Below, in pieces: positions 1 through 64,000 of a DNA stretch of 64,000 nucleotides. The notes beneath the pieces are model-generated. The model was not told the origin of the DNA. It did not search any database and worked only from the letters and a program-made list of their open reading frames with translations. Numbering within the stretch: position 1 is the first letter of the stretch; the number at the start of each line of letters is the position of its first letter. Origin of the DNA: Yersinia alsatica (lineage in GTDB: Bacteria; Pseudomonadota; Gammaproteobacteria; Enterobacterales; Enterobacteriaceae); the NCBI RefSeq assembly GCF_902170305.1, contig NZ_CABHWW010000026.1:558001-622000 (forward strand), given 5' to 3'. Both the position numbers and the translations under genes were made by a program.

Positions 1-596
1 CTATGGTGGATGAGATGGACCCATCCGCCGCTGCAATAAATTCAGTTAATACTTTGGTAAATACTGATGGATATCTGAAAGCGTACAACACCGACTATAT
101 TGCTATCGCGCAATTACTGCAGACTTATCAAGTCTCGTCTGAGCAGGTTTTTGCTTTGCGCGGCAGTGGTGGGATGGCCAAAGCCGTGGCGTTTGCGCTA
201 AAAAATGCCGGTTTTAAGCAGGGTTTTATTATCGCAACCAATGAAAAGACGGGTAAACAGTTAGCGGAGCAATCTGGCTACACTTATCAATCCGATATGC
301 GGGGCGTTCAGGCCGATATGCTGATCAATGCCACGCCGGTGGGGATGGCGGGGGGTAAGGATGCGGATAACATGTCATTTACTGAAGCTGAGGTGAATCA
401 CGCCGAGGTTATTTTTGAGGTGGTGGCACTGCCTGCTATTACTCCGCTGATACGTTATGCCCAAGCACAAGAGAAAACCGTCATTACCGGGGCTGAAGTC
501 TTTGCTATTCAGGCAGTTGAGCAATTTGTGCTGTATACCGGTATTCGTCCGGATCAGGCTTTGTTTGAAAAAGCAGCGGCTTATGCCCGTGGTTGA
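1..596 (+). CDS. shikimate 5-dehydrogenase-like protein (5' truncated by window edge)
   Basis: C-terminal part of an AroE-fold NADP-dependent dehydrogenase; the beginning lies left of the window. The visible 197 residues contain the glycine-rich nucleotide-binding loop GSGGMAKA near visible residue 55, the NATPVGM motif near residue 110 that is typical of shikimate dehydrogenases, and the family's C-terminal helix. The sequence resembles the AroE paralogues (HI0607/YdiB-type) more than canonical AroE, because the loop reads LRGSGGMAK instead of GAGGAS. The physiological substrate of this paralogue group is uncertain. It is followed by a 78-bp gap and then hinT on the same strand. The first in-frame ATG at base 3 is internal, not the true start. 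Confidence 0.8.
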   Translation, partial: MVDEMDPSAAAINSVNTLVNTDGYLKAYNTDYIAIAQLLQTYQVSSEQVFALRGSGGMAKAVAFALKNAGFKQGFIIATNEKTGKQLAEQSGYTYQSDMRGVQADMLINATPVGMAGGKDADNMSFTEAEVNHAEVIFEVVALPAITPLIRYAQAQEKTVITGAEVFAIQAVEQFVLYTGIRPDQALFEKAAAYARG

Positions 597-674
597 TGAT
601 TGAGGTTGAAATCAATAGAAATAGTCGCTCATACTACGCATTCTCCATTTTTATAATGATCAAGGAAATGCGTT

Positions 675-1028
675 ATGGCCGAAGAAACGATTTTCAGCAA
701 AATTATCCGCCGTGAAATTCCTGCCGACGTGGTTTACCAGGATGAACTGGTCACCGCGTTTCGTGATATCGCCCCACAGGCACCAACTCATATCTTAATC
801 ATTCCCAATATTCTTATTCCAACTGTGAATGACGTCACCGCAGAACACGAAGCAACACTCGGCCGAATGATCACCGTGGCTGCTAAACTTGCTAAGCAGG
901 AAGGCATTGATGAAGATGGTTATCGCCTCATTATCAACTGCAACCGCCATGCAGGGCAGGTGGTTTATCATATCCATATGCACTTGGTCGGTGGCCGTGA
1001 TCTGGGTTCCTTGTTATCTCATAAATAA
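675..1028 (+). CDS. hinT: purine nucleoside phosphoramidase HinT (HIT family)
   Basis: 117-residue HIT-domain protein, the normal length for HinT. The histidine triad H99-x-H101-x-H103 lies in [10 protein letters not shown], and the N-terminal [13 protein letters not shown] matches the enteric HinT (YcfF) start. The family hydrolyses AMP-NH2-type phosphoramidates such as adenylated lysine in the cytoplasm. It begins a same-strand run hinT-ycfL-lpoB-thiK-nagZ-ycfP with the same order as in E. coli. The start ATG is preceded by an AAGGAA ribosome binding site about 7 bases upstream. Confidence 0.96.
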
Positions 1029-1051
1029 CGACATCTAACTGAGGTAAGCCT

Positions 1052-1441
1052 ATGCGCCGTACGAAGGCGTTTTTATTACCGGTGATTGCGTTGGCAAGTA
1101 TGGCGACATTGCTGGGGTGCAGCAGCCCGAAAGGGATTGCGGTTAATAAGCAGCAAACCGTGGTAATGGATTCGTCGGTACTGACGGCGGGCATTTTGGC
1201 TTCTCAACCCACAGTCTCAACTTCTTCTGGTAATAATACGGCGCGCTCGGTGATTACCAATAGCCAAAATAAACCGATGAAAATAAACTACCGTTTTTAT
1301 TGGTATGATGCGCAAGGCTTGGATGTGCCACCGCAGGAAGCGCCGCGCTCCATTATTGTGGCGCCAGACGATGATGTGGACATTCAATCAGTTAATAATA
1401 ACTTTAATGCGCGCAGTGCGCGTGTTCATATATTTTTATAA
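1052..1441 (+). CDS. ycfL: YcfL family lipoprotein
   Basis: 129-residue predicted outer-membrane lipoprotein. A hydrophobic signal ends in the lipobox LLGC with the lipidated cysteine at residue 23, followed by SS, which disfavours inner-membrane retention. The mature part is the DUF1425/YcfL domain, whose function is not established. It sits 23 bp after hinT and about 110 bp before lpoB, as in E. coli, where the neighbouring LpoB acts on peptidoglycan synthases. The identification rests on the lipobox, the length and the gene order. Confidence 0.9.
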   Translation: MRRTKAFLLPVIALASMATLLGCSSPKGIAVNKQQTVVMDSSVLTAGILASQPTVSTSSGNNTARSVITNSQNKPMKINYRFYWYDAQGLDVPPQEAPRSIIVAPDDDVDIQSVNNNFNARSARVHIFL

Positions 1442-1550
1442 CAGTCAGATTGTTATGCCCAAAGAACTTGGCGTTGCAGAGAGGTAGCAAGCGAAATCCT
1501 GTGCAATTTCAAGAACCAAGGGGATATCATCGCGCTATTGGAGTGGGACA

Positions 1551-2135
1551 ATGAAAAGGTATTTATCTGTGGCTTTGGCGGCACTGGTGCTGACAGGCTG
1601 TATGACTCGGGCACCTACTGAGCCAACCACCACGCCACCCGTCACCATTGAGCCGGTCACACCACCCGTAATTGAAACTCCTCCACCGGTAGACACAGTG
1701 CCGCAGCCACCAAAAATGCAGCAGTCGATTGACTGGGCTGGCAGTGTCGAGCCGTTGGTTGCACAAATGGTTAATAGTAACGATGTCGCCAATGGCAGCA
1801 TATTGCTGCTCGATAGCGTCAAAAATAATACCAACGGGGCATTACAAACCGCTAAAGCGACCTCGGCACTGCATCAGGTGCTGACATCCAATAAAAAGTT
1901 TGTGTTGATCTCGCCGCAGCAACTGGCTGTTGCTAAGCAAACACTGGGGTTATCAGAAGAAGATAGCCTGGGTTCGCGTAGCAAAGCGATTGGTCTGGCC
2001 CGTTATGTCAGCGCCCAATATGTGCTGTACAGCGATGTCAGTGGCGATGTGAAATCACCGACTATCGAAATGCAATTAATGCAGGCGCAAACCGGCGAAA
2101 TCATCTGGTCAGGTAATGGCCCGGTCAAGCGCTGA
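1551..2135 (+). CDS. lpoB: penicillin-binding protein activator LpoB
   Basis: 194-residue outer-membrane lipoprotein that in E. coli activates PBP1b. The signal peptide ends in the lipobox LTGC (C17). It is followed by a disordered Pro/Thr-rich stretch to about residue 60 that spans the periplasm, and then by the globular LpoB domain (about residues 65-194), which contacts the UB2H domain of the synthase. The 3' end overlaps the start of thiK by 20 bp, suggesting coupled translation. Length and domain order agree with the family. Confidence 0.95.
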   Translation: MKRYLSVALAALVLTGCMTRAPTEPTTTPPVTIEPVTPPVIETPPPVDTVPQPPKMQQSIDWAGSVEPLVAQMVNSNDVANGSILLLDSVKNNTNGALQTAKATSALHQVLTSNKKFVLISPQQLAVAKQTLGLSEEDSLGSRSKAIGLARYVSAQYVLYSDVSGDVKSPTIEMQLMQAQTGEIIWSGNGPVKR

Positions 2136-2997
2136 TCCCTCTCTTTATGCGCTTATTGCCAGCATCAATCCGGCGGTGAAAACCGCCGATTGTCATATTA
2201 GCCCGGTGTCAGGCCTAACCGGCGAAAGTTGGCGCATTTCCCAACGGTCAAACAGTGCCCCGAATATTGACTGGCTGGCGCGTGAGCAATCGGCGCAAAA
2301 AGCCCAGTTGGGGGTTAACCGGCGGCAGGAGCGTAAACTGCTGCGGCATGTGGCGGGTAGCGATTTATCCCCGGTGATTATTGCTGCCAATCAGCGCTGG
2401 TTAGTGGTTAATTGGCTTGAAGGTGACGTTGTCACTAATGAGCAATTCATTGAATTATCAGATAATGGTCAGTTGGCACGTCTGATGACCCGCCTGCATC
2501 ATTTGCCTGCCAGTGGCTATCGGCTGGATTTACGTGGTCAGCTCATCCGTTATGGGCGTCTGATTGATCCCAAGCGCCGCTCACCAAGCTGGTTGCGGCT
2601 CCAGCATGATTTTATCCGCCAACCACTGCCGCAACCGGTGAAGCTGGCCCCTCTGCATATGGATATTCATCCCGGCAATCTTTTAATGACTCCGACTGGG
2701 CTAAAATTAATTGACTGGGAATATGCTGCGGATGGCGATATTGCACTCGATATCGCCGCGCTGTTTGGCAGTAACCAATGGTCAATGGCGCAACAGCAGG
2801 CTTTTTTACAGCACTATTGCCATAGTGAGCAGGGTTATCATGACATTGCACGTTTATCCCGTCAGATACCGCGCTGGTTACCGTGGATTGATTACCTGAT
2901 GTTGATGTGGTTTGAGGTGCGCTGGCAACAGACTGGGAACAGTCAATTTTTGCAATGGGCTGCGCCGCTACGTCAGCGATTCAATCTCTCTTTTTGA
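2116..2997 (+). CDS. thiK: thiamine kinase ThiK
   Basis: 293-residue kinase of the aminoglycoside phosphotransferase/choline kinase fold, corresponding to E. coli YcfN (ThiK), which phosphorylates salvaged thiamine to thiamine monophosphate. The catalytic loop HMDIHPGN (near residue 181) supplies the Asp and Asn, and LIDWEYA (near residue 198) carries the metal-binding Asp. The start ATG lies inside lpoB, so the two are translationally linked. It is followed 28 bp later by nagZ. The assignment rests on these motifs and on the synteny. Confidence 0.9.
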
Positions 2998-3025
2998 TGT
3001 TAAATATAAAATTTATGGAGTTGTC

Positions 3026-4051
3026 GTGGGTCCAGTGATGCTAGATGTTGCCAGCTATGAGCTGGATGCGGAAGAACGTGAGATTTTAAAGCACCCGCTA
3101 GTGGGGGGCTTGATTCTATTCAGCCGTAATTTTCATGATGCCGAACAGTTGCGTGAGTTAGTGCGTCAAATTAGGGCGGCATCCCATGAGCGCCTAGTGG
3201 TGGCGGTTGATCAGGAAGGCGGCAGGGTTCAACGTTTTCGTGAGGGTTTTACCCGCCTGCCAGCGGCTCAGTCGTTTGCCGCCATTAATGATGCGGCCAC
3301 TGCCGCTCAACTGGCGCAAGAAGCGGGCTGGTTGATGGCTGCTGAAATGATCGCAATGGATATTGATATCAGTTTTGCACCGGTATTGGATATTGGTCAT
3401 GTCAGTGCCGCGATTGGCGAGCGTTCATTCCATAGCGACCCGCAACAAGCGATGAATATGGCCGAGTGCTTTATTCGTGGGATGCATAGCGCGGGTATGA
3501 AAACTACCGGTAAACACTTCCCCGGCCATGGCGCAGTCACGGCAGACTCACATAAAGAGACGCCACGGGATAATCGACCGCTGGCAGAAATCCGTACTCA
3601 TGATATGGTTATATTTCGCGAACTGATCGCCCGGGGATTACTGGATGCCATCATGCCCGCCCATGTGATTTATACTGAAGGTGATGCGCGCCCGGCAAGT
3701 GGCTCAGCTTACTGGCTGCAAACCATACTGCGCCAAGAGCTTGGCTTTGATGGCATCATCTTCTCTGATGATTTATCCATGGAAGGTGCCGCAATCATGG
3801 GCAGTTATGCTGAGCGCGGGCAGGCCTCTTTGGATGCTGGCTGCGACATGATTCTGGTCTGCAATAACCGTCAGGGCGCGGTAAGTGTGTTAGATAACCT
3901 GTCTCCGGTCAAAGCAGACCAAGTGGCGCGCTTGTATCATTCTGGGCAGTTCAGCCGCCAGGCGTTGATGGCATCATCACGTTGGCAGCAGGCGAATAAG
4001 GCATTAACAGCACTCAGTGAGCGTTGGGATGCACATAAACAAATGTCGTAG
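3026..4051 (+). CDS. nagZ: beta-N-acetylglucosaminidase NagZ
   Basis: 341-residue GH3 beta-hexosaminidase of peptidoglycan recycling; it cleaves GlcNAc from anhydro-muropeptides in the cytoplasm. The GTG start is chosen because the protein then begins MGPVMLDV as in E. coli, and TGGAG precedes it. With this start the catalytic Asp174 and His176 fall in the loop [16 protein letters not shown], and the nucleophile Asp248 in [10 protein letters not shown], matching the family numbering exactly. An upstream in-frame ATG at 2912 lies within thiK and is rejected. NagK, encoded at 14410, phosphorylates the GlcNAc released here. Confidence 0.96.
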
Positions 4052-4062
4052 CGAGGATAAAT

Positions 4063-4605
4063 ATGATCGTCTATTTACATGGTTTTGATTCCAACAGCCC
4101 GGGTAATCACGAGAAAGTCCTGCAACTGCAATTCATCGATCCGGATGTACGCTTTATCAGTTACAGCACCTTGCATCCGCGCCATGATATGCAGCATTTA
4201 CTGAAAGAAGTCGATAAAGCCATTCAGCAAGGTGGTGATGCTAAGTCACTGATTTGTGGTGTGGGTTTAGGCGGATTCTGGGCAGAACGTATTGGTTTCC
4301 TGTGTGGGATCCGCCAAGTTGCCTTCAATCCAAATCTTTATCCGCAAAACAACATGAGCGGAAAAATCGATCGCCCGGAAGAGTACATTGATATTGCCAG
4401 TAAGTGTGTTAATGACTTCCGCGAGAAAAACCGTGACCGCTGTCTGGTAGTATTGTCGCGTCATGATGAAATGCTTGATAGCCAGCAAACTGCCGGTGAT
4501 TTGCATCATTATTATGAAATTGTCTGGGATGATAAACAGACTCATAAATTTAAGGATCTTTCCCCTCATCTTCAGCGGATCAAGGCCTTTAAAACCCTCG
4601 GCTAG
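4063..4605 (+). CDS. ycfP: YcfP family alpha/beta-hydrolase
   Basis: 180-residue protein matching the UPF0227/YcfP family, a small alpha/beta-hydrolase fold with YLHGF at residues 4-8. The nucleophile-elbow position reads GVGLGG (about residue 67), so the serine of a normal GxSxG elbow is replaced; whether the enzyme is active is unclear. It is 11 bp downstream of nagZ, the normal enteric context. No specific substrate is known to me. Confidence 0.9.
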
Positions 4606-5014
4606 TCAACAGCGAGTGAGTGAATAACCAGCAATTAAAATGGTTTTTTGTTAATGGTTGGTTAACTACAGTGCTGTTTACGCTTTATTATCTGGCTTGG
4701 AAAAAGGAGGCAACATACTTTTTTCAGGCCATTTTTATGACATAAATTCCTAGAATAGATCTTTATCTCCCATCAGATAGAAAAATCGTAAACTGTGACT
4801 AAACGCTAACTATTTGAATCTTCTTCCAGAAAAATTTGCTCTGCTGCCAGTTTAATCAAAAAAAGTTGATATATATCAATTTTGGTATGACCAAATAACC
4901 CTGCGTGATATTCTGACTACAGATTATTGAATTAGCATCATCGAACCCTATGTTATCTAAGGATATTATTCTTTTACCCTTAGCTAACAATTGGTTCACA
5001 TTTAGGGGGTCATT
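4606..5014. other. ycfP-ndh intergenic regulatory region
   Basis: A 409-bp AT-rich spacer without a convincing gene. It contains a perfect FNR palindrome at 4866-4879 and the ribosome binding region of ndh (AGGGGG about 5 bases before the TTG start). Confidence 0.7.
4866..4879. promoter_or_regulatory. FNR binding site upstream of ndh
   Basis: TTGATATATATCAA is a perfect match to the FNR consensus TTGAT-N4-ATCAA, about 136 bp upstream of the ndh start. In E. coli FNR represses ndh anaerobically, so a repressor role here is the natural inference. The transcription start is not mapped. Confidence 0.85.
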
Positions 5015-6319
5015 TTGACAACGCCGAAGAAAAAAATCGTTATTATTGGTGGTGGTGCCGGCGGTCTTGAGCTGGCAACCAGTCTGGGTCATAAGCTGGG
5101 TCGCAGCAAAAAAGCTGAGATCGTCTTGGTTGATCGTAACCACAGTCATTTGTGGAAGCCGCTGTTACATGAAGTGGCTACCGGTTCTCTGGATGATGGT
5201 GTTGATGCACTGAGCTACCTTGCTCATGCTCGTAACCACTATTTTAATTTCCAGTTGGGTTCTTTAACCAACATTAATCGTGAAACCAAAACCCTCAGTC
5301 TGGCTGAGATTTGCGACGAACACGGTGATGTGTTGGTCACTCAGCGCGAATTGAGCTATGACATTTTGGTGATGGCGCTGGGCAGCACCTCAAATGACTT
5401 TGGTACGCCGGGGGTGAAAGAAAACTGTATCTTCCTGGATAACCCGCATCAGGCGCACCGCTTCCATAATGAAATGCTCAACCTGTTCCTGAAATATTCA
5501 GCACAACCGGGTGAAAAGGGCAAAGTTAATATCGCCATCGTCGGTGGTGGTGCCACCGGCGTTGAACTCTCTGCTGAGCTGCACAATGCGGTGAAACAGC
5601 TGCATAGCTACGGTTTTGAGGGCTTGGATAATCAGGCGCTGAATGTCACGCTGGTTGAGGCCGGTGAGCGCATTCTACCGGCACTGCCGCCACGTATTTC
5701 CGCTGCGGCTCATCAGGAATTGATTAAGCTGGGTGTTCGCGTATTGACCAAAACTATGGTCACCAGCGCTGACGAAAAGGGGCTGAATACAAAAGATGGC
5801 GAGTTCATCAATGCGGACCTGATGGTATGGGCTGCGGGTATCAAAGCACCGGACTTTATGAAAGATATCGCCGGGCTGGAAACCAACCGTATTAATCAAT
5901 TGGTGGTTGAGCCAACGCTGCAAACCACCCGTGATCCGAATATTTTTGCGATTGGTGACTGTGCTTCTTGCCCACAACCCAACGGCGGTTTCGTGCCTCC
6001 ACGCGCCCAGTCTGCGCATCAGATGGCCAGCCGCTGCTACAGCAATATTCTGGCCTTGCTAAATGAGCAGCCGCTGAAACCTTATATCTATAAAGACCAC
6101 GGCTCGCTGGTTTCCCTGTCGAAATTCAGTACTGTCGGTAGCCTGATGGGTAACCTGATGCGCGGTTCGATGATGGTGGAAGGCCGTGTGGCCCGCGTGG
6201 TGTATATCTCGCTGTATCGTATGCATCAGGTGGCACTGCATGGTTATACCAAGACCGGTCTGATGATGCTGGTGGGTGGGATTAACCGAGTTATTAGACC
6301 GCGGTTAAAACTCCACTAA
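5015..6319 (+). CDS. ndh: NADH:quinone oxidoreductase II (NDH-2)
   Basis: 434-residue single-subunit, non-proton-pumping NADH dehydrogenase of the respiratory chain, FAD-containing and membrane-associated. Two dinucleotide-binding folds are visible: GGGAGGLE near residue 12 (FAD) and GGGATGVE near residue 175 (NADH). The C-terminus, with its amphipathic basic end [11 protein letters not shown], is the E. coli form. TTG is the start codon, giving MTTPKKKI, with AGGGGG just upstream. Single transcription unit with a terminator at 6377-6407. Confidence 0.97.
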
Positions 6320-6733
6320 TGTGGCAATGAGCGTAGCCAACGCACATGCAGCTTGAAGAATGATTGGTTAAACAGGCCGCTGCCATCGATGATGGTGGCG
6401 GTTTTTTGCTTTTAGTGGCGCACGGAAAGCTAAAGGCTTTCGCACGTAATGCTAAATTTTCAGCATAAAACTCCGCAGTAACAAATTATCGCAGTCGGAT
6501 TCCTCCTAAACATATGCATTCACACCTATTATCTGGGTGTTTAGTCCATTTGTCTTATTGCTAGGCCAAAGCACAGTGTGCAGACTTCATGTGTTTACAG
6601 ACGGCGAGTCACGCACGCCGTATTCCGCTAATAAGAGGTCAACCCTCAAATACCGGGCGCTGACAGATTTTCGTTTTTTATTTTGGAATTCTGCGGCAGA
6701 AGATGCGTGGTAACACTTTCAGGAGGATTTCCT
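6320..6733. other. ndh-ycfJ spacer
   Basis: A 414-bp interval. Apart from the ndh terminator and the ycfJ Shine-Dalgarno AGGAGG (6721-6726) I see no gene or strong regulatory motif. Confidence 0.6.
6377..6407 (+). terminator. rho-independent terminator of ndh
   Basis: 11-bp stem CCGCTGCCATC / GATGGTGGCGG (two G-U pairs) with loop GAT, followed by six T residues, 57 bp after the ndh stop. Confidence 0.85.
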
Positions 6734-7273
6734 GTGAACAAATCAATGTTAGCAGGTGTGGGTATCGGTATCGCGGCTGCTCTGGGAATTGCCGCTGTCG
6801 CGAGTATGAATGTCTTCTCCGGCGCACCGCAATATGCACAAGTTCTTACTGCGACACCGATTAAAGAGACGGTTAAAACGCCTCGCCAGGAATGTCGTAA
6901 TGTGACCGTCACTCACCGTAAGCCGGTGCAGGACGAGAATCAGATAGCGGGTTCAGTGTTGGGTGCTGTTGCTGGTGGGGTTCTGGGCCATCAGGTAGGC
7001 GGCGGTCGAGGTAAAGATATTGCCACTGTAGCGGGTGCTTTAGCGGGCGGGTATGCCGGTAATCGCGTCCAAAGTAATATGCAGGAGAGTGATACTTACA
7101 CCACAACCCAACAACGTTGCCAAACTGTTTACGATAAGTCACAGAAAATGTTGGGATATGACGTAACCTACAAAATTGGCGATCAGCAGGGGAAAATTCG
7201 CATGGATCGTGATCCAGGCACGCAGATTCCAATCGATAAAAATGGTCAACTGATACTGAACAACCGAGCATAA
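6734..7273 (+). CDS. ycfJ: YcfJ family glycine-zipper protein
   Basis: 179-residue envelope protein with a glycine-zipper 2TM-type domain. The N-terminal hydrophobic segment (about residues 5-25) is followed by a conserved PRQECRNVTVTH stretch, then the zipper GSVLGAVAGGVLGHQVGGG...GALAGGYAGN at about residues 72-110, and a C-terminal domain identical in pattern to E. coli YcfJ. The GTG start is preferred because AGGAGG lies 7 bases upstream and the protein then begins VNKSMLAG as in E. coli. An in-frame ATG at 6683 would add an unconserved extension. Function unknown. Confidence 0.92.
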   Translation: MNKSMLAGVGIGIAAALGIAAVASMNVFSGAPQYAQVLTATPIKETVKTPRQECRNVTVTHRKPVQDENQIAGSVLGAVAGGVLGHQVGGGRGKDIATVAGALAGGYAGNRVQSNMQESDTYTTTQQRCQTVYDKSQKMLGYDVTYKIGDQQGKIRMDRDPGTQIPIDKNGQLILNNRA

Positions 7274-7370
7274 TAGAAAATCTGTTGTCCAAGACCTTGC
7301 ATTAAGAACCCGTGTTTAGTGCTAATTCTGATCGTCTAATTTGCTGAATAAACGAGTGGCATTAGCATTA

Positions 7371-7398
7371 CGCGGGTTTCTCATATCTGAAACCCGCG
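7371..7398. terminator. inverted repeat between convergent ycfJ and mfd
   Basis: A 10-bp perfect stem CGCGGGTTTC / GAAACCCGCG with an 8-base loop lies between the convergent ycfJ and mfd ends. Neither side has a long T run, so it is a terminator-like hairpin rather than a certain terminator. Confidence 0.5.
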
Positions 7399-7407
7399 CT
7401 AGTTATC

Positions 7408-10400
7408 TTATTGAGCCACTCGATGTTGAGCAAATGACGCCAGCAGCTCACTGATAAACTTCAGCCGCTGCGCTCTATCACTCAAGTCCTGCATAAACTT
7501 CAGTTTAGTTGGCCCTTCCAGCCGGAATATCTGCGGCTGGCGTTGCAACAAACCAATCAGATAGACAGGATCAACTTGGTTTTTCTCACCAAACTCGATA
7601 AAGCCCCCGCGCTCATTACCTTCAATTCGTTTGATACCTAACTTCTGTGCCTGCTGGCGCAATTCTGCGGTATGTAACAGATAACGGGCGGCATCCGGGA
7701 GTTTGCCAAAGCGATCGATTAGCTCCACTTTTAACTCATCGAGTTCGGTTTCATTCCGCGCACTAGCAATACGCTTATAGAACGAAAGCCGGACATTCAC
7801 ATCTGGAATAAAGTCTTCGGGCAGTAACACCGGCATGCGCATTTCAATTTCGGTTTGATTGCTGGTCAAATCCTCCAGTGACGGCTCTCTGCCTTCTTTC
7901 AGCGCATCTACCGCGCTTTCCAGTAGCTCCATATACAGTGAGAAACCGATGGTAGTCATCTGACCGCTTTGGTCCTCGCCGAGCAGTTCACCGGCACCTC
8001 GAATCTCCAGATCATGGGTTGCCAACGCAAAGCCAGCGCCCAGGTCTTCCAGTGATGCAATGGCCTCGAGCCGTTTTTTGGCATCGGTGGTCATGGCTTT
8101 TGGATTCGGTGTGAGCAGGTAAGCATAAGCCTGATGGTGAGAACGCCCGACTCGGCCTCGTAATTGGTGCAGCTGTGCCAGACCAAAATGATCGGCCCGC
8201 TCAATAATAATGGTATTGGCGCTGGGAATATCAATCCCCGTTTCGATAATGGTCGTGCAGACCAAAACGTTAAAACGTTGATGATGGAAATCATTCATCA
8301 CACGCTCAAGATCCCGCTCTCGCATTTGGCCGTGACCAATGGCAATACGGGCTTCTGGCACTAATTCCGCCAATCGTTGGGTGGCTTTTTCGATGTTTTC
8401 TACATCGTTGTAGAGGTAGTAAACCTGCCCCCCACGGAGAATTTCACGCAAGATCGCTTCCCGCACCACCAAGCTGTCGTACTCGCGGACAAAGGTTTTT
8501 ACCGCTAAACGACGTGCCGGTGGCGTGGCAATAATCGACAAGTCGCGCATGCCACTCATTGCCATATTCAAGGTGCGTGGGATCGGCGTGGCTGTTAGTG
8601 TCAGGATATCGACATCAGCGCGCATCGCTTTGATTCGCTCTTTATGGCGCACCCCGAAGCGATGTTCTTCATCAACAATCAGCAGGCCAAGGTCTTGCCA
8701 GCGCAGGTCACTTTGCAGCAACTTGTGGGTGCCGATAATAATATCGACTTTCCCTTCAGCGGCTTGTTCCAGAATCACTTGCTGCTCTTTGGCGCTACGG
8801 AAGCGCGACATCATTTCTATCCGCACTGGCCAAGTGGCAAAGCGGTCGCGGAAGTTGTCAAAATGCTGTTGGGCGAGCAGGGTGGTCGGCACCAAAACCG
8901 CAACTTGCTTATTATTCGCCACCGCCAGGAAAGCCGCGCGCATAGCCACTTCGGTTTTACCGAAGCCAACATCGCCACACACCAGACGGTCCATCGCCAG
9001 TGGTTGGCACATGTCGCTGAGAACCGCATTGATTGCCTGTTCTTGATCGGGCGTGGTCTCAAATGGGAAGCTTTGGCAGAATAGCTGGTATTGCTCGCGA
9101 TCGAGTTTGAATTTAAAGCCCGATTTAACCGCGCGCTGTGCATAGATATCCAGCAGCTCGGCAGCCACATCGCGCACTTTTTCAGCGGCTTTTTGCCGCG
9201 CCCGGCTCCAGGCATCACCACCCAGTTTATGCAGTGGGGCATTTTCATCGGCGCCACCGGAGTAGCGGCTGATGAGATGTAATGATGAGACCGGCACATA
9301 CAGCTTATCTTCGCCCGCATAGGTCAATATCAGGTATTCAGCTTTGATGCCGCCAGCTTCAAGGGTGGTCAAACCGAGATAGCGACCGACACCATGTTCT
9401 AAGTGAACTACCGGTTGGCCGGGGCGCAACTCAGCCAAATTGCGAATTAAAGTGTCAGTATTAATAGTCCGGCGATTATCTTGCCGACGGCGGCTCACAC
9501 GCTCGCCGAGCAGGTCGCTTTCACAAATCAGCGCCAACTGCTTATCGGTATCAAGGAAGCCGCGCTCACTGGCCCCAATCATCAGATAATGACCAGGAAC
9601 CGTGGCTTGAGATAGCTGAGTTATCAGGGTCGGACTGATTTTTATGCGCGCCAGCAAATCTTGCAAGGTTTCACGCCGGCCCTCACTTTCGACCGAGAAC
9701 ACCACACTGCCGCTGAAGGACTCAATAAAGCGCCGCAGATTATCCAGTGGGGCTTTTTGCTGCGCCTGAACCGCCAAATCAGGCAATGCCTGATAATCCA
9801 AATTGGTGTTGGCTGTTTTAGTCGGCAGTTTGTCAGTTTTAAACTGAACGCGCGGCCACTCTTTTAGCTCGTTGAAGAGTGAATCAACCCGCAGCCATAA
9901 GGTTTCGGGCGCCAGTAATGGGCGCATTGGGTCAACCCGGCGGCTCTCAAAGCGCTGGTTAACATCCAGCCAAAAGCGCTCTGCTGAGTTTTCTAGGTCA
10001 CCGGTGTTAATCAGTAAGGTATTTTCAGGTAAATAACTAAAGAGTGAAGGCAACGGCTGGCTGAAGAACAGCGGCTGCCAATATTCAATACCGGCCGGCC
10101 AGATGCCTTTGCTCACTTGCTGATAAATATGTTCAGCATCACGGCGAACTTCAAACTGTTCACGCCACTGGCTGCGGAACAACTCAATCGCGGTTTTATC
10201 GATTGGAAACTCATGGGCGGGCAGTAAGTTTATCTGCTCAACTTCCGACAGTGTGCGCTGGGTATCAACATCAAATACCCGCAAGCTATCAATATCATCA
10301 TCAAAGAAATCAATTCGGTAGGGTTCTTCGCTACCCATTGGGTACAGGTCTAGCAGTGCACCACGAGTGGCAAACTCACCGTGTTCCATCACTTGATCAA

Positions 10401-10857
10401 CACTGCGGTATCCTGCTTGCTCTAATTGAGCGCGCAGTTTGTCCCGCGACAGGTGCTGGCCTTTTTTCATCACCAGCGCATGACCGTGCAGGAACTCATG
10501 CGGGCATACCCGTTGCATCAAAGTATTAATCGGGAGAATAATAACGCCGCGATCCATCGCTGGAAGGTGGTACAAGCAAGAAAGGCGCGCTGAAATAATA
10601 TCCTGATGAGGCGAGAAACTGTCGTAGGGCAGTGTTTCCCAGTCGGAGAGGGTGCTCACCGGACGGGAAGAGAATTGTTGTATCTCATCACGCAGACGCA
10701 GCGCCGTTTGCATATCAGGGGTAATTAACATTACCGGGCCATCATGGCGCTCAATGATTTCTGCGCATTCGACTGCGCAAGCTGAGCCAGTCAACTGGCC
10801 TAATTGACGGGTATCTCCACGTCGCGTCGGCAATGCATAACGATGTTGTTGGGACAT
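7408..10857 (-). CDS. mfd: transcription-repair coupling factor Mfd
   Basis: 1149-residue ATP-dependent DNA translocase that releases stalled RNA polymerase and recruits UvrA; the full family length. The N-terminal third is the UvrB-like region. The RNA-polymerase-interacting domain lies near residues 470-550. The helicase core has Walker A GDVGFGKTEVA (near residue 630), the DEEHRFG box (near 735) and motif VI QLRGRVGRS. The C-terminal D7 (TRCF) domain follows. It is transcribed divergently from lolC. Confidence 0.98.
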   Translation of the reverse strand: MSQQHRYALPTRRGDTRQLGQLTGSACAVECAEIIERHDGPVMLITPDMQTALRLRDEIQQFSSRPVSTLSDWETLPYDSFSPHQDIISARLSCLYHLPAMDRGVIILPINTLMQRVCPHEFLHGHALVMKKGQHLSRDKLRAQLEQAGYRSVDQVMEHGEFATRGALLDLYPMGSEEPYRIDFFDDDIDSLRVFDVDTQRTLSEVEQINLLPAHEFPIDKTAIELFRSQWREQFEVRRDAEHIYQQVSKGIWPAGIEYWQPLFFSQPLPSLFSYLPENTLLINTGDLENSAERFWLDVNQRFESRRVDPMRPLLAPETLWLRVDSLFNELKEWPRVQFKTDKLPTKTANTNLDYQALPDLAVQAQQKAPLDNLRRFIESFSGSVVFSVESEGRRETLQDLLARIKISPTLITQLSQATVPGHYLMIGASERGFLDTDKQLALICESDLLGERVSRRRQDNRRTINTDTLIRNLAELRPGQPVVHLEHGVGRYLGLTTLEAGGIKAEYLILTYAGEDKLYVPVSSLHLISRYSGGADENAPLHKLGGDAWSRARQKAAEKVRDVAAELLDIYAQRAVKSGFKFKLDREQYQLFCQSFPFETTPDQEQAINAVLSDMCQPLAMDRLVCGDVGFGKTEVAMRAAFLAVANNKQVAVLVPTTLLAQQHFDNFRDRFATWPVRIEMMSRFRSAKEQQVILEQAAEGKVDIIIGTHKLLQSDLRWQDLGLLIVDEEHRFGVRHKERIKAMRADVDILTLTATPIPRTLNMAMSGMRDLSIIATPPARRLAVKTFVREYDSLVVREAILREILRGGQVYYLYNDVENIEKATQRLAELVPEARIAIGHGQMRERDLERVMNDFHHQRFNVLVCTTIIETGIDIPSANTIIIERADHFGLAQLHQLRGRVGRSHHQAYAYLLTPNPKAMTTDAKKRLEAIASLEDLGAGFALATHDLEIRGAGELLGEDQSGQMTTIGFSLYMELLESAVDALKEGREPSLEDLTSNQTEIEMRMPVLLPEDFIPDVNVRLSFYKRIASARNETELDELKVELIDRFGKLPDAARYLLHTAELRQQAQKLGIKRIEGNERGGFIEFGEKNQVDPVYLIGLLQRQPQIFRLEGPTKLKFMQDLSDRAQRLKFISELLASFAQHRVAQ

Positions 10858-11165
10858 AAGCAGTTAAACAGTCTCTTATCTTAGATGTGGTTTACCCTTC
10901 ATCCTTGAAGCTGTAGGGGTGTTTGCTTGCCGCCTATCCGCAACTTCAATGACCAGGGTATCATTGACCCGTGTTTCAGTATCAGCACAACAGATAACAA
11001 ATTATCTCGGCGGCTATCCTAGCACGTGCGAGGGCATAGCCACAGATTGGCGCTCTGATTTGGAATAAAAGCCGGAGATATAGGCGGTTAATGGTTCCAT
11101 AAAGCGGTAGTACCCTTTATTATCCTCGATCACTTTGCTTTAGCAACAGGATCTAAACAGATTTC
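10858..11165. other. divergent mfd-lolC spacer
   Basis: A 308-bp interval carrying both promoters by inference. It contains a degenerate dispersed-repeat-like segment around 10891-10968 (see findings). No gene seen. Confidence 0.5.
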
Positions 11166-12368
11166 ATGTATCAACCTGTCGCCTTATTTATTGGCCTGCG
11201 TTATATGCGCGGGCGTGCATCCGACCGTTTTGGTCGGTTTGTCTCGTGGCTTTCTACCATTGGCATCACGCTTGGCGTGATGGCGTTGATTACGGTCTTA
11301 TCTGTAATGAATGGTTTTGAGCGTGATTTGCAAAATAACATTTTGGGGCTGATGCCGCAGGCGCTGATCACCACGCCGCAAGGTTCTCTCGATCCCAATA
11401 AAATCCCCGTTTCAGCCTTAAAATCATTGACGGGCGTTACCGATATTGTGCCTTTGACCACCGCGGATGTGGTGTTGCAGAGTGCACGGAATCTGGCCGC
11501 CGGGGTGATGCTGGGTATTGACCCGGAACAGCGCGAACCCCTGGCTGATTACTTGGTCAATGTGAAACTAAAGGATTTGCAGCCGGGGAGTTACAATATG
11601 ATCCTCGGAGAAAAGCTAGCCGGTCAATTGGGTGTTAAACGGGGTGAGACATTACGTTTGATGGTGCCCAGCGCCAGCCAGTTCACGCCAATGGGGCGTA
11701 TTCCTAGCCAGCGTCTGTTTAATATTATCGGCACATTCGCCGCAGACAGTGAAGTTGATGGCTACCAAATGTTGGTCAATCAACAGGATGCATCGCGCTT
11801 GATGCGCTACCCCGCAGGTAATATTACCGGGTGGCGTTTATTCTTGTCGCAACCGCTGGCAGTCGATAGCTTGAGCCAACAAACCTTACCAGAAGGCACG
11901 GTTTGGAAAGATTGGCGTGACCGCAAAGGTGAGCTTTTCCAAGCAGTACGGATGGAAAAAAATATGATGGGGCTGCTGCTTAGCCTGATTATTGCTGTTG
12001 CGGCCTTTAATATCATTACCTCGTTGGGCTTGTTAGTGATGGAAAAACAGGGAGAGGTGGCTATTTTGCAAACTCAAGGGTTAAGCCGCCGCCAAATCAT
12101 GCTGGTGTTTATGGTGCAAGGGGCCACTGCAGGGGTGATTGGCGCACTGCTTGGCGCTGGGCTTGGCATTTTACTGGCCAGCCAATTGAATACCATTATC
12201 CCGGTTCTTGGCATATTGATTGATGGAGCCTCTTTGCCAGTGGAGATTAACCCCATTCAGGTGACCGTGATTGCTCTGGTGGCAATGGCAATCGCTTTGC
12301 TATCCACGCTTTACCCTTCCTGGCGCGCTGCCGCCGCACAACCTGCCGAGGCTTTACGCTATGAGTAA
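11166..12368 (+). CDS. lolC: lipoprotein-releasing ABC transporter permease LolC
   Basis: 400-residue inner-membrane subunit of LolCDE, which extracts outer-membrane lipoproteins from the inner membrane and hands them to LolA. The topology is the family's: one transmembrane segment near residue 30, a large periplasmic domain (about 48-265) and three further segments (about 270-390). The C-terminal motif [14 protein letters not shown] is typical of FtsX/MacB-type permeases. The end overlaps lolD by 8 bp. Confidence 0.96.
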
Positions 12369-13065
12369 TCATCCTTTATTACAGTGTTTAAACCTGTGCA
12401 AACGCTATCAGGAAGGTCAACTGCATACCGACGTATTGCGTAATGTGTCGTTTACTATTGAAGCGGGCGAGTTGATGGCGATTGTCGGCAGCTCTGGCTC
12501 AGGTAAAAGTACCTTATTGCATTTGCTGGGGGGGCTGGACTCTCCGACCTCGGGTGAAGTGATTTACCAAGGGCGCTCGCTGAATCAACTCTCCTCCACG
12601 GCAAAAGCGGAGCTGCGCAACCGTGAATTAGGTTTTATCTATCAATTCCACCATTTACTGCCTGATTTTACTGCATTAGAAAACGTCGCTATGCCGCTAT
12701 TAATTGGTGGCGCTAAACCAAGCGATGCGCAGGAGAAAGCTCACGCCATGTTGACAGCGGTTGGTTTGGAAAAACGCAGCAAGCATCGGCCATCAGAGTT
12801 ATCTGGCGGTGAGCGTCAACGAGTGGCAATCGCCCGTTCGCTAGTGAATAACCCCTCGCTGGTGCTGGCGGATGAACCCACCGGTAACCTTGACCAGCGC
12901 AATGCCGATAGCATCTTCAATCTGCTGGGTGAATTGAATGTCCGTCAGGGGACGGCATTTTTAGTGGTCACCCACGATTTGCAATTGGCGAAGCGAATGA
13001 GTCGCCAGTTGGAGATGCGTGACGGCCAACTACAGCAGCACTTGACGTTGGTGGGGGCCGAGTAA
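12361..13065 (+). CDS. lolD: lipoprotein-releasing ABC transporter ATPase LolD
   Basis: 234-residue ATPase of LolCDE. Walker [10 protein letters not shown] is at residues 43-51, the signature [14 protein letters not shown] near 145, and Walker [13 protein letters not shown] near 165. The start at 12361, overlapping lolC, gives the short N-terminus MSNHPLLQC of LolD; an earlier in-frame ATG at 12271 would run through lolC and is rejected. Its stop codon overlaps the lolE start (TAATG), indicating a tightly coupled operon. Confidence 0.97.
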
Positions 13066-14312
13066 TGGGCGTTTCGCCACTTTCACTGTTAATCGGTTTG
13101 CGTTTTAGCCGTGGTCGTCGTCGCGGCGGCATGGTGTCGTTAATCTCGGTGATTTCAACCTTGGGTATCGCCTTGGGCGTTGCGGTGTTGATCGTCGGCT
13201 TAAGTGCAATGAACGGTTTCGAACGTGAGCTAAAAAACCGCATTTTAGCGGTAGTACCACACGGTGAGATTGCAGTGGTTAATCAGCCGTTCAGTGGCTG
13301 GCCAGAGACTTTGCAACGTATTGAAAAAGTACCCGGTATTGTGGCTGCGGCTCCTTATATCAACTTTACCGGCTTGATCGAAAACGCAACGCAATTGCGC
13401 GCGGTATCGGTTAAAGGGGTCGATCCTGAAGCCGAACAGCATCTTAGTGCCTTACCCAGTTTTGTGCTTGGCAATGCTTGGGCGAATTTCAAAGCCGGTC
13501 AGCAGCAGATTATTTTAGGTAAGGGGCTGGCAGATGCTTTGGGGGTTAAACAGGGCTCATGGCTGACGGTGATGATCCCCAATAGCGACCCTGAAATGAA
13601 GCTGCTGCAACCCAAACGTATTCGCTTGCAGGTCGCGGGCATTTTTGAGCTTAGTGGCCAGTTGGATCATAGTCTGGCATTGGTGCCTTTGGCTGATGCC
13701 CAGCAATATTTAGAAATGGGTGACAGTGTCACTGGTCTCGCCATCAAGGTAGATGACGTCTACAACGCCAACAAACTGGTACGCAGCGCGGGTGAAGTGA
13801 CCAATGCTTATGTGTATATCAGTAGTTGGATTGGGACTTACGGCTATATGTACCGTGATATCCAAATGATCCGTACTATCATGTATTTAGCTATGGTACT
13901 GGTGATCGGCGTGGCCAGTTTTAATATTGTGTCCACGCTGGTTATGGCAGTTAAAGATAAAAGCAGCGATATTGCGGTACTGCGTACCTTAGGGGCCAAA
14001 GATGGCCTGATACGCGCCATTTTTATCTGGTATGGCTTATTGGCGGGGCTTATCGGCAGTGTCAGCGGGGCGGTGGTGGGGGTGATTGTCTCTCTGCAAT
14101 TGACCAACATTATCCGTGGGCTGGAAACGCTGATCGGGCATCAATTTTTGTCCGGCGATATCTACTTTATCGATTTCTTGCCCTCAGAGCTGCATTGGTT
14201 TGATGTGGCCTGCGTATTGGCAACGGCACTGGTGCTGAGTTTAATCGCCAGTTGGTATCCGGCCCGTCGAGCCAGCCGTATTGACCCAGCACGGGTATTG
14301 AGTGGGCAGTAG
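13065..14312 (+). CDS. lolE: lipoprotein-releasing ABC transporter permease LolE
   Basis: 415-residue paralogue of LolC forming the other transmembrane subunit. An N-terminal transmembrane segment lies near residues 25-48, followed by a periplasmic domain to about 270 and three C-terminal segments. It ends in the [15 protein letters not shown] motif. Its position directly after lolD, with an overlapping start, and its greater length distinguish it from LolC. Confidence 0.96.
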
Positions 14313-14409
14313 CATGTATCCATTAGCCTAAGAAATGGGCGTTGCTGGTGGGGAGAGATCCTCCTGCGGCGGCAAGTTCAAAGGTACAATAATAAATAAG
14401 GGCGAGCTT

Positions 14410-15321
14410 ATGTACTACGGTTTTGATATGGGCGGCACCAAGATAGAGTTAGGCGTTTTTGATGCCAACCTACAGCGAATCTGGCATAAGCGAGTCCCTA
14501 CACCGCGCGAAGACTATCAGCAATTACTGCAAGTATTACAAAGTTTGACGTTGGAAGCCGATGCCTATTGTGGCGTTAAAGGCAGTGTGGGTATCGGTAT
14601 CCCCGGTTTACCTAATGCTGACGATGGCACCGTATTTACTGCTAACGTGCCAGCGGCGATGGGGCAATCATTACAGGGCGACCTTTCCCAACGGATTCAG
14701 CGCGAAGTTAGAATTGATAATGATGCTAACTGTTTTGCGCTTTCCGAAGCTTGGGACCCGGAATTTCGTCACTATCCAACGGTTCTGGGTTTGATTCTTG
14801 GCACCGGTGTGGGGGGCGGGCTTATCGTCAATGGCAGTATTGTTGGTGGTCGCAATCATATTACCGGTGAATTTGGTCATTTCCGCTTGCCGGTTGATGC
14901 GCTGGATATTCTGGGAGCCGATATTCCGCGAGTACCTTGTGGTTGCGGCCATAATGGTTGTATCGAGAATTATATTTCTGGGCGTGGCTTTGAATGGATG
15001 TACCAACACTTCTATCAACAATCCTTGTCCGCGATTGATATTATTACCAACTATAATGCTGGTGAATCTAAAGCTGTGGCGCATGTTGAACGCTTTATGG
15101 ATGTGCTGGCGGTATGTTTGGGTAATTTATTGACGATGCTGGATCCCCATTTAGTGGTGATTGGCGGTGGTTTGTCTAATTTCGAGCAGATCTATCAGGA
15201 ACTGCCAAAACGTTTACCGCAGCACTTATTACGAGTGGCCCGATTGCCACGCATTGAAAAAGCGCGTTATGGTGATGCGGGCGGCGTTCGTGGCGCTGCT
15301 TTTTTACATTTATCTGAATAA
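14410..15321 (+). CDS. nagK: N-acetyl-D-glucosamine kinase NagK
   Basis: 303-residue ROK-family sugar kinase, exactly the E. coli NagK length. The phosphate-binding motif DMGGTKIE is at residues 6-13, and the ROK zinc-site cysteines lie in CGCGHNGC near residues 177-184. It phosphorylates GlcNAc released during murein recycling, complementing nagZ in this window. The ATG at 14410 is preferred over an upstream in-frame ATG because the protein then starts MYYGFDMGG and AAGGGCG precedes it. It lies between lolE and cobB as in E. coli. Confidence 0.96.
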
Positions 15322-15374
15322 TATAACGACAATATCCAAATGTAGATTGACAGGATATTAAAAAGGAAAAAGTT

Positions 15375-16211
15375 ATGCGCATTCGCCATCGGCTATGTCG
15401 GTTTCGCAAGAATAAGCATTTGCGGCATCAACGTTTTCGCTCCCGTATTTTTCATCGGGATAGTGCGGCAGTATCAGAAATGAAGAAGCCGTTTGTGGTG
15501 GTTCTTACTGGGGCTGGTATCTCGGCTGAATCAGGGATCCGGACGTTCCGTGCTGCGGATGGTTTGTGGGAAGAGCATCAGGTAGAGGATGTCGCGACGC
15601 CAGAAGGGTATCGCCGAGATCCAGAGTTAGTTCAGGCTTTCTATAATGCGCGCCGCCGCCAGCTACAGCAGCCAGAAATTGCACCCAATGCTGCTCATTT
15701 CGCACTCGCTGATTTAGAGGCCGTGCTGGGCGATAACTTTGTACTGGTGACGCAAAATATTGATAACTTGCATGAGAGAGCTGGCAGTAAGCGAGTTATC
15801 CATATGCATGGTGAGCTGCTAAAAGTGCGCTGCACGCAGTCGGGCCAAGTATTGGACTGGCCGGGTGACCTCAGCGCTGATGAACGTTGTCATTGCTGCC
15901 AATTCCCATCACCATTGCGACCGCATATTGTGTGGTTTGGCGAGATGCCCATGGGGATGGATGAAATCTATCAAGCACTGGCCGCAGCTGACTTCTTTAT
16001 CTCTATTGGCACCTCCGGCCATGTCTATCCAGCCGCCGGTTTTGTTCATGAGTCAAGCTTGCACGGGGCTCATACCGTCGAGCTAAATCTGGAACCCAGT
16101 CAGGTAGAAAGCCAGTTTGATGAAAAACACTACGGTCTGGCTAGCAAAATCGTACCAGAATATGTGCGTGAGTTTTTGACTACACGAGGCGAGAATCGTC
16201 AGGGCGATTAA
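15375..16211 (+). CDS. cobB: NAD-dependent protein deacylase CobB (sirtuin)
   Basis: 278-residue class III sirtuin. NAD-binding [14 protein letters not shown] is near residues 46-59, [12 protein letters not shown] contains the conserved Asn/Asp, and the catalytic His is in [11 protein letters not shown]. The zinc-binding cysteines are that Cys and those in RCHCCQ. Removes acetyl and succinyl groups from lysine in the cytoplasm. The start gives the long basic N-terminal extension of the CobB long isoform. A second in-frame start, MKKPFVVV at 15480, could give the short isoform. Confidence 0.95.
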
Positions 16212-16214
16212 TTT

Positions 16215-16260
16215 ATCCTTCTTAATTGGAGCCGCAGCGTTGTTCGCGGCTCTCAATTAT
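16215..16260 (+). repeat. 46-bp direct repeat, copy 1
   Basis: Begins ATCCTTCTTAATTGG and ends CTCTCAATTAT; it matches the copy at 16431-16476 at 42 of 46 positions. It contains the perfect 7-bp inverted arms GAGCCGC / GCGGCTC. The first copy begins 4 bp after the cobB stop, so its hairpin may serve as the cobB transcript end. Confidence 0.85.
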
Positions 16261-16262
16261 TC

Positions 16263-16331
16263 GGCCCATCCATGGGCCTCACCTCTTCGAGGCCGCTGCA
16301 AGCAGCGTTCAAATCTGCTCCCGGCAGATTT
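16263..16331. repeat. three tandem hairpins (intergenic palindromic element)
   Basis: Three successive inverted repeats: GGCCCATCCATGGGCC (16263-16278), CGCTGCAAGCAGCG (16294-16307) and AAATCTGC-TCCCG-GCAGATTT (16311-16331). This hairpin succession resembles interspersed intergenic elements of Yersinia genomes; that attribution is from memory and not searched. Confidence 0.75.
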
Positions 16332-16430
16332 GTCACCCAAATCACTGACTTGTCGTTGACCTTATTTGGATAGACTCATTGGGATGTATTCGTTTGCTGC
16401 CTAGCTGCAACACCAATTACTTTGGATAAC

Positions 16431-16476
16431 ATCCTTCTTAGTTGGGGCCGCGGCGTGGTTCGCGGCTCTCAATTAT
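16431..16476 (+). repeat. 46-bp direct repeat, copy 2
   Basis: Second copy of the 16215-16260 unit with four substitutions. The inverted arms remain (GCCGC / GCGGC), although the 7-bp stem is no longer perfect. Confidence 0.85.
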
Positions 16477-16613
16477 GTGGATCATTTAAGTGAGATTGGC
16501 GGATAAATAAGCGAAACTCCTTGCTGACTGATGAATAAATCACCAAGCACAGTTTTCACGATGCACCTTATTATTCTGGCTTAAGTTTGTCTAAAGCTGA
16601 CCTGACGCAATAT

Positions 16614-16627
16614 TTGATCACGATCAC
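16614..16627 (+). promoter_or_regulatory. FNR-like site at the pepT promoter
   Basis: TTGATCACGATCAC matches TTGAT-N4-ATCAA at 9 of 10 positions; it also resembles a CRP site (8 of 10). A possible -10 TATTAT lies at 16648-16653. Salmonella pepT is known to be FNR-induced, which supports the FNR reading. The geometry would put transcription only about 5-7 bases before the start codon. Confidence 0.65.
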
Positions 16628-16666
16628 TTCCCCATAATGATATTCACTATTATGAGGGTGGGAACC

Positions 16667-17902
16667 ATGGACAAATTACTCGACCGCTTTTTCAACTATG
16701 TTTCTTTTGATACACAAGCAAAAGCCAATGTAAAATCCGTGCCGAGCACTGAAGGGCAGCGCAAGCTTGCTCAGGCGTTACAACATGAGTTACAGACGCT
16801 GGGCTTTTCTCAGGTTAGCTTGAGTGACCATGGCTGCGTGATGGCAACATTGCCAGCAAATGTTTCCTGGCCGGTCCCCACCATTGGTTTTATTGCCCAT
16901 CTTGATACCTCCCCCGACTTCTCGGGGAAAAATGTGAATCCGCAGATTGTCGAAAACTACCGTGGTGGTGACATCGCCCTGGGCATGGGGGACGAAGTGT
17001 TGTCTCCGGTAATGTTCCCGGTATTGCATCAGTTGCTCGGGCACACATTAATTACCACCGACGGAAAAACCTTACTGGGTGCCGATGACAAAGCCGGCAT
17101 TGCAGAAATTATCACCGCGATGGTGCGTTTAAAGCATAACAATGTTCCTCATGGGGATATCCGCATTGCTTTTACGCCGGATGAAGAAGTGGGGAAAGGT
17201 GCGCGCTTCTTTGATGTGGCAGAATTTGATGCTCAGTGGGCTTATACCGTGGATGGCGGTGGTGTCGGCGAGTTAGAGTTTGAAAACTTTAATGCGGCGT
17301 CAGTGACCATTAAGATTGTGGGTAATAATGTGCACCCCGGTAGCGCCAAGGGAGTGATGGTGAATGCATTATCACTGGCAACCCGTTTTCATCAGGAATT
17401 GCCTGCGGATGAAACCCCGGAACGCACTGAAGGTTATGAAGGTTTTTACCACCTACAAAACATCAAAGGCACTGTTGAACGGGCGGAAATGCACTATATC
17501 GTGCGAGATTTTAACCGCGATGGTTTTGAAGCACGCAAGAAGAACATGGTGGATATTGCCAAGCGGATAGGCAAAGGTTTGCATCGTGACTGTTATATCG
17601 AAATCGTTATGGATGACAGTTATTACAATATGCGTGAGCATATTATTAAGCATCCGCATATTATCGAACTGGCACAGCAGGCAATGCGAGATTGTGATAT
17701 CACGCCGATTATGAAGCCAATCCGCGGTGGCACTGATGGCGCGCAGCTATCTTTCATGGGGCTACCTTGCCCAAATATCTTTACTGGCGGTTATAATTAT
17801 CATGGTAAACATGAGTTTATTACGCTGGAGGGGATGGAAAAAGCGGTTGCGGTTATCATGCGGATTGCAGAACTGACGGCTAAACAAGCCAAAGAGGCCT
17901 AA
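16667..17902 (+). CDS. pepT: peptidase T (tripeptide aminopeptidase)
   Basis: 411-residue M20B zinc aminopeptidase that removes N-terminal residues from tripeptides. Metal and catalytic residues are visible in AHLDTSPD (His/Asp), GADDKAG (bridging Asp), PDEEVGKG (Glu-Glu), YTVDGGG (Asp) and NYHGKHEF (final His). The start ATG at 16667 gives [13 protein letters not shown] as in E. coli; an upstream in-frame ATG at 16637 lacks conservation. Preceded by an FNR-like site and followed by a strong terminator. Confidence 0.97.
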
Positions 17903-17920
17903 GTTTGGCAGCCCGATTAA

Positions 17921-17947
17921 AAACGCCCCGTTTATCGGGGCGTTTTT
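17921..17947. terminator. bidirectional terminator between pepT and roxA
   Basis: AAACGCCCCG-TTTAT-CGGGGCGTTT hairpin followed by T residues, with an A run on the other side, so it can terminate both pepT (plus) and roxA (minus). Confidence 0.92.
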
Positions 17948-17965
17948 GTATCTAAGCGGCAGATA

Positions 17966-19087
17966 TTAGTCGTTAAAATACCAGTAACCGCTGTTCACTA
18001 ATGCAGTCAACATCGCCAGGAACGACGCATCTTCCAGTGCTTCCCCCAGTTTTGCCGAGTCAATGCTGTAGTGCTGGCACAATGCATCAGCCGCCTGTAA
18101 ATGCGGCGTATCAATCAGTTCACCGTTAGCAAAACACTGCTGGCCAATGCGAAGCACGCGCAGGCCACTAAGACGTTGTAATTCTTCACCTTGCTGGAGC
18201 AATTCATAAACATCCCCAGCCTGATAAGGCGGTTCTGGTGGTGCCAGATCCAGCTCATGACGGGATTGCGAGATAAATTCGCCAAACCAGTTTTGGAAAT
18301 CCTCAGGCTGCTGGACTAAATCCAACATCATCGCCCGCAGCTTATCGACTTCCTGTGCTTTAATTTCTGCCGGATGCTCTCGCAGTTGTAAGTCTGGGTC
18401 ACTGTAGCGGTAGCTGCCTAACTCACGCGAAAGGACATAATCAGCAAAGCCGCTGACCAATTCTCGCGCATTAGGTGCGCGGAAACCAACCGAGTAATTT
18501 AATGCATTTTCAAGCGCATAGCCTTCATGAGGAAAGCCCGGCGGAATATAGAGAATATCACCCGGCTCCATTTCTTCATCAATAATGGCGTCGAAAGGCC
18601 CCACTTGCAGTAAGTCTGGGTGTGGGCAATGTTGCTTCATTTCTGTTTTTTCACCGACTCGCCAGCGGCGACGGCCAGTACCTTGAATGATAAAGACATC
18701 ATACTGGTCGAAATGTGGACCAACACCGCCACCCGGAACGGAGAAAGAGATCATTAAATCATCCATACGCCAATCTGATAGCGGGCGGAATGGGCGCATT
18801 AACGCGGCGGCTGGCTCATGCCAATGGTCTACGGCTTGCACCAGAAGCGACCAGTTGGTTTCACCTAAATGATCAAAACTCTCGAATGGGCCGTGACTGA
18901 CTTGCCAGCGGCCATCTTCATGACTTACCAGACGGCTGTCTACTTCATTTTCCATCGCCAAGCCAGCAAGCTCATCAGGCGAGAGTGGGTCAATAAAGTT
19001 TTTAAAACCACGTTTGAGGATAACCGGGCGTTTCTGCCAATAACGTTGCAGAAAATCAGGCCAGTCGAGATCGAGTTGATAATCCAT
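17966..19087 (-). CDS. roxA: ribosomal protein L16 arginine hydroxylase RoxA (YcfD)
   Basis: 373-residue JmjC-type 2-oxoglutarate/Fe(II) oxygenase that hydroxylates an arginine of L16. The iron-binding HxD is in GPHFDQYDVF (about residue 125) and the distal His in GFPHEGY (about 187). The C-terminal winged-helix/dimer region follows. It lies between pepT and phoQ as in E. coli and the length matches the family. Transcribed away from phoQ's end with an 84-bp gap, so it may share the phoPQ transcript. Confidence 0.95.
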   Translation of the reverse strand: MDYQLDLDWPDFLQRYWQKRPVILKRGFKNFIDPLSPDELAGLAMENEVDSRLVSHEDGRWQVSHGPFESFDHLGETNWSLLVQAVDHWHEPAAALMRPFRPLSDWRMDDLMISFSVPGGGVGPHFDQYDVFIIQGTGRRRWRVGEKTEMKQHCPHPDLLQVGPFDAIIDEEMEPGDILYIPPGFPHEGYALENALNYSVGFRAPNARELVSGFADYVLSRELGSYRYSDPDLQLREHPAEIKAQEVDKLRAMMLDLVQQPEDFQNWFGEFISQSRHELDLAPPEPPYQAGDVYELLQQGEELQRLSGLRVLRIGQQCFANGELIDTPHLQAADALCQHYSIDSAKLGEALEDASFLAMLTALVNSGYWYFND

Positions 19088-19171
19088 GTTTATTCCAGGA
19101 AAGGGGGTGAACTTGCCAGTGATTATAACGGATGCCTGCCAACAGTATCAGGTACTAACCGGCAAATTTTA

Positions 19172-20626
19172 TTAATCAGTGTGATAATCATGTTGCTGGC
19201 CAAAGGTCACCATCATTCTTGCTCCCCCCAAGGGGCTTTCAGTGATGGTTATCTTACCTTGATACTGTTCAATAATTTCGGCTGCAACAGATAATCCCAG
19301 ACCTTGGCCGGGGCGTAAAGTATCGACTCGTTGGCCCCGCTGGAAAATTAACTGCCGCTTACTTTCAGGGATACCCGGCCCATCGTCGTCAACGACAATA
19401 GTCAGTTGTTTTTCAGAGTGCAGGGCGGTTATTTCAACGAACTCCAGACAGTATTTACAGGCATTTTCCAGAACATTGCCCATCACTTCCATAAAGTCGT
19501 TTCGCTCACCAAGGAAGGTCACTTCAGGCGAGATATCGAGCGTGAGTACCACACCTTTGCGCTGATAAACTTTATTCAGCGCACTGCACAGACTGTCGAG
19601 CAGGGCAGGGACCGAGTGAATTTCACGGATTAATACATTATGTTCGGAGCGCATACTGGCACGGTGCAAATAATAGCCAATTTGCTGAGAAATACGGCTT
19701 ATCTGCTCCAGCATAATTGGCTCGACTTCTTCAATGGTGGTTTGCTTACCGGTACGCAAAGAGCGCAACGTGGTTTGTAATACCGCCAATGGAGTTTTGA
19801 GACTATGGGTGAGATCCGACAGCGTAGTGCGATATTTGGTATAGCGCTGGCGCTCATTGGTTAACAAGATATTGAGATTTCGCACCAAACTTTGCAATTC
19901 ACGCGGGGGATTCTCATCCAATTGCTCGCGCTCGCCTTTCTCTAGCTGACTTATCTGGCTGACTAATGCCTTAATTGGCCTTAAGCTCCAATAAGCGGCT
20001 AGCCACAGTAACGGGACAACTAACAGTAAGTTAGCCAGTAAAACATAGCTGAACCAATTCCAAACCAAGTCTGAACGCTGCAACTCTTGTGGGATAGTAT
20101 CGACGACAACAATACTGAGTTGTGGCAAGCGGGAGGTGGCTGGGTAAGTATTGACCGAGACGGAGTGTGTTAACGCGCTGCTGTCGGTATCGTCATATTT
20201 TTTCAGCTGATCTTGGGCTTTGGGGTTATCACCTAGCATCATGCTACTGATATGCGTCCCGGTATCAAGCTCGTAGAAGCCCGGTTTTTGTAGCCAGCTT
20301 TTTTCGATATGAGATTCAAGTTCAGGGACATGGCGCTGACGCCAGAGAATATTGCCATCTTTATCGTAAATCAGGACCAGCGTAGGAATATTCAGTTCAA
20401 GTTCGGGAGGCACCGAGATGCTGAGTTTGTTGTCATGCCACTGCGCCAGACTGAAAAATAAATTACTCTCGCCGCGATGTGCGCTGAAGGTATTTTTATC
20501 AAAGCTGACAATATAGCCGACGACAGCAACCATACCATAGGATAGCGACAGCGCTAAGATGACACCTGCTGTCGCCATAAGAAAGCGAGCACGAAGGGAG
20601 AACGGTTTACTATTTTTCCTGAGCAT
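19172..20626 (-). CDS. phoQ: sensor histidine kinase PhoQ
   Basis: 484-residue inner-membrane sensor of low Mg2+, acid and cationic peptides. Transmembrane helix 1 is at about 17-40, the periplasmic PhoQ sensor domain at about 44-190 and helix 2 at about 192-214, followed by HAMP and kinase domains. The phospho-acceptor His lies in [14 protein letters not shown], the N box in [10 protein letters not shown], and the G boxes in DDDGPGIP and GQGLGLSVA. Starts 5 bp after phoP, forming the usual phoPQ operon. The mgrB homologue at 62661 encodes its likely feedback inhibitor. Confidence 0.97.
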
Positions 20627-20631
20627 GTTGT

Positions 20632-21303
20632 CTAGTTGGCGTCAAAACGGTATCCCTGACCACGGATGGTCGTAATCACTTCACCCTCATGTTCCGCTTG
20701 CAGTTTTTTACGTAAACGGCCCATAAGTACATCAATAGTATGGCTTTCACGCAGTTCTGCATCAGGATAGAGCTGCAGCATTAAGGTATCTTTACTCACC
20801 ACTTTGCCAGCATTACGAATAAGAGTTTCGATAATGGTGTATTCGAAGGCAGTCAGTTTAATTTGTTGTTGATTGACAGACAGCTCGCGTCGCGAGAGAT
20901 CAATCTGAAATGGCGGAAAATCAATAACTTGAGATGCCAGGCCGATATTGCGTCGCATCAATGCCTGTATCCGCGCAATAACTTCTTCCAGATGAAAAGG
21001 CTTGGTCACATAATCATCGGCACCAGCTTCCAGCACGGCGACTTTATCTTGCCAGCTTTCGCGGGCAGTCAGCACCAGAATCGGCAAATTAGTCTGATGA
21101 CTACGCCAGCGACGGATAAGGCTTAATCCATCTTCACCCGGTAAGCCAAGATCGATAATTGCGATATCTGGAGCATGTTCCTGTAAGAAATAGTCTGCCT
21201 CTTTGGCATCTTCCGCTGCATCAACTTGATGGCCCATCTCGCGCATTTGCACGGTGAGGTGGTGACGCAACAAAGCATTATCTTCGACAACCAGAACCCG
21301 CAT
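20632..21303 (-). CDS. phoP: response regulator PhoP
   Basis: 223-residue OmpR-family regulator. The receiver domain has the acidic pair ED near residue 8, the phospho-acceptor Asp51 in [11 protein letters not shown] and Lys101 in VTKPF. The C-terminal winged helix ends in [11 protein letters not shown]. Binds direct repeats of (T/G)GTTTA; one consensus site lies upstream of the adjacent outer-membrane protein gene (22063-22079). phoP follows that gene after 70 bp, so read-through from the PhoP-box promoter could make the system autoregulated. Confidence 0.98.
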
Positions 21304-21328
21304 ACCACATTCCTCGATATTCGTTAAC

Positions 21329-21349
21329 CGGGTAATCTAATATTACCCG
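21329..21349. repeat. inverted repeat in the OMP gene-phoP spacer
   Basis: Perfect 8-bp arms CGGGTAAT and ATTACCCG around a 5-base loop, 26 bp upstream of the phoP start. It has no T run in the direction of transcription, so it looks like an operator or attenuating hairpin rather than a terminator. Confidence 0.6.
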
Positions 21350-21373
21350 ACAAGTAAAAATTAAAACAGTTAC

Positions 21374-21997
21374 TTAGAAGTTGTAACGTAAACCTACCTG
21401 CATAGCTTGGTCGTTGACTTTCCAGTTATGGTAGGTATAGCCGACTTCTGCAGCAAGGCTTTGTGTTAATGCATAATCTGTCATGACCCGCGCTTCATGG
21501 AAGGCACGGCCATCATAGTTTGCTATGCGGTAAGCAACGTCCAGACCAATATCTTGGGACAACTTGCTTTTGATGCCGACTTCGCCGGTAGCACTGTTAT
21601 AAGTATTGGTTTTTTTACCGTTTTTGCTGGCATCAAATACCATGGCGTGGCGACTGCCACCAACTAAGGTATAAAAATCAATATTAGGCGAGAAAGCAAA
21701 ATGGTAGCCCAGTCCAAGTACGGCTTCTGCCAAACCACGGTCACCATTAGCAATGCTGTTTATACGACCATCAATAAACAGGTCATTATCAAAGCCATAA
21801 CCACCGTTAAGGTAAATCCCACCCATATCTCGGTTACCGACATGGCTGTAATTATTTTGGTCAAATTGCTTATCGAAACGTGCATTATTGCTGATGGAAC
21901 CGTATTGCAAACCACCAGCAACATAGGTGTAATCAGCCGCCATGGTGGCAGTAGAGGTTCCCAACAAGGCAAGTGTGAGTAGTGTTTGCTTTAACAT
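21374..21997 (-). CDS. PhoP-box-controlled outer-membrane beta-barrel protein
   Basis: 207-residue predicted outer-membrane protein. The signal peptide MLKQTLLTLALLGTSTATMA is followed by alternating aromatic/polar strands throughout, and the chain ends in LRYNF, the terminal-Phe signal for BAM insertion. The size fits an 8-stranded barrel. I cannot assign a named family. Upstream is a consensus PhoP box with the canonical 12-bp spacing to a -10 element, and phoP follows 70 bp downstream, so expression should follow PhoP activation. AGGAG precedes the start by about 11 bases. Confidence 0.85.
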   Translation of the reverse strand: MLKQTLLTLALLGTSTATMAADYTYVAGGLQYGSISNNARFDKQFDQNNYSHVGNRDMGGIYLNGGYGFDNDLFIDGRINSIANGDRGLAEAVLGLGYHFAFSPNIDFYTLVGGSRHAMVFDASKNGKKTNTYNSATGEVGIKSKLSQDIGLDVAYRIANYDGRAFHEARVMTDYALTQSLAAEVGYTYHNWKVNDQAMQVGLRYNF

Positions 21998-22044
21998 AAT
22001 GATAATAGCTCCTGCGGTTATAACGTCCTTTTGACATCGCGAGT

Positions 22045-22050
22045 ATTATC
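22045..22050 (-). promoter_or_regulatory. -10 element of the PhoP-dependent OMP promoter
   Basis: On the minus strand this reads GATAAT (5 of 6 to TATAAT) and lies exactly 12 bp downstream of the PhoP box, predicting a start near 22038 and a leader of about 40 bases. Confidence 0.7.
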
Positions 22051-22062
22051 AATGACAACGAC

Positions 22063-22079
22063 TAAACCGGGGCTAAACA
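22063..22079 (-). promoter_or_regulatory. PhoP box upstream of the OMP gene
   Basis: On the minus strand: TGTTTA-GCCCC-GGTTTA, matching (T/G)GTTTA-N5-(T/G)GTTTA at every specified position. It occupies the -35 position relative to the -10 at 22045-22050. Confidence 0.88.
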
Positions 22080-22116
22080 GGGGCCGCGCACAAGGGAATA
22101 AGAAAAGAGAGGGGAT

Positions 22117-22146
22117 ATACAGGTGACATTGACCCGCCACCTGTAT
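22117..22146 (-). terminator. probable purB terminator hairpin
   Basis: 9-bp perfect arms ATACAGGTG / CACCTGTAT, 14 bp after the purB stop on the minus strand, followed in that direction by a pyrimidine-rich tract. Confidence 0.5.
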
Positions 22147-22160
22147 GTAAGATTATAATA

Positions 22161-24183
<2,023 letters not shown>

Positions 24184-24223
24184 GGTTACTCCTGTAAGAT
24201 TGCCGACTTGGTTGATGACATAT

Positions 24224-25345
24224 TTAGCTTGCTACTGAGCCCGCCAGTGGATAGCGCTCTTCAATAATCCCGCCGCCGAGGCAGACTTCACCTTGATAGA
24301 AGACCGCAGACTGTCCGGGAGTTACCGCCGCGACGGGCTCATCAAAGCGAACTTCAACACGTTCGTCATCCAGTGGCGTGACGGTGCAAGGAATATCCTG
24401 CTGGCGATAACGGGTTTTCACCACACAGCGGAAAGCCTCTGTTACCGGCTCTCTGTCAACCCAGTGCAGCTGTTGAGCAATCAGGCCAACAGACATTAAA
24501 CGCGGATGTTCATGCCCTTGAGCAACCACCAAGATGTTATTGGCGACATCTTTATCCACAACATACCATGGGTCATCGCCGCCATCTTTGGTGCCACCGA
24601 TACCTAAGCCTTTGCGCTGGCCCAGCGTGTGGTACATCAAACCCTGATGCTCACCCATATGCTGACCATCAACCGTCATAATAGGGCCGGGTTGAGCCGG
24701 GAGGTAGCGCCCCAAGAAGTCACGGAATTTGCGCTCGCCAATAAAGCAGATACCGGTAGAGTCTTTTTTCTTCGCGGTAACCAACTCTAGCTGTTCGGCA
24801 ATGCGACGAACTTCGGGCTTTTCTAGCTCACCCACCGGGAACAAACTCTGAGCGAGCTGTTCATGACTTAAGGTGTAGAGGAAGTAGCTTTGGTCTTTAT
24901 TGCCATCCAAACCGCGTAATAAGCGGCTTTTGCCATTAACATCCTGACGGCGAACATAATGGCCGGTAGCGATGTAGTCCGCCCCCAAATCTTCGGCAGC
25001 GAACTCAAGGAAAGCTTTAAATTTGATTTCTTTATTGCACAGAATATCGGGGTTAGGTGTGCGCCCGGCTTTATACTCTTCCAGGAACAATTCAAACACG
25101 TTATCCCAGTACTCTGCGGCAAAATTGACGGTGTGCAACTCCATGCCCAGCTTGTCGCATACTGCTTGAGCATCGGCCAAATCGGTCGCTGCTGAGCAAT
25201 ACTCTTCGTCATCATCTTCTTCCCAGTTCTTCATGAACAAACCGGCAACTTGGTAACCCTGTTGCTGGAGCAGGTAAGCGGAAACGGAAGAATCGACACC
25301 GCCGGACATACCGACGATTACTTTTTTCTGGCTGTTATCTGACAT
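24224..25345 (-). CDS. mnmA: tRNA-specific 2-thiouridylase MnmA
   Basis: 373-residue PP-loop ATPase that makes s2U34 in tRNA-Lys, Glu and Gln. The PP-loop SGGVDSS is at residues 14-20. The two catalytic cysteines lie in [10 protein letters not shown] (about 103) and STGICFIGE (about 200). Central and C-terminal beta-barrel domains complete the protein. The 40-bp gap to hflD and the following purB fit the enteric operon. Confidence 0.97.
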
Positions 25346-25519
25346 GGGAGTCTCACTAACGTAAATACCAAACGATTGGATGAAGGTTATAAGGTTGCAT
25401 TACCCGAATAACTTTCCAACACTGGTTGGGCATTATAAAAACAAGCGCCGGATTTTATCACGTTGATTGCGTTGCTGCATGGTAGATTCGCAATTACCTG
25501 AATAAATCAAATCTGCTTT

Positions 25520-25966
25520 TTATAGCGGCCAATTAAATGCACCAACCAGATCAAGGGAATAACGCTCTGGTTGCTGATAACAGCGGATACTTTCTGCAAC
25601 CAAAGGGGAGCGCAAATTAGACGACTGCAGTATTTCATCGGCTGTGAGCCACAAACAGCAATCAATATCACTGTCGTGGGGCTCTGTTGGTAATTGTTCT
25701 TGTAATTCAATGACAAAAGCAAAACGTAAAAATGGTGTTTTATCGGGAGCCAGCCATTGATGCATGCGCAGAAAAGAGTGCGGAGTAGCACGAATGCCGG
25801 TTTCTTCCCACAATTCTCTTTCTGCAGCTTGCAGTAAGGTTTCATCTGCTTCCAAATGACCCGCAGGTTGATTCCATAACTTTTTGCCATTAATTGTCTC
25901 TTCGACAACTAAAAATTTGCCTTGCGCATGAACAACGCAAGCGACGGTTACATGGGGCTTAAACAT
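25520..25966 (-). CDS. nudJ: Nudix phosphatase NudJ
   Basis: 148-residue Nudix hydrolase. The Nudix box begins GHLEADE and continues to RELWEETGI at about residues 37-59. E. coli NudJ hydrolyses thiamine pyrimidine pyrophosphate and nucleoside di/triphosphates. It overlaps the end of rluE by 8 bp, indicating translational coupling. Confidence 0.94.
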
Positions 25967-26585
25967 GGTTTATCTCCTTCCATTCGCCTGGCTGTAGGTT
26001 ACCAAGGCTTAAATTTCCCATACTAAAACGTATCAGGCGCAGGGTAGGGAAGCCAACATGGGCTGTCATTCTGCGAACTTGCCGGTTACGACCTTCAAAA
26101 AGTGTGATTTTCACCCAACTGGTTGGAATGCTTTTACGTTCTCTGATGGGCGGATTTCGAGGCCATAGCCATTCAGGCTCATCAACCAACTCGGCTCCGG
26201 CGGGCAAGGTCGGGCCATCTTTTAAGCTGATACCTCGTCTTAATTGCATGAGTGCGTCATCCCCCGGTACCCCCTCGACTTGCACAAAATAGACCTTGCC
26301 GGTTTTTTGGGCCGGTTGTGTGAGCTTGGCTTGTAACTTGCCATCATTAGTTAATACCAGCAAACCTTCACTATCACGATCAAGACGTCCTGCGGCATAA
26401 ACATCATTAAAAGGGATGAATTCCTTCAAAGTGGCGCGCCCAGCCTCATCTGTAAATTGAGGTAACACATCAAAAGGCTTGTTGAATAACAGGACTCGCC
26501 GTGGGGAGACGGGCTTCCCCGGCTTAGCCGCTACATTGGTGCTGAATCGGTTAACTTTGTGATTTTTAACAGAGAATTTATTCAT
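25959..26585 (-). CDS. rluE: 23S rRNA pseudouridine synthase RluE
   Basis: 208-residue RsuA-family pseudouridine synthase, without an S4 domain, that modifies U2457 of 23S rRNA in E. coli. The catalytic Asp is in [13 protein letters not shown] (near residue 67). The C-terminal [20 protein letters not shown] is typical of the subfamily. It is divergent from icd with a short intergenic promoter region. Confidence 0.95.
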
Positions 26586-26715
26586 GATTATTGCGATTCC
26601 GAATGATTAGCGCATTATACCTCAATCCGTTTCGGATTGGCGCGGAGCGAATATTCAAGTAGTATTGACACGAATCTTACAAGGCATTAACAAAATTGCG
26701 CTGAAGGAGAGGTTG

Positions 26716-27969
26716 ATGGAAAGCAAAGTCGTTGTTCCGGCAGAAGGTAAGAAAATTACTGTCGATGCTCAGGGTAAACTGGTTGTTCCGCATAATCCGA
26801 TCATTCCATTTATTGAAGGTGACGGCATTGGCGTTGATGTAACTCCAGCCATGATTAACGTGGTCGATGCCGCGGTTAAGAAAGCCTATAAAGGTGAGCG
26901 TAAAATCTCCTGGATGGAAATCTACACCGGCGAGAAATCCACCCATGTTTATGGCAAAGATGTTTGGCTGCCAGAAGAAACATTGGATCTGATTCGTGAC
27001 TACCGTGTAGCAATTAAAGGCCCGTTGACCACGCCAGTAGGCGGCGGTATTCGTTCTCTGAACGTTGCTTTGCGCCAACAACTCGATTTGTATGTGTGCC
27101 TGCGTCCAGTACGTTATTACGAAGGTACTCCAAGCCCGGTAAAACACCCTGAATTGACTAACATGGTGATCTTCCGCGAAAACGCAGAAGACATCTATGC
27201 GGGTATCGAATGGAAAGCCGGTTCACCAGAAGCTGAGAAAGTAATTAAGTTCCTGCGTGAAGAGATGGGCGTGAAGAAAATCCGTTTCCCTGAACAATGT
27301 GGTATTGGTGTAAAACCTTGTTCAGAAGAAGGGACCAAGCGTTTGGTTCGTGCTGCAATTGAGTATGCAATTACCAACGATCGTGAATCAGTAACTCTGG
27401 TTCATAAAGGCAACATTATGAAATTCACCGAAGGCGCATTTAAAGACTGGGGTTACCAGTTAGCGCGTGAGGAATTTGGTGGTGAGCTGATCGACGGCGG
27501 CCCTTGGGTTAAAATCAAGAACCCAAACAATGGCAAAGATATTATTGTTAAAGATGTCATTGCCGATGCCTTCTTGCAGCAAATTCTGCTGCGCCCTGCT
27601 GAATATGATGTTATTGCCTGTATGAACCTGAACGGCGATTACATTTCTGACGCATTGGCTGCACAGGTTGGCGGTATTGGTATTGCCCCAGGTGCCAACA
27701 TTGGTGATGAGTGTGCTCTGTTTGAAGCCACCCACGGCACGGCACCAAAATATGCCGGTCAGGACAAAGTCAACCCAGGCTCTATCATTCTGTCCGCAGA
27801 AATGATGTTACGTCACATGGGCTGGTTCGAAGCGGCTGATTTGATTATCAAAGGCACCGAAGGCGCAATTCAGGCCAAGACCGTGACTTACGATTTCGAA
27901 CGTCTGATGGACGGCGCTAAACTGTTGAAATGCAGTGAATTCGGCGACGCCATTATTCAACACATGTAA
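26716..27969 (+). CDS. icd: NADP-dependent isocitrate dehydrogenase
   Basis: 417-residue TCA-cycle enzyme. Isocitrate-binding Ser114 (Ser113 in E. coli, the AceK phosphorylation site) is in [12 protein letters not shown], and substrate-binding arginines follow. The metal-binding aspartates lie in [14 protein letters not shown], and [14 protein letters not shown] is the NADP specificity loop. ATG at 26716 follows AAGGAGA and gives MESKVVVP as in E. coli; an earlier TTG/ATG in frame is not supported. The 3' end is intact, with no phage insertion of the e14 type. Confidence 0.98.
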
Positions 27970-28327
27970 TTCTGCTGTTGATGTCATATCTCACGGGGGC
28001 TTCGGCTTCCGTGAGTTTTTAGTACCCGTCCCAACTCTTCTGCAAAACCTCGCTGCAACATAATCTAGCAATACTGATATGGGCTTACCGCTCAATTTTC
28101 ACAGAAGAAAACAAAAATGATCAATCACTTGTTATCCGCGCCCTGTCACTATTGACACATTAATGTGAAGAAAATATTTGACTGATTATGGTAACTCTTT
28201 ATCCTTTACCGCAAAGTTACTGGGCATAACAATGCCATTTATTCTTACTGAGTTTATTAAATCGTCAGTATTCAAGAAATTATAAAAATTTATTTTTATT
28301 TTCTCTCTTAAAACAGAGGCTTATATT
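27970..28327. other. icd-glycosyltransferase spacer
   Basis: A 358-bp interval holding the icd terminator and then AT-rich sequence leading to the glycosyltransferase. No JUMPstart/ops element and no convincing small gene seen. Confidence 0.55.
27990..28020 (+). terminator. icd terminator
   Basis: CTCACGGGGGC and GCTTCCGTGAG arms closed by a TTCG tetraloop, followed by five T residues, 20 bp after the icd stop. Confidence 0.9.
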
Positions 28328-29188
28328 GTGACAAAGGATGTAGAGATCGTTAAAGCACGGCATCCGTTAGATAAGCAGCACATCAAGTTGTCTTATGTAA
28401 CTCATTTTTACTGTAATCAGGGAAATATGGATTCCGTTGAGTCCTTGTTGAAGGAATATGAATCTTATCCTGACGATATTAAGGATGCAGTCGAATTTGT
28501 CATCGTTGATGATTGCTCACCACTAGAGTATGAAGTTAAAGATTATGACTTGAATTTCACGTGGTTACGAATTACCACTGATATTCAATGGAATCAGGCG
28601 GGTTCCCGCAACCTTGGGGTGACTTATGCCAAATCAGACAAAATAATCATTACCGATTTAGATTGTCTGCTGCCTGAAGATACCATGCGCTATCTGGTTA
28701 ATGCCCGTAATCCGGGGCGTTCACTGTACCGTATCTACCGTACAGATGAAAAAACCGGCAAAGCCTATCGTGGTCACCCTAACTTGTTCTTCATGTCCAG
28801 AGCCCGATTCTTCAGACTTTATGGTTATGATGAAGAGTTTGCTGGCCATTATGGTTCGGAAGATTACCGTTTTGTGAAATTCCACAAAGACCACGGCAGC
28901 ACGCCGCGCTATTTGCCTAAACAATACCGATGTATCGAACGTAATGTTGATAGGAAGAAAAGCTACCATTCTCTGGATCGTGACCTGACGTATAACGCGC
29001 CGATTGATGACCGGAAGAAAAGTGAAATTGCCAGATTTGGTGCGGAATATGGCCACAGTAGAATATTCCTTAACTTTAATTGGGAAATCAAAAAAGTGCA
29101 TTCACGTCCACCGACAGTGCCGCCACGTAAGATCTGGTGGCGACCATTATGGTGGTTCCGTTACTTGTTCCGATCACTCGCAGCATAA
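28328..29188 (+). CDS. family 2-type glycosyltransferase
   Basis: 286-residue GT-A-fold glycosyltransferase. The nucleotide-binding VIVDDCSP is at about residues 58-65 and the metal-binding DxD in TDLDCLL at about 114-120. The C-terminal galactosyltransferase-like GHYGSEDYRF region is followed by a basic, Trp-rich tail (residues 265-286) that could contact the membrane. The GTG start gives MTKDVEIV. Its neighbour encodes an O-antigen-ligase-like protein, so a role in lipopolysaccharide or other surface glycan assembly is likely but unproven; donor and acceptor sugars are unknown. Confidence 0.85.
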   Translation: MTKDVEIVKARHPLDKQHIKLSYVTHFYCNQGNMDSVESLLKEYESYPDDIKDAVEFVIVDDCSPLEYEVKDYDLNFTWLRITTDIQWNQAGSRNLGVTYAKSDKIIITDLDCLLPEDTMRYLVNARNPGRSLYRIYRTDEKTGKAYRGHPNLFFMSRARFFRLYGYDEEFAGHYGSEDYRFVKFHKDHGSTPRYLPKQYRCIERNVDRKKSYHSLDRDLTYNAPIDDRKKSEIARFGAEYGHSRIFLNFNWEIKKVHSRPPTVPPRKIWWRPLWWFRYLFRSLAA

Positions 29189-29320
29189 CGGCACATAGAG
29201 TTAAAAAGTCACATAGCCAACTATTACCCAATGGTTGGCTATGGCGTAAATAGGGCTGTGACGCTCGAAGAATGAGTGTTAAACAGTTGTTACTGGTTAT
29301 TAATCTGAAGTGAGTGACTT

Positions 29321-30559
29321 ATGATTTCTCCTGCCTCTTTGCCAGGCTCACCCCCCGCGCATCGATATGTTGGCACGCTGTCTTGTGCAACTGCATTTCT
29401 GTTAGGTATTGGTCTACCCACTTCTAATTTCATCATGAACTTGTCGCTGGTCTTGGCGGTTATCTGTTTACTGCTGAGCCGCGATACCCGCTATGTCAAA
29501 GAGTTGGCCAAGAATCCGCTGATTTGGTTGCCAGCACTGATGGTGGTGCTGTTGGCAATATCCTTGCTCTGGCATCACAATCTGTACGGCAAAGTGATGG
29601 TCAGTAAATATTCTAAGCTATTGTATATCTTGCCATTAGCGATGTTTTTTGTTCTTTCCCGCTCACTTGCTGGCTATTTTGCCAAAGGTTTTTTACTGGC
29701 GAATGCTGTTATTCTGGCCGCCAGTCTGTGGGTGGGTGTCTTGCATATGCCATTGGGCCATATTGATCCGCTCAATCCGTCAGTATTCAAATTACAAATT
29801 ACCCATAATTTCTTTATGGCCTTGGCGGCGGTGATATGGCTTTCTCTGGCATTTAGAAATCATGGGCTTAAGCGCTGGGGCTATGCATTGTTAGTGTGTC
29901 TGGCTATCTATAACATTGTGTTTATGGTGCAGGGCAGGACTGGCTATGTTGCATTAGCGGCAACCTTTGGGGTGTGGGGACTATTATCGCTATCAACCCG
30001 TCAGCGTCTGGGGATGGTGGTTTGTGCATTGGTCGTCGGCGTTATTGTGCTGATGGTGCCAAATCGGGCAGTTGACCGGTTGCATCAAGGGGTCACAGAG
30101 ATTCAAACTTGCCTGACTGTCAGTGAGGGGAATGCAGATGTGTCTTGCGACTCCTCAATGGGCGCTCGCACTGCATTTATGCTTGAGTCGATAAAGTTGA
30201 TAAAAAAATCGCCTATCTTAGGGCATGGTGCTGGCGGTTTTTGGTACACAAATACACAACTTGGTTATAGCATCAACCCACATAATGAATATCTGATGCA
30301 AACTGTTCAGTCGGGAATAGTAGGTTTAGCTTTATTCCTAGGATGGATGTGGTACTTCTTCCGTTCGGCTTGGCGTTTACCTACCCATATTAGAAATGTG
30401 CTGGTTGCTTTGCTCGGCGGTTATCTGGCTTGCCATCTGTTCAACTCCTTCTTACTGGACTCGTCGGAAGGGCATTTATTTGTCATCCTCACGGCTATTG
30501 TTGCCAGTTATTCGGTGTCGCCGCCCAAAGAGCAGCGAGAAACCAGACAAACAGAATAA
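29321..30559 (+). CDS. O-antigen ligase (WaaL/Wzy_C)-like membrane protein
   Basis: 412-residue polytopic inner-membrane protein with about ten to twelve hydrophobic segments. A large periplasmic loop (about residues 245-310) contains ILGHGAGGFWYTN and the NPHNEYLM motif, whose His is the catalytic-type residue of the Wzy_C/O-antigen ligase family. It would join O-antigen or another polysaccharide to lipid A-core. It follows a glycosyltransferase gene after 132 bp. A terminator at 30590-30615 ends the unit. Polymerase (Wzy) versus ligase (WaaL) cannot be separated from sequence alone; ligase is favoured because no polysaccharide synthesis cluster surrounds it. Confidence 0.8.
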   Translation: MISPASLPGSPPAHRYVGTLSCATAFLLGIGLPTSNFIMNLSLVLAVICLLLSRDTRYVKELAKNPLIWLPALMVVLLAISLLWHHNLYGKVMVSKYSKLLYILPLAMFFVLSRSLAGYFAKGFLLANAVILAASLWVGVLHMPLGHIDPLNPSVFKLQITHNFFMALAAVIWLSLAFRNHGLKRWGYALLVCLAIYNIVFMVQGRTGYVALAATFGVWGLLSLSTRQRLGMVVCALVVGVIVLMVPNRAVDRLHQGVTEIQTCLTVSEGNADVSCDSSMGARTAFMLESIKLIKKSPILGHGAGGFWYTNTQLGYSINPHNEYLMQTVQSGIVGLALFLGWMWYFFRSAWRLPTHIRNVLVALLGGYLACHLFNSFLLDSSEGHLFVILTAIVASYSVSPPKEQRETRQTE

Positions 30560-30589
30560 AACCCATCTGGATAACGAGAGCGTTAAATC

Positions 30590-30621
30590 AACAGGTGCCC
30601 AAGGTGGCACCTGTTTTTTTA
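30590..30621 (+). terminator. terminator after the O-antigen-ligase-like gene
   Basis: Perfect 10-bp arms AACAGGTGCC / GGCACCTGTT with a 6-base loop and a run of T residues. It lies between this gene and the convergent small gene ending at 30627. Confidence 0.9.
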
Positions 30622-30626
30622 TCCAC

Positions 30627-30803
30627 CTAGTTTGCTGCTTCCGGCGGCAAACCAAACCCTAAATTGTTATAACCCTCTTTAAAGCCAAACAACTCGAGAA
30701 ACTCATAAGCGGTTGAATACATATGATACGGCGAGCAGAACATCCAGACAAAAAGTGACAATAAAACCATAATGGCAACCAGTAGGATTTTATCCAGTAA
30801 CAC
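30627..30803 (-). CDS. hidden 58-residue single-span membrane protein
   Basis: An unusually small gene with a GTG start directly behind an excellent AAGGAGG ribosome binding site (minus strand, 4 bases before the GTG). The peptide begins MLLDKILLVAIMVLLSLFVW, one strong transmembrane helix, then a 35-residue soluble tail with CSPYHMYSTAYEFLELFGF and ends GLPPEAAN. It faces convergently into the terminator at 30590-30621. I do not recognise the family. The strong ribosome site and coherent hydrophobic/amphipathic pattern argue that it is translated. Confidence 0.7.
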   Translation of the reverse strand: MLLDKILLVAIMVLLSLFVWMFCSPYHMYSTAYEFLELFGFKEGYNNLGFGLPPEAAN

Positions 30804-30999
30804 TTTTCCTCCTTGTAATATTTAGGCCAGCCTTGAGTCGGTTGGCTTATGGCATCTAATACGCAATGTACAATGACGATAACGTAAAACCATGAAAATT
30901 TCATGGCTAGAGTCAGCAAATATGCACTTTTTGCCGCGATGGCAGCTTAACTCTATGCAACTCGTTATTTGTTAGCCTCTTAATGATCTTGATGTCCCT

Positions 31000-31015
31000 A
31001 GTGACGCTTATCACA
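31000..31015. promoter_or_regulatory. CRP site upstream of cscB
   Basis: AGTGACGCTTATCACA matches TGTGA-N6-TCACA at 9 of 10 positions, immediately upstream of the first LacI-type operator. Confidence 0.75.
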
Positions 31016-31022
31016 TAAACCA

Positions 31023-31040
31023 AATGTTAACGTTAACATT
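31023..31040. promoter_or_regulatory. CscR operator 1 (LacI-type palindrome)
   Basis: AATGTTAACGTTAACATT, an 18-bp perfect palindrome with a central CG as in LacI/GalR-family operators. The same 12-bp core recurs at 31090-31101; centres are 64 bp apart, about six helical turns. Confidence 0.8.
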
Positions 31041-31089
31041 GGTGATTAACATCACAATCCTCGCTCGACTGATCTTCTCAAAGTAAAAA

Positions 31090-31101
31090 GTTAACGTTAA
31101 C
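31090..31101. promoter_or_regulatory. CscR operator 2
   Basis: GTTAACGTTAAC, identical in its core to operator 1, 32 bp before the cscB start codon. The pair suggests looping or promoter-proximal blocking by the LacI-family repressor encoded at 33861-34856. Confidence 0.78.
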
Positions 31102-31132
31102 AATGGGTGTAAATCTCCAACAGGACACAGCC

Positions 31133-32374
31133 ATGAAACATTCTGTTCGTAATCAATATCTGATTTTGAGTGGCTTATTGTTTACGTTTTTCTTTACCTG
31201 GTCATCGGCATTCTCTTTATTCTCCATATGGCTCAATCAATATGTAGGATTAAAAGGTACCGAAACCGGAGCCACTTTTTCCGCCATTGCCTTAACTGCA
31301 CTTTGCGCTCAGCCGCTATATGGCGTGATACAAGATAAATTAGGGCTAAAAAAACATCTTTTATGGGCTATTGGTATTTTGCTGCTAATCAGTGGCCCTT
31401 TTTTTATTTATGTTTATGCCCCTTTATTGCGCGTCAATATGCTGGCTGGTGCAGTGGTGGGCGGCTTATATATGGGGATGACGTTCTTTGCCGGTATAGG
31501 GGCGCTGGAGTCTTATACCGAACGAGTGAGTCGCATTAGTGGGTTTGAGTTTGGCAAAGCCCGGATGTGGGGCTCTCTCGGGTGGGCGGGGGCCACCTTC
31601 TTTGCTGGCATGCTGTTTAATATTAATCCCAATATTAATTTCTGGATGGCTTCAGCATCAGCCGCGATATTCCTACTGCTGCTATGGCACTTACATGAAG
31701 TTAAAACGGCAGCTATGGGGCAGTTGGAATACGGTAAGAGCAGTGCTCTGACGTTGAGCGATACATTGTCACTCTTTCACATGCCGCGCTTTTGGGCGCT
31801 GGTGGTGTTTGTCACCGGTGTAAGTGTTTATAACGTCTATGACCAGCAATTCCCGGTCTATTTCTCTTCACTATTTGCAGACCCGCGTCACGGTAATGAG
31901 ATGTACGGGTTTCTTAATTCTTTGCAAGTATTCCTAGAGGCTGGTGGCATGTTCCTCGCACCTTTGCTGGTTAACCGCATTGGCGCGAAAAATGGCTTGC
32001 TGCTGAGCGGATTAATTATGGCGATGCGTATATTTGGTTCCGGGCTGGCACAAGATGCAGTCACAATCTCATTGATGAAATTGTTACATGCGGTGGAGTT
32101 GCCTATTTTGCTCATTGCGATGTTTAAGTATATCGCCGCCAATTTTGACCCGCGTCTGTCAGCCACACTGTATTTGGTGGGATTCCAGTTTATTACCCAA
32201 GTCTGTGCCAGCGTATTTTCGCCGTTGGCGGGTAAAGGCTATGACCAGATAGGATTCGCTGATACCTACATGATCATGGGGGGGGTTGTCCTCGGATTAA
32301 CAGTCATTTCCTGTTTTATGCTGCGCGGCGAATCGCGTACCGATGATCCTTCCCTGCAATTAACCACTAAGTGA
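31133..32374 (+). CDS. cscB: sucrose/oligosaccharide:H+ symporter (CscB/LacY family)
   Basis: 413-residue MFS permease of the oligosaccharide:H+ symporter family with twelve predicted transmembrane helices. The N-terminus NQYLILSGLLFTFFFTWSSA and the loop GFEFGKARMWGSLGWA are family hallmarks. Sucrose is the likely substrate because cscA lies 6 bp downstream and a CscR-like repressor follows. The start at 31133 has AGGA 7 bases upstream; an in-frame ATG at 31103 abuts operator 2 and is less likely. Regulation: CRP site plus two operators. Confidence 0.88.
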   Translation: MKHSVRNQYLILSGLLFTFFFTWSSAFSLFSIWLNQYVGLKGTETGATFSAIALTALCAQPLYGVIQDKLGLKKHLLWAIGILLLISGPFFIYVYAPLLRVNMLAGAVVGGLYMGMTFFAGIGALESYTERVSRISGFEFGKARMWGSLGWAGATFFAGMLFNINPNINFWMASASAAIFLLLLWHLHEVKTAAMGQLEYGKSSALTLSDTLSLFHMPRFWALVVFVTGVSVYNVYDQQFPVYFSSLFADPRHGNEMYGFLNSLQVFLEAGGMFLAPLLVNRIGAKNGLLLSGLIMAMRIFGSGLAQDAVTISLMKLLHAVELPILLIAMFKYIAANFDPRLSATLYLVGFQFITQVCASVFSPLAGKGYDQIGFADTYMIMGGVVLGLTVISCFMLRGESRTDDPSLQLTTK

Positions 32375-32380
32375 GTCACG

Positions 32381-33847
32381 ATGAATTCATTAATTGAGCG
32401 GGCAAATGATGCACTGCTAACCTTGGCTTCTCAGGTGGAGCCGAGCTTCTATCCACATTTTCATTTGGCCCCTCCGGCGGGATGGATGAATGACCCAAAT
32501 GGGCTGATTTTTTACCACGGGCTTTATCATGCATTTTATCAACACCATCCTTATGATGAAAATTGGGGCCCGATGCATTGGGGGCACGCAACCAGTCAGG
32601 ATATGCTCAGTTGGCAGCATCAGCCTATTGCTCTGGCCCCAGGGGATTCATGGGATAAAGACGGCTGTTTTTCCGGCTGTGCCGTGGATGATAATGGTGT
32701 TTTAAGTCTGATCTACACCGGGCATGTGTGGTTAAAAGGTGAGGGTGATGACAGTGCAATTCGCGAGGTACAGTGCCTGGCCACCAGTGAAGATGGGATA
32801 CATTTTGCTAAGCAAGGTGTAGTGCTGACGCCCCCTGAGGGCATCATGCACTTTCGAGATCCCAAAGTATGGTTCGAGGATGACTATTGGTGGATGGTGG
32901 TCGGTGCCCGCGATGCACAGGATCACGGACAGGTGTTGTTATATCGCGCCAGTTCATTGCGGCAGTGGCAATTTATGCAGGTATTAGCCCGGGCAGATGA
33001 TGGCATGGGGTATATGTGGGAGTGCCCTGATTTCTTCCCATTGGGTAATGAACGGATTTTGATGTTTTCGCCGCAGGGTTTGGTGGCAACCGGTTATCGC
33101 CATCGTAATCTGTTCCAGAGTGGGGTGCTGCGCGGCAAGTGGCAACCAGGGGCAGATTTTACGCCCTCTCAACCTTTTGCTGAGCTCGATCATGGCCATG
33201 ATTTCTATGCACCACAATCTCTGCTCACTCCTGATGGTCGGCGAGTAATTATTGGCTGGCTGGATATGTGGCAATCCCCGATGCCGACAAAAGCCGATAA
33301 TTGGTGTGGATGCTTAAGTTTGCCACGGGAGCTAAGCCTTGCCCCTCAAGGGCAGCTATTGATGCAACCGCTGCGCGAGGTGGCGGCATTAAGACAAACT
33401 GAGCAGCTAATCGCCCCGGCAAGGTTGCAGCAGCGGCAATTTTTGGCTGAAAACTGCCACAGTATGGAGCTGCAACTGAAATGGGATTGTGCCACTAGTG
33501 ATGCCGAAAAATATGGTTTTCAACTGGGGGATAATCAAGGAAACGGCGGCAGAGTTGCTGTCTATGTGGATAATCAGGCCAATCGGCTGATATTGGAACG
33601 ATACTATCCGCAGCATGGCTTGACGGGGTATCGCAGTGTGTCATTACCGGCGTCAGGATTACTATCTTTACGTGTATTTATTGATAGTTCCTCGCTAGAG
33701 GTATTTATCAATGATGGACAGGCTTGCATGAGCAGCCGTATCTACCCCGCACAGCATGAGCGCTGTTTATCGCTGTTTGCTGAAAATGGTCAGGCGCAAT
33801 TGCTGGCAGGTAAATTCTGGCGCTTAAATACGGGTGTTCACTATTAA
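32381..33847 (+). CDS. cscA: sucrose-6-phosphate/sucrose hydrolase (GH32 invertase)
   Basis: 488-residue GH32 enzyme. The nucleophile Asp38 is in WMNDPNG, the transition-state stabiliser in FRDPKVW (about 162), and the acid/base Glu in WECPDFFP (about 216). A C-terminal beta-sandwich domain follows (about 350-488). No signal peptide, so sucrose is split in the cytoplasm after uptake by the permease gene upstream. It starts 6 bp after cscB in one transcript. No fructokinase gene is present next to it, unlike in the E. coli csc cluster. Confidence 0.92.
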   Translation: MNSLIERANDALLTLASQVEPSFYPHFHLAPPAGWMNDPNGLIFYHGLYHAFYQHHPYDENWGPMHWGHATSQDMLSWQHQPIALAPGDSWDKDGCFSGCAVDDNGVLSLIYTGHVWLKGEGDDSAIREVQCLATSEDGIHFAKQGVVLTPPEGIMHFRDPKVWFEDDYWWMVVGARDAQDHGQVLLYRASSLRQWQFMQVLARADDGMGYMWECPDFFPLGNERILMFSPQGLVATGYRHRNLFQSGVLRGKWQPGADFTPSQPFAELDHGHDFYAPQSLLTPDGRRVIIGWLDMWQSPMPTKADNWCGCLSLPRELSLAPQGQLLMQPLREVAALRQTEQLIAPARLQQRQFLAENCHSMELQLKWDCATSDAEKYGFQLGDNQGNGGRVAVYVDNQANRLILERYYPQHGLTGYRSVSLPASGLLSLRVFIDSSSLEVFINDGQACMSSRIYPAQHERCLSLFAENGQAQLLAGKFWRLNTGVHY

Positions 33848-33860
33848 ATCGCCGGGAAAA

Positions 33861-34856
33861 TCAGATTGAAGCCCGCTCCAGCAGTGGGCAGGGTAACCGG
33901 TGGGTTAAGCGCGATTCACGCCCTTCAATTAAGTGAAGGGCGGCTTCTCGCCCAATATCATAATGAGGAAGTTGAACTGTGGTGAGCGGGGGTAGGAACA
34001 GCTCGCCAATACCGACCATATTGTCATAACCCACGACAGCCACTTGTTGTGGAATAGCAATACCTTTAGCCAACAGCACCTGATAAGCCAAAAAAGCGAT
34101 GCGATCATTGCCGCAAATCAGCACATCAAACTCAGGTTGATTCTCTGGGCAATGGCGGTCTAACAGGGAAATAACATCCTGATAATGTTCATCCCCCCAC
34201 GCTAAATGACACTGACGTAATTGCGCCATTGGCAACCCAGATTCTTGCCACGCTTTTTCCGCACCGGCCCGCCGCGCCTTACCTGCCAAAGTACACTCGG
34301 GGAGATAAATACACAGTGGTCGCTGATATCCTCGGCGCAACACTAATTTCATCGCTTGATATTGGCCATCAAAATCATCAGGAATATAGCTAGGGATTGA
34401 ATGGATTTCACTGACGCAATTTGCCAGCACAATATTTTTATCTCGCAGGCGGTCGGGGATGGTGACTTGCCGTAACCCCATCGACGTAAAAATAATGCCA
34501 TCAGGGCGCTGGGCGAGCAGTTGATTAACTGCGCGTTCGCTATCTTCTTGTGACGTCAGATTAACCAGAAAGCTATTCCAGCCAAATTCGCGCGCAGTTA
34601 ACTCAATGGAGAGTAATATCTCAACTGAAAAAGGGGTGGTAGCGGTATCCCAAGCGAGCACGGCGAGAGTCGAGGTTTTGGTGGTATTGCCGCGCATTTT
34701 TCGGGCAGAGAAATCAGGGACATAATTGAGCGCTTCAATGGCCTGCATCACTCGCTGATAAGTTTCCGGGCGCAGTTGTTCTGGGTTATTGATTGCCCGA
34801 GAGACGGTCATTAATGAAACTGACGCCAGATGTGCCACTTCTTTCAGCGAAGCCAT
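33861..34856 (-). CDS. cscR: LacI-family sucrose operon repressor CscR
   Basis: 331-residue LacI/GalR regulator. The DNA-binding helix-turn-helix occupies residues 4-23 (LKEVAHLASVSLMTVSRAI) with the hinge helix near 50, followed by the periplasmic-binding-like sensor domain. Long stretches agree with E. coli CscR, for example FDVLICGNDR and TTPFS. The start MASLKEV is chosen over an ATG 12 bases upstream by similarity. It converges on cscA with a 13-bp gap. Its presumed operators are the TTAACGTTAA sites before cscB; none is seen before cscR itself. Confidence 0.92.
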   Translation of the reverse strand: MASLKEVAHLASVSLMTVSRAINNPEQLRPETYQRVMQAIEALNYVPDFSARKMRGNTTKTSTLAVLAWDTATTPFSVEILLSIELTAREFGWNSFLVNLTSQEDSERAVNQLLAQRPDGIIFTSMGLRQVTIPDRLRDKNIVLANCVSEIHSIPSYIPDDFDGQYQAMKLVLRRGYQRPLCIYLPECTLAGKARRAGAEKAWQESGLPMAQLRQCHLAWGDEHYQDVISLLDRHCPENQPEFDVLICGNDRIAFLAYQVLLAKGIAIPQQVAVVGYDNMVGIGELFLPPLTTVQLPHYDIGREAALHLIEGRESRLTHRLPCPLLERASI

Positions 34857-34953
34857 TACATTCCTCAATGGTTATATTGCCGCTTTCTTTGATTGATTAT
34901 CGTTTGCTTGTTGGCGTTGATCAACTGCTCAAAATTATTAGGACGCGATCAGT

Positions 34954-34977
34954 AAAAAGCCCTCAATGGAGAGGGCT
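34954..34977 (-). terminator. terminator of the small acidic protein gene
   Basis: Minus-strand stem AGCCCTC / GAGGGCT with a 6-base loop followed by TTTT, just after the stop at 34983. Confidence 0.8.
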
Positions 34978-34982
34978 GAGGG

Positions 34983-35243
34983 CTAACGGTTGGCTTTGTC
35001 ATCAGCCTCATCAAGCAGGCCGTTGGCTATCTTGCTGGCGTCAAGATAACGTGAGGAGTTCAAGATTCCATTAAGGGTCTCTCGGACACTGAACAGAAAT
35101 TGATCGTTGTCCGACTCATTAGCACATTCAACCATTAATGCGACAAGCAAAGCTTCATGGGCGATCAAATGATCTTCACCAGGTAAGTTTGCATCGGTTT
35201 CACCTTGCTGAGCGCGAACAGATGCTGGGTTAATTGATGACAT
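34983..35243 (-). CDS. small acidic protein of unknown function
   Basis: 86-residue soluble protein rich in Asp, Glu and Ala, with no signal peptide or membrane segment. Helical content looks high: HEALLVALMVECANES near residues 29-44 and ETLNGILNSS near 54. An AAGGAG ribosome site precedes the ATG and a terminator follows, so it is a monocistronic gene. The layout resembles small enteric regulators of about 80 residues, but I cannot name a family. Confidence 0.65.
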   Translation of the reverse strand: MSSINPASVRAQQGETDANLPGEDHLIAHEALLVALMVECANESDNDQFLFSVRETLNGILNSSRYLDASKIANGLLDEADDKANR

Positions 35244-35429
35244 AAAACTCCTTATTTAATAATTGAATAACCACATACCCACTATAGCGGGGTTTCTGTT
35301 TATTGCTATGACAGATGAATAGTCTACCATAGTGACCATAACAGATATGCGGGGGGGTGAGCTTGTCTCCTACGTTTATTGGGTTATTTCACTTAGATAT
35401 CATTTAATAATGACGCCACTTTATTTTCT

Positions 35430-36989
35430 TCACTTCACTGGCCGATAAATTCGGACCGCGGCAGTCAGGCGTAGGGTGCGGTGAGCCAATTCTTCCGCAG
35501 CACCAGCATATTGCTCCACCATGGCGGCATTCTGATGGGTCATTTGATCTAACTGACTAATTGATTGGCTAATTTGACCCAGAGCTTGGGTCTGTTCATG
35601 GGTTGAGGTGCTAATTTCACTGATCAGGGTAGAAACCTGACCCGCCTGCTTGACGATATTATCCATGGTCGCCCCGGCATTTTGCACCAGCGTGCTGCCG
35701 TCGCGCACCCGCTCTACGCTGGTTTCGATCAAGTGTTTAATCTCTTTCGCCGCAGTGGAGGAGCGCTGCGCCAAATGGCGTACTTCACTAGCAACAACGG
35801 CAAAACCTCGGCCTTGTTCACCGGCTCTGGCAGCTTCAACCGCCGCGTTGAGCGCCAAAATATTGGTCTGGAAGGCAATACCTTCAATCACACTGATAAT
35901 ATCGACGATACGATGGCTGGAGTCATTAATCGTCCCCATGGTTTCAATAACCTGATGCATTAACTCGCTGCCTTCCTCAGCCGCATGACTGCTCATCTCT
36001 GCCAGTGAGGTTGTCTCGTTCGCGGTATTGGCGCTGTTTTGTACGGTGGCGACCAGCTGTTCAGTCGCACTGACAATGTGCTGTAAGTTCGCGGTAGCCT
36101 GTTCCGTCCGAACTTTTAACTCACGATTTCCAGCGGCAATCTCACTGCTGGCGGTATTAATGCCATCAACCTGACCACTGACATCATCGGTTAAAGAGCG
36201 AAGATTCAAACCTAACTGATTGACGCTACGCATTAAATAGCCAATTTCATCAACACGGTTTAGCTGAACATAATCACCGGCTTGCCCGGAAGAGACATCT
36301 TGCGCCTGTTGTAAAATAGCCGCGATCGGGCGGGCGACCTGACGTTCCAGCCAAAATGAGGTGATTATGCTGCTGGCAAGGGTAACCCCTCCCATAATCA
36401 ACAGCGGCAAGGCCGTCATCCCCATTACGCCTGCGGCGACAGTGGGCAGCAAGGCAGCGGTCAAGAGTGCACCGCGCAAACGCCAACGCAGTGGTAGCGT
36501 TTGAAATAGCGAGAATAAAGAAAGCCAACCGGTGCGGACAATCAAGCCGCGATAGAGCGCAATACGGCGCTGTTTTGCCTTGCCAGAGTTAAAATCAGCA
36601 TACAGTGCCTCGGCTTGTTTAACCTCTTCGCGGGTTGGTGCAATTCGCACCGAGATATACCCCGTCAATCGGCCATTGTGGCGCAGTGGGGTGGCATTGG
36701 CGCGCACCCAGTAATAGTCGCCATTTTTGCGGCGGTTTTTTACCAATGATGACCAAGAAAGCCCGTCATTTAAGGTTTGCCACATATCGGCAAACGCGGC
36801 GGGTGGCATCTCTGGGTGTCGCACCACATTATGAGGTTGCCCCAGCAAGTCCTGATATTCAAAACCACTGGCGCGCACAAAGGCGGCATTGGCATAGGCG
36901 ATATTTCCGTGAGTATCGGTAGTTGATTGCAGGGTGGTATCGCTTCCAATGGGATACTCCTGCCGACTGACAGGCTTGTTGACTCGCAT
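35430..36989 (-). CDS. aer: aerotaxis receptor Aer
   Basis: 519-residue chemoreceptor. The N-terminal FAD-binding PAS domain (about 15-115) has [21 protein letters not shown] and [18 protein letters not shown] as in E. coli Aer. There is a hydrophobic membrane anchor at about 165-212, then HAMP and the MCP signalling domain. The conserved hairpin tip includes [20 protein letters not shown] near 375-395. No periplasmic sensor domain is present. A sigma-28 promoter of near-perfect match lies 60 bases upstream. Expressed with the flagellar/chemotaxis regulon by inference. Confidence 0.93.
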
Positions 36990-37049
36990 AATAACCTCAG
37001 TAAATGGGGGAGTTCCCTGAGCACAGGTAGATACAATAATTACTGACGG

Positions 37050-37076
37050 TAATCGGCATCCTTAGATAAAACTTTA
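37050..37076 (-). promoter_or_regulatory. sigma-28 (FliA) promoter of aer
   Basis: On the minus strand TAAAGTTT, an 11-base spacer, then GCCGATTA; this matches TAAAGTTT-N11-GCCGATAA at 15 of 16 positions. It ends 60 bp upstream of the aer start codon. Confidence 0.88.
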
Positions 37077-37502
37077 TACTTTTATTTATTAAATTATTAA
37101 TTCCCCATAAAAGTGCTAAATATTAGTCTCGTTGCACTTATTTAGAGCATTTTTCTTAATTATTTAATGATTAGATAGGTTGAATTTATTATTTATATTT
37201 AACTGTGTGCTAGTGTTTTAAATAATATGGAATCAATTTAAATCGTTTAAAAACAATAAATTATATCATATCCCCCCAGGGGCTTAATGATAAACTGATG
37301 AGGGTTATAAATGGATGTTCATTTGCTGAACTGTTTATCTACAACTTTGATAAAACATGGGTAAGTTTTACTTAAAAGTTACATAACATGATGTTCATTG
37401 AGGGTTTGGTTCGCTACGATTGTTAATTATGATTTTTATAATAATTATTTGTTACAACCCTGGCAGAAATTAATCTAAACAATATTAATTAAGAATAAAG
37501 AG

Positions 37503-37522
37503 ATCCCTGCGGTTGCAGGGAT
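37503..37522 (-). terminator. probable terminator of the DUF2461 gene
   Basis: 8-bp perfect arms ATCCCTGC / GCAGGGAT with tetraloop, 38 bp downstream of the gene's stop on the minus strand, followed by CTCTTT. The T run is short. Confidence 0.5.
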
Positions 37523-37560
37523 AGAGAATTTAAAACATTAAGAAAGTAGCGAATAAAAAT

Positions 37561-38265
37561 TTACTGGAAGTCGAAAGTATTGTGGCTTTTCTTCATTCCC
37601 TCGATTTTCATCAGAAAGTTATAGATAGGTGCAATTCGTTTGAAATCTTTGCTCAATATATCAACTAATTGCGCAGAAAATAATGCATCCATATCTCTAT
37701 GCTGGCTAATGAGTGCCCAGGATTTCTTGTTGTACCAGGCCGCCAACTCTGGCTGCTGGTCTTTAATCAGTGGCCGTTTATAACTTTCACCTTCAATAGA
37801 GAAGTTTGGATGAATACATTCAGCTATCTTGAGGAAGTCAGCCGGGGCGCGGAGCAGTTGTTGCCGGAAAAGATCCATGGTGATTCGCGAGGCACTGTAA
37901 TAACCCAGCCCATAGCGCCACCAATCTGGGCCAAACTCAAAAAAGTAGGTTGGCGCATCAGTCCAGTTTTTACGCGAGCGTTTGAATGTCAGCCACAAGT
38001 TATTGCGATAAAGAGATTTGTCATGAGAAAAACGAGTATCCCGGTTCATGCGGGAGATGGTCTTGCCGATCGCCGGACGCGTCTCAAACAATTCATCAAT
38101 CATCAGCATATCAGAGCTTAAGTCAGTCACCAGTTTTCGCATCGGTTGCAGCAGGTGACTATCATAAATAGCGCGGTGCTCTTCGAACCACTCCTTGTTA
38201 TTGTTCTGACTAATTTGTTGTAAGAATGTCAGACCATCCTGAGTAAAACCGGTAAATTCACTCAT
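37561..38265 (-). CDS. DUF2461 family protein
   Basis: 234-residue protein of the DUF2461/TIGR02453 family. The characteristic segments are present: FLQQISQNNNKEWFEEHRAIY near residue 14, RPAIGKTISRMNRDTRFSHDKSLYR near 62 and PTYFFEFGPD near 105. The function of the family is not known. It stands alone, divergent from metY, with its own probable terminator. Confidence 0.85.
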   Translation of the reverse strand: MSEFTGFTQDGLTFLQQISQNNNKEWFEEHRAIYDSHLLQPMRKLVTDLSSDMLMIDELFETRPAIGKTISRMNRDTRFSHDKSLYRNNLWLTFKRSRKNWTDAPTYFFEFGPDWWRYGLGYYSASRITMDLFRQQLLRAPADFLKIAECIHPNFSIEGESYKRPLIKDQQPELAAWYNKKSWALISQHRDMDALFSAQLVDILSKDFKRIAPIYNFLMKIEGMKKSHNTFDFQ

Positions 38266-38676
38266 AATATTCCTTTTCTATGCCCCCGTTAAACCGAGCT
38301 TCGATGTGAGTTTTGACGTTTTTCATTCACCAGAGGCTACACCGTGACACCAGCCGGTGCCATCTAATTGCGCTATCAATGATGAGGTTCGTGGGGCAGA
38401 AGATTCACCATCGCCTTTGATCGCGCATGGGATCACAGTCTGAGTGACTCACTCTTTCGTCTGAGCAGGATGTCGATAACATTTAATTATAATTAATAGC
38501 TAAATAATTGCTTTTGGGCGGTAGGTGTCGTTCATTAATTCCACTATTGTTAATCGCACTATTGAAACTGGGTCTAATACCTCTGTTACCAGTCAATTCT
38601 CTGGCTAATCAGGGGGCCGCAGCAGGGTTTATCACGCCATAACTCTCGGTATTGTCATCTATACAAAGGATAAAGA
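38266..38676. other. DUF2461-metY divergent spacer
   Basis: A 411-bp interval containing both promoters by inference. I looked for MetJ boxes (AGACGTCT repeats) and found none convincing; no gene seen. Confidence 0.5.
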
Positions 38677-39954
38677 ATGAAATTAGAAACATTATCTATT
38701 CATGCAGGTTATTCGCCAGATCCAACCACCAAAGCTGTTGCGGTGCCTATTTATCAAACTTCTTCTTTTGCTTTTGATGATACCCAGCATGGGGCTGATT
38801 TATTTGATTTAAAAGTGGCGGGCAATATTTACTCCCGCATCATGAACCCAACCAATGATGTTTTAGAACAACGCGTTGCGGCACTGGAGGGTGGGGTTGC
38901 GGCGCTGGCAGTGGCATCAGGAATGGCGGCCATTACCTATGCTATCCAAACCATTGCTGAAGCTGGGGATAACATTGTCTCGGTAGCCAAGTTATACGGT
39001 GGGACTTACAACTTACTGGCCCACACCTTACCGCGTTATGGCGTAGAGACCCGTTTTGCCGACCATGATGACATTGAAGCATTGGAAACGTTAATTGATG
39101 ACCGGACCAAGGCGGTTTTTTGCGAGTCTATCGGTAACCCAGCGGGCAATATTGTTGATTTGAAGAAATTGGCTGATGCTGCTCATCGCCACGGCGTACC
39201 GCTGATTGTCGATAATACCGTCGCGACGCCGATTCTTTGTCGGCCATTTGAGCATGGTGCCGATATTGTGGTTCATTCATTGACTAAATACATCGGCGGC
39301 CATGGGTCGAGCATTGGCGGTATCGTGGTGGATTCCGGAAAATTCCCTTGGGCACAATATCCTGAGCGCTTTGCACAGCTCAATACTCCAGATCCGTCAT
39401 ACCATGGCGTGACTTATACCGAGCAATTCGGTGCCGCCGCTTATATTGGTCGCTGCCGGGTTGTGCCACTGCGTAATACTGGCGCGGCGCTATCGCCGTT
39501 TAATGCATTTTTGATTTTACAGGGGCTGGAGACCTTGGCGTTGCGCATGGAGCGCCATACTGAAAACGCGCTGAAAGTTGCCCATTACTTAAAAAATCAT
39601 CCGCAAGTCAGTTGGGTTAAATATGCCGGTCTACCAGATCATCCAGAACATGAATTGGCTCAGCGCTATTTTGGCGGCAAACCTGCGGCGATACTGTCAT
39701 TTGGTATTCATGGTGGTCAGGAAGCGGGGGGGCGTTTTATTGACGCGCTGAATTTAGTAGTGCGGCTGGTGAATATTGGTGATGCCAAATCACTGGCTTG
39801 CCATCCGGCGTCCACCACACACCGCCAGCTTAATGATGAAGAACTGGTCAAGGCGGGCGTGCCACGGGATATGGTGCGGTTATCAATTGGTATTGAGCAT
39901 ATCGACGACATTCTCAATGACCTTGCTCAAGCACTGGATGCGGCAAAACGTTAA
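38677..39954 (+). CDS. metY: O-acetylhomoserine sulfhydrylase / aminocarboxypropyltransferase
   Basis: 425-residue Cys/Met-metabolism PLP enzyme. The PLP lysine is in SLTKYIGGHG near residue 205, and YSRIMNPTNDVLE near 52 and the SGMAAI region bind the cofactor. The family uses O-acetylhomoserine and sulfide (or methanethiol) to make homocysteine (or methionine). The GGHGSSIGG insert and length favour MetY over MetB or MetC. A good AAGGA ribosome site precedes the ATG. Confidence 0.9.
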   Translation: MKLETLSIHAGYSPDPTTKAVAVPIYQTSSFAFDDTQHGADLFDLKVAGNIYSRIMNPTNDVLEQRVAALEGGVAALAVASGMAAITYAIQTIAEAGDNIVSVAKLYGGTYNLLAHTLPRYGVETRFADHDDIEALETLIDDRTKAVFCESIGNPAGNIVDLKKLADAAHRHGVPLIVDNTVATPILCRPFEHGADIVVHSLTKYIGGHGSSIGGIVVDSGKFPWAQYPERFAQLNTPDPSYHGVTYTEQFGAAAYIGRCRVVPLRNTGAALSPFNAFLILQGLETLALRMERHTENALKVAHYLKNHPQVSWVKYAGLPDHPEHELAQRYFGGKPAAILSFGIHGGQEAGGRFIDALNLVVRLVNIGDAKSLACHPASTTHRQLNDEELVKAGVPRDMVRLSIGIEHIDDILNDLAQALDAAKR

Positions 39955-39969
39955 GATCACAACTAAGAG

Positions 39970-39996
39970 TGACCGGTAGCCGAGGGTTACCGGTCA
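39970..39996. terminator. hairpin between convergent metY and qorB
   Basis: 9-bp perfect arms TGACCGGTA / TACCGGTCA between the two convergent stops. There is no clear T run, so termination strength is uncertain. Confidence 0.45.
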
Positions 39997-40033
39997 TCAG
40001 GATAGAGACAATATTTAGAGTGCAACCCGAGTG

Positions 40034-40891
40034 TTAAAGTGCCGCAAGAGTCGCGGCAATCACCTTGGCATAAGGTGTGGTTGGGCGACCAATAAGTTTG
40101 CTCAATGTATGGCTGTCATCAAATAGCCCACCTTGAGCCGCACCCGCATCAGAATCTGCCAGCATGCTAGCGAAACCTTCGGGTAAACCGGCGCTGATCA
40201 GTGCTTGTTTGAAGTTCGCCTCCGATAAATCTTGGTATACCACCGGCTTACCTGATTGACGGGCAATTTCAGCCGAGAACTCAGCCAGTGTGTAGCTATC
40301 ATCACCCGCTAATTCATACACCTTGCCAGCCTGACCTTCTTGGGTCAGCACTGCGGCGGCGGCTTGGGCATAATCTTCACGCGCGGCAGAGGCGATACGC
40401 CCATTCCCCACCGCACCAATAAAGGCACCATGAGCCAGCGCCGGGGCGATACTGGCGGCATAGTTCTCGGTGTACCAGCCATTACGCAGCAACACCACCG
40501 GCAAGCCAGATTCACGTAGCAATGCTTCGGTGGCGCGATGCTCTTCGCCTAATCCCAGAATACTTTTATCGGCATGCAATAAGCTGGTATAGGCCAGCAG
40601 TTTGACCCCAGCATGCTTGGCGGCATTGATCACCGCGGTATGTTGGGCGACCCGCTGTCCCACTTCACTTGATGAGATTAACAGCAATTTGTCCACCCCT
40701 TGGAAGGCGGCATCTAATGTGGCGGGTTGGCTATAATCGGCTTTACGTACCTGAAGCCCTAATGCGGCCAAATCACTGGCTTTCTCAGGATGACGCACGG
40801 CGGCAATGATTTCACTGGCAGGGACTTTTTTAAGCAATGCATTGATAACAAGACGGCCCAGTTGGCCTGTGGCTCCGGTTACTGCGATCAT
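40034..40891 (-). CDS. qorB: NAD(P)H:quinone oxidoreductase QorB-like (YtfG)
   Basis: 285-residue NmrA-type extended short-chain dehydrogenase. The NADP-binding motif GATGQLGRLV is at residues 6-15, and the conserved NGWYTENY lies near 140. The length and sequence follow E. coli YtfG (QorB), an NADPH:quinone reductase. It is divergent from the HxlR regulator at 41035, the same pair as ytfG/ytfH. Confidence 0.9.
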   Translation of the reverse strand: MIAVTGATGQLGRLVINALLKKVPASEIIAAVRHPEKASDLAALGLQVRKADYSQPATLDAAFQGVDKLLLISSSEVGQRVAQHTAVINAAKHAGVKLLAYTSLLHADKSILGLGEEHRATEALLRESGLPVVLLRNGWYTENYAASIAPALAHGAFIGAVGNGRIASAAREDYAQAAAAVLTQEGQAGKVYELAGDDSYTLAEFSAEIARQSGKPVVYQDLSEANFKQALISAGLPEGFASMLADSDAGAAQGGLFDDSHTLSKLIGRPTTPYAKVIAATLAAL

Positions 40892-40998
40892 AGTAAGGCT
40901 CCAAACTTTATATTATGGGAAAGGTGGCGCGCTGTTTTTAAGAATTAACATCCGATTATTCGTCAAAAAAGCTGCCCTTAAGATCATCATATGCAATA

Positions 40999-41035
40999 TA
41001 CTAACTTTAAGTAAGTACGTACCAAAAGGTTAGTA
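40999..41035. promoter_or_regulatory. inverted repeat in the qorB/ytfH divergent region
   Basis: TACTAAC and GTTAGTA arms, perfectly complementary, flank a 23-base centre that includes the palindrome GTACGTAC (41015-41022). It overlaps the ytfH start, as expected for an autoregulating HxlR-type operator. Confidence 0.6.
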
Positions 41036-41475
41036 TGAAAATAATGAAGTCGCAAAATTTGACGGGCAATATCTCGTTTCCTGAACAGGTCCGGCGCGGT
41101 GAACTGCTTAATGTCGATTGTCCTTCAAGAGAGGTACTTAAGCGTGTCACCAGCCGTTGGGGGGTGTTGGTGCTGATTGCTTTGAGCAATGAAACCCTGC
41201 GCTTTAGTGCTTTAAGGCGCAAGATTGGTGGGGTCAGTGAAAAAATGCTGGCTCAGACGCTACAACACCTTGAAGAAGATGGTTTTATTGATCGAATTGC
41301 TTACCCGGTAGTTCCGCCTCACGTGGAATATAAGCTGACGCCACTGGGGAAAGAAGTGCAAGAGCAGGTCGAAGGGTTGGCGCTGTGGCTGGAGGAAAAT
41401 CTGCATCGCATTATGGAGCAACGACAGCAGCGGCTAGCATCATCTTCTGCGGGCACCCAATCTGCCGAAGTATAA
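41035..41475 (+). CDS. ytfH: HxlR-family transcriptional regulator (YtfH/QorR-like)
   Basis: 146-residue winged-helix regulator of the HxlR family. The conserved cysteine (C29) is in NVDCPSREVL, and the recognition region LRRKIGGVSEKMLAQTLQHLEEDGFIDR lies at about 60-87. Such single-Cys regulators often sense electrophiles or quinones, consistent with the divergent quinone reductase gene. AAAGG lies just before the ATG. Confidence 0.9.
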   Translation: MKIMKSQNLTGNISFPEQVRRGELLNVDCPSREVLKRVTSRWGVLVLIALSNETLRFSALRRKIGGVSEKMLAQTLQHLEEDGFIDRIAYPVVPPHVEYKLTPLGKEVQEQVEGLALWLEENLHRIMEQRQQRLASSSAGTQSAEV

Positions 41476-41492
41476 TTTACCGTACAACGGCG

Positions 41493-41522
41493 GGCCATGG
41501 TATCAACCATGGCCGTTATTAT
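41493..41522. terminator. bidirectional terminator between ytfH and the YCII gene
   Basis: 9-bp perfect arms GGCCATGGT / ACCATGGCC with a 4-base loop, followed by GTTATTATT, between convergent genes. Confidence 0.7.
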
Positions 41523-41539
41523 TGCTGGTCAGTACGGCA

Positions 41540-41824
41540 TTACAGCGTTTTTAATGCGGCAACTGACTCAATCGCCATGGAGGGAATAAACTCGATCACA
41601 TCATAATGAGCCACTGCATTAAACGGATCTTCTGCCAATATTTTATCCAGCTCCTCACGCGCAATACTTTTTGCCAAAATAATGCCACCGGTGCGCGGCA
41701 CTTTACGGCCTGACGCAATAAAAGCACCTTGCTCATAATACTTTTTCAGCCACTCTTTATGGCTCTCAGTGAGGGGTTCAACAACGTCGATAGGCTGATG
41801 ATAAGTTAGGGTGACGACGAACAT
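41540..41824 (-). CDS. YCII-domain protein
   Basis: 94-residue ferredoxin-like-fold protein of the YciI family. Typical segments are the N-terminal VVTLTY, the His in ESHKEWLKKYYEQG, FIASGRKVPRTGGIILA and the C-terminal DPFNAVAHYDVIEF. Some members act as small dehydrochlorinase-like or ring-cleavage accessory enzymes, but no function can be assigned here. Convergent with ytfH. Confidence 0.85.
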   Translation of the reverse strand: MFVVTLTYHQPIDVVEPLTESHKEWLKKYYEQGAFIASGRKVPRTGGIILAKSIAREELDKILAEDPFNAVAHYDVIEFIPSMAIESVAALKTL

Positions 41825-42108
41825 GAGTTATTCCTCTAAGGTTTCACCTTTCATCCTCGCCGCCGCAGGCGTATTTACTGCCTGCAACACCAATGATTTT
41901 GGGTGTCTATTTGGGTGCTTTCAAGATAGCGCCTTGAGTCACCACTGGCATCCTAAAAATACTAAATTTTTTGTCTCTATCTCAAGACTGGGTCGAGATA
42001 GCTAAATTTCGCATATGAAAAGCAATAATGCTTATTTCATTTATTGCGCAGTTCAGCGTTTACTCTTTATTCATCAGTTCAGCATTGGATAAATAAGTAG
42101 AGGCGAGA

Positions 42109-42267
42109 ATGGCTAAGATTACGGCATGGTTTACCGGACTTCCTCTGTGGAAATCAGCCCCTATCGCAGAGGTTGACACAGCATTATCGCATGCTGACGG
42201 CGCGCATCTATTGGAAACAATAAACGCCATTGGTGGACTATATGGCATTGAATTTATTCATTATTAA
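42109..42267 (+). CDS. possible 52-residue protein
   Basis: Short ORF starting ATG with AGAGG about 6 bases upstream. The peptide begins MAKITAWFTGLPLWKSAPIA and ends GLYGIEFIHY; no signal or transmembrane helix. It lies 100 bp before the ABC transporter operon in the same direction. It could be a small gene or the remnant of a larger one; I recognise no family. Confidence 0.35.
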   Translation: MAKITAWFTGLPLWKSAPIAEVDTALSHADGAHLLETINAIGGLYGIEFIHY

Positions 42268-42367
42268 AAAGTTAGTTATAGAAAAATAGCATTTAAAAAA
42301 TATCACTAATAAGACAGATAATCTTCTGATTGAAAATTCTAATTTATTAATTACCAGGTAAAGACAA

Positions 42368-43252
42368 ATGAAACTGACAAAAACTTTATCCCTGAGCGGG
42401 ATATTGAGTGCATCGTTATTGTTAAATGCGGCCCTGTCATTTAATGCGGCTGCCGCAAGTTTATTGGATAAAGCCAAGAATAATGAGGTATTGATTGCAG
42501 GTATTGCCAATGAACAGCCTTATGGCTATATCGGCACCGACGGTAAAGTGACCGGGGCTAATGTAGAAGTTTTACGCGCGGTGTTGAAGCCATTAGGAAT
42601 AACTCGGATAGAAACCCCGATAGTTGATTTTGGTGCCTTAGTCCCCGGTTTGGCGGCCAAGCGTTTTGATGTCATTGGTGCGGGGCTGTTTATTAATCCA
42701 GCGCGCTGCAAAGTGATCGGTTTCTCTAATCCAGTCACCCGTTCCGGCGGTGCTTTTATTGTTAAGAAAGGCAATCCACTGAATTTGCACAGTCTGAAAG
42801 ATGTTGCCGCCAATAATAAAGCTCGCCTTGGCACCCAGAATGGCACTAATCAGATAACCGAAGCCAAAGATAGCGGAATTGCAGCAGGCAATGTGGTGCT
42901 GTTTGATAAAGACACTGAAGCATTGGCTGCGCTGAAAGCTAATCGCGTTGATGCGGTTTATTTTCCTGACGCTGAAATCATCAGTTTATTGAAAAAATCA
43001 AATGACCCGGCAGTCGAGCGTGCTCTGCCTTTCCAGCAAATTGCTGATGCACACGGCAACCCTAGCTACAACTTCCATGCTTTTGGCTTACCGCACAATG
43101 ATCCGGCATTTACCCAAGCATTTAATGCTGAGTTAGCAAAATTACGCGCCTCCGGTGAGTTACTGAAAATCCTGCAAAAATATGGTTATACCGAGAATGA
43201 GCTGCCGCCAGTAGAGGTTAAGGCCAGCCAGATATGCGAGCCACAGGCATAG
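42368..43252 (+). CDS. ABC transporter periplasmic solute-binding protein (family 3, EhuB-like)
   Basis: 294-residue polar-amino-acid-type binding protein. The signal peptide spans residues 1 to about 29 (ending NAAAAS). Binding-protein hallmarks are IAGIANEQPYGYIG, DVIGAGLFINPARCKVIGFSNPV and the hinge region LGTQNGTN. The overall pattern is nearest to ectoine/hydroxyectoine binding protein EhuB. It heads a five-gene cassette with a zinc deacylase, two permeases and an ATPase. The true ligand is unknown; the deacylase neighbour suggests an N-acylated amino acid or compatible-solute derivative. Confidence 0.85.
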   Translation: MKLTKTLSLSGILSASLLLNAALSFNAAAASLLDKAKNNEVLIAGIANEQPYGYIGTDGKVTGANVEVLRAVLKPLGITRIETPIVDFGALVPGLAAKRFDVIGAGLFINPARCKVIGFSNPVTRSGGAFIVKKGNPLNLHSLKDVAANNKARLGTQNGTNQITEAKDSGIAAGNVVLFDKDTEALAALKANRVDAVYFPDAEIISLLKKSNDPAVERALPFQQIADAHGNPSYNFHAFGLPHNDPAFTQAFNAELAKLRASGELLKILQKYGYTENELPPVEVKASQICEPQA

Positions 43253-43290
43253 TTTTCGGAAATAGTTTTGCTGCGATTGATAGGTTATTT

Positions 43291-44298
43291 ATGTCAAAAA
43301 ATTCAGTCAGTTCATCATATTCAAAACACGCCATAGGGCAGAGCGGGCAACTGAGTTGGGGAGTGTTATCTTTCACCCACCCAACTCTGGCCGGGCTTGA
43401 GTTACCCTATTTTGATCTTAAGGCTCCTCAAGCGGGGCCAGCACTTGCCATTATTGCCGGTATGCATCCGAATGAAGTTTCAGCCATGGAAGCGGCTCTG
43501 CGCTTAAAAGATTATTTTGCTGAGCATCTGGTGAGCGGCTCGGTCAGCATTCTGCCGGTGCTTAATATGCCCGGCTTATATTTGCATTCTGAATTCGTCT
43601 GTCCGGAAGACAATAAAAACATTAACTTCCTTTCCCCCGGCTCCCCGCAAGGGAGTTTCAGCGAAGTATTGATTGATGCAGTACTTAATAGCTGGGCGCA
43701 AGAGGCGGCGGTGTTTATTGATCTGCATGGCGGTGATTTGCGCGAAGATGTCGCCAAATTTGTTATGTGCCAGCGGGTGGGTGATGAAGAGTTCGACAAT
43801 ATTACCAGCTTATTGGCTCATCAATTTGATGCTGATGCCATTGTGGAGTTTGCGGTTGATCAAACCAATAATCGGGGACGGGCAACCAATGAACTGCCAT
43901 GGCTGGGCCGTCATGCCGTGATGTCAGAGGGTGGGGCGAATGGCATTCTTGATGAGGAAAATACGCAATTCCATTTTAATGGGGTCGCTAATATTGCCCG
44001 TCAGTTGGGGTTAACAGCGGACTCTGGTGTGACGCGGACGCGGCGCAATATTGTGGTCGATAACTTTGTCAAAGTTGAAGCGCCTTTTAGTGGCCGCTGG
44101 TATCTGGAGATTGTCGCCGGAGAGCAGGTGAGCCGGGGACAACGTCTTGGCGTGATTAAGAATTTGTACGGTGAATGGGTAGCCGATGTGATAGCGCCTT
44201 TTTCTGGCCTGATATTGATGCTAGTGAATCATAACATCGTCAATCAGGGCGAATGGTTGATAAGTCTGGCCCCGACACCTTCCGGGCGACAGCAATAG
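43291..44298 (+). CDS. succinylglutamate desuccinylase/aspartoacylase-family deacylase
   Basis: 335-residue M14-like zinc enzyme. Zinc ligands are His59 and Glu62 in GMHPNEVSAME and a His near 150 in IDLHGGDL; a C-terminal barrel domain follows. The family removes acyl groups from N-acyl amino acids; the ectoine-catabolic deacetylase DoeB is a relative. An alternative start at 43234 would overlap the binding-protein gene by 19 bp; 43291 is chosen because the extra residues look unconserved. Its location within an ABC operon implies cytoplasmic processing of the imported substrate. Confidence 0.82.
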   Translation: MSKNSVSSSYSKHAIGQSGQLSWGVLSFTHPTLAGLELPYFDLKAPQAGPALAIIAGMHPNEVSAMEAALRLKDYFAEHLVSGSVSILPVLNMPGLYLHSEFVCPEDNKNINFLSPGSPQGSFSEVLIDAVLNSWAQEAAVFIDLHGGDLREDVAKFVMCQRVGDEEFDNITSLLAHQFDADAIVEFAVDQTNNRGRATNELPWLGRHAVMSEGGANGILDEENTQFHFNGVANIARQLGLTADSGVTRTRRNIVVDNFVKVEAPFSGRWYLEIVAGEQVSRGQRLGVIKNLYGEWVADVIAPFSGLILMLVNHNIVNQGEWLISLAPTPSGRQQ

Positions 44299-44323
44299 GC
44301 TATCTGCACATTGAGTTAACATT

Positions 44324-44989
44324 ATGGAATTGAGTAATCTGCCGTTTGTTGCCGGTGAGCTGGCCCATGGCGCATGGGTCACCGTGCAAATAACCTTACT
44401 ATCGGCTGCATTGGCTTTAGTGTTGTCGTTTGTTTTTGCTCTATTGCGCTTGTCACCCTTGCGACCGGTGAGGGTGATTAGCGGAGCTTGCATTGAGTTT
44501 TTACGTGGTACTTCGGCACTGGTACAACTGTTTTATCTGTTTTTTATTTTGCCCCTGTTTGGCATCAGTATTAGCCCGATGACCACGGCGGTGATTGGTC
44601 TCGGGCTTAATTTTTCATCTTTTGGTGCCGAAATTGTGCGCAGTGCCATCGTCAATGTCAGTCAGGGGCAGCGCGATGCTTTGCAGGCGCTAGACTTCCC
44701 GCCACTGACGGCATTTCGCCGCATTATTCTGCCGCAGGCACTGCCTTTTATGCTGCCGCCGTTGGGTAACCTGCTGGTGGAACTGCTGAAATCTACCTCG
44801 CTGGTTTCCTTAATTACACTGAGTGACCTGACGTTCGCCGGAGCCTCACTGATTACGACGCTGGGCGATCAGACGCTAATCTGGAGCATCGTGCTGCTGT
44901 GCTATTTTGCGATGGCGTGGCCACTGACCCGTCTGGTGGCCTATTACGAGCGGCATCATACCCGCTATCGTCAGGTTGGGAATCGTTAA
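44324..44989 (+). CDS. ABC transporter permease, His/Glu/Gln type (EhuC-like)
   Basis: 221-residue HisMQ-type permease with about five transmembrane segments. The EAA loop that docks the ATPase reads [20 protein letters not shown] near residues 120-140. It forms the first half of a heteromeric channel with the next gene product. 25 bp downstream of the deacylase gene. Confidence 0.9.
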   Translation: MELSNLPFVAGELAHGAWVTVQITLLSAALALVLSFVFALLRLSPLRPVRVISGACIEFLRGTSALVQLFYLFFILPLFGISISPMTTAVIGLGLNFSSFGAEIVRSAIVNVSQGQRDALQALDFPPLTAFRRIILPQALPFMLPPLGNLLVELLKSTSLVSLITLSDLTFAGASLITTLGDQTLIWSIVLLCYFAMAWPLTRLVAYYERHHTRYRQVGNR

Positions 44990-45028
44990 TGTTATTAGGG
45001 CTGGTGATGCGTTTTGTGGGGAAAAGCT

Positions 45029-45682
45029 ATGGATTTTGATTTCGCGTTTGCCTGGTCAATATTGCCGGATTTATTACCCGGTTTGCTGGTGACTTTCGAA
45101 GTCGTGGTGGCGGGGTTCGTGCTGGCAACCTTGTTGGGAATGGTGGTCGCAGTCTTACTGCAACTGCCCTCGCGGCTCATGACCAAGTTGTGCCAGGCAT
45201 ATGTCGCTTTCTTTCGTAATACACCGCTACTGGTGCAACTCTATTTTTTGTTTTTTGCCTTACCACTCAGTGGATTAACATTGCCCGCGATGGTCACCGG
45301 TGTGCTGGGTATGGGGTTGTATTACGGTGCCTATATTGCGGAAGCATTCCGCGGAGCTATCAATGGAGTGCCGCAAGGGCAGTGGGAAGCCGCACGTGCG
45401 CTAGATTTCTCTCCCTTAACGCAGTGGACGCGCATCATTCTACCCCAAGCATTGAAGCCGATGTTACCGGTGCTGGGGAATTATCTGATTGGGATGTTTA
45501 AAGAAACGCCTTTATTGGCGGTGATTACCATCCCCGAGCTGTTTCAGGCAGCAAAACAGATTGCGGGCCTGACATATCGTTATAACGAGCCATACACCTT
45601 AATGGCATTACTGTTTCTGCTTATTAGTTTGCCGACATCATTACTGTTCAGCTATTTGGAAAGGCGGCGTGCACATGCTTGA
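45029..45682 (+). CDS. ABC transporter permease, His/Glu/Gln type (EhuD-like)
   Basis: 217-residue second permease. The EAA loop [20 protein letters not shown] lies near 125-145, and five transmembrane segments are predicted. The ATG at 45029 follows GGGGA by 6 bases; a TTG five codons earlier is less likely. Paralogous to the preceding permease. Confidence 0.9.
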
Positions 45683-46460
45683 TTCCTCTGTTACTTCCCC
45701 GCAACCGGTGCAGATTACTCTGTCGCAGGTGGTGAAAAACTATGGTGACACCCGGGTGTTAGACCACCTTGATTTATCGATCCCTGCTGGGCAAAAAGTG
45801 GCGTTAATTGGCCCCAGTGGTTCAGGAAAATCAACCATATTGCGGCTGATAAAAGGGCTGGAAACTTTTAGCTCTGGGCAGATTAGTATTGCAGGGCAAG
45901 CAGTTAATGCCAATGGTAGCGCGGGTTCACTGTTCCGTCGTCGTCCCGCCACCAGCCATGTGGTCGGCATGGTATTTCAGCATTTTAATTTATTCCCTCA
46001 TCTGACTGTTGAGCAAAATATTACCGAAGCTCCACTGCGAGTGTTGAAAGTGAGTGTTGAAGAAGCACGGGCGCGTGCTCATCATTATTTGCAATTAGTG
46101 GGGCTGTCTCATAAAGCTAATGTATGGCCAGCCACCTTATCGGGAGGGCAACAGCAGCGGGTCGCGATAGCTCGCGCCCTGGCAATGCGCCCCAAAGTGA
46201 TGTTATTTGACGAGGTAACCTCCGCGCTGGATCCGGAGTTGGTCAGTGAGGTTCTAGGGGTTATCCGCCACATTGCCCATGAGCAACAGATGACCATGCT
46301 ATTAGTGACCCATGAAATGAATTTTGCCCGGGATGTCGCGGACAGGGTGATTTTTATGGAGCAGGGTAAAATAGTGGATGACGGTGTGCCACAGGATATT
46401 TTGGTTACCCCGCGCCATGCCCGTACCCGGCAATTTCTCAATCTCTTGAATGATCGTTGA
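45675..46460 (+). CDS. ABC transporter ATPase, polar amino-acid type (EhuA-like)
   Basis: 261-residue ATPase completing the importer. Walker [10 protein letters not shown] is near residue 38, the signature [15 protein letters not shown] near 155, Walker [13 protein letters not shown] near 175, and the H-loop VTHEM near 213. The start overlaps the permease end; a GTG two codons upstream (45669) is an alternative. Last gene of the cassette, followed by the bidirectional terminator at 46532. Confidence 0.9.
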
Positions 46461-46531
46461 GTGAGAGATAAGGGTTTATATATTCATTTGTTGAAAAATA
46501 GCGTTAAAAAAAAATCGCATTGAAAAAAATA

Positions 46532-46558
46532 GCCACTGGGCATGATTAACCCAGTGGC
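46532..46558. terminator. bidirectional terminator between ABC cassette and autotransporter
   Basis: 9-bp perfect arms GCCACTGGG / CCCAGTGGC; on the minus strand it is followed by TATTTTTTT, and on the plus strand by CTTATT. Confidence 0.88.
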
Positions 46559-46581
46559 CTTATTGCGATGCGGTTAAATAA

Positions 46582-49212
46582 TCAGAAGTTGTATTTCACT
46601 CCGAACATCACCGCTGTGTCACTATAACCTTTATTGCCTACTTGCTGGCCCACATTGCCCCACACATTCACTTTCTTACTTAACTGGCCTTCTACGCCGA
46701 GCTTCAATTCGGCAATATTCGCGGCACCGTCTTGTTTCACACTGATGCCATTCATGGTGGTGCCAAAGTCTTTAGTATTGTGGATCCAGTTGGTCTCAAC
46801 AAAAGGCTGGAACATACGATCCTTGTCTTTATCCTGATCGGCATATCCGTTCATAAAGGCTTTTACCCCCAGACGGGTCTGGATATTACCCTCACCTTCA
46901 CCTGATACTTTCGTCCCATTCGCTTCGGTATGCTGGTCTGCCTTGACGCCCATCCAAGTGACCTGCGCTTTTGGCTGAATAAAGTAAGAGGCATTTTTTG
47001 CCGTATTTTCGCCGACTTTAAAGGTATAGCCGCTTTCTACTGATGCCGTTACGCCCTTGGATTTGTACTCTTCCGTGACCAAACCTTGGCCATTTACGGT
47101 GTTATTAAACCAGCTATATTGTGCCCAGCTATCCACATACAGGCCGGTTTTGTCTGCGTCATTAGCATACCAGGTGCCATATATCCCGGTGCTATAACCG
47201 TCCACCGATGCCCGGGCGCTATAACCGGATAATTGCGACTCTGTTCTACTTTTGCTATTACCGTAACCCGCCATCACGCCCAAATGGAAACGATCCAATC
47301 CATTATTGCTCCACTGCGCAATGTCCCCACCTAACTGCACGACGTAACGATTGCTTTGTGTGCTCAGTTGGTCTTGCGTATCGCGAGAACGGTTATGACC
47401 ACCTTCGTTACGTAACCACAAGCTAGTGACTTTCTGCTCTCCGGTCAGTGCGTCGATATACTGCGTTTCCCCCAAGCGGTCATGTAAACGAGTGACGAAC
47501 ATGCTGTTGGCTGCTGCCAAGTTAGCACTATATCCGCTGGCCTCTGGACGTTCGACCATGATGCCAGGCATCGGCGCGGAGGTAGCCGTATCCGGCAAGT
47601 CTGGGCTAGCGGATAGCGGGAGATACCAACTATTCAAATACCAATTGCCAGACTGACTACCTTCTCCCCGGTTCAGATAATAGTCGTAGGCTCCAGCGAC
47701 AATACGCCCATCCTGAGTAAATTCGCCCCCTGATAGGCCCGCCACTGTAATGAGCTCAATCCCATTGAGAGTTTGTGCGCCACTACCACCGGCATTATTG
47801 ACTTTCACAAGGGTATTACCTGAAGTATTACCTTCAACAATCAGTTTATCCGTGGCGGAGGAATCATCTCCCAGAACAGTATTTAAAGAGAGATAACCGC
47901 CATCGCCATGATAATCGCCAGTAACAGTAAGATTTTTAAACATCGCACCGTTATTCAAATAGTTAACAGTTGCCCCATCCGACAAATTTAAAGCGGTTAC
48001 GGTAGAGTCGCCCGTCATATTCCACCGGCTATTTACCCCAGAGATATTCAGGTTAGTTGTTCCTGGTACGGCACCAAGCTCTGATATTCCAGTAAATCTT
48101 GAGCCATCCGTCATTGATAAATTCAAAACCCCGCCAGAAGCGGATAACAGTGACCCGGTAATATCATATTGGGCGGCATTACCGGTGATGCTGCTGTTTT
48201 GCCCGGTGACATAAAATGCCCTGGCATCTAGCGCATTAATCGTGCCGCCAGTGAGGGTTAATTCCCCTTCTCGGGATGCCAAGATAGCTGAAGATGTGGC
48301 ATTACCTCCCGCCAGTGTTACGTTAGTCGGGCCTTGAAAATTAATGTTGCCGCCGTTAGCCCAGGCTCCGTAGAGGGTTGCTGCGCTATTAGAGCTGATG
48401 TTATTGACAGTAACTTCTTCTAAACTCGTGACGGTAGAACCTGATGTATTCGCCAGAATCCCGGTTGAACCTGAACCCCCATTAACCAAATTGATAACCG
48501 ACGTTCCGTTAAGTGCTACAGTTCCTCCTAACGGGGCCGACGCGGTTCCACCTTCAGCACGAACACCATAAATTGTCGCATTACTCCCGGTATTCACATT
48601 GACAGTTAATCCGTCTTTAGTATTAACCTGCGTGCCCGCGATATAAGCATGGATACCTGCGGAGCTATTCCCGGCATTATTCAACGTGATAGTGGTATCT
48701 TCGTTGAGATAAGCTTTCATATCAGGAATTAATAGAGCATTAGTATATGGCCCGCCCTCAAGATTAACGCCATATAATGTAATGGCATCATTACCATTAA
48801 GTGTAATTGTTGAATTGGCACCGAGCTCTGCGGTAATTGTTGCAGCCAACTCTGGCGTTGCAGCGCTGCCATTTTTTAGCCGTAGCCCAGTAACATAGCT
48901 GCCCGTGACGCCGTTATCAATATTGACAACAACATCAGTTTTGCCAAAGTTTGCAATACTGTTAAAAACGCTAATAGCCACCGGGTTATTAGAGAATGGT
49001 GCAGTAAGATTTTGAATTACACTGATATCTCCCATATATGTAAAAGCATTTTCGTCAAGTGCTGCAATACCAAACTGATTATTAACGTTAACAGCACCGC
49101 CATTAATTGTTAATGTATTAATATCTTTTACAGTTGTGGTGGCTGGCGCAGCATTCACGGTGCCAGCCAGAACTAAATATATGCTGAGTGTGAGTGTTTT
49201 TTTATGAATCAT
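46582..49212 (-). CDS. autotransporter adhesin-type protein (type Va secretion)
   Basis: 876-residue classical autotransporter. Signal peptide residues 1 to about 22 (cleavage near VNA-A). The passenger (about 23-550) is rich in Gly, Asn, Thr and Ser with regular beta-helix-like repeats (patterns such as TINGGAVNV and TLNGNDAITLYG). A linker follows, then a C-terminal beta-barrel (about 595-876) beginning VTSLWLRNEGGHNRS and ending VKYNF. No protease serine motif GDSGS is seen, so an adhesive or other surface role is more likely than proteolysis. A 16-bp palindrome lies 46 bp upstream. Confidence 0.9.
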   Translation of the reverse strand: MIHKKTLTLSIYLVLAGTVNAAPATTTVKDINTLTINGGAVNVNNQFGIAALDENAFTYMGDISVIQNLTAPFSNNPVAISVFNSIANFGKTDVVVNIDNGVTGSYVTGLRLKNGSAATPELAATITAELGANSTITLNGNDAITLYGVNLEGGPYTNALLIPDMKAYLNEDTTITLNNAGNSSAGIHAYIAGTQVNTKDGLTVNVNTGSNATIYGVRAEGGTASAPLGGTVALNGTSVINLVNGGSGSTGILANTSGSTVTSLEEVTVNNISSNSAATLYGAWANGGNINFQGPTNVTLAGGNATSSAILASREGELTLTGGTINALDARAFYVTGQNSSITGNAAQYDITGSLLSASGGVLNLSMTDGSRFTGISELGAVPGTTNLNISGVNSRWNMTGDSTVTALNLSDGATVNYLNNGAMFKNLTVTGDYHGDGGYLSLNTVLGDDSSATDKLIVEGNTSGNTLVKVNNAGGSGAQTLNGIELITVAGLSGGEFTQDGRIVAGAYDYYLNRGEGSQSGNWYLNSWYLPLSASPDLPDTATSAPMPGIMVERPEASGYSANLAAANSMFVTRLHDRLGETQYIDALTGEQKVTSLWLRNEGGHNRSRDTQDQLSTQSNRYVVQLGGDIAQWSNNGLDRFHLGVMAGYGNSKSRTESQLSGYSARASVDGYSTGIYGTWYANDADKTGLYVDSWAQYSWFNNTVNGQGLVTEEYKSKGVTASVESGYTFKVGENTAKNASYFIQPKAQVTWMGVKADQHTEANGTKVSGEGEGNIQTRLGVKAFMNGYADQDKDKDRMFQPFVETNWIHNTKDFGTTMNGISVKQDGAANIAELKLGVEGQLSKKVNVWGNVGQQVGNKGYSDTAVMFGVKYNF

Positions 49213-49257
49213 TATCTTACGATACCTTATTAAACAAATCTTAAGTAATTATCAATT

Positions 49258-49273
49258 CATGTGCTAGCACATG
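49258..49273. promoter_or_regulatory. 16-bp palindrome upstream of the autotransporter
   Basis: CATGTGCTAGCACATG is a perfect palindrome placed 46 bp before the start codon; a candidate operator or 5' leader hairpin. Confidence 0.5.
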
Positions 49274-49732
49274 CCTAAAAGGGTGGCAGATGAGGGTTAA
49301 TTGTCCGATTAATATTCGGTTAATATTTTTAATGAATGATAAATGGTGTTGTAAATAATACTTATTGTGGACAATAACAGATGGGGGGTGAATTGAAATA
49401 AGAGTGATGAGTAAATTTTGTAGGAATATTCTTTATTTTGATTATTTATTTATCCTTATATTACAATGAATTGAGTTGATGGTCTGACATCTATAACAAA
49501 CTAAATCATTAAATTACTCACTTATTAGGAAAGTGTTATCATTAAATTAACATCGGGGTAGGTTATTGTGGGGTTACACACTGTAAATAGTAAGCTTTTA
49601 TTTACAGTAAATGACAAGTTATACCTAGAATGACATTTCATTAGATAAATTTAAATATGAATAAAATGATAACTATTCAGTGTGTCATGATAATTTCGAG
49701 CGGCTCCGCCATGTTCAAAAAAAATCTCGCTG

Positions 49733-49763
49733 GAAGGTATCTATTAAAATAATAAATACCTTC
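49733..49763 (-). terminator. terminator-like hairpin after the DMT transporter
   Basis: 8-bp arms GAAGGTAT / ATACCTTC with a 15-base loop, followed on the minus strand after 8 bases by a run of eight T residues. Confidence 0.45.
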
Positions 49764-49808
49764 AGAACAAATTACACCTACAGACACAGGTGACTGCGAG
49801 TTGCGGCA

Positions 49809-50717
49809 TTATCCCAGTGATGGCCGCTTAAACCAAGATTGCACCATGCCCGGTCGAGAGAACATCACCAAGTTGCCCAATAGAATAAGGAGTAAACCGA
49901 TAATGGCATTCAGATGCCAGTGATAGTCTTCATAGAGGGTGGAAATGCTCAGTGCCACCAAAGGGAATAATAATGTACTGTAAGCTGCGCCACTGGCTCC
50001 GATGCGGCCAATTAAGCTGAAGTAGGCGGCAAAGGCAATGACTGAGCCGAAAATTGCCAGATATAATAATGAGCCAAGGTAACGTGAGGTAAGTTCAATA
50101 GTGAAAGCTTGATGCTGAATCAGGCTGAAAACCCCCATTAGTATTGCGCCATAAGTCATCGCATAGGCGTTGGTTGACAGAATGTCTAATCCACGGCGTT
50201 GATGACGGCTGCTAATCATATTCCCCAGAGAAAAACCGTAGGTACCCAACAGGCTTAGACCAATACCTTTTAGCAGCTCCGGTGCGATCTGTGCTGCGGT
50301 TAAATCTTGCCAAAACAAAGCAACAATACCAATCATCCCAAGAATACTGGCGGGCAGTAGATTCGGGCTGAGGTGCTGGCGGAAGAAAATCATGCCATTG
50401 ATGGCATTAAACAGAACCGCCATCGAGAAAATAACCGACTCCAAACCACTGCTGATATAAGCCGCCGCATGATAAAAACAGTAAAAGTTAAAAGCGAAAA
50501 CACAGAAGCCCTGTGCTACGCAAAAGAGATGGTCGCGCATTGCGAGAGGGCGCAAGCGGCGAGCGAGGATTAACACCAACATCATGACGCCGGCTGCCAA
50601 AGCAAACCGGTAGAATATTGATACCGTAATGGCGACATCCCCTTGTTGCTGTAGGGTGATGGCAATCCATGTTGTTCCCCAAATCAATACAACTAAAAAA
50701 TAAAGCAGCGCGTTCAT
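49809..50717 (-). CDS. DMT-superfamily (EamA) exporter
   Basis: 302-residue membrane protein with two EamA domains and ten predicted transmembrane helices. It begins MNALLYFLVVLIWGTTWIAI, the typical EamA start, and has a basic C-terminal tail. Such proteins export amino acids or other metabolites; the substrate is unknown. Divergent from an AraC-family regulator that probably controls it. A GTG/ATG 12 bases upstream is an alternative start. Confidence 0.88.
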   Translation of the reverse strand: MNALLYFLVVLIWGTTWIAITLQQQGDVAITVSIFYRFALAAGVMMLVLILARRLRPLAMRDHLFCVAQGFCVFAFNFYCFYHAAAYISSGLESVIFSMAVLFNAINGMIFFRQHLSPNLLPASILGMIGIVALFWQDLTAAQIAPELLKGIGLSLLGTYGFSLGNMISSRHQRRGLDILSTNAYAMTYGAILMGVFSLIQHQAFTIELTSRYLGSLLYLAIFGSVIAFAAYFSLIGRIGASGAAYSTLLFPLVALSISTLYEDYHWHLNAIIGLLLILLGNLVMFSRPGMVQSWFKRPSLG

Positions 50718-50899
50718 GGTATTTCTCACGACTTCTGGAAAACCTCAGTATCAGAGATGTCGGCGAGGGGCGCTTTCAGTGGTTTGCTAAAAATTGCAAA
50801 ATCTTGCGCATTTTTGCGATAAATAACGGGAAAATATGGTCTGTCGCACAGCAAGTCATTAAACTGGTCTCATCCGCTTTACCACAGGAAGTCAATGCG

Positions 50900-51775
50900 A
50901 TGTTGGAACGGTATCAAGCCTTTGAAACCCTAAGAGAACATAAAGCTCGTTTGCATGATTGTGTGCAGCTCGGCTCGGGTATTCAATTGGCGGCTTGGTC
51001 TAATCGCGATGATTGCGTTACTCAAGAAAGCCCAGACCATCACACGCTGAGCCTGTATGTTGCGGATGGCTATGAGTGTTACCACAAAACGCAGGCGGGG
51101 TGGAAAAACGGCGGTGGGCCGGACCGTTTTTGCATTATGCCAAAGGGCAGTTTATCCAGTTGGGATGTGCGCGATGACTTATCCTTTGTACATCTGTATT
51201 GCACCGATGAGCATTTGCGCCAATTAGCGGAGCAAATTTGGGAGCGAAGCCCTCAATCGATTCAGGTGGATGAACGTACTTTCGCCGAAGATCCCCACAT
51301 AACTTTGCTGTATCGCCAGTTTTTATTGAATTATCACTGGCAAGAACAGGCAAACCATTTGGCACTCAGCAGTGCAGCGACTTTGCTGATGACCCATCTG
51401 CTGAAAAACTACACTCAGTTGCAGTGGGCAATGCCCACCATTCGCGGTGGTTTAGCGCCAGTGGTATTAAAACGGGTCAAAGAATATATCGACGCTCACT
51501 TGTCTCAGCCGCTGTTATTATCAGATCTGGCCGGGCAGGCCGGGTTGAGTGAGTTCCATTTCGCCCGGATGTTTAAACAAAGTACCGGGCAGGCGCCACA
51601 TCAATTTGTGCTAAAGATACGTTTGGCGCGTGCTGAGCAATTATTAAGGCACAGTATGATGCCGCTTATTCATATTGCATTGGAGTGTGGTTTTAGCTCG
51701 GCCAGCCATTTTAGCAACTGTTTTAAAGCGGCTTATGGCCTAACCCCGTCTCTAATGCGGCAAAGGCAACTCTAG
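50900..51775 (+). CDS. AraC-family transcriptional regulator
   Basis: 291-residue regulator. An N-terminal cupin-like domain (about 10-150) contains HTLSLYVADGYECYHK. Two helix-turn-helix motifs follow at about 195-290: LLLSDLAGQAGLSEFHFARMFK and the second with IALECGFSSASHFSNCFKAAYGLTP. The ATG at 50900 with AGGAAG upstream is preferred; the longer reading frame from 50669 would overlap the divergent transporter gene. Likely local activator of the DMT exporter. Confidence 0.88.
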   Translation: MLERYQAFETLREHKARLHDCVQLGSGIQLAAWSNRDDCVTQESPDHHTLSLYVADGYECYHKTQAGWKNGGGPDRFCIMPKGSLSSWDVRDDLSFVHLYCTDEHLRQLAEQIWERSPQSIQVDERTFAEDPHITLLYRQFLLNYHWQEQANHLALSSAATLLMTHLLKNYTQLQWAMPTIRGGLAPVVLKRVKEYIDAHLSQPLLLSDLAGQAGLSEFHFARMFKQSTGQAPHQFVLKIRLARAEQLLRHSMMPLIHIALECGFSSASHFSNCFKAAYGLTPSLMRQRQL

Positions 51776-51811
51776 CGGGGGCCTCTGCCGATGCGAATGT
51801 CGCCACCAAGA

Positions 51812-52198
51812 CTAGAGCGGGCAGCTTAAATCGCCTTCAGGGCAGTTAAGATAGGATTTCAGCTGTGCGGTGCGCTCTTCTGTTTTGTGGGTCAAACAAG
51901 CCGAAATGATCATAGGATGGACTGAGCCCCCTTCGGTGGCTGATGCCTGGAAGGTACAGTCGGCATCTCGGTATTTTATCCAGGTCAGTTGCGCACTTTT
52001 CAGTAATGCCCGCTGAGCTACCGATGTTTTGGCAAGAACCTCTTTATAAGTACGATTGAGCTCAGCATCAGCCTTTTTATAGTCGGAATTTGCACACTGG
52101 TTCATGTCCAGTTGAGTGACTGCATTTTTACAGTCAACCGCCAAAGCCTGGCTGACAGGGAGTATCAGCAGTGATGCCAACATAATTTTCTTTAACAT
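51812..52198 (-). CDS. LprI/DUF1311-family periplasmic protein
   Basis: 128-residue secreted protein. The signal peptide is MLKKIMLASLLILPVSQALA. The mature domain has the DUF1311 pattern: C near DCKNAVTQLDMNQC, KKADAELNRTYKEVL, LLKSAQLTWIKYRDADC and ACLTHKTEERTAQLKSYL, with six cysteines in all. Some family members inhibit lysozyme. Convergent with the AraC gene. The start at 52198 rather than 52210 puts the basic residues right at the N-terminus. Confidence 0.85.
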   Translation of the reverse strand: MLKKIMLASLLILPVSQALAVDCKNAVTQLDMNQCANSDYKKADAELNRTYKEVLAKTSVAQRALLKSAQLTWIKYRDADCTFQASATEGGSVHPMIISACLTHKTEERTAQLKSYLNCPEGDLSCPL

Positions 52199-52292
52199 AC
52201 TTATCCCCAAAAATAATAGCTAAGAAATAATAATAGCCCCATCTAACTAAGATGAGGCCAATAATTATATTACAGAGGCCATTTAGCCGCCG

Positions 52293-52592
52293 TTACAACG
52301 TCTTTTTTATCTCTGATAATTTTTTATCCGGTGACTTCTTACAGATATCAATTATTTTGGGCGTATACACGGTATCTATTTCCTGAAAATCAACATTATC
52401 CCCTTTCTTATACTGGGTATCCTCATTGAGAATCCAGAAAGCAACGGGCGTCATGCTTTTGGGATTAAGATCAAGAAACTCTTTACAAGTCATATCCTTC
52501 GGCGTTGTAGGAGAGGGTGCGGCAAATACAGGACTCATTGTGGTGAGTAAGGCTGTGGCAATCATAATATTAGCTAGTGATTTATAAAGCAT
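52293..52592 (-). CDS. HdeB-like acid-stress periplasmic chaperone
   Basis: 99-residue secreted protein. The signal peptide extends to about residue 24 (SPVFA-A). The mature part begins with KDMTCKEFLDLNPKSMTPVAFWILNED, which parallels E. coli HdeB, and has the single disulfide pair (Cys in MTCKEF and in IDICKK). HdeA/HdeB proteins prevent aggregation of periplasmic proteins at pH 2-3. No hdeA or hdeD neighbour is present; the adjacent genes encode other small secreted proteins. Confidence 0.85.
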   Translation of the reverse strand: MLYKSLANIMIATALLTTMSPVFAAPSPTTPKDMTCKEFLDLNPKSMTPVAFWILNEDTQYKKGDNVDFQEIDTVYTPKIIDICKKSPDKKLSEIKKTL

Positions 52593-52978
52593 AATTATAT
52601 CCTTATTTGTCTATTACCTTGAGTCGGATAAAGTTGATGTGTCAGCAGAAGATTATTTCCTTATTTAGCATGGGTTATAAAATCATATCTTGCCAGATGG
52701 AATGGAAAATTAATTGGGTGAACTAAATGAGGTTTATTACCATTCTTTAGTTTGTAATGATTATGTGTCTGTTTTTTATCATAAGAAATGGAAGTTGATT
52801 CTGTTATTTAAGGCTAACTAATTAGAGTGGTTTACTAATGACCCTATTTAATTATCACTCACTAAATTACATCATTATTACTTTGATAATAAAAAGCAGA
52901 TAAATAAAACCATGCTTGGCTAAATCTATCTGCGTTTATAAATCAATTATCTATGCTGATAAATAAATTATTTCACTA
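52593..52978. other. spacer after hdeB-like gene
   Basis: A 386-bp AT-rich interval, presumably the hdeB-like promoter. I see no gene or strong motif. Confidence 0.5.
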
Positions 52979-53281
52979 TTAATATTTTTTATCGGCAGGG
53001 GGTGGGCAGCGGTGTTTACCGTCATGAGGAGGCTCCCCCTTTGGTGGATGATCCTCTTTATGCTCTTTTGGCGACGGCAAGGGGCGGCCGTTTTTATCTT
53101 TTGGTGGCTCCGGAGGTCGTTTGCAGGTCTCGCCAGAGGGCTTTTGAATGTCTTTATTAGCTGGATTTTTATCAATGCTTTCTTTATTAACATTCTGTTT
53201 ATTAATAGGTTGTTCAGCATAGCTGGTGACAGCATTTAATAGTAATACTGCAGACAGACAAATCATGAGTGACGTCTTCAT
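52979..53281 (-). CDS. secreted Lys/Pro-rich protein of unknown function
   Basis: 100-residue protein. The signal peptide is MKTSLMICLSAVLLLNAVTSYA, cleaved before EQP. The mature part is low-complexity and intrinsically disordered: Asn/Lys-rich (NKQNVNKESIDKNPANKD), then Pro/Lys/His-rich (RPPEPPKDKNGRPLPSPKEH), with two cysteines (CKRPP and RCPPP). The opposite-frame ORFs here lack such structure. I recognise no family. The charge could suit binding of anionic envelope polymers or metal, which is speculation. Confidence 0.7.
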   Translation of the reverse strand: MKTSLMICLSAVLLLNAVTSYAEQPINKQNVNKESIDKNPANKDIQKPSGETCKRPPEPPKDKNGRPLPSPKEHKEDHPPKGEPPHDGKHRCPPPADKKY

Positions 53282-53406
53282 TCTCGCTCCCATTGTTCAA
53301 TAGAAATTCTCTGTGATAATAGCGAGTTACAGCCTCAGTTTTCTTGGTGGGATTGGTAATGATTTTATCAAGTTGAATGTCATTACTTATCCAATAGGAC
53401 GCGCCA

Positions 53407-53426
53407 TCAGTGTAGATCTACACTGA
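53407..53426. promoter_or_regulatory. 20-bp perfect palindrome upstream of the GGDEF gene
   Basis: TCAGTGTAGATCTACACTGA is fully self-complementary. A TATAAT -10 lies at 53442-53447, so the palindrome would cover the -35 region, the typical position for a repressor operator. Confidence 0.7.
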
Positions 53427-53441
53427 CACATTGGTCTGTGT

Positions 53442-53447
53442 TATAAT
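53442..53447 (+). promoter_or_regulatory. -10 element of the GGDEF gene
   Basis: TATAAT, 17 bp after a weak -35 (TACACT) within the 53407-53426 palindrome, about 90 bp before the start codon. Confidence 0.55.
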
Positions 53448-53536
53448 TTTCGGTATTATCATTTATGGGTTTAAGTGATTTTATTTTATTTCTACTGTTT
53501 TTGTTTTATGTTTTAAATGATAGGTGATTTATCTGT

Positions 53537-54940
53537 ATGTCTTTATTTTCTTTTTATCATAATTGCCTGGCTTCTTTTAACAAGCGAGTATTTGGCAGCC
53601 ACCCAAGAGGTGAACCAGTGAAGAGAGAGAATAGGAAGAATGAATTATCTAATCTTCAACTGGATGTGCTACTGAATGCCGAGAAACAGGTTGCAATCAT
53701 AACAACCGACTTAGATAACTGCATCACGATATTTAATGTGGGCGCAGAGCGGATGTTTGGTTACTCTAAGGCAGAAGTTCTAGGGCATCCTATATCGGAT
53801 ATATTACATATTCCAGAAAATGGCGACGATCAAGCTAAGCTGGACTATTTATTACTTAACCGACGTAATGCCAGTGAATGGTCTTATCGGCGTAAAGACG
53901 GTGAACGTTTCTGGGGAGCACTCAGCGTTCACGAAATAATGTCCGACGCTGGTGACATTGTTGGCTATATCAGTGTTATTGCTGATGTTTCAGAAAGAAA
54001 ATCCTTGCTGATCGAGTTGGAAGAAAGTAAGCAAATGATGGACCGGTTAACCAAAAATTTGCCGGCGATGATTTATGCTTATTATTTAAATACTGACGGC
54101 GAGTCTTATTTTAAATATTGCAGCGAGGGCGTTCGTAAGATATTCGATCTCGCGCCAGCGGATGTTTTATATATACCGCGCGAGAAAAACCCTTTGTTTA
54201 GCCGCGTTCATCCCGACGACATGGATATGTTAAGGCAGGCGGTGACTATTTCGCAGCAGGACTTATCGGTTTGGAGTTGTGATTTTCGCGTAGTGCTGCC
54301 CGAGAAAGGGACACATTGGCTCCATGGCGAGTCTTTCCCAATCCGGCAGGATGATGGGACCGTCATCTGGTATGGCTCGTTTTTTGATATCACAGAACTT
54401 AAACAGTCTGAATCGATCCTAAAAGCTCTGTCACAAACCGACGTATTGACCGGGGTGGCTAATCGCCGTCATTTCGATGAACTTTATCTGCGCGCTTGGA
54501 AGAAAAATCGCATCGAAGGCGGAGCCATCTCTGTTTTAATGATTGATTTTGACAACTTCAAAAGCTTTAACGACCTCTATGGCCATGCTATGGGGGATGT
54601 TTGTTTGAAATCTATTGTCGAGACATTATCAAAATCTATCCGTAGCGGCTCAGATATTCTGGCCCGCTATGGTGGCGAGGAGTTTATTGTCTTGTTGGCA
54701 CCGAGTACACTGGCGGATGCGCAAGCGGTTGCTGAACGTATGCGCCATTCCATTGAGGAGTTGGATATTCCTCATGCGATGTCCCCCCTAGGGCGAGTGA
54801 CGATAAGTATTGGTGTGGCATCCGTCTCTGAGCCGGGTGAACACCTTTCGGCAAAAGAGCTGTCAGATGCTGCGGATAAAGCACTTTATCGAGCTAAAAC
54901 TGCCGGGAAAAACCGAGTTGAGACGGCCGCTCTGAGGTGA
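53537..54940 (+). CDS. PAS-PAS-GGDEF diguanylate cyclase
   Basis: 467-residue soluble signalling enzyme. Two PAS/PAC modules occupy about 40-155 (with YRRKDGERFWGALSVHE and VIADVSERK) and 165-295 (PAC ending WYGSFFDITELKQ), and the GGDEF domain runs from about 300 to the end. The active-site loop is RYGGEEF (about 379-383), so cyclic-di-GMP synthesis is expected. The inhibitory I-site RxxD is not conserved: the four residues ending at the Asp read SGSD. No transmembrane segment. No EAL domain. Promoter region has a 20-bp palindrome. Confidence 0.9.
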   Translation: MSLFSFYHNCLASFNKRVFGSHPRGEPVKRENRKNELSNLQLDVLLNAEKQVAIITTDLDNCITIFNVGAERMFGYSKAEVLGHPISDILHIPENGDDQAKLDYLLLNRRNASEWSYRRKDGERFWGALSVHEIMSDAGDIVGYISVIADVSERKSLLIELEESKQMMDRLTKNLPAMIYAYYLNTDGESYFKYCSEGVRKIFDLAPADVLYIPREKNPLFSRVHPDDMDMLRQAVTISQQDLSVWSCDFRVVLPEKGTHWLHGESFPIRQDDGTVIWYGSFFDITELKQSESILKALSQTDVLTGVANRRHFDELYLRAWKKNRIEGGAISVLMIDFDNFKSFNDLYGHAMGDVCLKSIVETLSKSIRSGSDILARYGGEEFIVLLAPSTLADAQAVAERMRHSIEELDIPHAMSPLGRVTISIGVASVSEPGEHLSAKELSDAADKALYRAKTAGKNRVETAALR

Positions 54941-55012
54941 TTGTCTTGGGCTGATATATGATAGAAAAATCGGTTTACTCATTACCTTGAAGGAAGGGAA
55001 ACAGGCAAAACA

Positions 55013-55051
55013 GAGTAAGTGAAACAACATTACGCTGTATTTCACTTACTC
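55013..55051. terminator. bidirectional terminator after the GGDEF gene
   Basis: 12-bp perfect arms GAGTAAGTGAAA / TTTCACTTACTC with a 15-base loop, followed by TTATTATCATT, between convergent genes. Confidence 0.8.
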
Positions 55052-55085
55052 TTATTATCATTAGGAATGGGGCGATAGGGGCTAG

Positions 55086-55934
55086 CTAATAAGGATCTTG
55101 AGCTTCGCGCAGACGTTCCTGCTCTTCCTCTATGACGGCCTGAATCTCCTCCAGTACACCTTCAACATCAACAGCTTGCGTGCTTTCCGCAAATTCGCCA
55201 GTCAGCGGCGTTTCAGGATGCAGCTTGCCATCTTCATAAAGCGCCCACATCTCTTTGGCATATTTACGATTAAGCAGTTCTGGGGCGTATTGACCATAAT
55301 AGTGCGTCATATTCGCGACATCCCGCTCCAGCATCGCTTTTGCATGGTTGTTGGCTGCCGCATTGACGGCTTGCGGCAAGTCAATAATGACCGGCCCGTC
55401 TTTATCAATTAACACGTTAAACTCTGACAAGTCACCATGGACCAACCCGGCACACAGCATCCGAACGACATAGCGGATCATGATGGCATGGTCAATCAGG
55501 GCTTGTTCTTTGCTAAATGGCACATCACTCAGGCGAGGTGCCGCCAGCCCGTCCTCGTCAGTGACCAACTCCATAAGCAGAACACCGTCAAGGCAAGCAT
55601 ATGGTTGTGGCACACGGACACCAGCATTTGCGAGCAGGTACAGCGCGTCTACCTCAGCGGTCTGCCAAGTCTCTTCTTGTTGCTTACGGCCAAACTTAGA
55701 ACCTTTCGCCATGGCGCGAGCATCACGGCTATTGCGGACTTTACGACCTTCTTGATATTGCACCGCTTGCTTGAAATTGCGGTTCTCAGCTTCTTTGTAA
55801 ACTTTAGCGCAGCGGATATCCTGCCCACACCGGACAACATAGACATCAGCTTCTTTGCCACTTTTTAAACGACGGATGACTTCGTCAACCAAGCCGTCAT
55901 CAACCAGCGGTTGGATTCGTTTTGGAATTTTCAT
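55086..55934 (-). CDS. RIO1-type serine protein kinase (PA4780 family)
   Basis: 282-residue RIO-fold kinase. The nucleotide-binding loop region SGKEADVYVVRC is near residue 25, the catalytic loop LVHGDLSEFNVLI near 165 (Asp and Asn), and the metal-binding Asp in IIDLPQAV near 185. The C-terminal acidic tail has EEIQAVIEEEQERL. Bacterial members are poorly characterised; substrates are unknown. Convergent with the GGDEF gene, 101 bp upstream of nothing but the ABC exporter end, so it may share that transcript. Confidence 0.88.
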   Translation of the reverse strand: MKIPKRIQPLVDDGLVDEVIRRLKSGKEADVYVVRCGQDIRCAKVYKEAENRNFKQAVQYQEGRKVRNSRDARAMAKGSKFGRKQQEETWQTAEVDALYLLANAGVRVPQPYACLDGVLLMELVTDEDGLAAPRLSDVPFSKEQALIDHAIMIRYVVRMLCAGLVHGDLSEFNVLIDKDGPVIIDLPQAVNAAANNHAKAMLERDVANMTHYYGQYAPELLNRKYAKEMWALYEDGKLHPETPLTGEFAESTQAVDVEGVLEEIQAVIEEEQERLREAQDPY

Positions 55935-56035
55935 GGCGTCCTTGTACCCTATTTAAGCCCGCGATGGAATGGCTTTGGCTGAATTTTCCTCCAGTTTACC
56001 ATTCGAGCCCATCTGCGGGTGGGTTTTTACGGGCC

Positions 56036-57754
56036 TCAGGCGGCACTAAACTGAGCATTATGCAATTTAGCATAAGCCCCTTTACGGGCGAGCAACTCGT
56101 GGTGATCACCTTGTTCTACAATGCCTTCTTTATCGACCACAATGATGCGATCGGCATTTTGAATGGTGGCTAAGCGATGCGCAATAACCAAAGTCGTTCG
56201 GCCCTGAGATAATTCAGTCAATGCTAACTGAATGGCTTGCTCTGTGGCGGTATCCAGTGCAGATGTTGCTTCGTCCAGAATCAAAATAGGCGGATTTTTC
56301 AGGAAAATACGCGCAATTGATAGCCGCTGTTTCTGACCGCCAGAGAGTTTCACTCCGCGCTCACCAACCACAGTATCAAGCCCATCAGGCAAGCTTTCAA
56401 TCAGCTCATCCAATCGCGCTTGCCGCGCAGCAGCCATGATTTCGTCATCACTGGCATCCAGCTTGCCATATGCAATATTCTCACGGATAGATCCGCCGAA
56501 TAAGAAAACATCCTGCTGAACAATACCAATATTATTGCGCAGTGATTCTTGAGTCATATCACGAATATTGATGCCATCAATAGTGATTACACCATCATCA
56601 AGTTCATAGAAGCGGGGCAGCAATGAACATAATGTGGTTTTACCCGCGCCAGATGGCCCAACGAATGCCACTGTTTCACCGGCACGAATTTGCAGATTCA
56701 AATCAGTGAAAATTTTATTCTGTGGCGAATAACCGAAACTGACATTCTGATAGCAAATATCACCGTGCAGGTGGCCCACTGGGCGTGCATCTGGTTTATC
56801 GACAATATCAGGTAACGTATCAATCAGTTGAGTGAATCGTTTGAAACCGGCGATCCCTTTCGGATAGCTTTCCAGTACGGAGGTTATTTTAGCCACTGGG
56901 CGGAAAAAGACCTCAACTAGCAAGAGAAAACCGACAAAACCGCCGTAACTTAATTGATCATTAACCACGTACCAAGTGCCGACGACCATGACAATCAACT
57001 GTACCAGACGGGTACTAAGGTAGCTCATGGTCATACTGGTGGTCATGATGCGATAAGCCCGCAGTTTGGTGGTGCGGTAGTCTTCGTTATCTTTGGCGAA
57101 TAATTTCTTTTCATGGGATTCGTTAGCGAAAGCTTTCACCACACGAATACCACCGATACTCTCTTCAATGCGGGCATTAAAGTTACCCACCTGACCAAAT
57201 AGCTTGCGCCAGGTTTCAGTCATTTGCGCACCGTAACGGCTGACCAGATAGGTCATAAACGGCACAATGAAGATAGTGAGCATTGCCAGCGGCAAATGAA
57301 CCGATGCCATTAGGATAAACGCACCAATAAATGTCATGACCGCAATGAAAAGATCCTCTGGGCCGTGATGGGCAATTTCCCCAACCTCTTCAAGGTCTTT
57401 CGTGACGTGGGTAATAATATGGCCGGTCTTCACATTGTCGTAATAGCTAAATGATAGCTTTTGCAGATGACTAAATGCCTGACGGCGCATGTCGGTTTCG
57501 ATACCCACACCGAGGGCGTGGCCCCAATAGTTAACCACCGCCATCAGTGCAGTATTGAGCAGGTAAATAAGTAACAACCCTGTTGCAGCCCAGACAATGA
57601 GTGCCCAATCCTGATTAGGGAGCAGCTTATCAATGAACAGCTTTACCGCCATAGGAAAGCTCAGTTCCAACAACCCGGCCAGGATCGCGCAACCAAAATC
57701 CAGATAGAAAAGCCCTTTGTAGGGAGCGTAATAAGAGAAGAAACGGCGGAGCAT
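56036..57754 (-). CDS. MsbA-like ABC exporter (fused TMD-NBD)
   Basis: 572-residue half-transporter. Six transmembrane helices (about 10-300) are followed by an ATPase domain. Walker A GPSGAGKTT is near 370, the signature LSGGQKQRLSIAR near 475, Walker B ILILDEATSALD near 497, and the switch His in IAHRL. It probably works as a homodimer exporting a lipid, drug or peptide. The start MLRRFFSYYAPYKG is preferred over an ATG 45 bases upstream. A degenerate Fur-like site lies in the divergent region. Confidence 0.9.
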   Translation of the reverse strand: MLRRFFSYYAPYKGLFYLDFGCAILAGLLELSFPMAVKLFIDKLLPNQDWALIVWAATGLLLIYLLNTALMAVVNYWGHALGVGIETDMRRQAFSHLQKLSFSYYDNVKTGHIITHVTKDLEEVGEIAHHGPEDLFIAVMTFIGAFILMASVHLPLAMLTIFIVPFMTYLVSRYGAQMTETWRKLFGQVGNFNARIEESIGGIRVVKAFANESHEKKLFAKDNEDYRTTKLRAYRIMTTSMTMSYLSTRLVQLIVMVVGTWYVVNDQLSYGGFVGFLLLVEVFFRPVAKITSVLESYPKGIAGFKRFTQLIDTLPDIVDKPDARPVGHLHGDICYQNVSFGYSPQNKIFTDLNLQIRAGETVAFVGPSGAGKTTLCSLLPRFYELDDGVITIDGINIRDMTQESLRNNIGIVQQDVFLFGGSIRENIAYGKLDASDDEIMAAARQARLDELIESLPDGLDTVVGERGVKLSGGQKQRLSIARIFLKNPPILILDEATSALDTATEQAIQLALTELSQGRTTLVIAHRLATIQNADRIIVVDKEGIVEQGDHHELLARKGAYAKLHNAQFSAA

Positions 57755-57826
57755 TGAGGCATCCTTACAATTACAGAGGAAAATCGATATTAATATCAAA
57801 AATCAGTTTTCAGCATTATAAATGTA

Positions 57827-57845
57827 AATGGTTCTTAATAGCATT
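57827..57845. promoter_or_regulatory. possible Fur box
   Basis: AATGGTTCTTAATAGCATT matches 13 of 18 positions of AATGATAAT-N-ATTATCATT, between the ABC exporter and the divergent GNAT gene. The match is modest. Confidence 0.35.
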
Positions 57846-57954
57846 CATTTTGCCAATTCTTTGTAATTAATAGAATTCCTATCCACGGTAATAGGCATTG
57901 AAGCAAAGATAATATCGGGTATTGTTAATCAAATCATAGCAAGGAGTAATAACC

Positions 57955-58374
57955 ATGAAGTTGACGTTGACTGATACCCCGGCAACTGAAGATGTTGCAG
58001 AAATTATGGCGGGGTTGAAAGCCTTTAATCGTAATTTTGTTGGTGACAATGGCCGCAAACCATTAGCCGTATTTATCACTGGCGAACAGGGTGAGAAGTT
58101 AGGTGGGATTACGGGTTATACATTAGGTAATTGTTTGAGCATCGAATTGTTATGGGTATCGGATGCATTACGCCATTCTGGCGCGGGCAGTAAACTAATG
58201 CGTGCAGTTGAACAGGAAGCTCTGCAACGAGGGTGTAAGTTTGCTCAAGTCGATACATTCAGTTTTCAAGCTCGACCTTTTTATGAAAAACACGGCTATC
58301 AATTGAAAATGACGCTAGAAAATGTCGTGGATGAATATCATCGCTATTATTTAACTAAAAATCTGATTAGCTAG
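57955..58374 (+). CDS. GNAT-family N-acetyltransferase
   Basis: 139-residue acetyltransferase. Motif A/B region: LLWVSDALRHSGAGSKLMRAVEQEALQRGC (near 62-92) carries the acetyl-CoA-binding R/Q-x-x-G-x-G/A pattern as RHSGAGS, and FSFQARPFYEKHGYQ is the typical C-terminal segment. Substrate unknown. A strong AAGGAG ribosome site precedes the ATG. Divergent from the ABC exporter. Confidence 0.88.
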   Translation: MKLTLTDTPATEDVAEIMAGLKAFNRNFVGDNGRKPLAVFITGEQGEKLGGITGYTLGNCLSIELLWVSDALRHSGAGSKLMRAVEQEALQRGCKFAQVDTFSFQARPFYEKHGYQLKMTLENVVDEYHRYYLTKNLIS

Positions 58375-58625
58375 AGTGTGCCTCTATTGCGTGCGCAAAA
58401 AATTAAATTTTGAGTGTATTTATTTTCTCTCCAATAGATAAGTTTTCTGTTTAACCATCTTCCGACAATGCACCAGGTGGTTTCCGTCACAACTGTGTGC
58501 ATTATTAATCTTGCTATACTCAAGCTGTAAACATTCAGCTTTTGATGCAAACTCACATTTTCACTGAATATCATCATAGGACTTGGTCTTTCATTAGGTT
58601 AATCTGTTTTATATGGGATTAACCA

Positions 58626-60146
58626 ATGCAAATGGAAATGAATATGGCGGCCTCATCGAATAAGAAATTGTCACTGTGGTCATTAACTTCGCTCGTCGTA
58701 GGTTCAATGATCGGTGCCGGTATTTTCTCTTTACCTGCAACATTTGGCCGTGCAACCGGTGGTTTTGGTGCCCTTATTGCCTGGATTATTGCCGGGGGAG
58801 GGATGTTGACTCTGGCCTTTGTATTTCAGACATTGGCGCAGCGCAAACCTGATCTTGATTCTGGTGTTTATATCTATGCTAAAACCGGATTCGGTGATTA
58901 TGCAGGTTTTGCTTCGGCAATTGGTTTTTGGGCCGGAGCATGTATCGGCAGCGTCTCATATTTTGTATTGATCAAATCAACACTGGGAGCCTTCTTTCCA
59001 CTTTTTGGCGACGGTAATACATTATCGGCTGTTTTAATTGCGTCATTCATTCTGTGGAGTTTCCATTTCATGGTGTTGCGTGGCATCAAAGAAGCCGCAG
59101 CGATTAATACCATCGCGACTTTTGCTAAGGTCATCCCGATATTTATATTTATCATCGTCTTGGCATTTGCATTTCACACCGATACATTCGCCTTAAATTT
59201 TTGGGGTACTCAATCTTTAGGGGCTGTCGGTGATCTCTCCCATTTGGATGATTATGGTTATACCGGCCATGCTGCCTTAGAAATAGCCGCTGGGTCTGAC
59301 AGTCTATTTTCACAAATTCGCAGCACGATGTTAGTCACGGTATTTGTTTTTGTTGGTATTGAAGGGGCGAGTGTTTATTCCCGCTATGCCAAAGAAAGAA
59401 AACATGTCGGTATCGCCACGGTTTTAGGTTTCATTGGTGTTTTATGTCTGTTGGTGCTGGTCACTATGCTCTCGTATGGTGTGTTGCTTCGCCCCGATCT
59501 TGCGGCTTTGCGCCAACCATCAATGGCGGGTGTGTTAGAACATATTGTGGGCCGCTGGGGAGCGATATTTATCAGCATCGGGCTGATTATTTCTGTTATG
59601 GGCGCCTATTTGTCATGGACGTTGTTAGCGGCGGAAGCGCTTTATAGCGCCGCTAAAAGTAACATCATGCCGCAGATATTCACGACTGAAAATAAGCACG
59701 GCGTACCTTCAGCGGCAGTTTGGATGTCGAATATTTTTATCCAATTATTCTTAATTGTTACGCTTTTCACCGAGTATGCTTTCCAACTGGCATTGGAGTT
59801 AACCAGTTCACTGGTTTTGATTCCCTATCTTCTCGTCGCTGCCTATGGGCTGAAATTGGCCTGGACTCGAGAAACATACCCTGTGGGTTCAACAGACCAT
59901 AAGAAAGATTTAGTTTTTGCTTTAATAGCCACGTTATATGCCATATTGATGGTCTATGCTGGAGGCTTGAAATACATATTATTATCAGCAGTGATATACG
60001 GTCCTGGAACCTTATTGTTTATTATTGCTAAACGTGAGCAGAAAAAACCGGTTTTTTCTGCCATTGAAAAATGCCTGTTTGCTGTGGCACTCATCGCCGC
60101 TGTTGTAGCACTCTACAGCCTTGCGACAGGCATAATTGCGGTGTGA
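58626..60146 (+). CDS. APC-family basic amino acid antiporter (arginine/ornithine type)
   Basis: 506-residue transporter with about twelve to thirteen helices. The first helix carries the APC substrate motif GSMIGAGIFSLPATFG near residues 22-37; helix 6 contains FVGIEGASVYSRYA. The similarity pattern is to YdgI/ArcD-like arginine:ornithine antiporters. It could take part in arginine-dependent acid or energy metabolism, but no arginine deiminase genes are adjacent. Followed by two tiny membrane-protein genes. Confidence 0.85.
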   Translation: MQMEMNMAASSNKKLSLWSLTSLVVGSMIGAGIFSLPATFGRATGGFGALIAWIIAGGGMLTLAFVFQTLAQRKPDLDSGVYIYAKTGFGDYAGFASAIGFWAGACIGSVSYFVLIKSTLGAFFPLFGDGNTLSAVLIASFILWSFHFMVLRGIKEAAAINTIATFAKVIPIFIFIIVLAFAFHTDTFALNFWGTQSLGAVGDLSHLDDYGYTGHAALEIAAGSDSLFSQIRSTMLVTVFVFVGIEGASVYSRYAKERKHVGIATVLGFIGVLCLLVLVTMLSYGVLLRPDLAALRQPSMAGVLEHIVGRWGAIFISIGLIISVMGAYLSWTLLAAEALYSAAKSNIMPQIFTTENKHGVPSAAVWMSNIFIQLFLIVTLFTEYAFQLALELTSSLVLIPYLLVAAYGLKLAWTRETYPVGSTDHKKDLVFALIATLYAILMVYAGGLKYILLSAVIYGPGTLLFIIAKREQKKPVFSAIEKCLFAVALIAAVVALYSLATGIIAV

Positions 60147-60414
60147 TAAGATTGCTATATTAAGTGAGGATAGTCAGAGGCGAAGGAATCTGAATATTGC
60201 TTGCAATACATTATTGGCATTAATGTGTTCGGATAATTCCCCTATTTTTACAATGGGTGGGCTTGATCTATAACACAGACTACGACAGGATCGCGCTGGA
60301 ATAACCTGCTATCAGGTTAGTGTTGGTTTGGTTTTTGATAAAAATATCCAATAAAAAACGCGGTTTTTCTTATGCAGGGTCACGGCTGGTGTGTTTTTAC
60401 CAGTAGGTATTGCT

Positions 60415-60555
60415 TTGAAAAAACAACAAAATATTACCCAGAATAGCGATTATTCAACGGGAATTGGCGATGCGCAATTTGCGCTCGTGGTTTTACTGAC
60501 AACATCATGTTTGCTGATTGCAATAACGTTGATTGTGATCCTATGGCTAATTTGA
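60415..60555 (+). CDS. hidden 46-residue membrane protein (TTG start)
   Basis: TTG start with TAGGT 6 bases upstream. The peptide starts MKKQQNITQNSDYSTGIGD and ends in a single hydrophobic helix to the last residue (FALVVLLTTSCLL onward to VILWLI), a tail-anchored layout. It is separated by 26 bp from the next small gene in the same direction. No family recognised. Confidence 0.55.
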   Translation: MKKQQNITQNSDYSTGIGDAQFALVVLLTTSCLLIAITLIVILWLI

Positions 60556-60581
60556 TGCGCCATAGCAATTAGGGAGAATGT

Positions 60582-60746
60582 ATGGATAAGGGTTTGTTTG
60601 ATGACAATAAAGTCATTGCACTGATCGGTTTACTGTTGGCTGCACTTATTGTAGTGAGTACGATGTTTGTGATGACCTATATGGCGGATCGTCAACGCAA
60701 CGAAGTACAAACTATCGATGTGCAAAACTGCTACAAAAAGACCTGA
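60582..60746 (+). CDS. hidden 54-residue membrane protein
   Basis: ATG start with AGGGAG 5 bases upstream. The sequence is MDKGLFDDNK, then one transmembrane helix (VIALIGLLLAALIVVSTMFV), then a soluble tail ADRQRNEVQTIDVQNCYKKT with one cysteine. The well-placed ribosome site, clean helix and charged tail make translation likely. Follows the 46-residue gene after 26 bp and is probably cotranscribed with it. Confidence 0.7.
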   Translation: MDKGLFDDNKVIALIGLLLAALIVVSTMFVMTYMADRQRNEVQTIDVQNCYKKT

Positions 60747-60751
60747 GAACT

Positions 60752-60791
60752 TTATTCGCCGGATAGCGCTAGTCTGCATTCAGGCGAATAA
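60752..60791. terminator. terminator-like inverted repeat between small gene and MarA-like gene
   Basis: 9-bp arms TTATTCGCC / GGCGAATAA around a 22-base loop, between convergent genes. No long T run. Confidence 0.4.
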
Positions 60792-60806
60792 TTGCATTGC
60801 AGGATG

Positions 60807-61193
60807 TTATGCCAGTTTCTGATGGATAGCATGCAAGGGCAAGGCGATATTAAGGTCAATATCGGTATTTTGTCTGAAATCATACGGGGTTATGCCGTAA
60901 CGTTTTCTGAACATATAAGTAAAGTGGGACTGTGAGCCAAAGCCAAAGTCCAACGCAATGTCAAAAATAGTGCTGTCACTGCTTCTGAGTTGGTAAACAG
61001 CCCCTGCTAAGCGCCTTTCTCGAATGTATTTACCTAGCGATATGCCTGTAACTTCTTTAAATATTTTTTGCATATGCCAAAGCGAATAGCCCGAATACAC
61101 GGCTAATTCTTCGAGGTAGATGACTCGCCCCAGATGGGTTTCGACCCATTTACTGAGGGCGCAGACTAACGCGAGATGATTTTCTTGTGACAT
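60807..61193 (-). CDS. MarA/SoxS-type AraC-family regulator
   Basis: 128-residue protein consisting only of the two-HTH AraC DNA-binding domain, the MarA/SoxS/Rob-N architecture. HTH1 is LEELAVYSGYSLWHMQKIFKE near 24-44. HTH2 contains IFDIALDFGFGSQSHFTYMFRKRYGITP near 76-103. Expected to activate stress/efflux-type promoters as a monomer. Stands alone, convergent with the small-protein genes. Confidence 0.9.
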   Translation of the reverse strand: MSQENHLALVCALSKWVETHLGRVIYLEELAVYSGYSLWHMQKIFKEVTGISLGKYIRERRLAGAVYQLRSSDSTIFDIALDFGFGSQSHFTYMFRKRYGITPYDFRQNTDIDLNIALPLHAIHQKLA

Positions 61194-61363
61194 TATTTAG
61201 TCTGTTTTTTCTAGTTAGGAGTAGTGCAGTATACACAAGTTGAATCTAACAACACAAAACACCAAATTGACCGCTAGCGAATGGCTGGAGCTCTAAAGAC
61301 TTTTCAGCGAATGCTTGCAAAAGAGCTTTCTGGTGCCATAGTAAAAGGGTAGTGCCATCTGAA

Positions 61364-61377
61364 TGGGAAATTTCCCA
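61364..61377. promoter_or_regulatory. 14-bp palindrome upstream of the 37-residue gene
   Basis: TGGGAAATTTCCCA is fully self-complementary. It lies between two direct copies of GTAAAAGG (61341 and 61381), 55 bp before the start codon of the small gene; candidate operator. Confidence 0.5.
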
Positions 61378-61431
61378 AGGGTAAAAGGTTGAGTTTGGAA
61401 AAATAGAAATTAAAAATGATGAGGTGATCGC

Positions 61432-61545
61432 ATGTTGATAACAGTGATTATGACTCTGATAGCGGTTGTGGGCGTAACCGTCTTTCTAAAGATGCCAGTA
61501 ATGGTTCTGCATAAAGGTAAAGGCGCAGGAGGTGATGAACTGTGA
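61432..61545 (+). CDS. hidden 37-residue membrane protein
   Basis: ATG start with GAGGTGA 4 bases upstream. The peptide is one transmembrane helix (MLITVIMTLIAVVGVTVFL) followed by a short basic/glycine tail (KMPVMVLHKGKGAGGDEL). A strong rho-independent terminator follows 47 bp after the stop, and a palindrome precedes it, so it has the anatomy of an independent transcription unit. No family recognised. Confidence 0.68.
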   Translation: MLITVIMTLIAVVGVTVFLKMPVMVLHKGKGAGGDEL

Positions 61546-61591
61546 GGTTAGGAATATTGTGATCGGCATATATAAAATGAATTCTTCCTTG

Positions 61592-61628
61592 AACCAGGTG
61601 ATTGATAACTATCATACCTGGTTTTTTT
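61592..61628 (+). terminator. terminator of the 37-residue gene
   Basis: AACCAGGT / ACCTGGTT arms around a nested TGATAACTATCA stem, followed by a run of T residues. Confidence 0.88.
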
Positions 61629-61864
61629 ATGCCTAATTTTTGCCATACCTCGTGAGTCCTCCACATCATATTTGTCTTTTTTTGCAACAATGAACCTTTC
61701 AGCAACTGAAACAGTGTATTGAATAACTCTCCCTAGGTTGCTAATTAACCACAGATAATTGCAGAATAGTTTAGCGGTAAAGGTGAGGATATGACACGGT
61801 CGGCTAAAGAAATATTTCAATGAGCGTGATATCCTTGCGCGATATTATTGTGAAGGAATTATTC

Positions 61865-62104
61865 ATGTCTGAAATGTTCACTAATGACCAAGAGCTGGTC
61901 TCTGATCTGGTCGCCTGCCAATTAGTTATCAAACAAATTCTGGATGTGATCGATATCATTGCCCCCACGGAAGTGCGGGATAAGATGTCGCATCAACTTA
62001 AAACTATCGATTTTTCTACCCATCCAGCGGGTGCCGACCCGGTAACAAAGCGAGCTATTGAGAAAGCCATTGCGCTGATCGATATGAAGTTTACGCAAAA
62101 ATAA
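61865..62104 (+). CDS. DUF2594/YecF-like small protein
   Basis: 79-residue soluble helical protein. The pattern [20 protein letters not shown] at the N-terminal side and [15 protein letters not shown] at the end resembles the E. coli YecF (DUF2594) family. AAGGAA precedes the ATG at 61865. An in-frame upstream ATG (61820) overlaps the TGA of a 10-codon ORF (61791-61823) with its own AGGTGAGG site, so a longer, coupled form is possible. Function unknown. Confidence 0.7.
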
Positions 62105-62191
62105 CGAGTACATTAGGCGAAAGCCAGTGGTACAGAACTACCCAGAAGCCAGTCGGGTGAGTAGCGGGTTAAGAACTAACCCGCAAACTGA

Positions 62192-62425
62192 TTACTCAAG
62201 TATGTTATTGCCTATCTTTTTCACTAAAGGGCAATTACTGACGCCAATAATGCCATTTTCACCGTTGATAAATTGGGCGGTGGCAATAGTTCTGGCCGTC
62301 AGATATTTACATTGTAAACCTATGCCTGCTGCGTTCTTCTCACTGCCAATAAGTACGCCATAGCCAGAAAAGAGCAAGCCAAGGTATATGATTGCGGCGA
62401 CTAAGAACAACCTGAATAAACTCAT
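62192..62425 (-). CDS. yobH: YobH family protein
   Basis: 77-residue protein with an N-terminal transmembrane or uncleaved signal segment (residues 1-24). The segment SGYGVLIGSEKNAAGIGLQC followed by KYLTAR is nearly the same as in E. coli YobH, and two cysteines follow the family pattern. Divergent from mgrB with yebO beyond, as in the E. coli yobH-mgrB-yebO neighbourhood. Function unknown. Confidence 0.9.
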   Translation of the reverse strand: MSLFRLFLVAAIIYLGLLFSGYGVLIGSEKNAAGIGLQCKYLTARTIATAQFINGENGIIGVSNCPLVKKIGNNILE

Positions 62426-62596
62426 GTAGTCACTCCCTGTAATTAGTTTTACTTATTTTGTAGCGAGTATATTTAGCAGTTTAACTTGTAATGATGAGTC
62501 GGTTAATAGTAAAAATCCTAAATCATTTTGATTTATAGGATAAACCATCATTAAAGTGCTCTTTTAAGACGATAACAAACATTAGTAATTACATCT

Positions 62597-62613
62597 TGGC
62601 TATAAATGGTTGA
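62597..62613 (+). promoter_or_regulatory. PhoP box at the mgrB promoter
   Basis: TGGCTA-TAAAT-GGTTGA matches (T/G)GTTTA-N5-(T/G)GTTTA at 9 of 12 positions and ends exactly 12 bp before a perfect TATAAT (62626-62631), the canonical PhoP-dependent geometry. Confidence 0.68.
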
Positions 62614-62625
62614 TGTTTAATACAG

Positions 62626-62631
62626 TATAAT
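62626..62631 (+). promoter_or_regulatory. -10 element of mgrB
   Basis: TATAAT, 35 bp before the TTG start codon, giving a predicted leader of about 23 bases with TAAGG as ribosome site. Confidence 0.7.
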
Positions 62632-62660
62632 TTAAAAAAATGTTAAGTAAGGTGCTCGAT

Positions 62661-62804
62661 TTGAACATAAAGAAACTTGTTGCAACGGTAGGTATCATTG
62701 CCGTTTGTTGCTTGTTTTATCTATTAGCCCTTGATAGCTACTGTGATCAGGGGGGGACTTTCTCTACCGGTATTTGTACTATTACTTCGATTATTCCATG
62801 GTAA
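62661..62804 (+). CDS. mgrB: PhoQ feedback inhibitor MgrB
   Basis: 47-residue membrane peptide with a TTG start. It shows all MgrB hallmarks: a short basic N-terminus (MNIKK), one transmembrane helix, then periplasmic CDQ with the second cysteine in GIC, and the C-terminal IPW. In E. coli MgrB binds PhoQ in the inner membrane and represses it; the two cysteines form the functional disulfide. It lies between yobH and yebO as in E. coli. The upstream PhoP box closes a feedback loop with the phoPQ genes at 19172-21303. An extra CC pair sits inside the transmembrane helix. Confidence 0.9.
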   Translation: MNIKKLVATVGIIAVCCLFYLLALDSYCDQGGTFSTGICTITSIIPW

Positions 62805-62960
62805 GGATAGGCGACTCATTTTATCTATAATAACAGTTGAAAACTATTACTATGAGTTATCTTTATTAACGGTTAATTAACCACAGGGATTTACCTTTGT
62901 GGTGGGCAGAGTGATAAGATAGCCTCTTCGCCACGCATGTAATCGGTAATAGGGTAGTCA

Positions 62961-63236
62961 ATGTCAGACACAACTATGGGCGCACTTGGTGCCATCCCAA
63001 TCGCTTTATCACTATTTACTGTCATTTTTTTCTTGATAGTTTGGTTCTTTTTGAGCCGTGCTAGTGTACGAGCAAATGAACAGATCCGCTTGTTACAAGA
63101 CATCGCTGAACAGCAGAGACAGCAAACAGAATTGCTCAAAGCATTACTGGAAAACGCCACGGGCGTCAGTGATGGGCAAAGTGATAGCGATATCGTTTCT
63201 CCCCTCGATTTTAAAGGTTTTATTCCCGAGAGATAA
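62961..63236 (+). CDS. yebO: YebO family protein
   Basis: 91-residue protein. The N-terminal transmembrane helix (about 10-32) is followed by a coiled-coil-like segment [21 protein letters not shown], matching E. coli YebO (there FFINRASSRTNEQIELLE). It follows mgrB by 156 bp on the same strand, as in E. coli. Function unknown. Confidence 0.88.
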
Positions 63237-63246
63237 CATTCATCGC

Positions 63247-63280
63247 CATTCTGATACTGCCCATCGGCAGTGTCAGAATG
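63247..63280 (+). terminator. hairpin after yebO
   Basis: CATTCTGA / TCAGAATG with inner ACTGCC / GGCAGT arms form a long imperfect stem 10 bp after the yebO stop. No T run follows, so terminator activity is uncertain. Confidence 0.5.
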
Positions 63281-63417
63281 ATGAGCCAGTGCTCCCTTTC
63301 CCTAACTCCCTCTGTATGTTTTAGATTTTCCCTTTCGCACGCCACAATAAACCCTACTAGCTGTCATAAATTTGTCTTAATTTCGCCGTAATGTAGCCAG
63401 AACTTTTCAGGAGAACG

Positions 63418-63726
63418 GTGATTCGGATGATTAAATGGTATGAAGAGAGTGACAGCGAAGTGAACAGAAGCATTGCATTACTTACCGGTGAAGATCCAGA
63501 TAAGTGGTATCCCTATGGTGGTATCAAAGGTAAGGACTATTGCAAGAACCCCTCAGATGCATGGCCTATCATCTACGCCAACAAAATTGGCCTCTATTCG
63601 CCAGAAATTAATGATAATAATCAGTGGAATGCCAGAATTACTAATCCGCAAGGCGAGTGGCAAGCTTATAGCCAAAGCCCTTTGCGTGCGGCAATGATCT
63701 GTTATCTGCTTAGCCAGGAAGTTTGA
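63418..63726 (+). CDS. DUF2591 (NinX-like) phage-type protein
   Basis: 102-residue protein with the DUF2591 pattern: an N-terminal SDSEVNRSIALLTG, the central CKNPSDAWPIIYANKIGL and the C-terminal SPLRAAMICYLLSQE. Such proteins are common in lambdoid phages (NinX and relatives). The GTG at 63418 follows AGGAGA by 4 bases; the ATG at 63427 is an alternative. Function unknown. Confidence 0.75.
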   Translation: MIRMIKWYEESDSEVNRSIALLTGEDPDKWYPYGGIKGKDYCKNPSDAWPIIYANKIGLYSPEINDNNQWNARITNPQGEWQAYSQSPLRAAMICYLLSQEV

Positions 63727-63825
63727 GCAGCGGAGTTGATGATTTTCAGCAGAATATCCCGTGAGTAGGCAGTAACGGGAGTGACAAACGGTAAGAAGTT
63801 TTTGACGACTTTCGTGGAGCTGATG

Positions 63826-64000
63826 ATGAAACGTATCATTAAAGGGGATTCAAATTTATCACACCTGGTTATTGCTCATGCAGCGATTGACCACCATCAA
63901 AAATCCTACGGCGAGCGGCGTCAGGGCTGGCCTTCAACTTATCTTATCCGCTACAAAAATAATCGTGTTGCCGTTGAGGTTGTCACTCGACGTCAGTCAT
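63826..64000 (+). CDS. DUF4060-like phage-type protein (3' truncated by window edge)
   Basis: 58 codons visible, no stop before the edge. It begins MKRIIKGDSNLSHLVIAHAA, continues with IDHHQKSYGERRQGWPSTYLI and then KNNRVAVEVVTRR, a pattern like DUF4060 phage proteins. GGAG precedes the ATG by 6 bases; a second ATG lies immediately upstream. With the NinX-like gene it hints at phage-derived DNA to the right. Confidence 0.6.
   Translation, partial: MKRIIKGDSNLSHLVIAHAAIDHHQKSYGERRQGWPSTYLIRYKNNRVAVEVVTRRQS

What the first reader, a model, noticed from the sequence alone, without database searches (positions are those of the whole stretch)
62597..62804. MgrB homologue with TTG start and a PhoP-type promoter, on the same stretch as phoPQ
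The 47-codon ORF is too short for normal ORF cut-offs and starts with TTG, so it is easily missed. It keeps CDQ, GIC and IPW, the signature of the PhoQ inhibitor MgrB, but the rest diverges (two extra adjacent cysteines in the helix). A PhoP box of 9/12 ends exactly 12 bp before a perfect TATAAT. With phoPQ 41 kb away the window contains a full activator-inhibitor loop.
Basis: partly seen in the sequence, partly recalled or inferred. Interest (0 to 1): 0.72.

Follow-up and report, generated by a model that had tools for sequence, protein, structure and literature searches.

The report
Yersinia MgrB, the known PhoQ brake
This is the Yersinia copy of MgrB, a known 47-residue membrane protein that damps the magnesium-sensing PhoQ/PhoP system; the gene is real and starts with TTG, but it is an ordinary, already described member of its family.

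Summary
The gene is real and correctly named. Window 62661-62804 (+) encodes a 47-residue protein that passes the cut-offs of Pfam MgrB and the NCBIfam MgrB equivalog, in a Yersinia close to Y. frederiksenii. TTG at 62661 is the start: 24 of 24 Yersinia copies have TTG (21) or GTG (3) there, the selection signature begins there, and of the three candidates only it has a good Shine-Dalgarno match. It is not peculiar: E. coli mgrB starts with GTG, and 136 of 156 family copies have GTG or TTG at that codon. One of the 'two extra cysteines' (C16) is shared with E. coli; only C17 is extra. PhoP box and TATAAT are as described, but at this strength the genome holds 32 such sites against 29 for a control pattern; conserved position and spacing make the box likely, not proven. 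phoPQ lies 41 kb away, but that distance is not kept across the genus. MgrB of Y. pestis was reported in 2009 to repress PhoP-dependent transcription (PMC2789325). Verdict: already known; the widespread non-ATG start is the one point worth a follow-up.

The parts
62661..62804 (+). mgrB, 47 codons plus stop, TTG start; predicted inner-membrane PhoQ inhibitor
   Evidence: PF13998 51.9 bits (cut-off 27); NF007635.1 MgrB equivalog 73 bits (cut-off 40); variable columns by codon position 14/5/38 of 46 across 24 Yersinia
62649..62654 (+). Shine-Dalgarno AAGGTG, 6 nt before the TTG
   Evidence: anti-SD duplex energy -4.7 for the TTG, 0.7 for the upstream ATG, -0.9 for the GTG between them
62626..62631 (+). 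-10 hexamer TATAAT
   Evidence: of 23 fetched Yersinia loci 20 have a box >=9 at spacing 12, and all 20 have TATAAT; no -35/-10 pair on the + strand at 62100-63300
62597..62613 (+). PhoP-box-like site, 9 of 12, direct orientation, 12 nt before the -10
   Evidence: conserved block 0.89-0.94 at 62591-62610 against 0.60-0.75 at 62511-62580; genome-wide count at this stringency 32 against 29 for a control
62192..62425 (-). yobH, divergent neighbour
   Evidence: PF13996 100.7 bits; same order in E. coli
62961..63236 (+). yebO, downstream neighbour
   Evidence: PF13974 98.1 bits; same order in E. coli
20632..21303 (-). phoP
   Evidence: NF008078 459.2 bits, cut-off 336
19172..20626 (-). phoQ, the target kinase
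   Evidence: NF008077 910 bits, cut-off 497; residues matching E. coli Y32, Y197, L204 identical, I38 is V
21374..21997 (-). 207-aa outer-membrane beta-barrel protein directly upstream of phoP; by length and place the y1795 counterpart (not compared by sequence)
   Evidence: PF13505 39.8 bits; Y. pestis y1795 is 207 aa and heads the phoPQ operon (PMC2650801, passages)
22045..22079 (-). PhoP box 12 of 12, 12-nt spacer, GATAAT, before that operon

Best explanation
It is the Yersinia mgrB gene. PhoP-P, made when PhoQ is active in low Mg2+, binds the box at 62597-62613 in place of a -35 element and recruits RNA polymerase to the TATAAT (inferred). Translation starts at the TTG (supported by comparison). 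The 47-residue protein sits in the inner membrane with a short cytosolic end carrying lysines, one transmembrane helix and a periplasmic loop closed by C28-C39. It binds PhoQ near its transmembrane and linker regions and lowers its output, which closes a negative feedback loop (shown in print for relatives, inferred here).
For: Curated profiles. MgrB in 24 of 25 Yersinia genomes searched and PhoQ in 25 of 25; in the 25th (G024) the contig edge lies at the mgrB stop codon, so the gene could not be seen. Family search of 295 genomes: both genes in 135, PhoQ alone in 49, MgrB alone in 3 (G340, 49% complete; G358, 87%; G576, 97%). Gene order yobH-mgrB-yebO. C28, F34, G37, C39, W47 identical to E. 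coli; Y20 for W20, and W20Y is active in E. coli (PMC10576120, passages). PhoQ contact positions Y32, Y197, L204 identical. Y. pestis MgrB represses a PhoP-dependent reporter and is said to complement E. coli, data not shown (PMC2789325, section 9). Promoter: of 156 loci, 108 have a box >=9 with a TAnnnT 11-13 nt on, and 105 of the 108 have exactly 12; shuffled upstream sequences reach the observed score in 0-3.5% of 200 trials for each of the 23 Yersinia loci.
Against: K2, K3, Q22, F24 and D31, important in E. coli (PMC8404706, passages), are N, I, L, L and G here; lysines lie at 4 and 5. The PhoP box has no genome-wide excess at its stringency. Over all 156 loci the median share of shuffles reaching the observed promoter score is 7%, so most single loci are not significant by themselves, and 48 of 156 fail the box test. 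The main text of the Y. pestis PhoP regulon paper has no 'mgrB' and one 'yobG', a Salmonella fusion (PMC2650801, term counts and passages); the gene could appear there under a locus tag, and its Tables S2 and S3 could not be opened.
Confidence: 0.88

Rival explanations
1. The protein starts at the ATG at 62640 and has 54 residues.
For: ATG is the commoner start in general (recalled), and the frame is open there.
Against: ATG at that codon in 12 of 24 Yersinia; no Shine-Dalgarno (0.7); the seven codons before the TTG vary about equally at all codon positions (4/6/5 of 7, ungapped comparison) while the 46 after it vary 14/5/38. It begins 9 nt after the end of the -10, so the mRNA would be almost leaderless (inferred).
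Confidence: 0.04
2. mgrB here is a real PhoQ inhibitor but is transcribed mainly without PhoP, from a consensus -10, so the feedback is weak in Yersinia.
For: Among loci with box >=9 at spacing 12, the -10 is TATAAT (6 of 6) in 20 of 20 Yersinia against 3-4 of 6 in 84 of 85 others; the second half-box is 5 of 6 in 20 of 20 Yersinia but 6 of 6 in 80 of 85 others. No genome-wide excess of such sites.
Against: The box block is among the most conserved stretches upstream (0.89-0.94); no -35 was found; the whole box scores 9 in 19 of 20 Yersinia loci, and 3+6 is the commonest first half in the others, so totals are alike. The others also carry a TGn before the -10 in 62 of 85, Yersinia in 0 of 20, so the stronger -10 may only replace that element.
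Confidence: 0.2
3. A decayed or non-functional mgrB remnant.
For: Only 15 of 47 residues identical to E. coli MgrB.
Against: Strong third-position bias of variation, and intact frames in all 24 Yersinia copies examined.
Confidence: 0.02

Closest known systems
MgrB (YobG) of E. coli and Salmonella
   Same: Against E. coli: 47 residues, ungapped alignment, non-ATG start, C16, C28, C39, F34, G37, I45-P46-W47, yobH-mgrB-yebO order
   Different: 15 of 47 residues identical to E. coli; Y20 for W20; lysines at 4-5 rather than 2-3; extra C17. Salmonella yobG has two PhoP boxes (architecture II; PMC3335776, passages)
MgrB of Y. pestis (PMC2789325, section 9 and passages read)
   Same: same genus; reported there to repress PhoP-dependent transcription. 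A fetched Yersinia copy with the same peptide as the Y. similis locus is identical to the window protein at 40 of 47 residues (L062 and L012)
   Different: another species; its own sequence was not fetched or compared here
PhoP architecture I promoters such as mgtA, phoP, slyB of Salmonella (PMC3335776, passages)
   Same: single box in direct orientation 12 nt before the -10, overlapping the -35 place
   Different: the box here matches at 9 of 12 only; PhoP binding untested

Membership tests
MgrB | Curated profile match | tested here: met
   PF13998 51.9 bits against 27; NF007635.1 73 bits against 40
MgrB | Essential periplasmic cysteines C28 and C39 | tested here: met
   both present at the same positions
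MgrB | Other residues that alanine scanning found important in E. coli (K2, K3, W20, Q22, F24, D31, F34, G37, W47) | tested here: inconclusive
   F34, G37, W47 identical, W20 is Y (active in E. coli); K2, K3, Q22, F24, D31 differ
MgrB | Gene order yobH-mgrB-yebO | tested here: met
MgrB | phoQ in the same genome | tested here: met
   window 19172-20626; PhoQ found in 135 of 138 MgrB genomes of the family search
MgrB | Inhibits PhoQ | not testable with these tools
   in this genus published for Y. pestis MgrB (PMC2789325, section 9)
PhoP-activated promoter, architecture I | Box in direct orientation 12 nt before the -10, no -35 | tested here: met
PhoP-activated promoter, architecture I | Match to the PhoP box better than genome background | tested here: not met
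   32 sites in the genome against 29 for the reversed pattern at <=3 mismatches
PhoP-activated promoter, architecture I | PhoP binding and PhoP-dependent transcription | not testable with these tools
   no experiment on Yersinia mgrB transcription was seen in the passages read

The most novel reading that the evidence does not exclude
The weak start codon of mgrB is a conserved throttle. Across the family the feedback inhibitor is kept on GTG or TTG (136 of 156 copies at the homologous codon, ATG in 1), so that PhoQ is never fully silenced. In Yersinia this is paired with a consensus -10, giving a brake that is transcribed more readily and translated sparingly.
Probability: 0.15. Interest if true: 0.4.

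Novelty: already known. Interest (0 to 1): 0.15.

Why it matters
MgrB sets how strongly enteric bacteria answer low Mg2+ and antimicrobial peptides, and its loss is a reported route to polymyxin resistance in Klebsiella (abstracts in the listing). The Yersinia copy fits that picture and adds no new kind of part. What could be new is quantitative: a widespread non-ATG start, and a Yersinia promoter whose -10 differs from that of other genera. Both can be tested with reporters in E. coli K-12.

Tried and rejected
Loss of MgrB in one Yersinia (G024) was considered and rejected: its contig edge lies at the mgrB stop codon, so the gene itself is out of view.

The idea that nearness of mgrB to phoPQ is meaningful was rejected. 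Of 24 Yersinia genomes with both genes located, 18 have them on one contig; 11 of these lie at 29-55 kb and 7 at 583 kb or more in raw coordinates, of which G002 would be about 175 kb round a circle.

A trade-off of weak PhoP box for strong -10 in Yersinia was considered; total box scores are alike, so only the -10, the second half-box and the TGn differ.

No plasmid copies at E 1e-5 (72,556 records), no solved structure by sequence up to E 1, no Rfam match in the window at gathering scores.

Literature on the non-ATG start of mgrB (the held open-access library only): one paper numbers K. pneumoniae mgrB from its GTG start codon (PMC6054975, one passage). Of the other listed papers I opened PMC12350097, PMC3313959 and PMC9650054 by term search: two name MgrB only as an example of a small protein, the Yersinia annotation paper does not name mgrB or yobG. 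PMC10117436 gave nothing on the start. The rest of those listings was not opened. A statement that the non-ATG start is conserved was not met.

Full report
What is there. Window 62661-62804 (+) reads, from a TTG, a 47-residue protein ending CDQ...GIC...IIPW. It passes the curated cut-offs of Pfam MgrB (51.9 bits against 27) and of the NCBIfam equivalog 'PhoP/PhoQ regulatory lipoprotein MgrB' (73 against 40). Its neighbours are yobH (divergent) and yebO (downstream), the same order as in E. coli. One scan of named genomes gave 40 loci. The nearest is Y. frederiksenii ATCC 33641 (100% over the 54-aa query); the others are Yersinia, Serratia and Photorhabdus, apart from one Muribaculaceae match that lies inside a long unrelated frame (L041).

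Which start. An in-frame ATG at 62640 (54 aa) and a GTG at 62652 (50 aa) precede the TTG. In the 24 Yersinia copies (23 fetched plus the window) the codon 47 before the stop is TTG in 21 and GTG in 3, while the ATG at codon 54 is in 12 of 24. In codons 2-47 the variable columns are 14, 5 and 38 of 46 at codon positions 1, 2 and 3. In the seven codons before, compared without gaps although some species have indels there, they are 4, 6 and 5 of 7. The anti-Shine-Dalgarno duplex energy is -4.7 for the TTG, 0.7 for the ATG and -0.9 for the GTG. The TTG is therefore the start with high confidence. It is not a peculiarity: E. coli mgrB starts with GTG (strain M217) and K. pneumoniae mgrB is numbered from a GTG in print (PMC6054975, passage). 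In 156 fetched copies the homologous codon is GTG in 93, TTG in 43, ATG in 1 and another codon or a gap in 19; of these 19, six have an ATG two codons away, three a TTG one or two codons away, and ten no start codon within four codons. These counts say which codon stands at the homologous place, not that each is the proven start: 123 of 156 copies have GTG or TTG exactly 47 codons before the stop, and 29 of those 123 also have an in-frame ATG further upstream.

Residues. Against E. coli MgrB 15 of 47 positions are identical without gaps: V7, V10, C16, L18, C28, D29, Q30, F34, G37, I38, C39, I41, I45, P46 and W47. So C16 is not extra; it is shared, and dispensable in E. coli (PMC10576120; PMC8404706; passages). 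Only C17 is additional, and the CC pair is in 23 of 23 fetched Yersinia copies and the window. Of residues found important in E. coli (PMC8404706, passages), C28, F34, G37, C39 and W47 are kept, W20 is Y, and K2, K3, Q22, F24 and D31 differ. W20Y was active in E. coli (PMC10576120, passages). In the window's PhoQ the residues matching the published cross-link partners Y32, Y197 and L204 are identical and I38 is V; PhoQ identity to E. coli K-12 is 303 of 481 aligned positions.

Promoter. 62597-62613 matches (T/G)GTTTA-N5-(T/G)GTTTA at 9 of 12 and ends 12 nt before TATAAT, the spacing of PhoP architecture I (PMC3335776, passages). The only -35/-10 pair found at 62100-63300 is on the other strand at 63276-63248, as expected if the activator replaces the -35. 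The block is conserved in Yersinia (mean majority fraction 0.89-0.94 at 62591-62610, 0.60-0.75 at 62511-62580). Of 156 loci, 108 have a box of 9 or more with a TAnnnT 11-13 nt downstream, and 105 of these have exactly 12; 48 of 156 fail. Controls are mixed. For the 23 Yersinia loci shuffled upstream sequences reach the observed score in 0-3.5% of 200 trials each, but the median over all 156 is 7%. In the whole genome, sites as good as the window's number 32, the reversed pattern 29. A positive control is in the window: before the 207-aa gene upstream of phoP there is a 12-of-12 box with the same spacing, where Y. pestis y1795, the first gene of the phoPQ operon, has its mapped PhoP promoter (PMC2650801, passages). 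Among loci with box >=9 at spacing 12, the mgrB -10 is TATAAT in 20 of 20 Yersinia and 3 or 4 of 6 in 84 of 85 others; the second half-box is 5 of 6 in 20 of 20 and 6 of 6 in 80 of 85; TGn precedes the -10 in 0 of 20 and 62 of 85. A higher PhoP-independent level in Yersinia is thus possible.

Loop. phoP (20632-21303) and phoQ (19172-20626) are on the minus strand. In the genus PhoQ is found in 25 of 25 genomes and MgrB in 24 of 25; in the exception the contig edge lies at the mgrB stop codon. In 295 family genomes MgrB is in 138, PhoQ (E <= 1e-120) in 184, both in 135, which agrees with the published remark that genomes with mgrB have phoPQ but not the converse (PMC2789325, section 9). In an order-wide sample MgrB is in 14 of 295, all in the window's own family. 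The short distance to phoPQ is shared by some Yersinia only (11 of 18 with both genes on one contig lie at 29-55 kb).

What is known. Lippa and Goulian (PMC2789325; passages and section 9 read) list MgrB of Y. pestis and other genera and report that over-expression of Y. pestis MgrB represses a PhoP-dependent reporter there; complementation of E. coli is stated as data not shown. The finding is thus an ordinary member of a described family in a described genus. What I did not see in print is a test of PhoP control of Yersinia mgrB. For this I looked at PMC2650801 (passages and section 14), PMC2322996 and PMC2908699 (term counts: no mgrB, no yobG; passages), PMC8867023 (one passage) and the listings; supplementary tables could not be opened.

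Mechanism, shown and inferred. Shown here by sequence: gene, start, conservation, gene order, promoter geometry. Shown elsewhere for relatives: PhoQ inhibition, cysteine requirement. Inferred for this genome: PhoP activation of the promoter and inhibition of this PhoQ.

Noticed in passing
window 60415-60555, 60582-60746, 61432-61545 (+): Three small ORFs (about 46, 54 and 37 aa) with a hydrophobic stretch each, no Pfam match at E 0.1. In 39 named relatives' loci tblastn finds them in 12, 13 and 27, in each case including the 12 Yersinia loci; candidates for small membrane proteins without a family.
   Followed up: partly
window 22045-22079 (-): PhoP box 12 of 12 with a 12-nt spacer to GATAAT before the 207-aa beta-barrel gene upstream of phoP, in the place of the published y1795 operon promoter of Y. 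pestis.
   Followed up: partly
L232 1501-1535 (G000:C38:124322-124356, -): The one 0-mismatch match to PhoP box plus TATAAT in the genome lies directly before a LacI-type ORF that starts at L232:1536; it looks like treR (name recalled, not tested).
   Followed up: no
156 mgrB loci: GTG/TTG at the homologous start codon in 136 of 156 copies, ATG in 1.
   Followed up: partly
G410:C1:2197513-2197593; L040/L203: Two relatives with a disturbed mgrB frame: a TAG inside, and a Serratia rubidaea copy whose open frame is only 39 codons. Described only.
   Followed up: no
G024:C18 contig end (L139): The contig breaks at the mgrB stop codon; an insertion there or a plain assembly gap cannot be told apart.
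   Followed up: no
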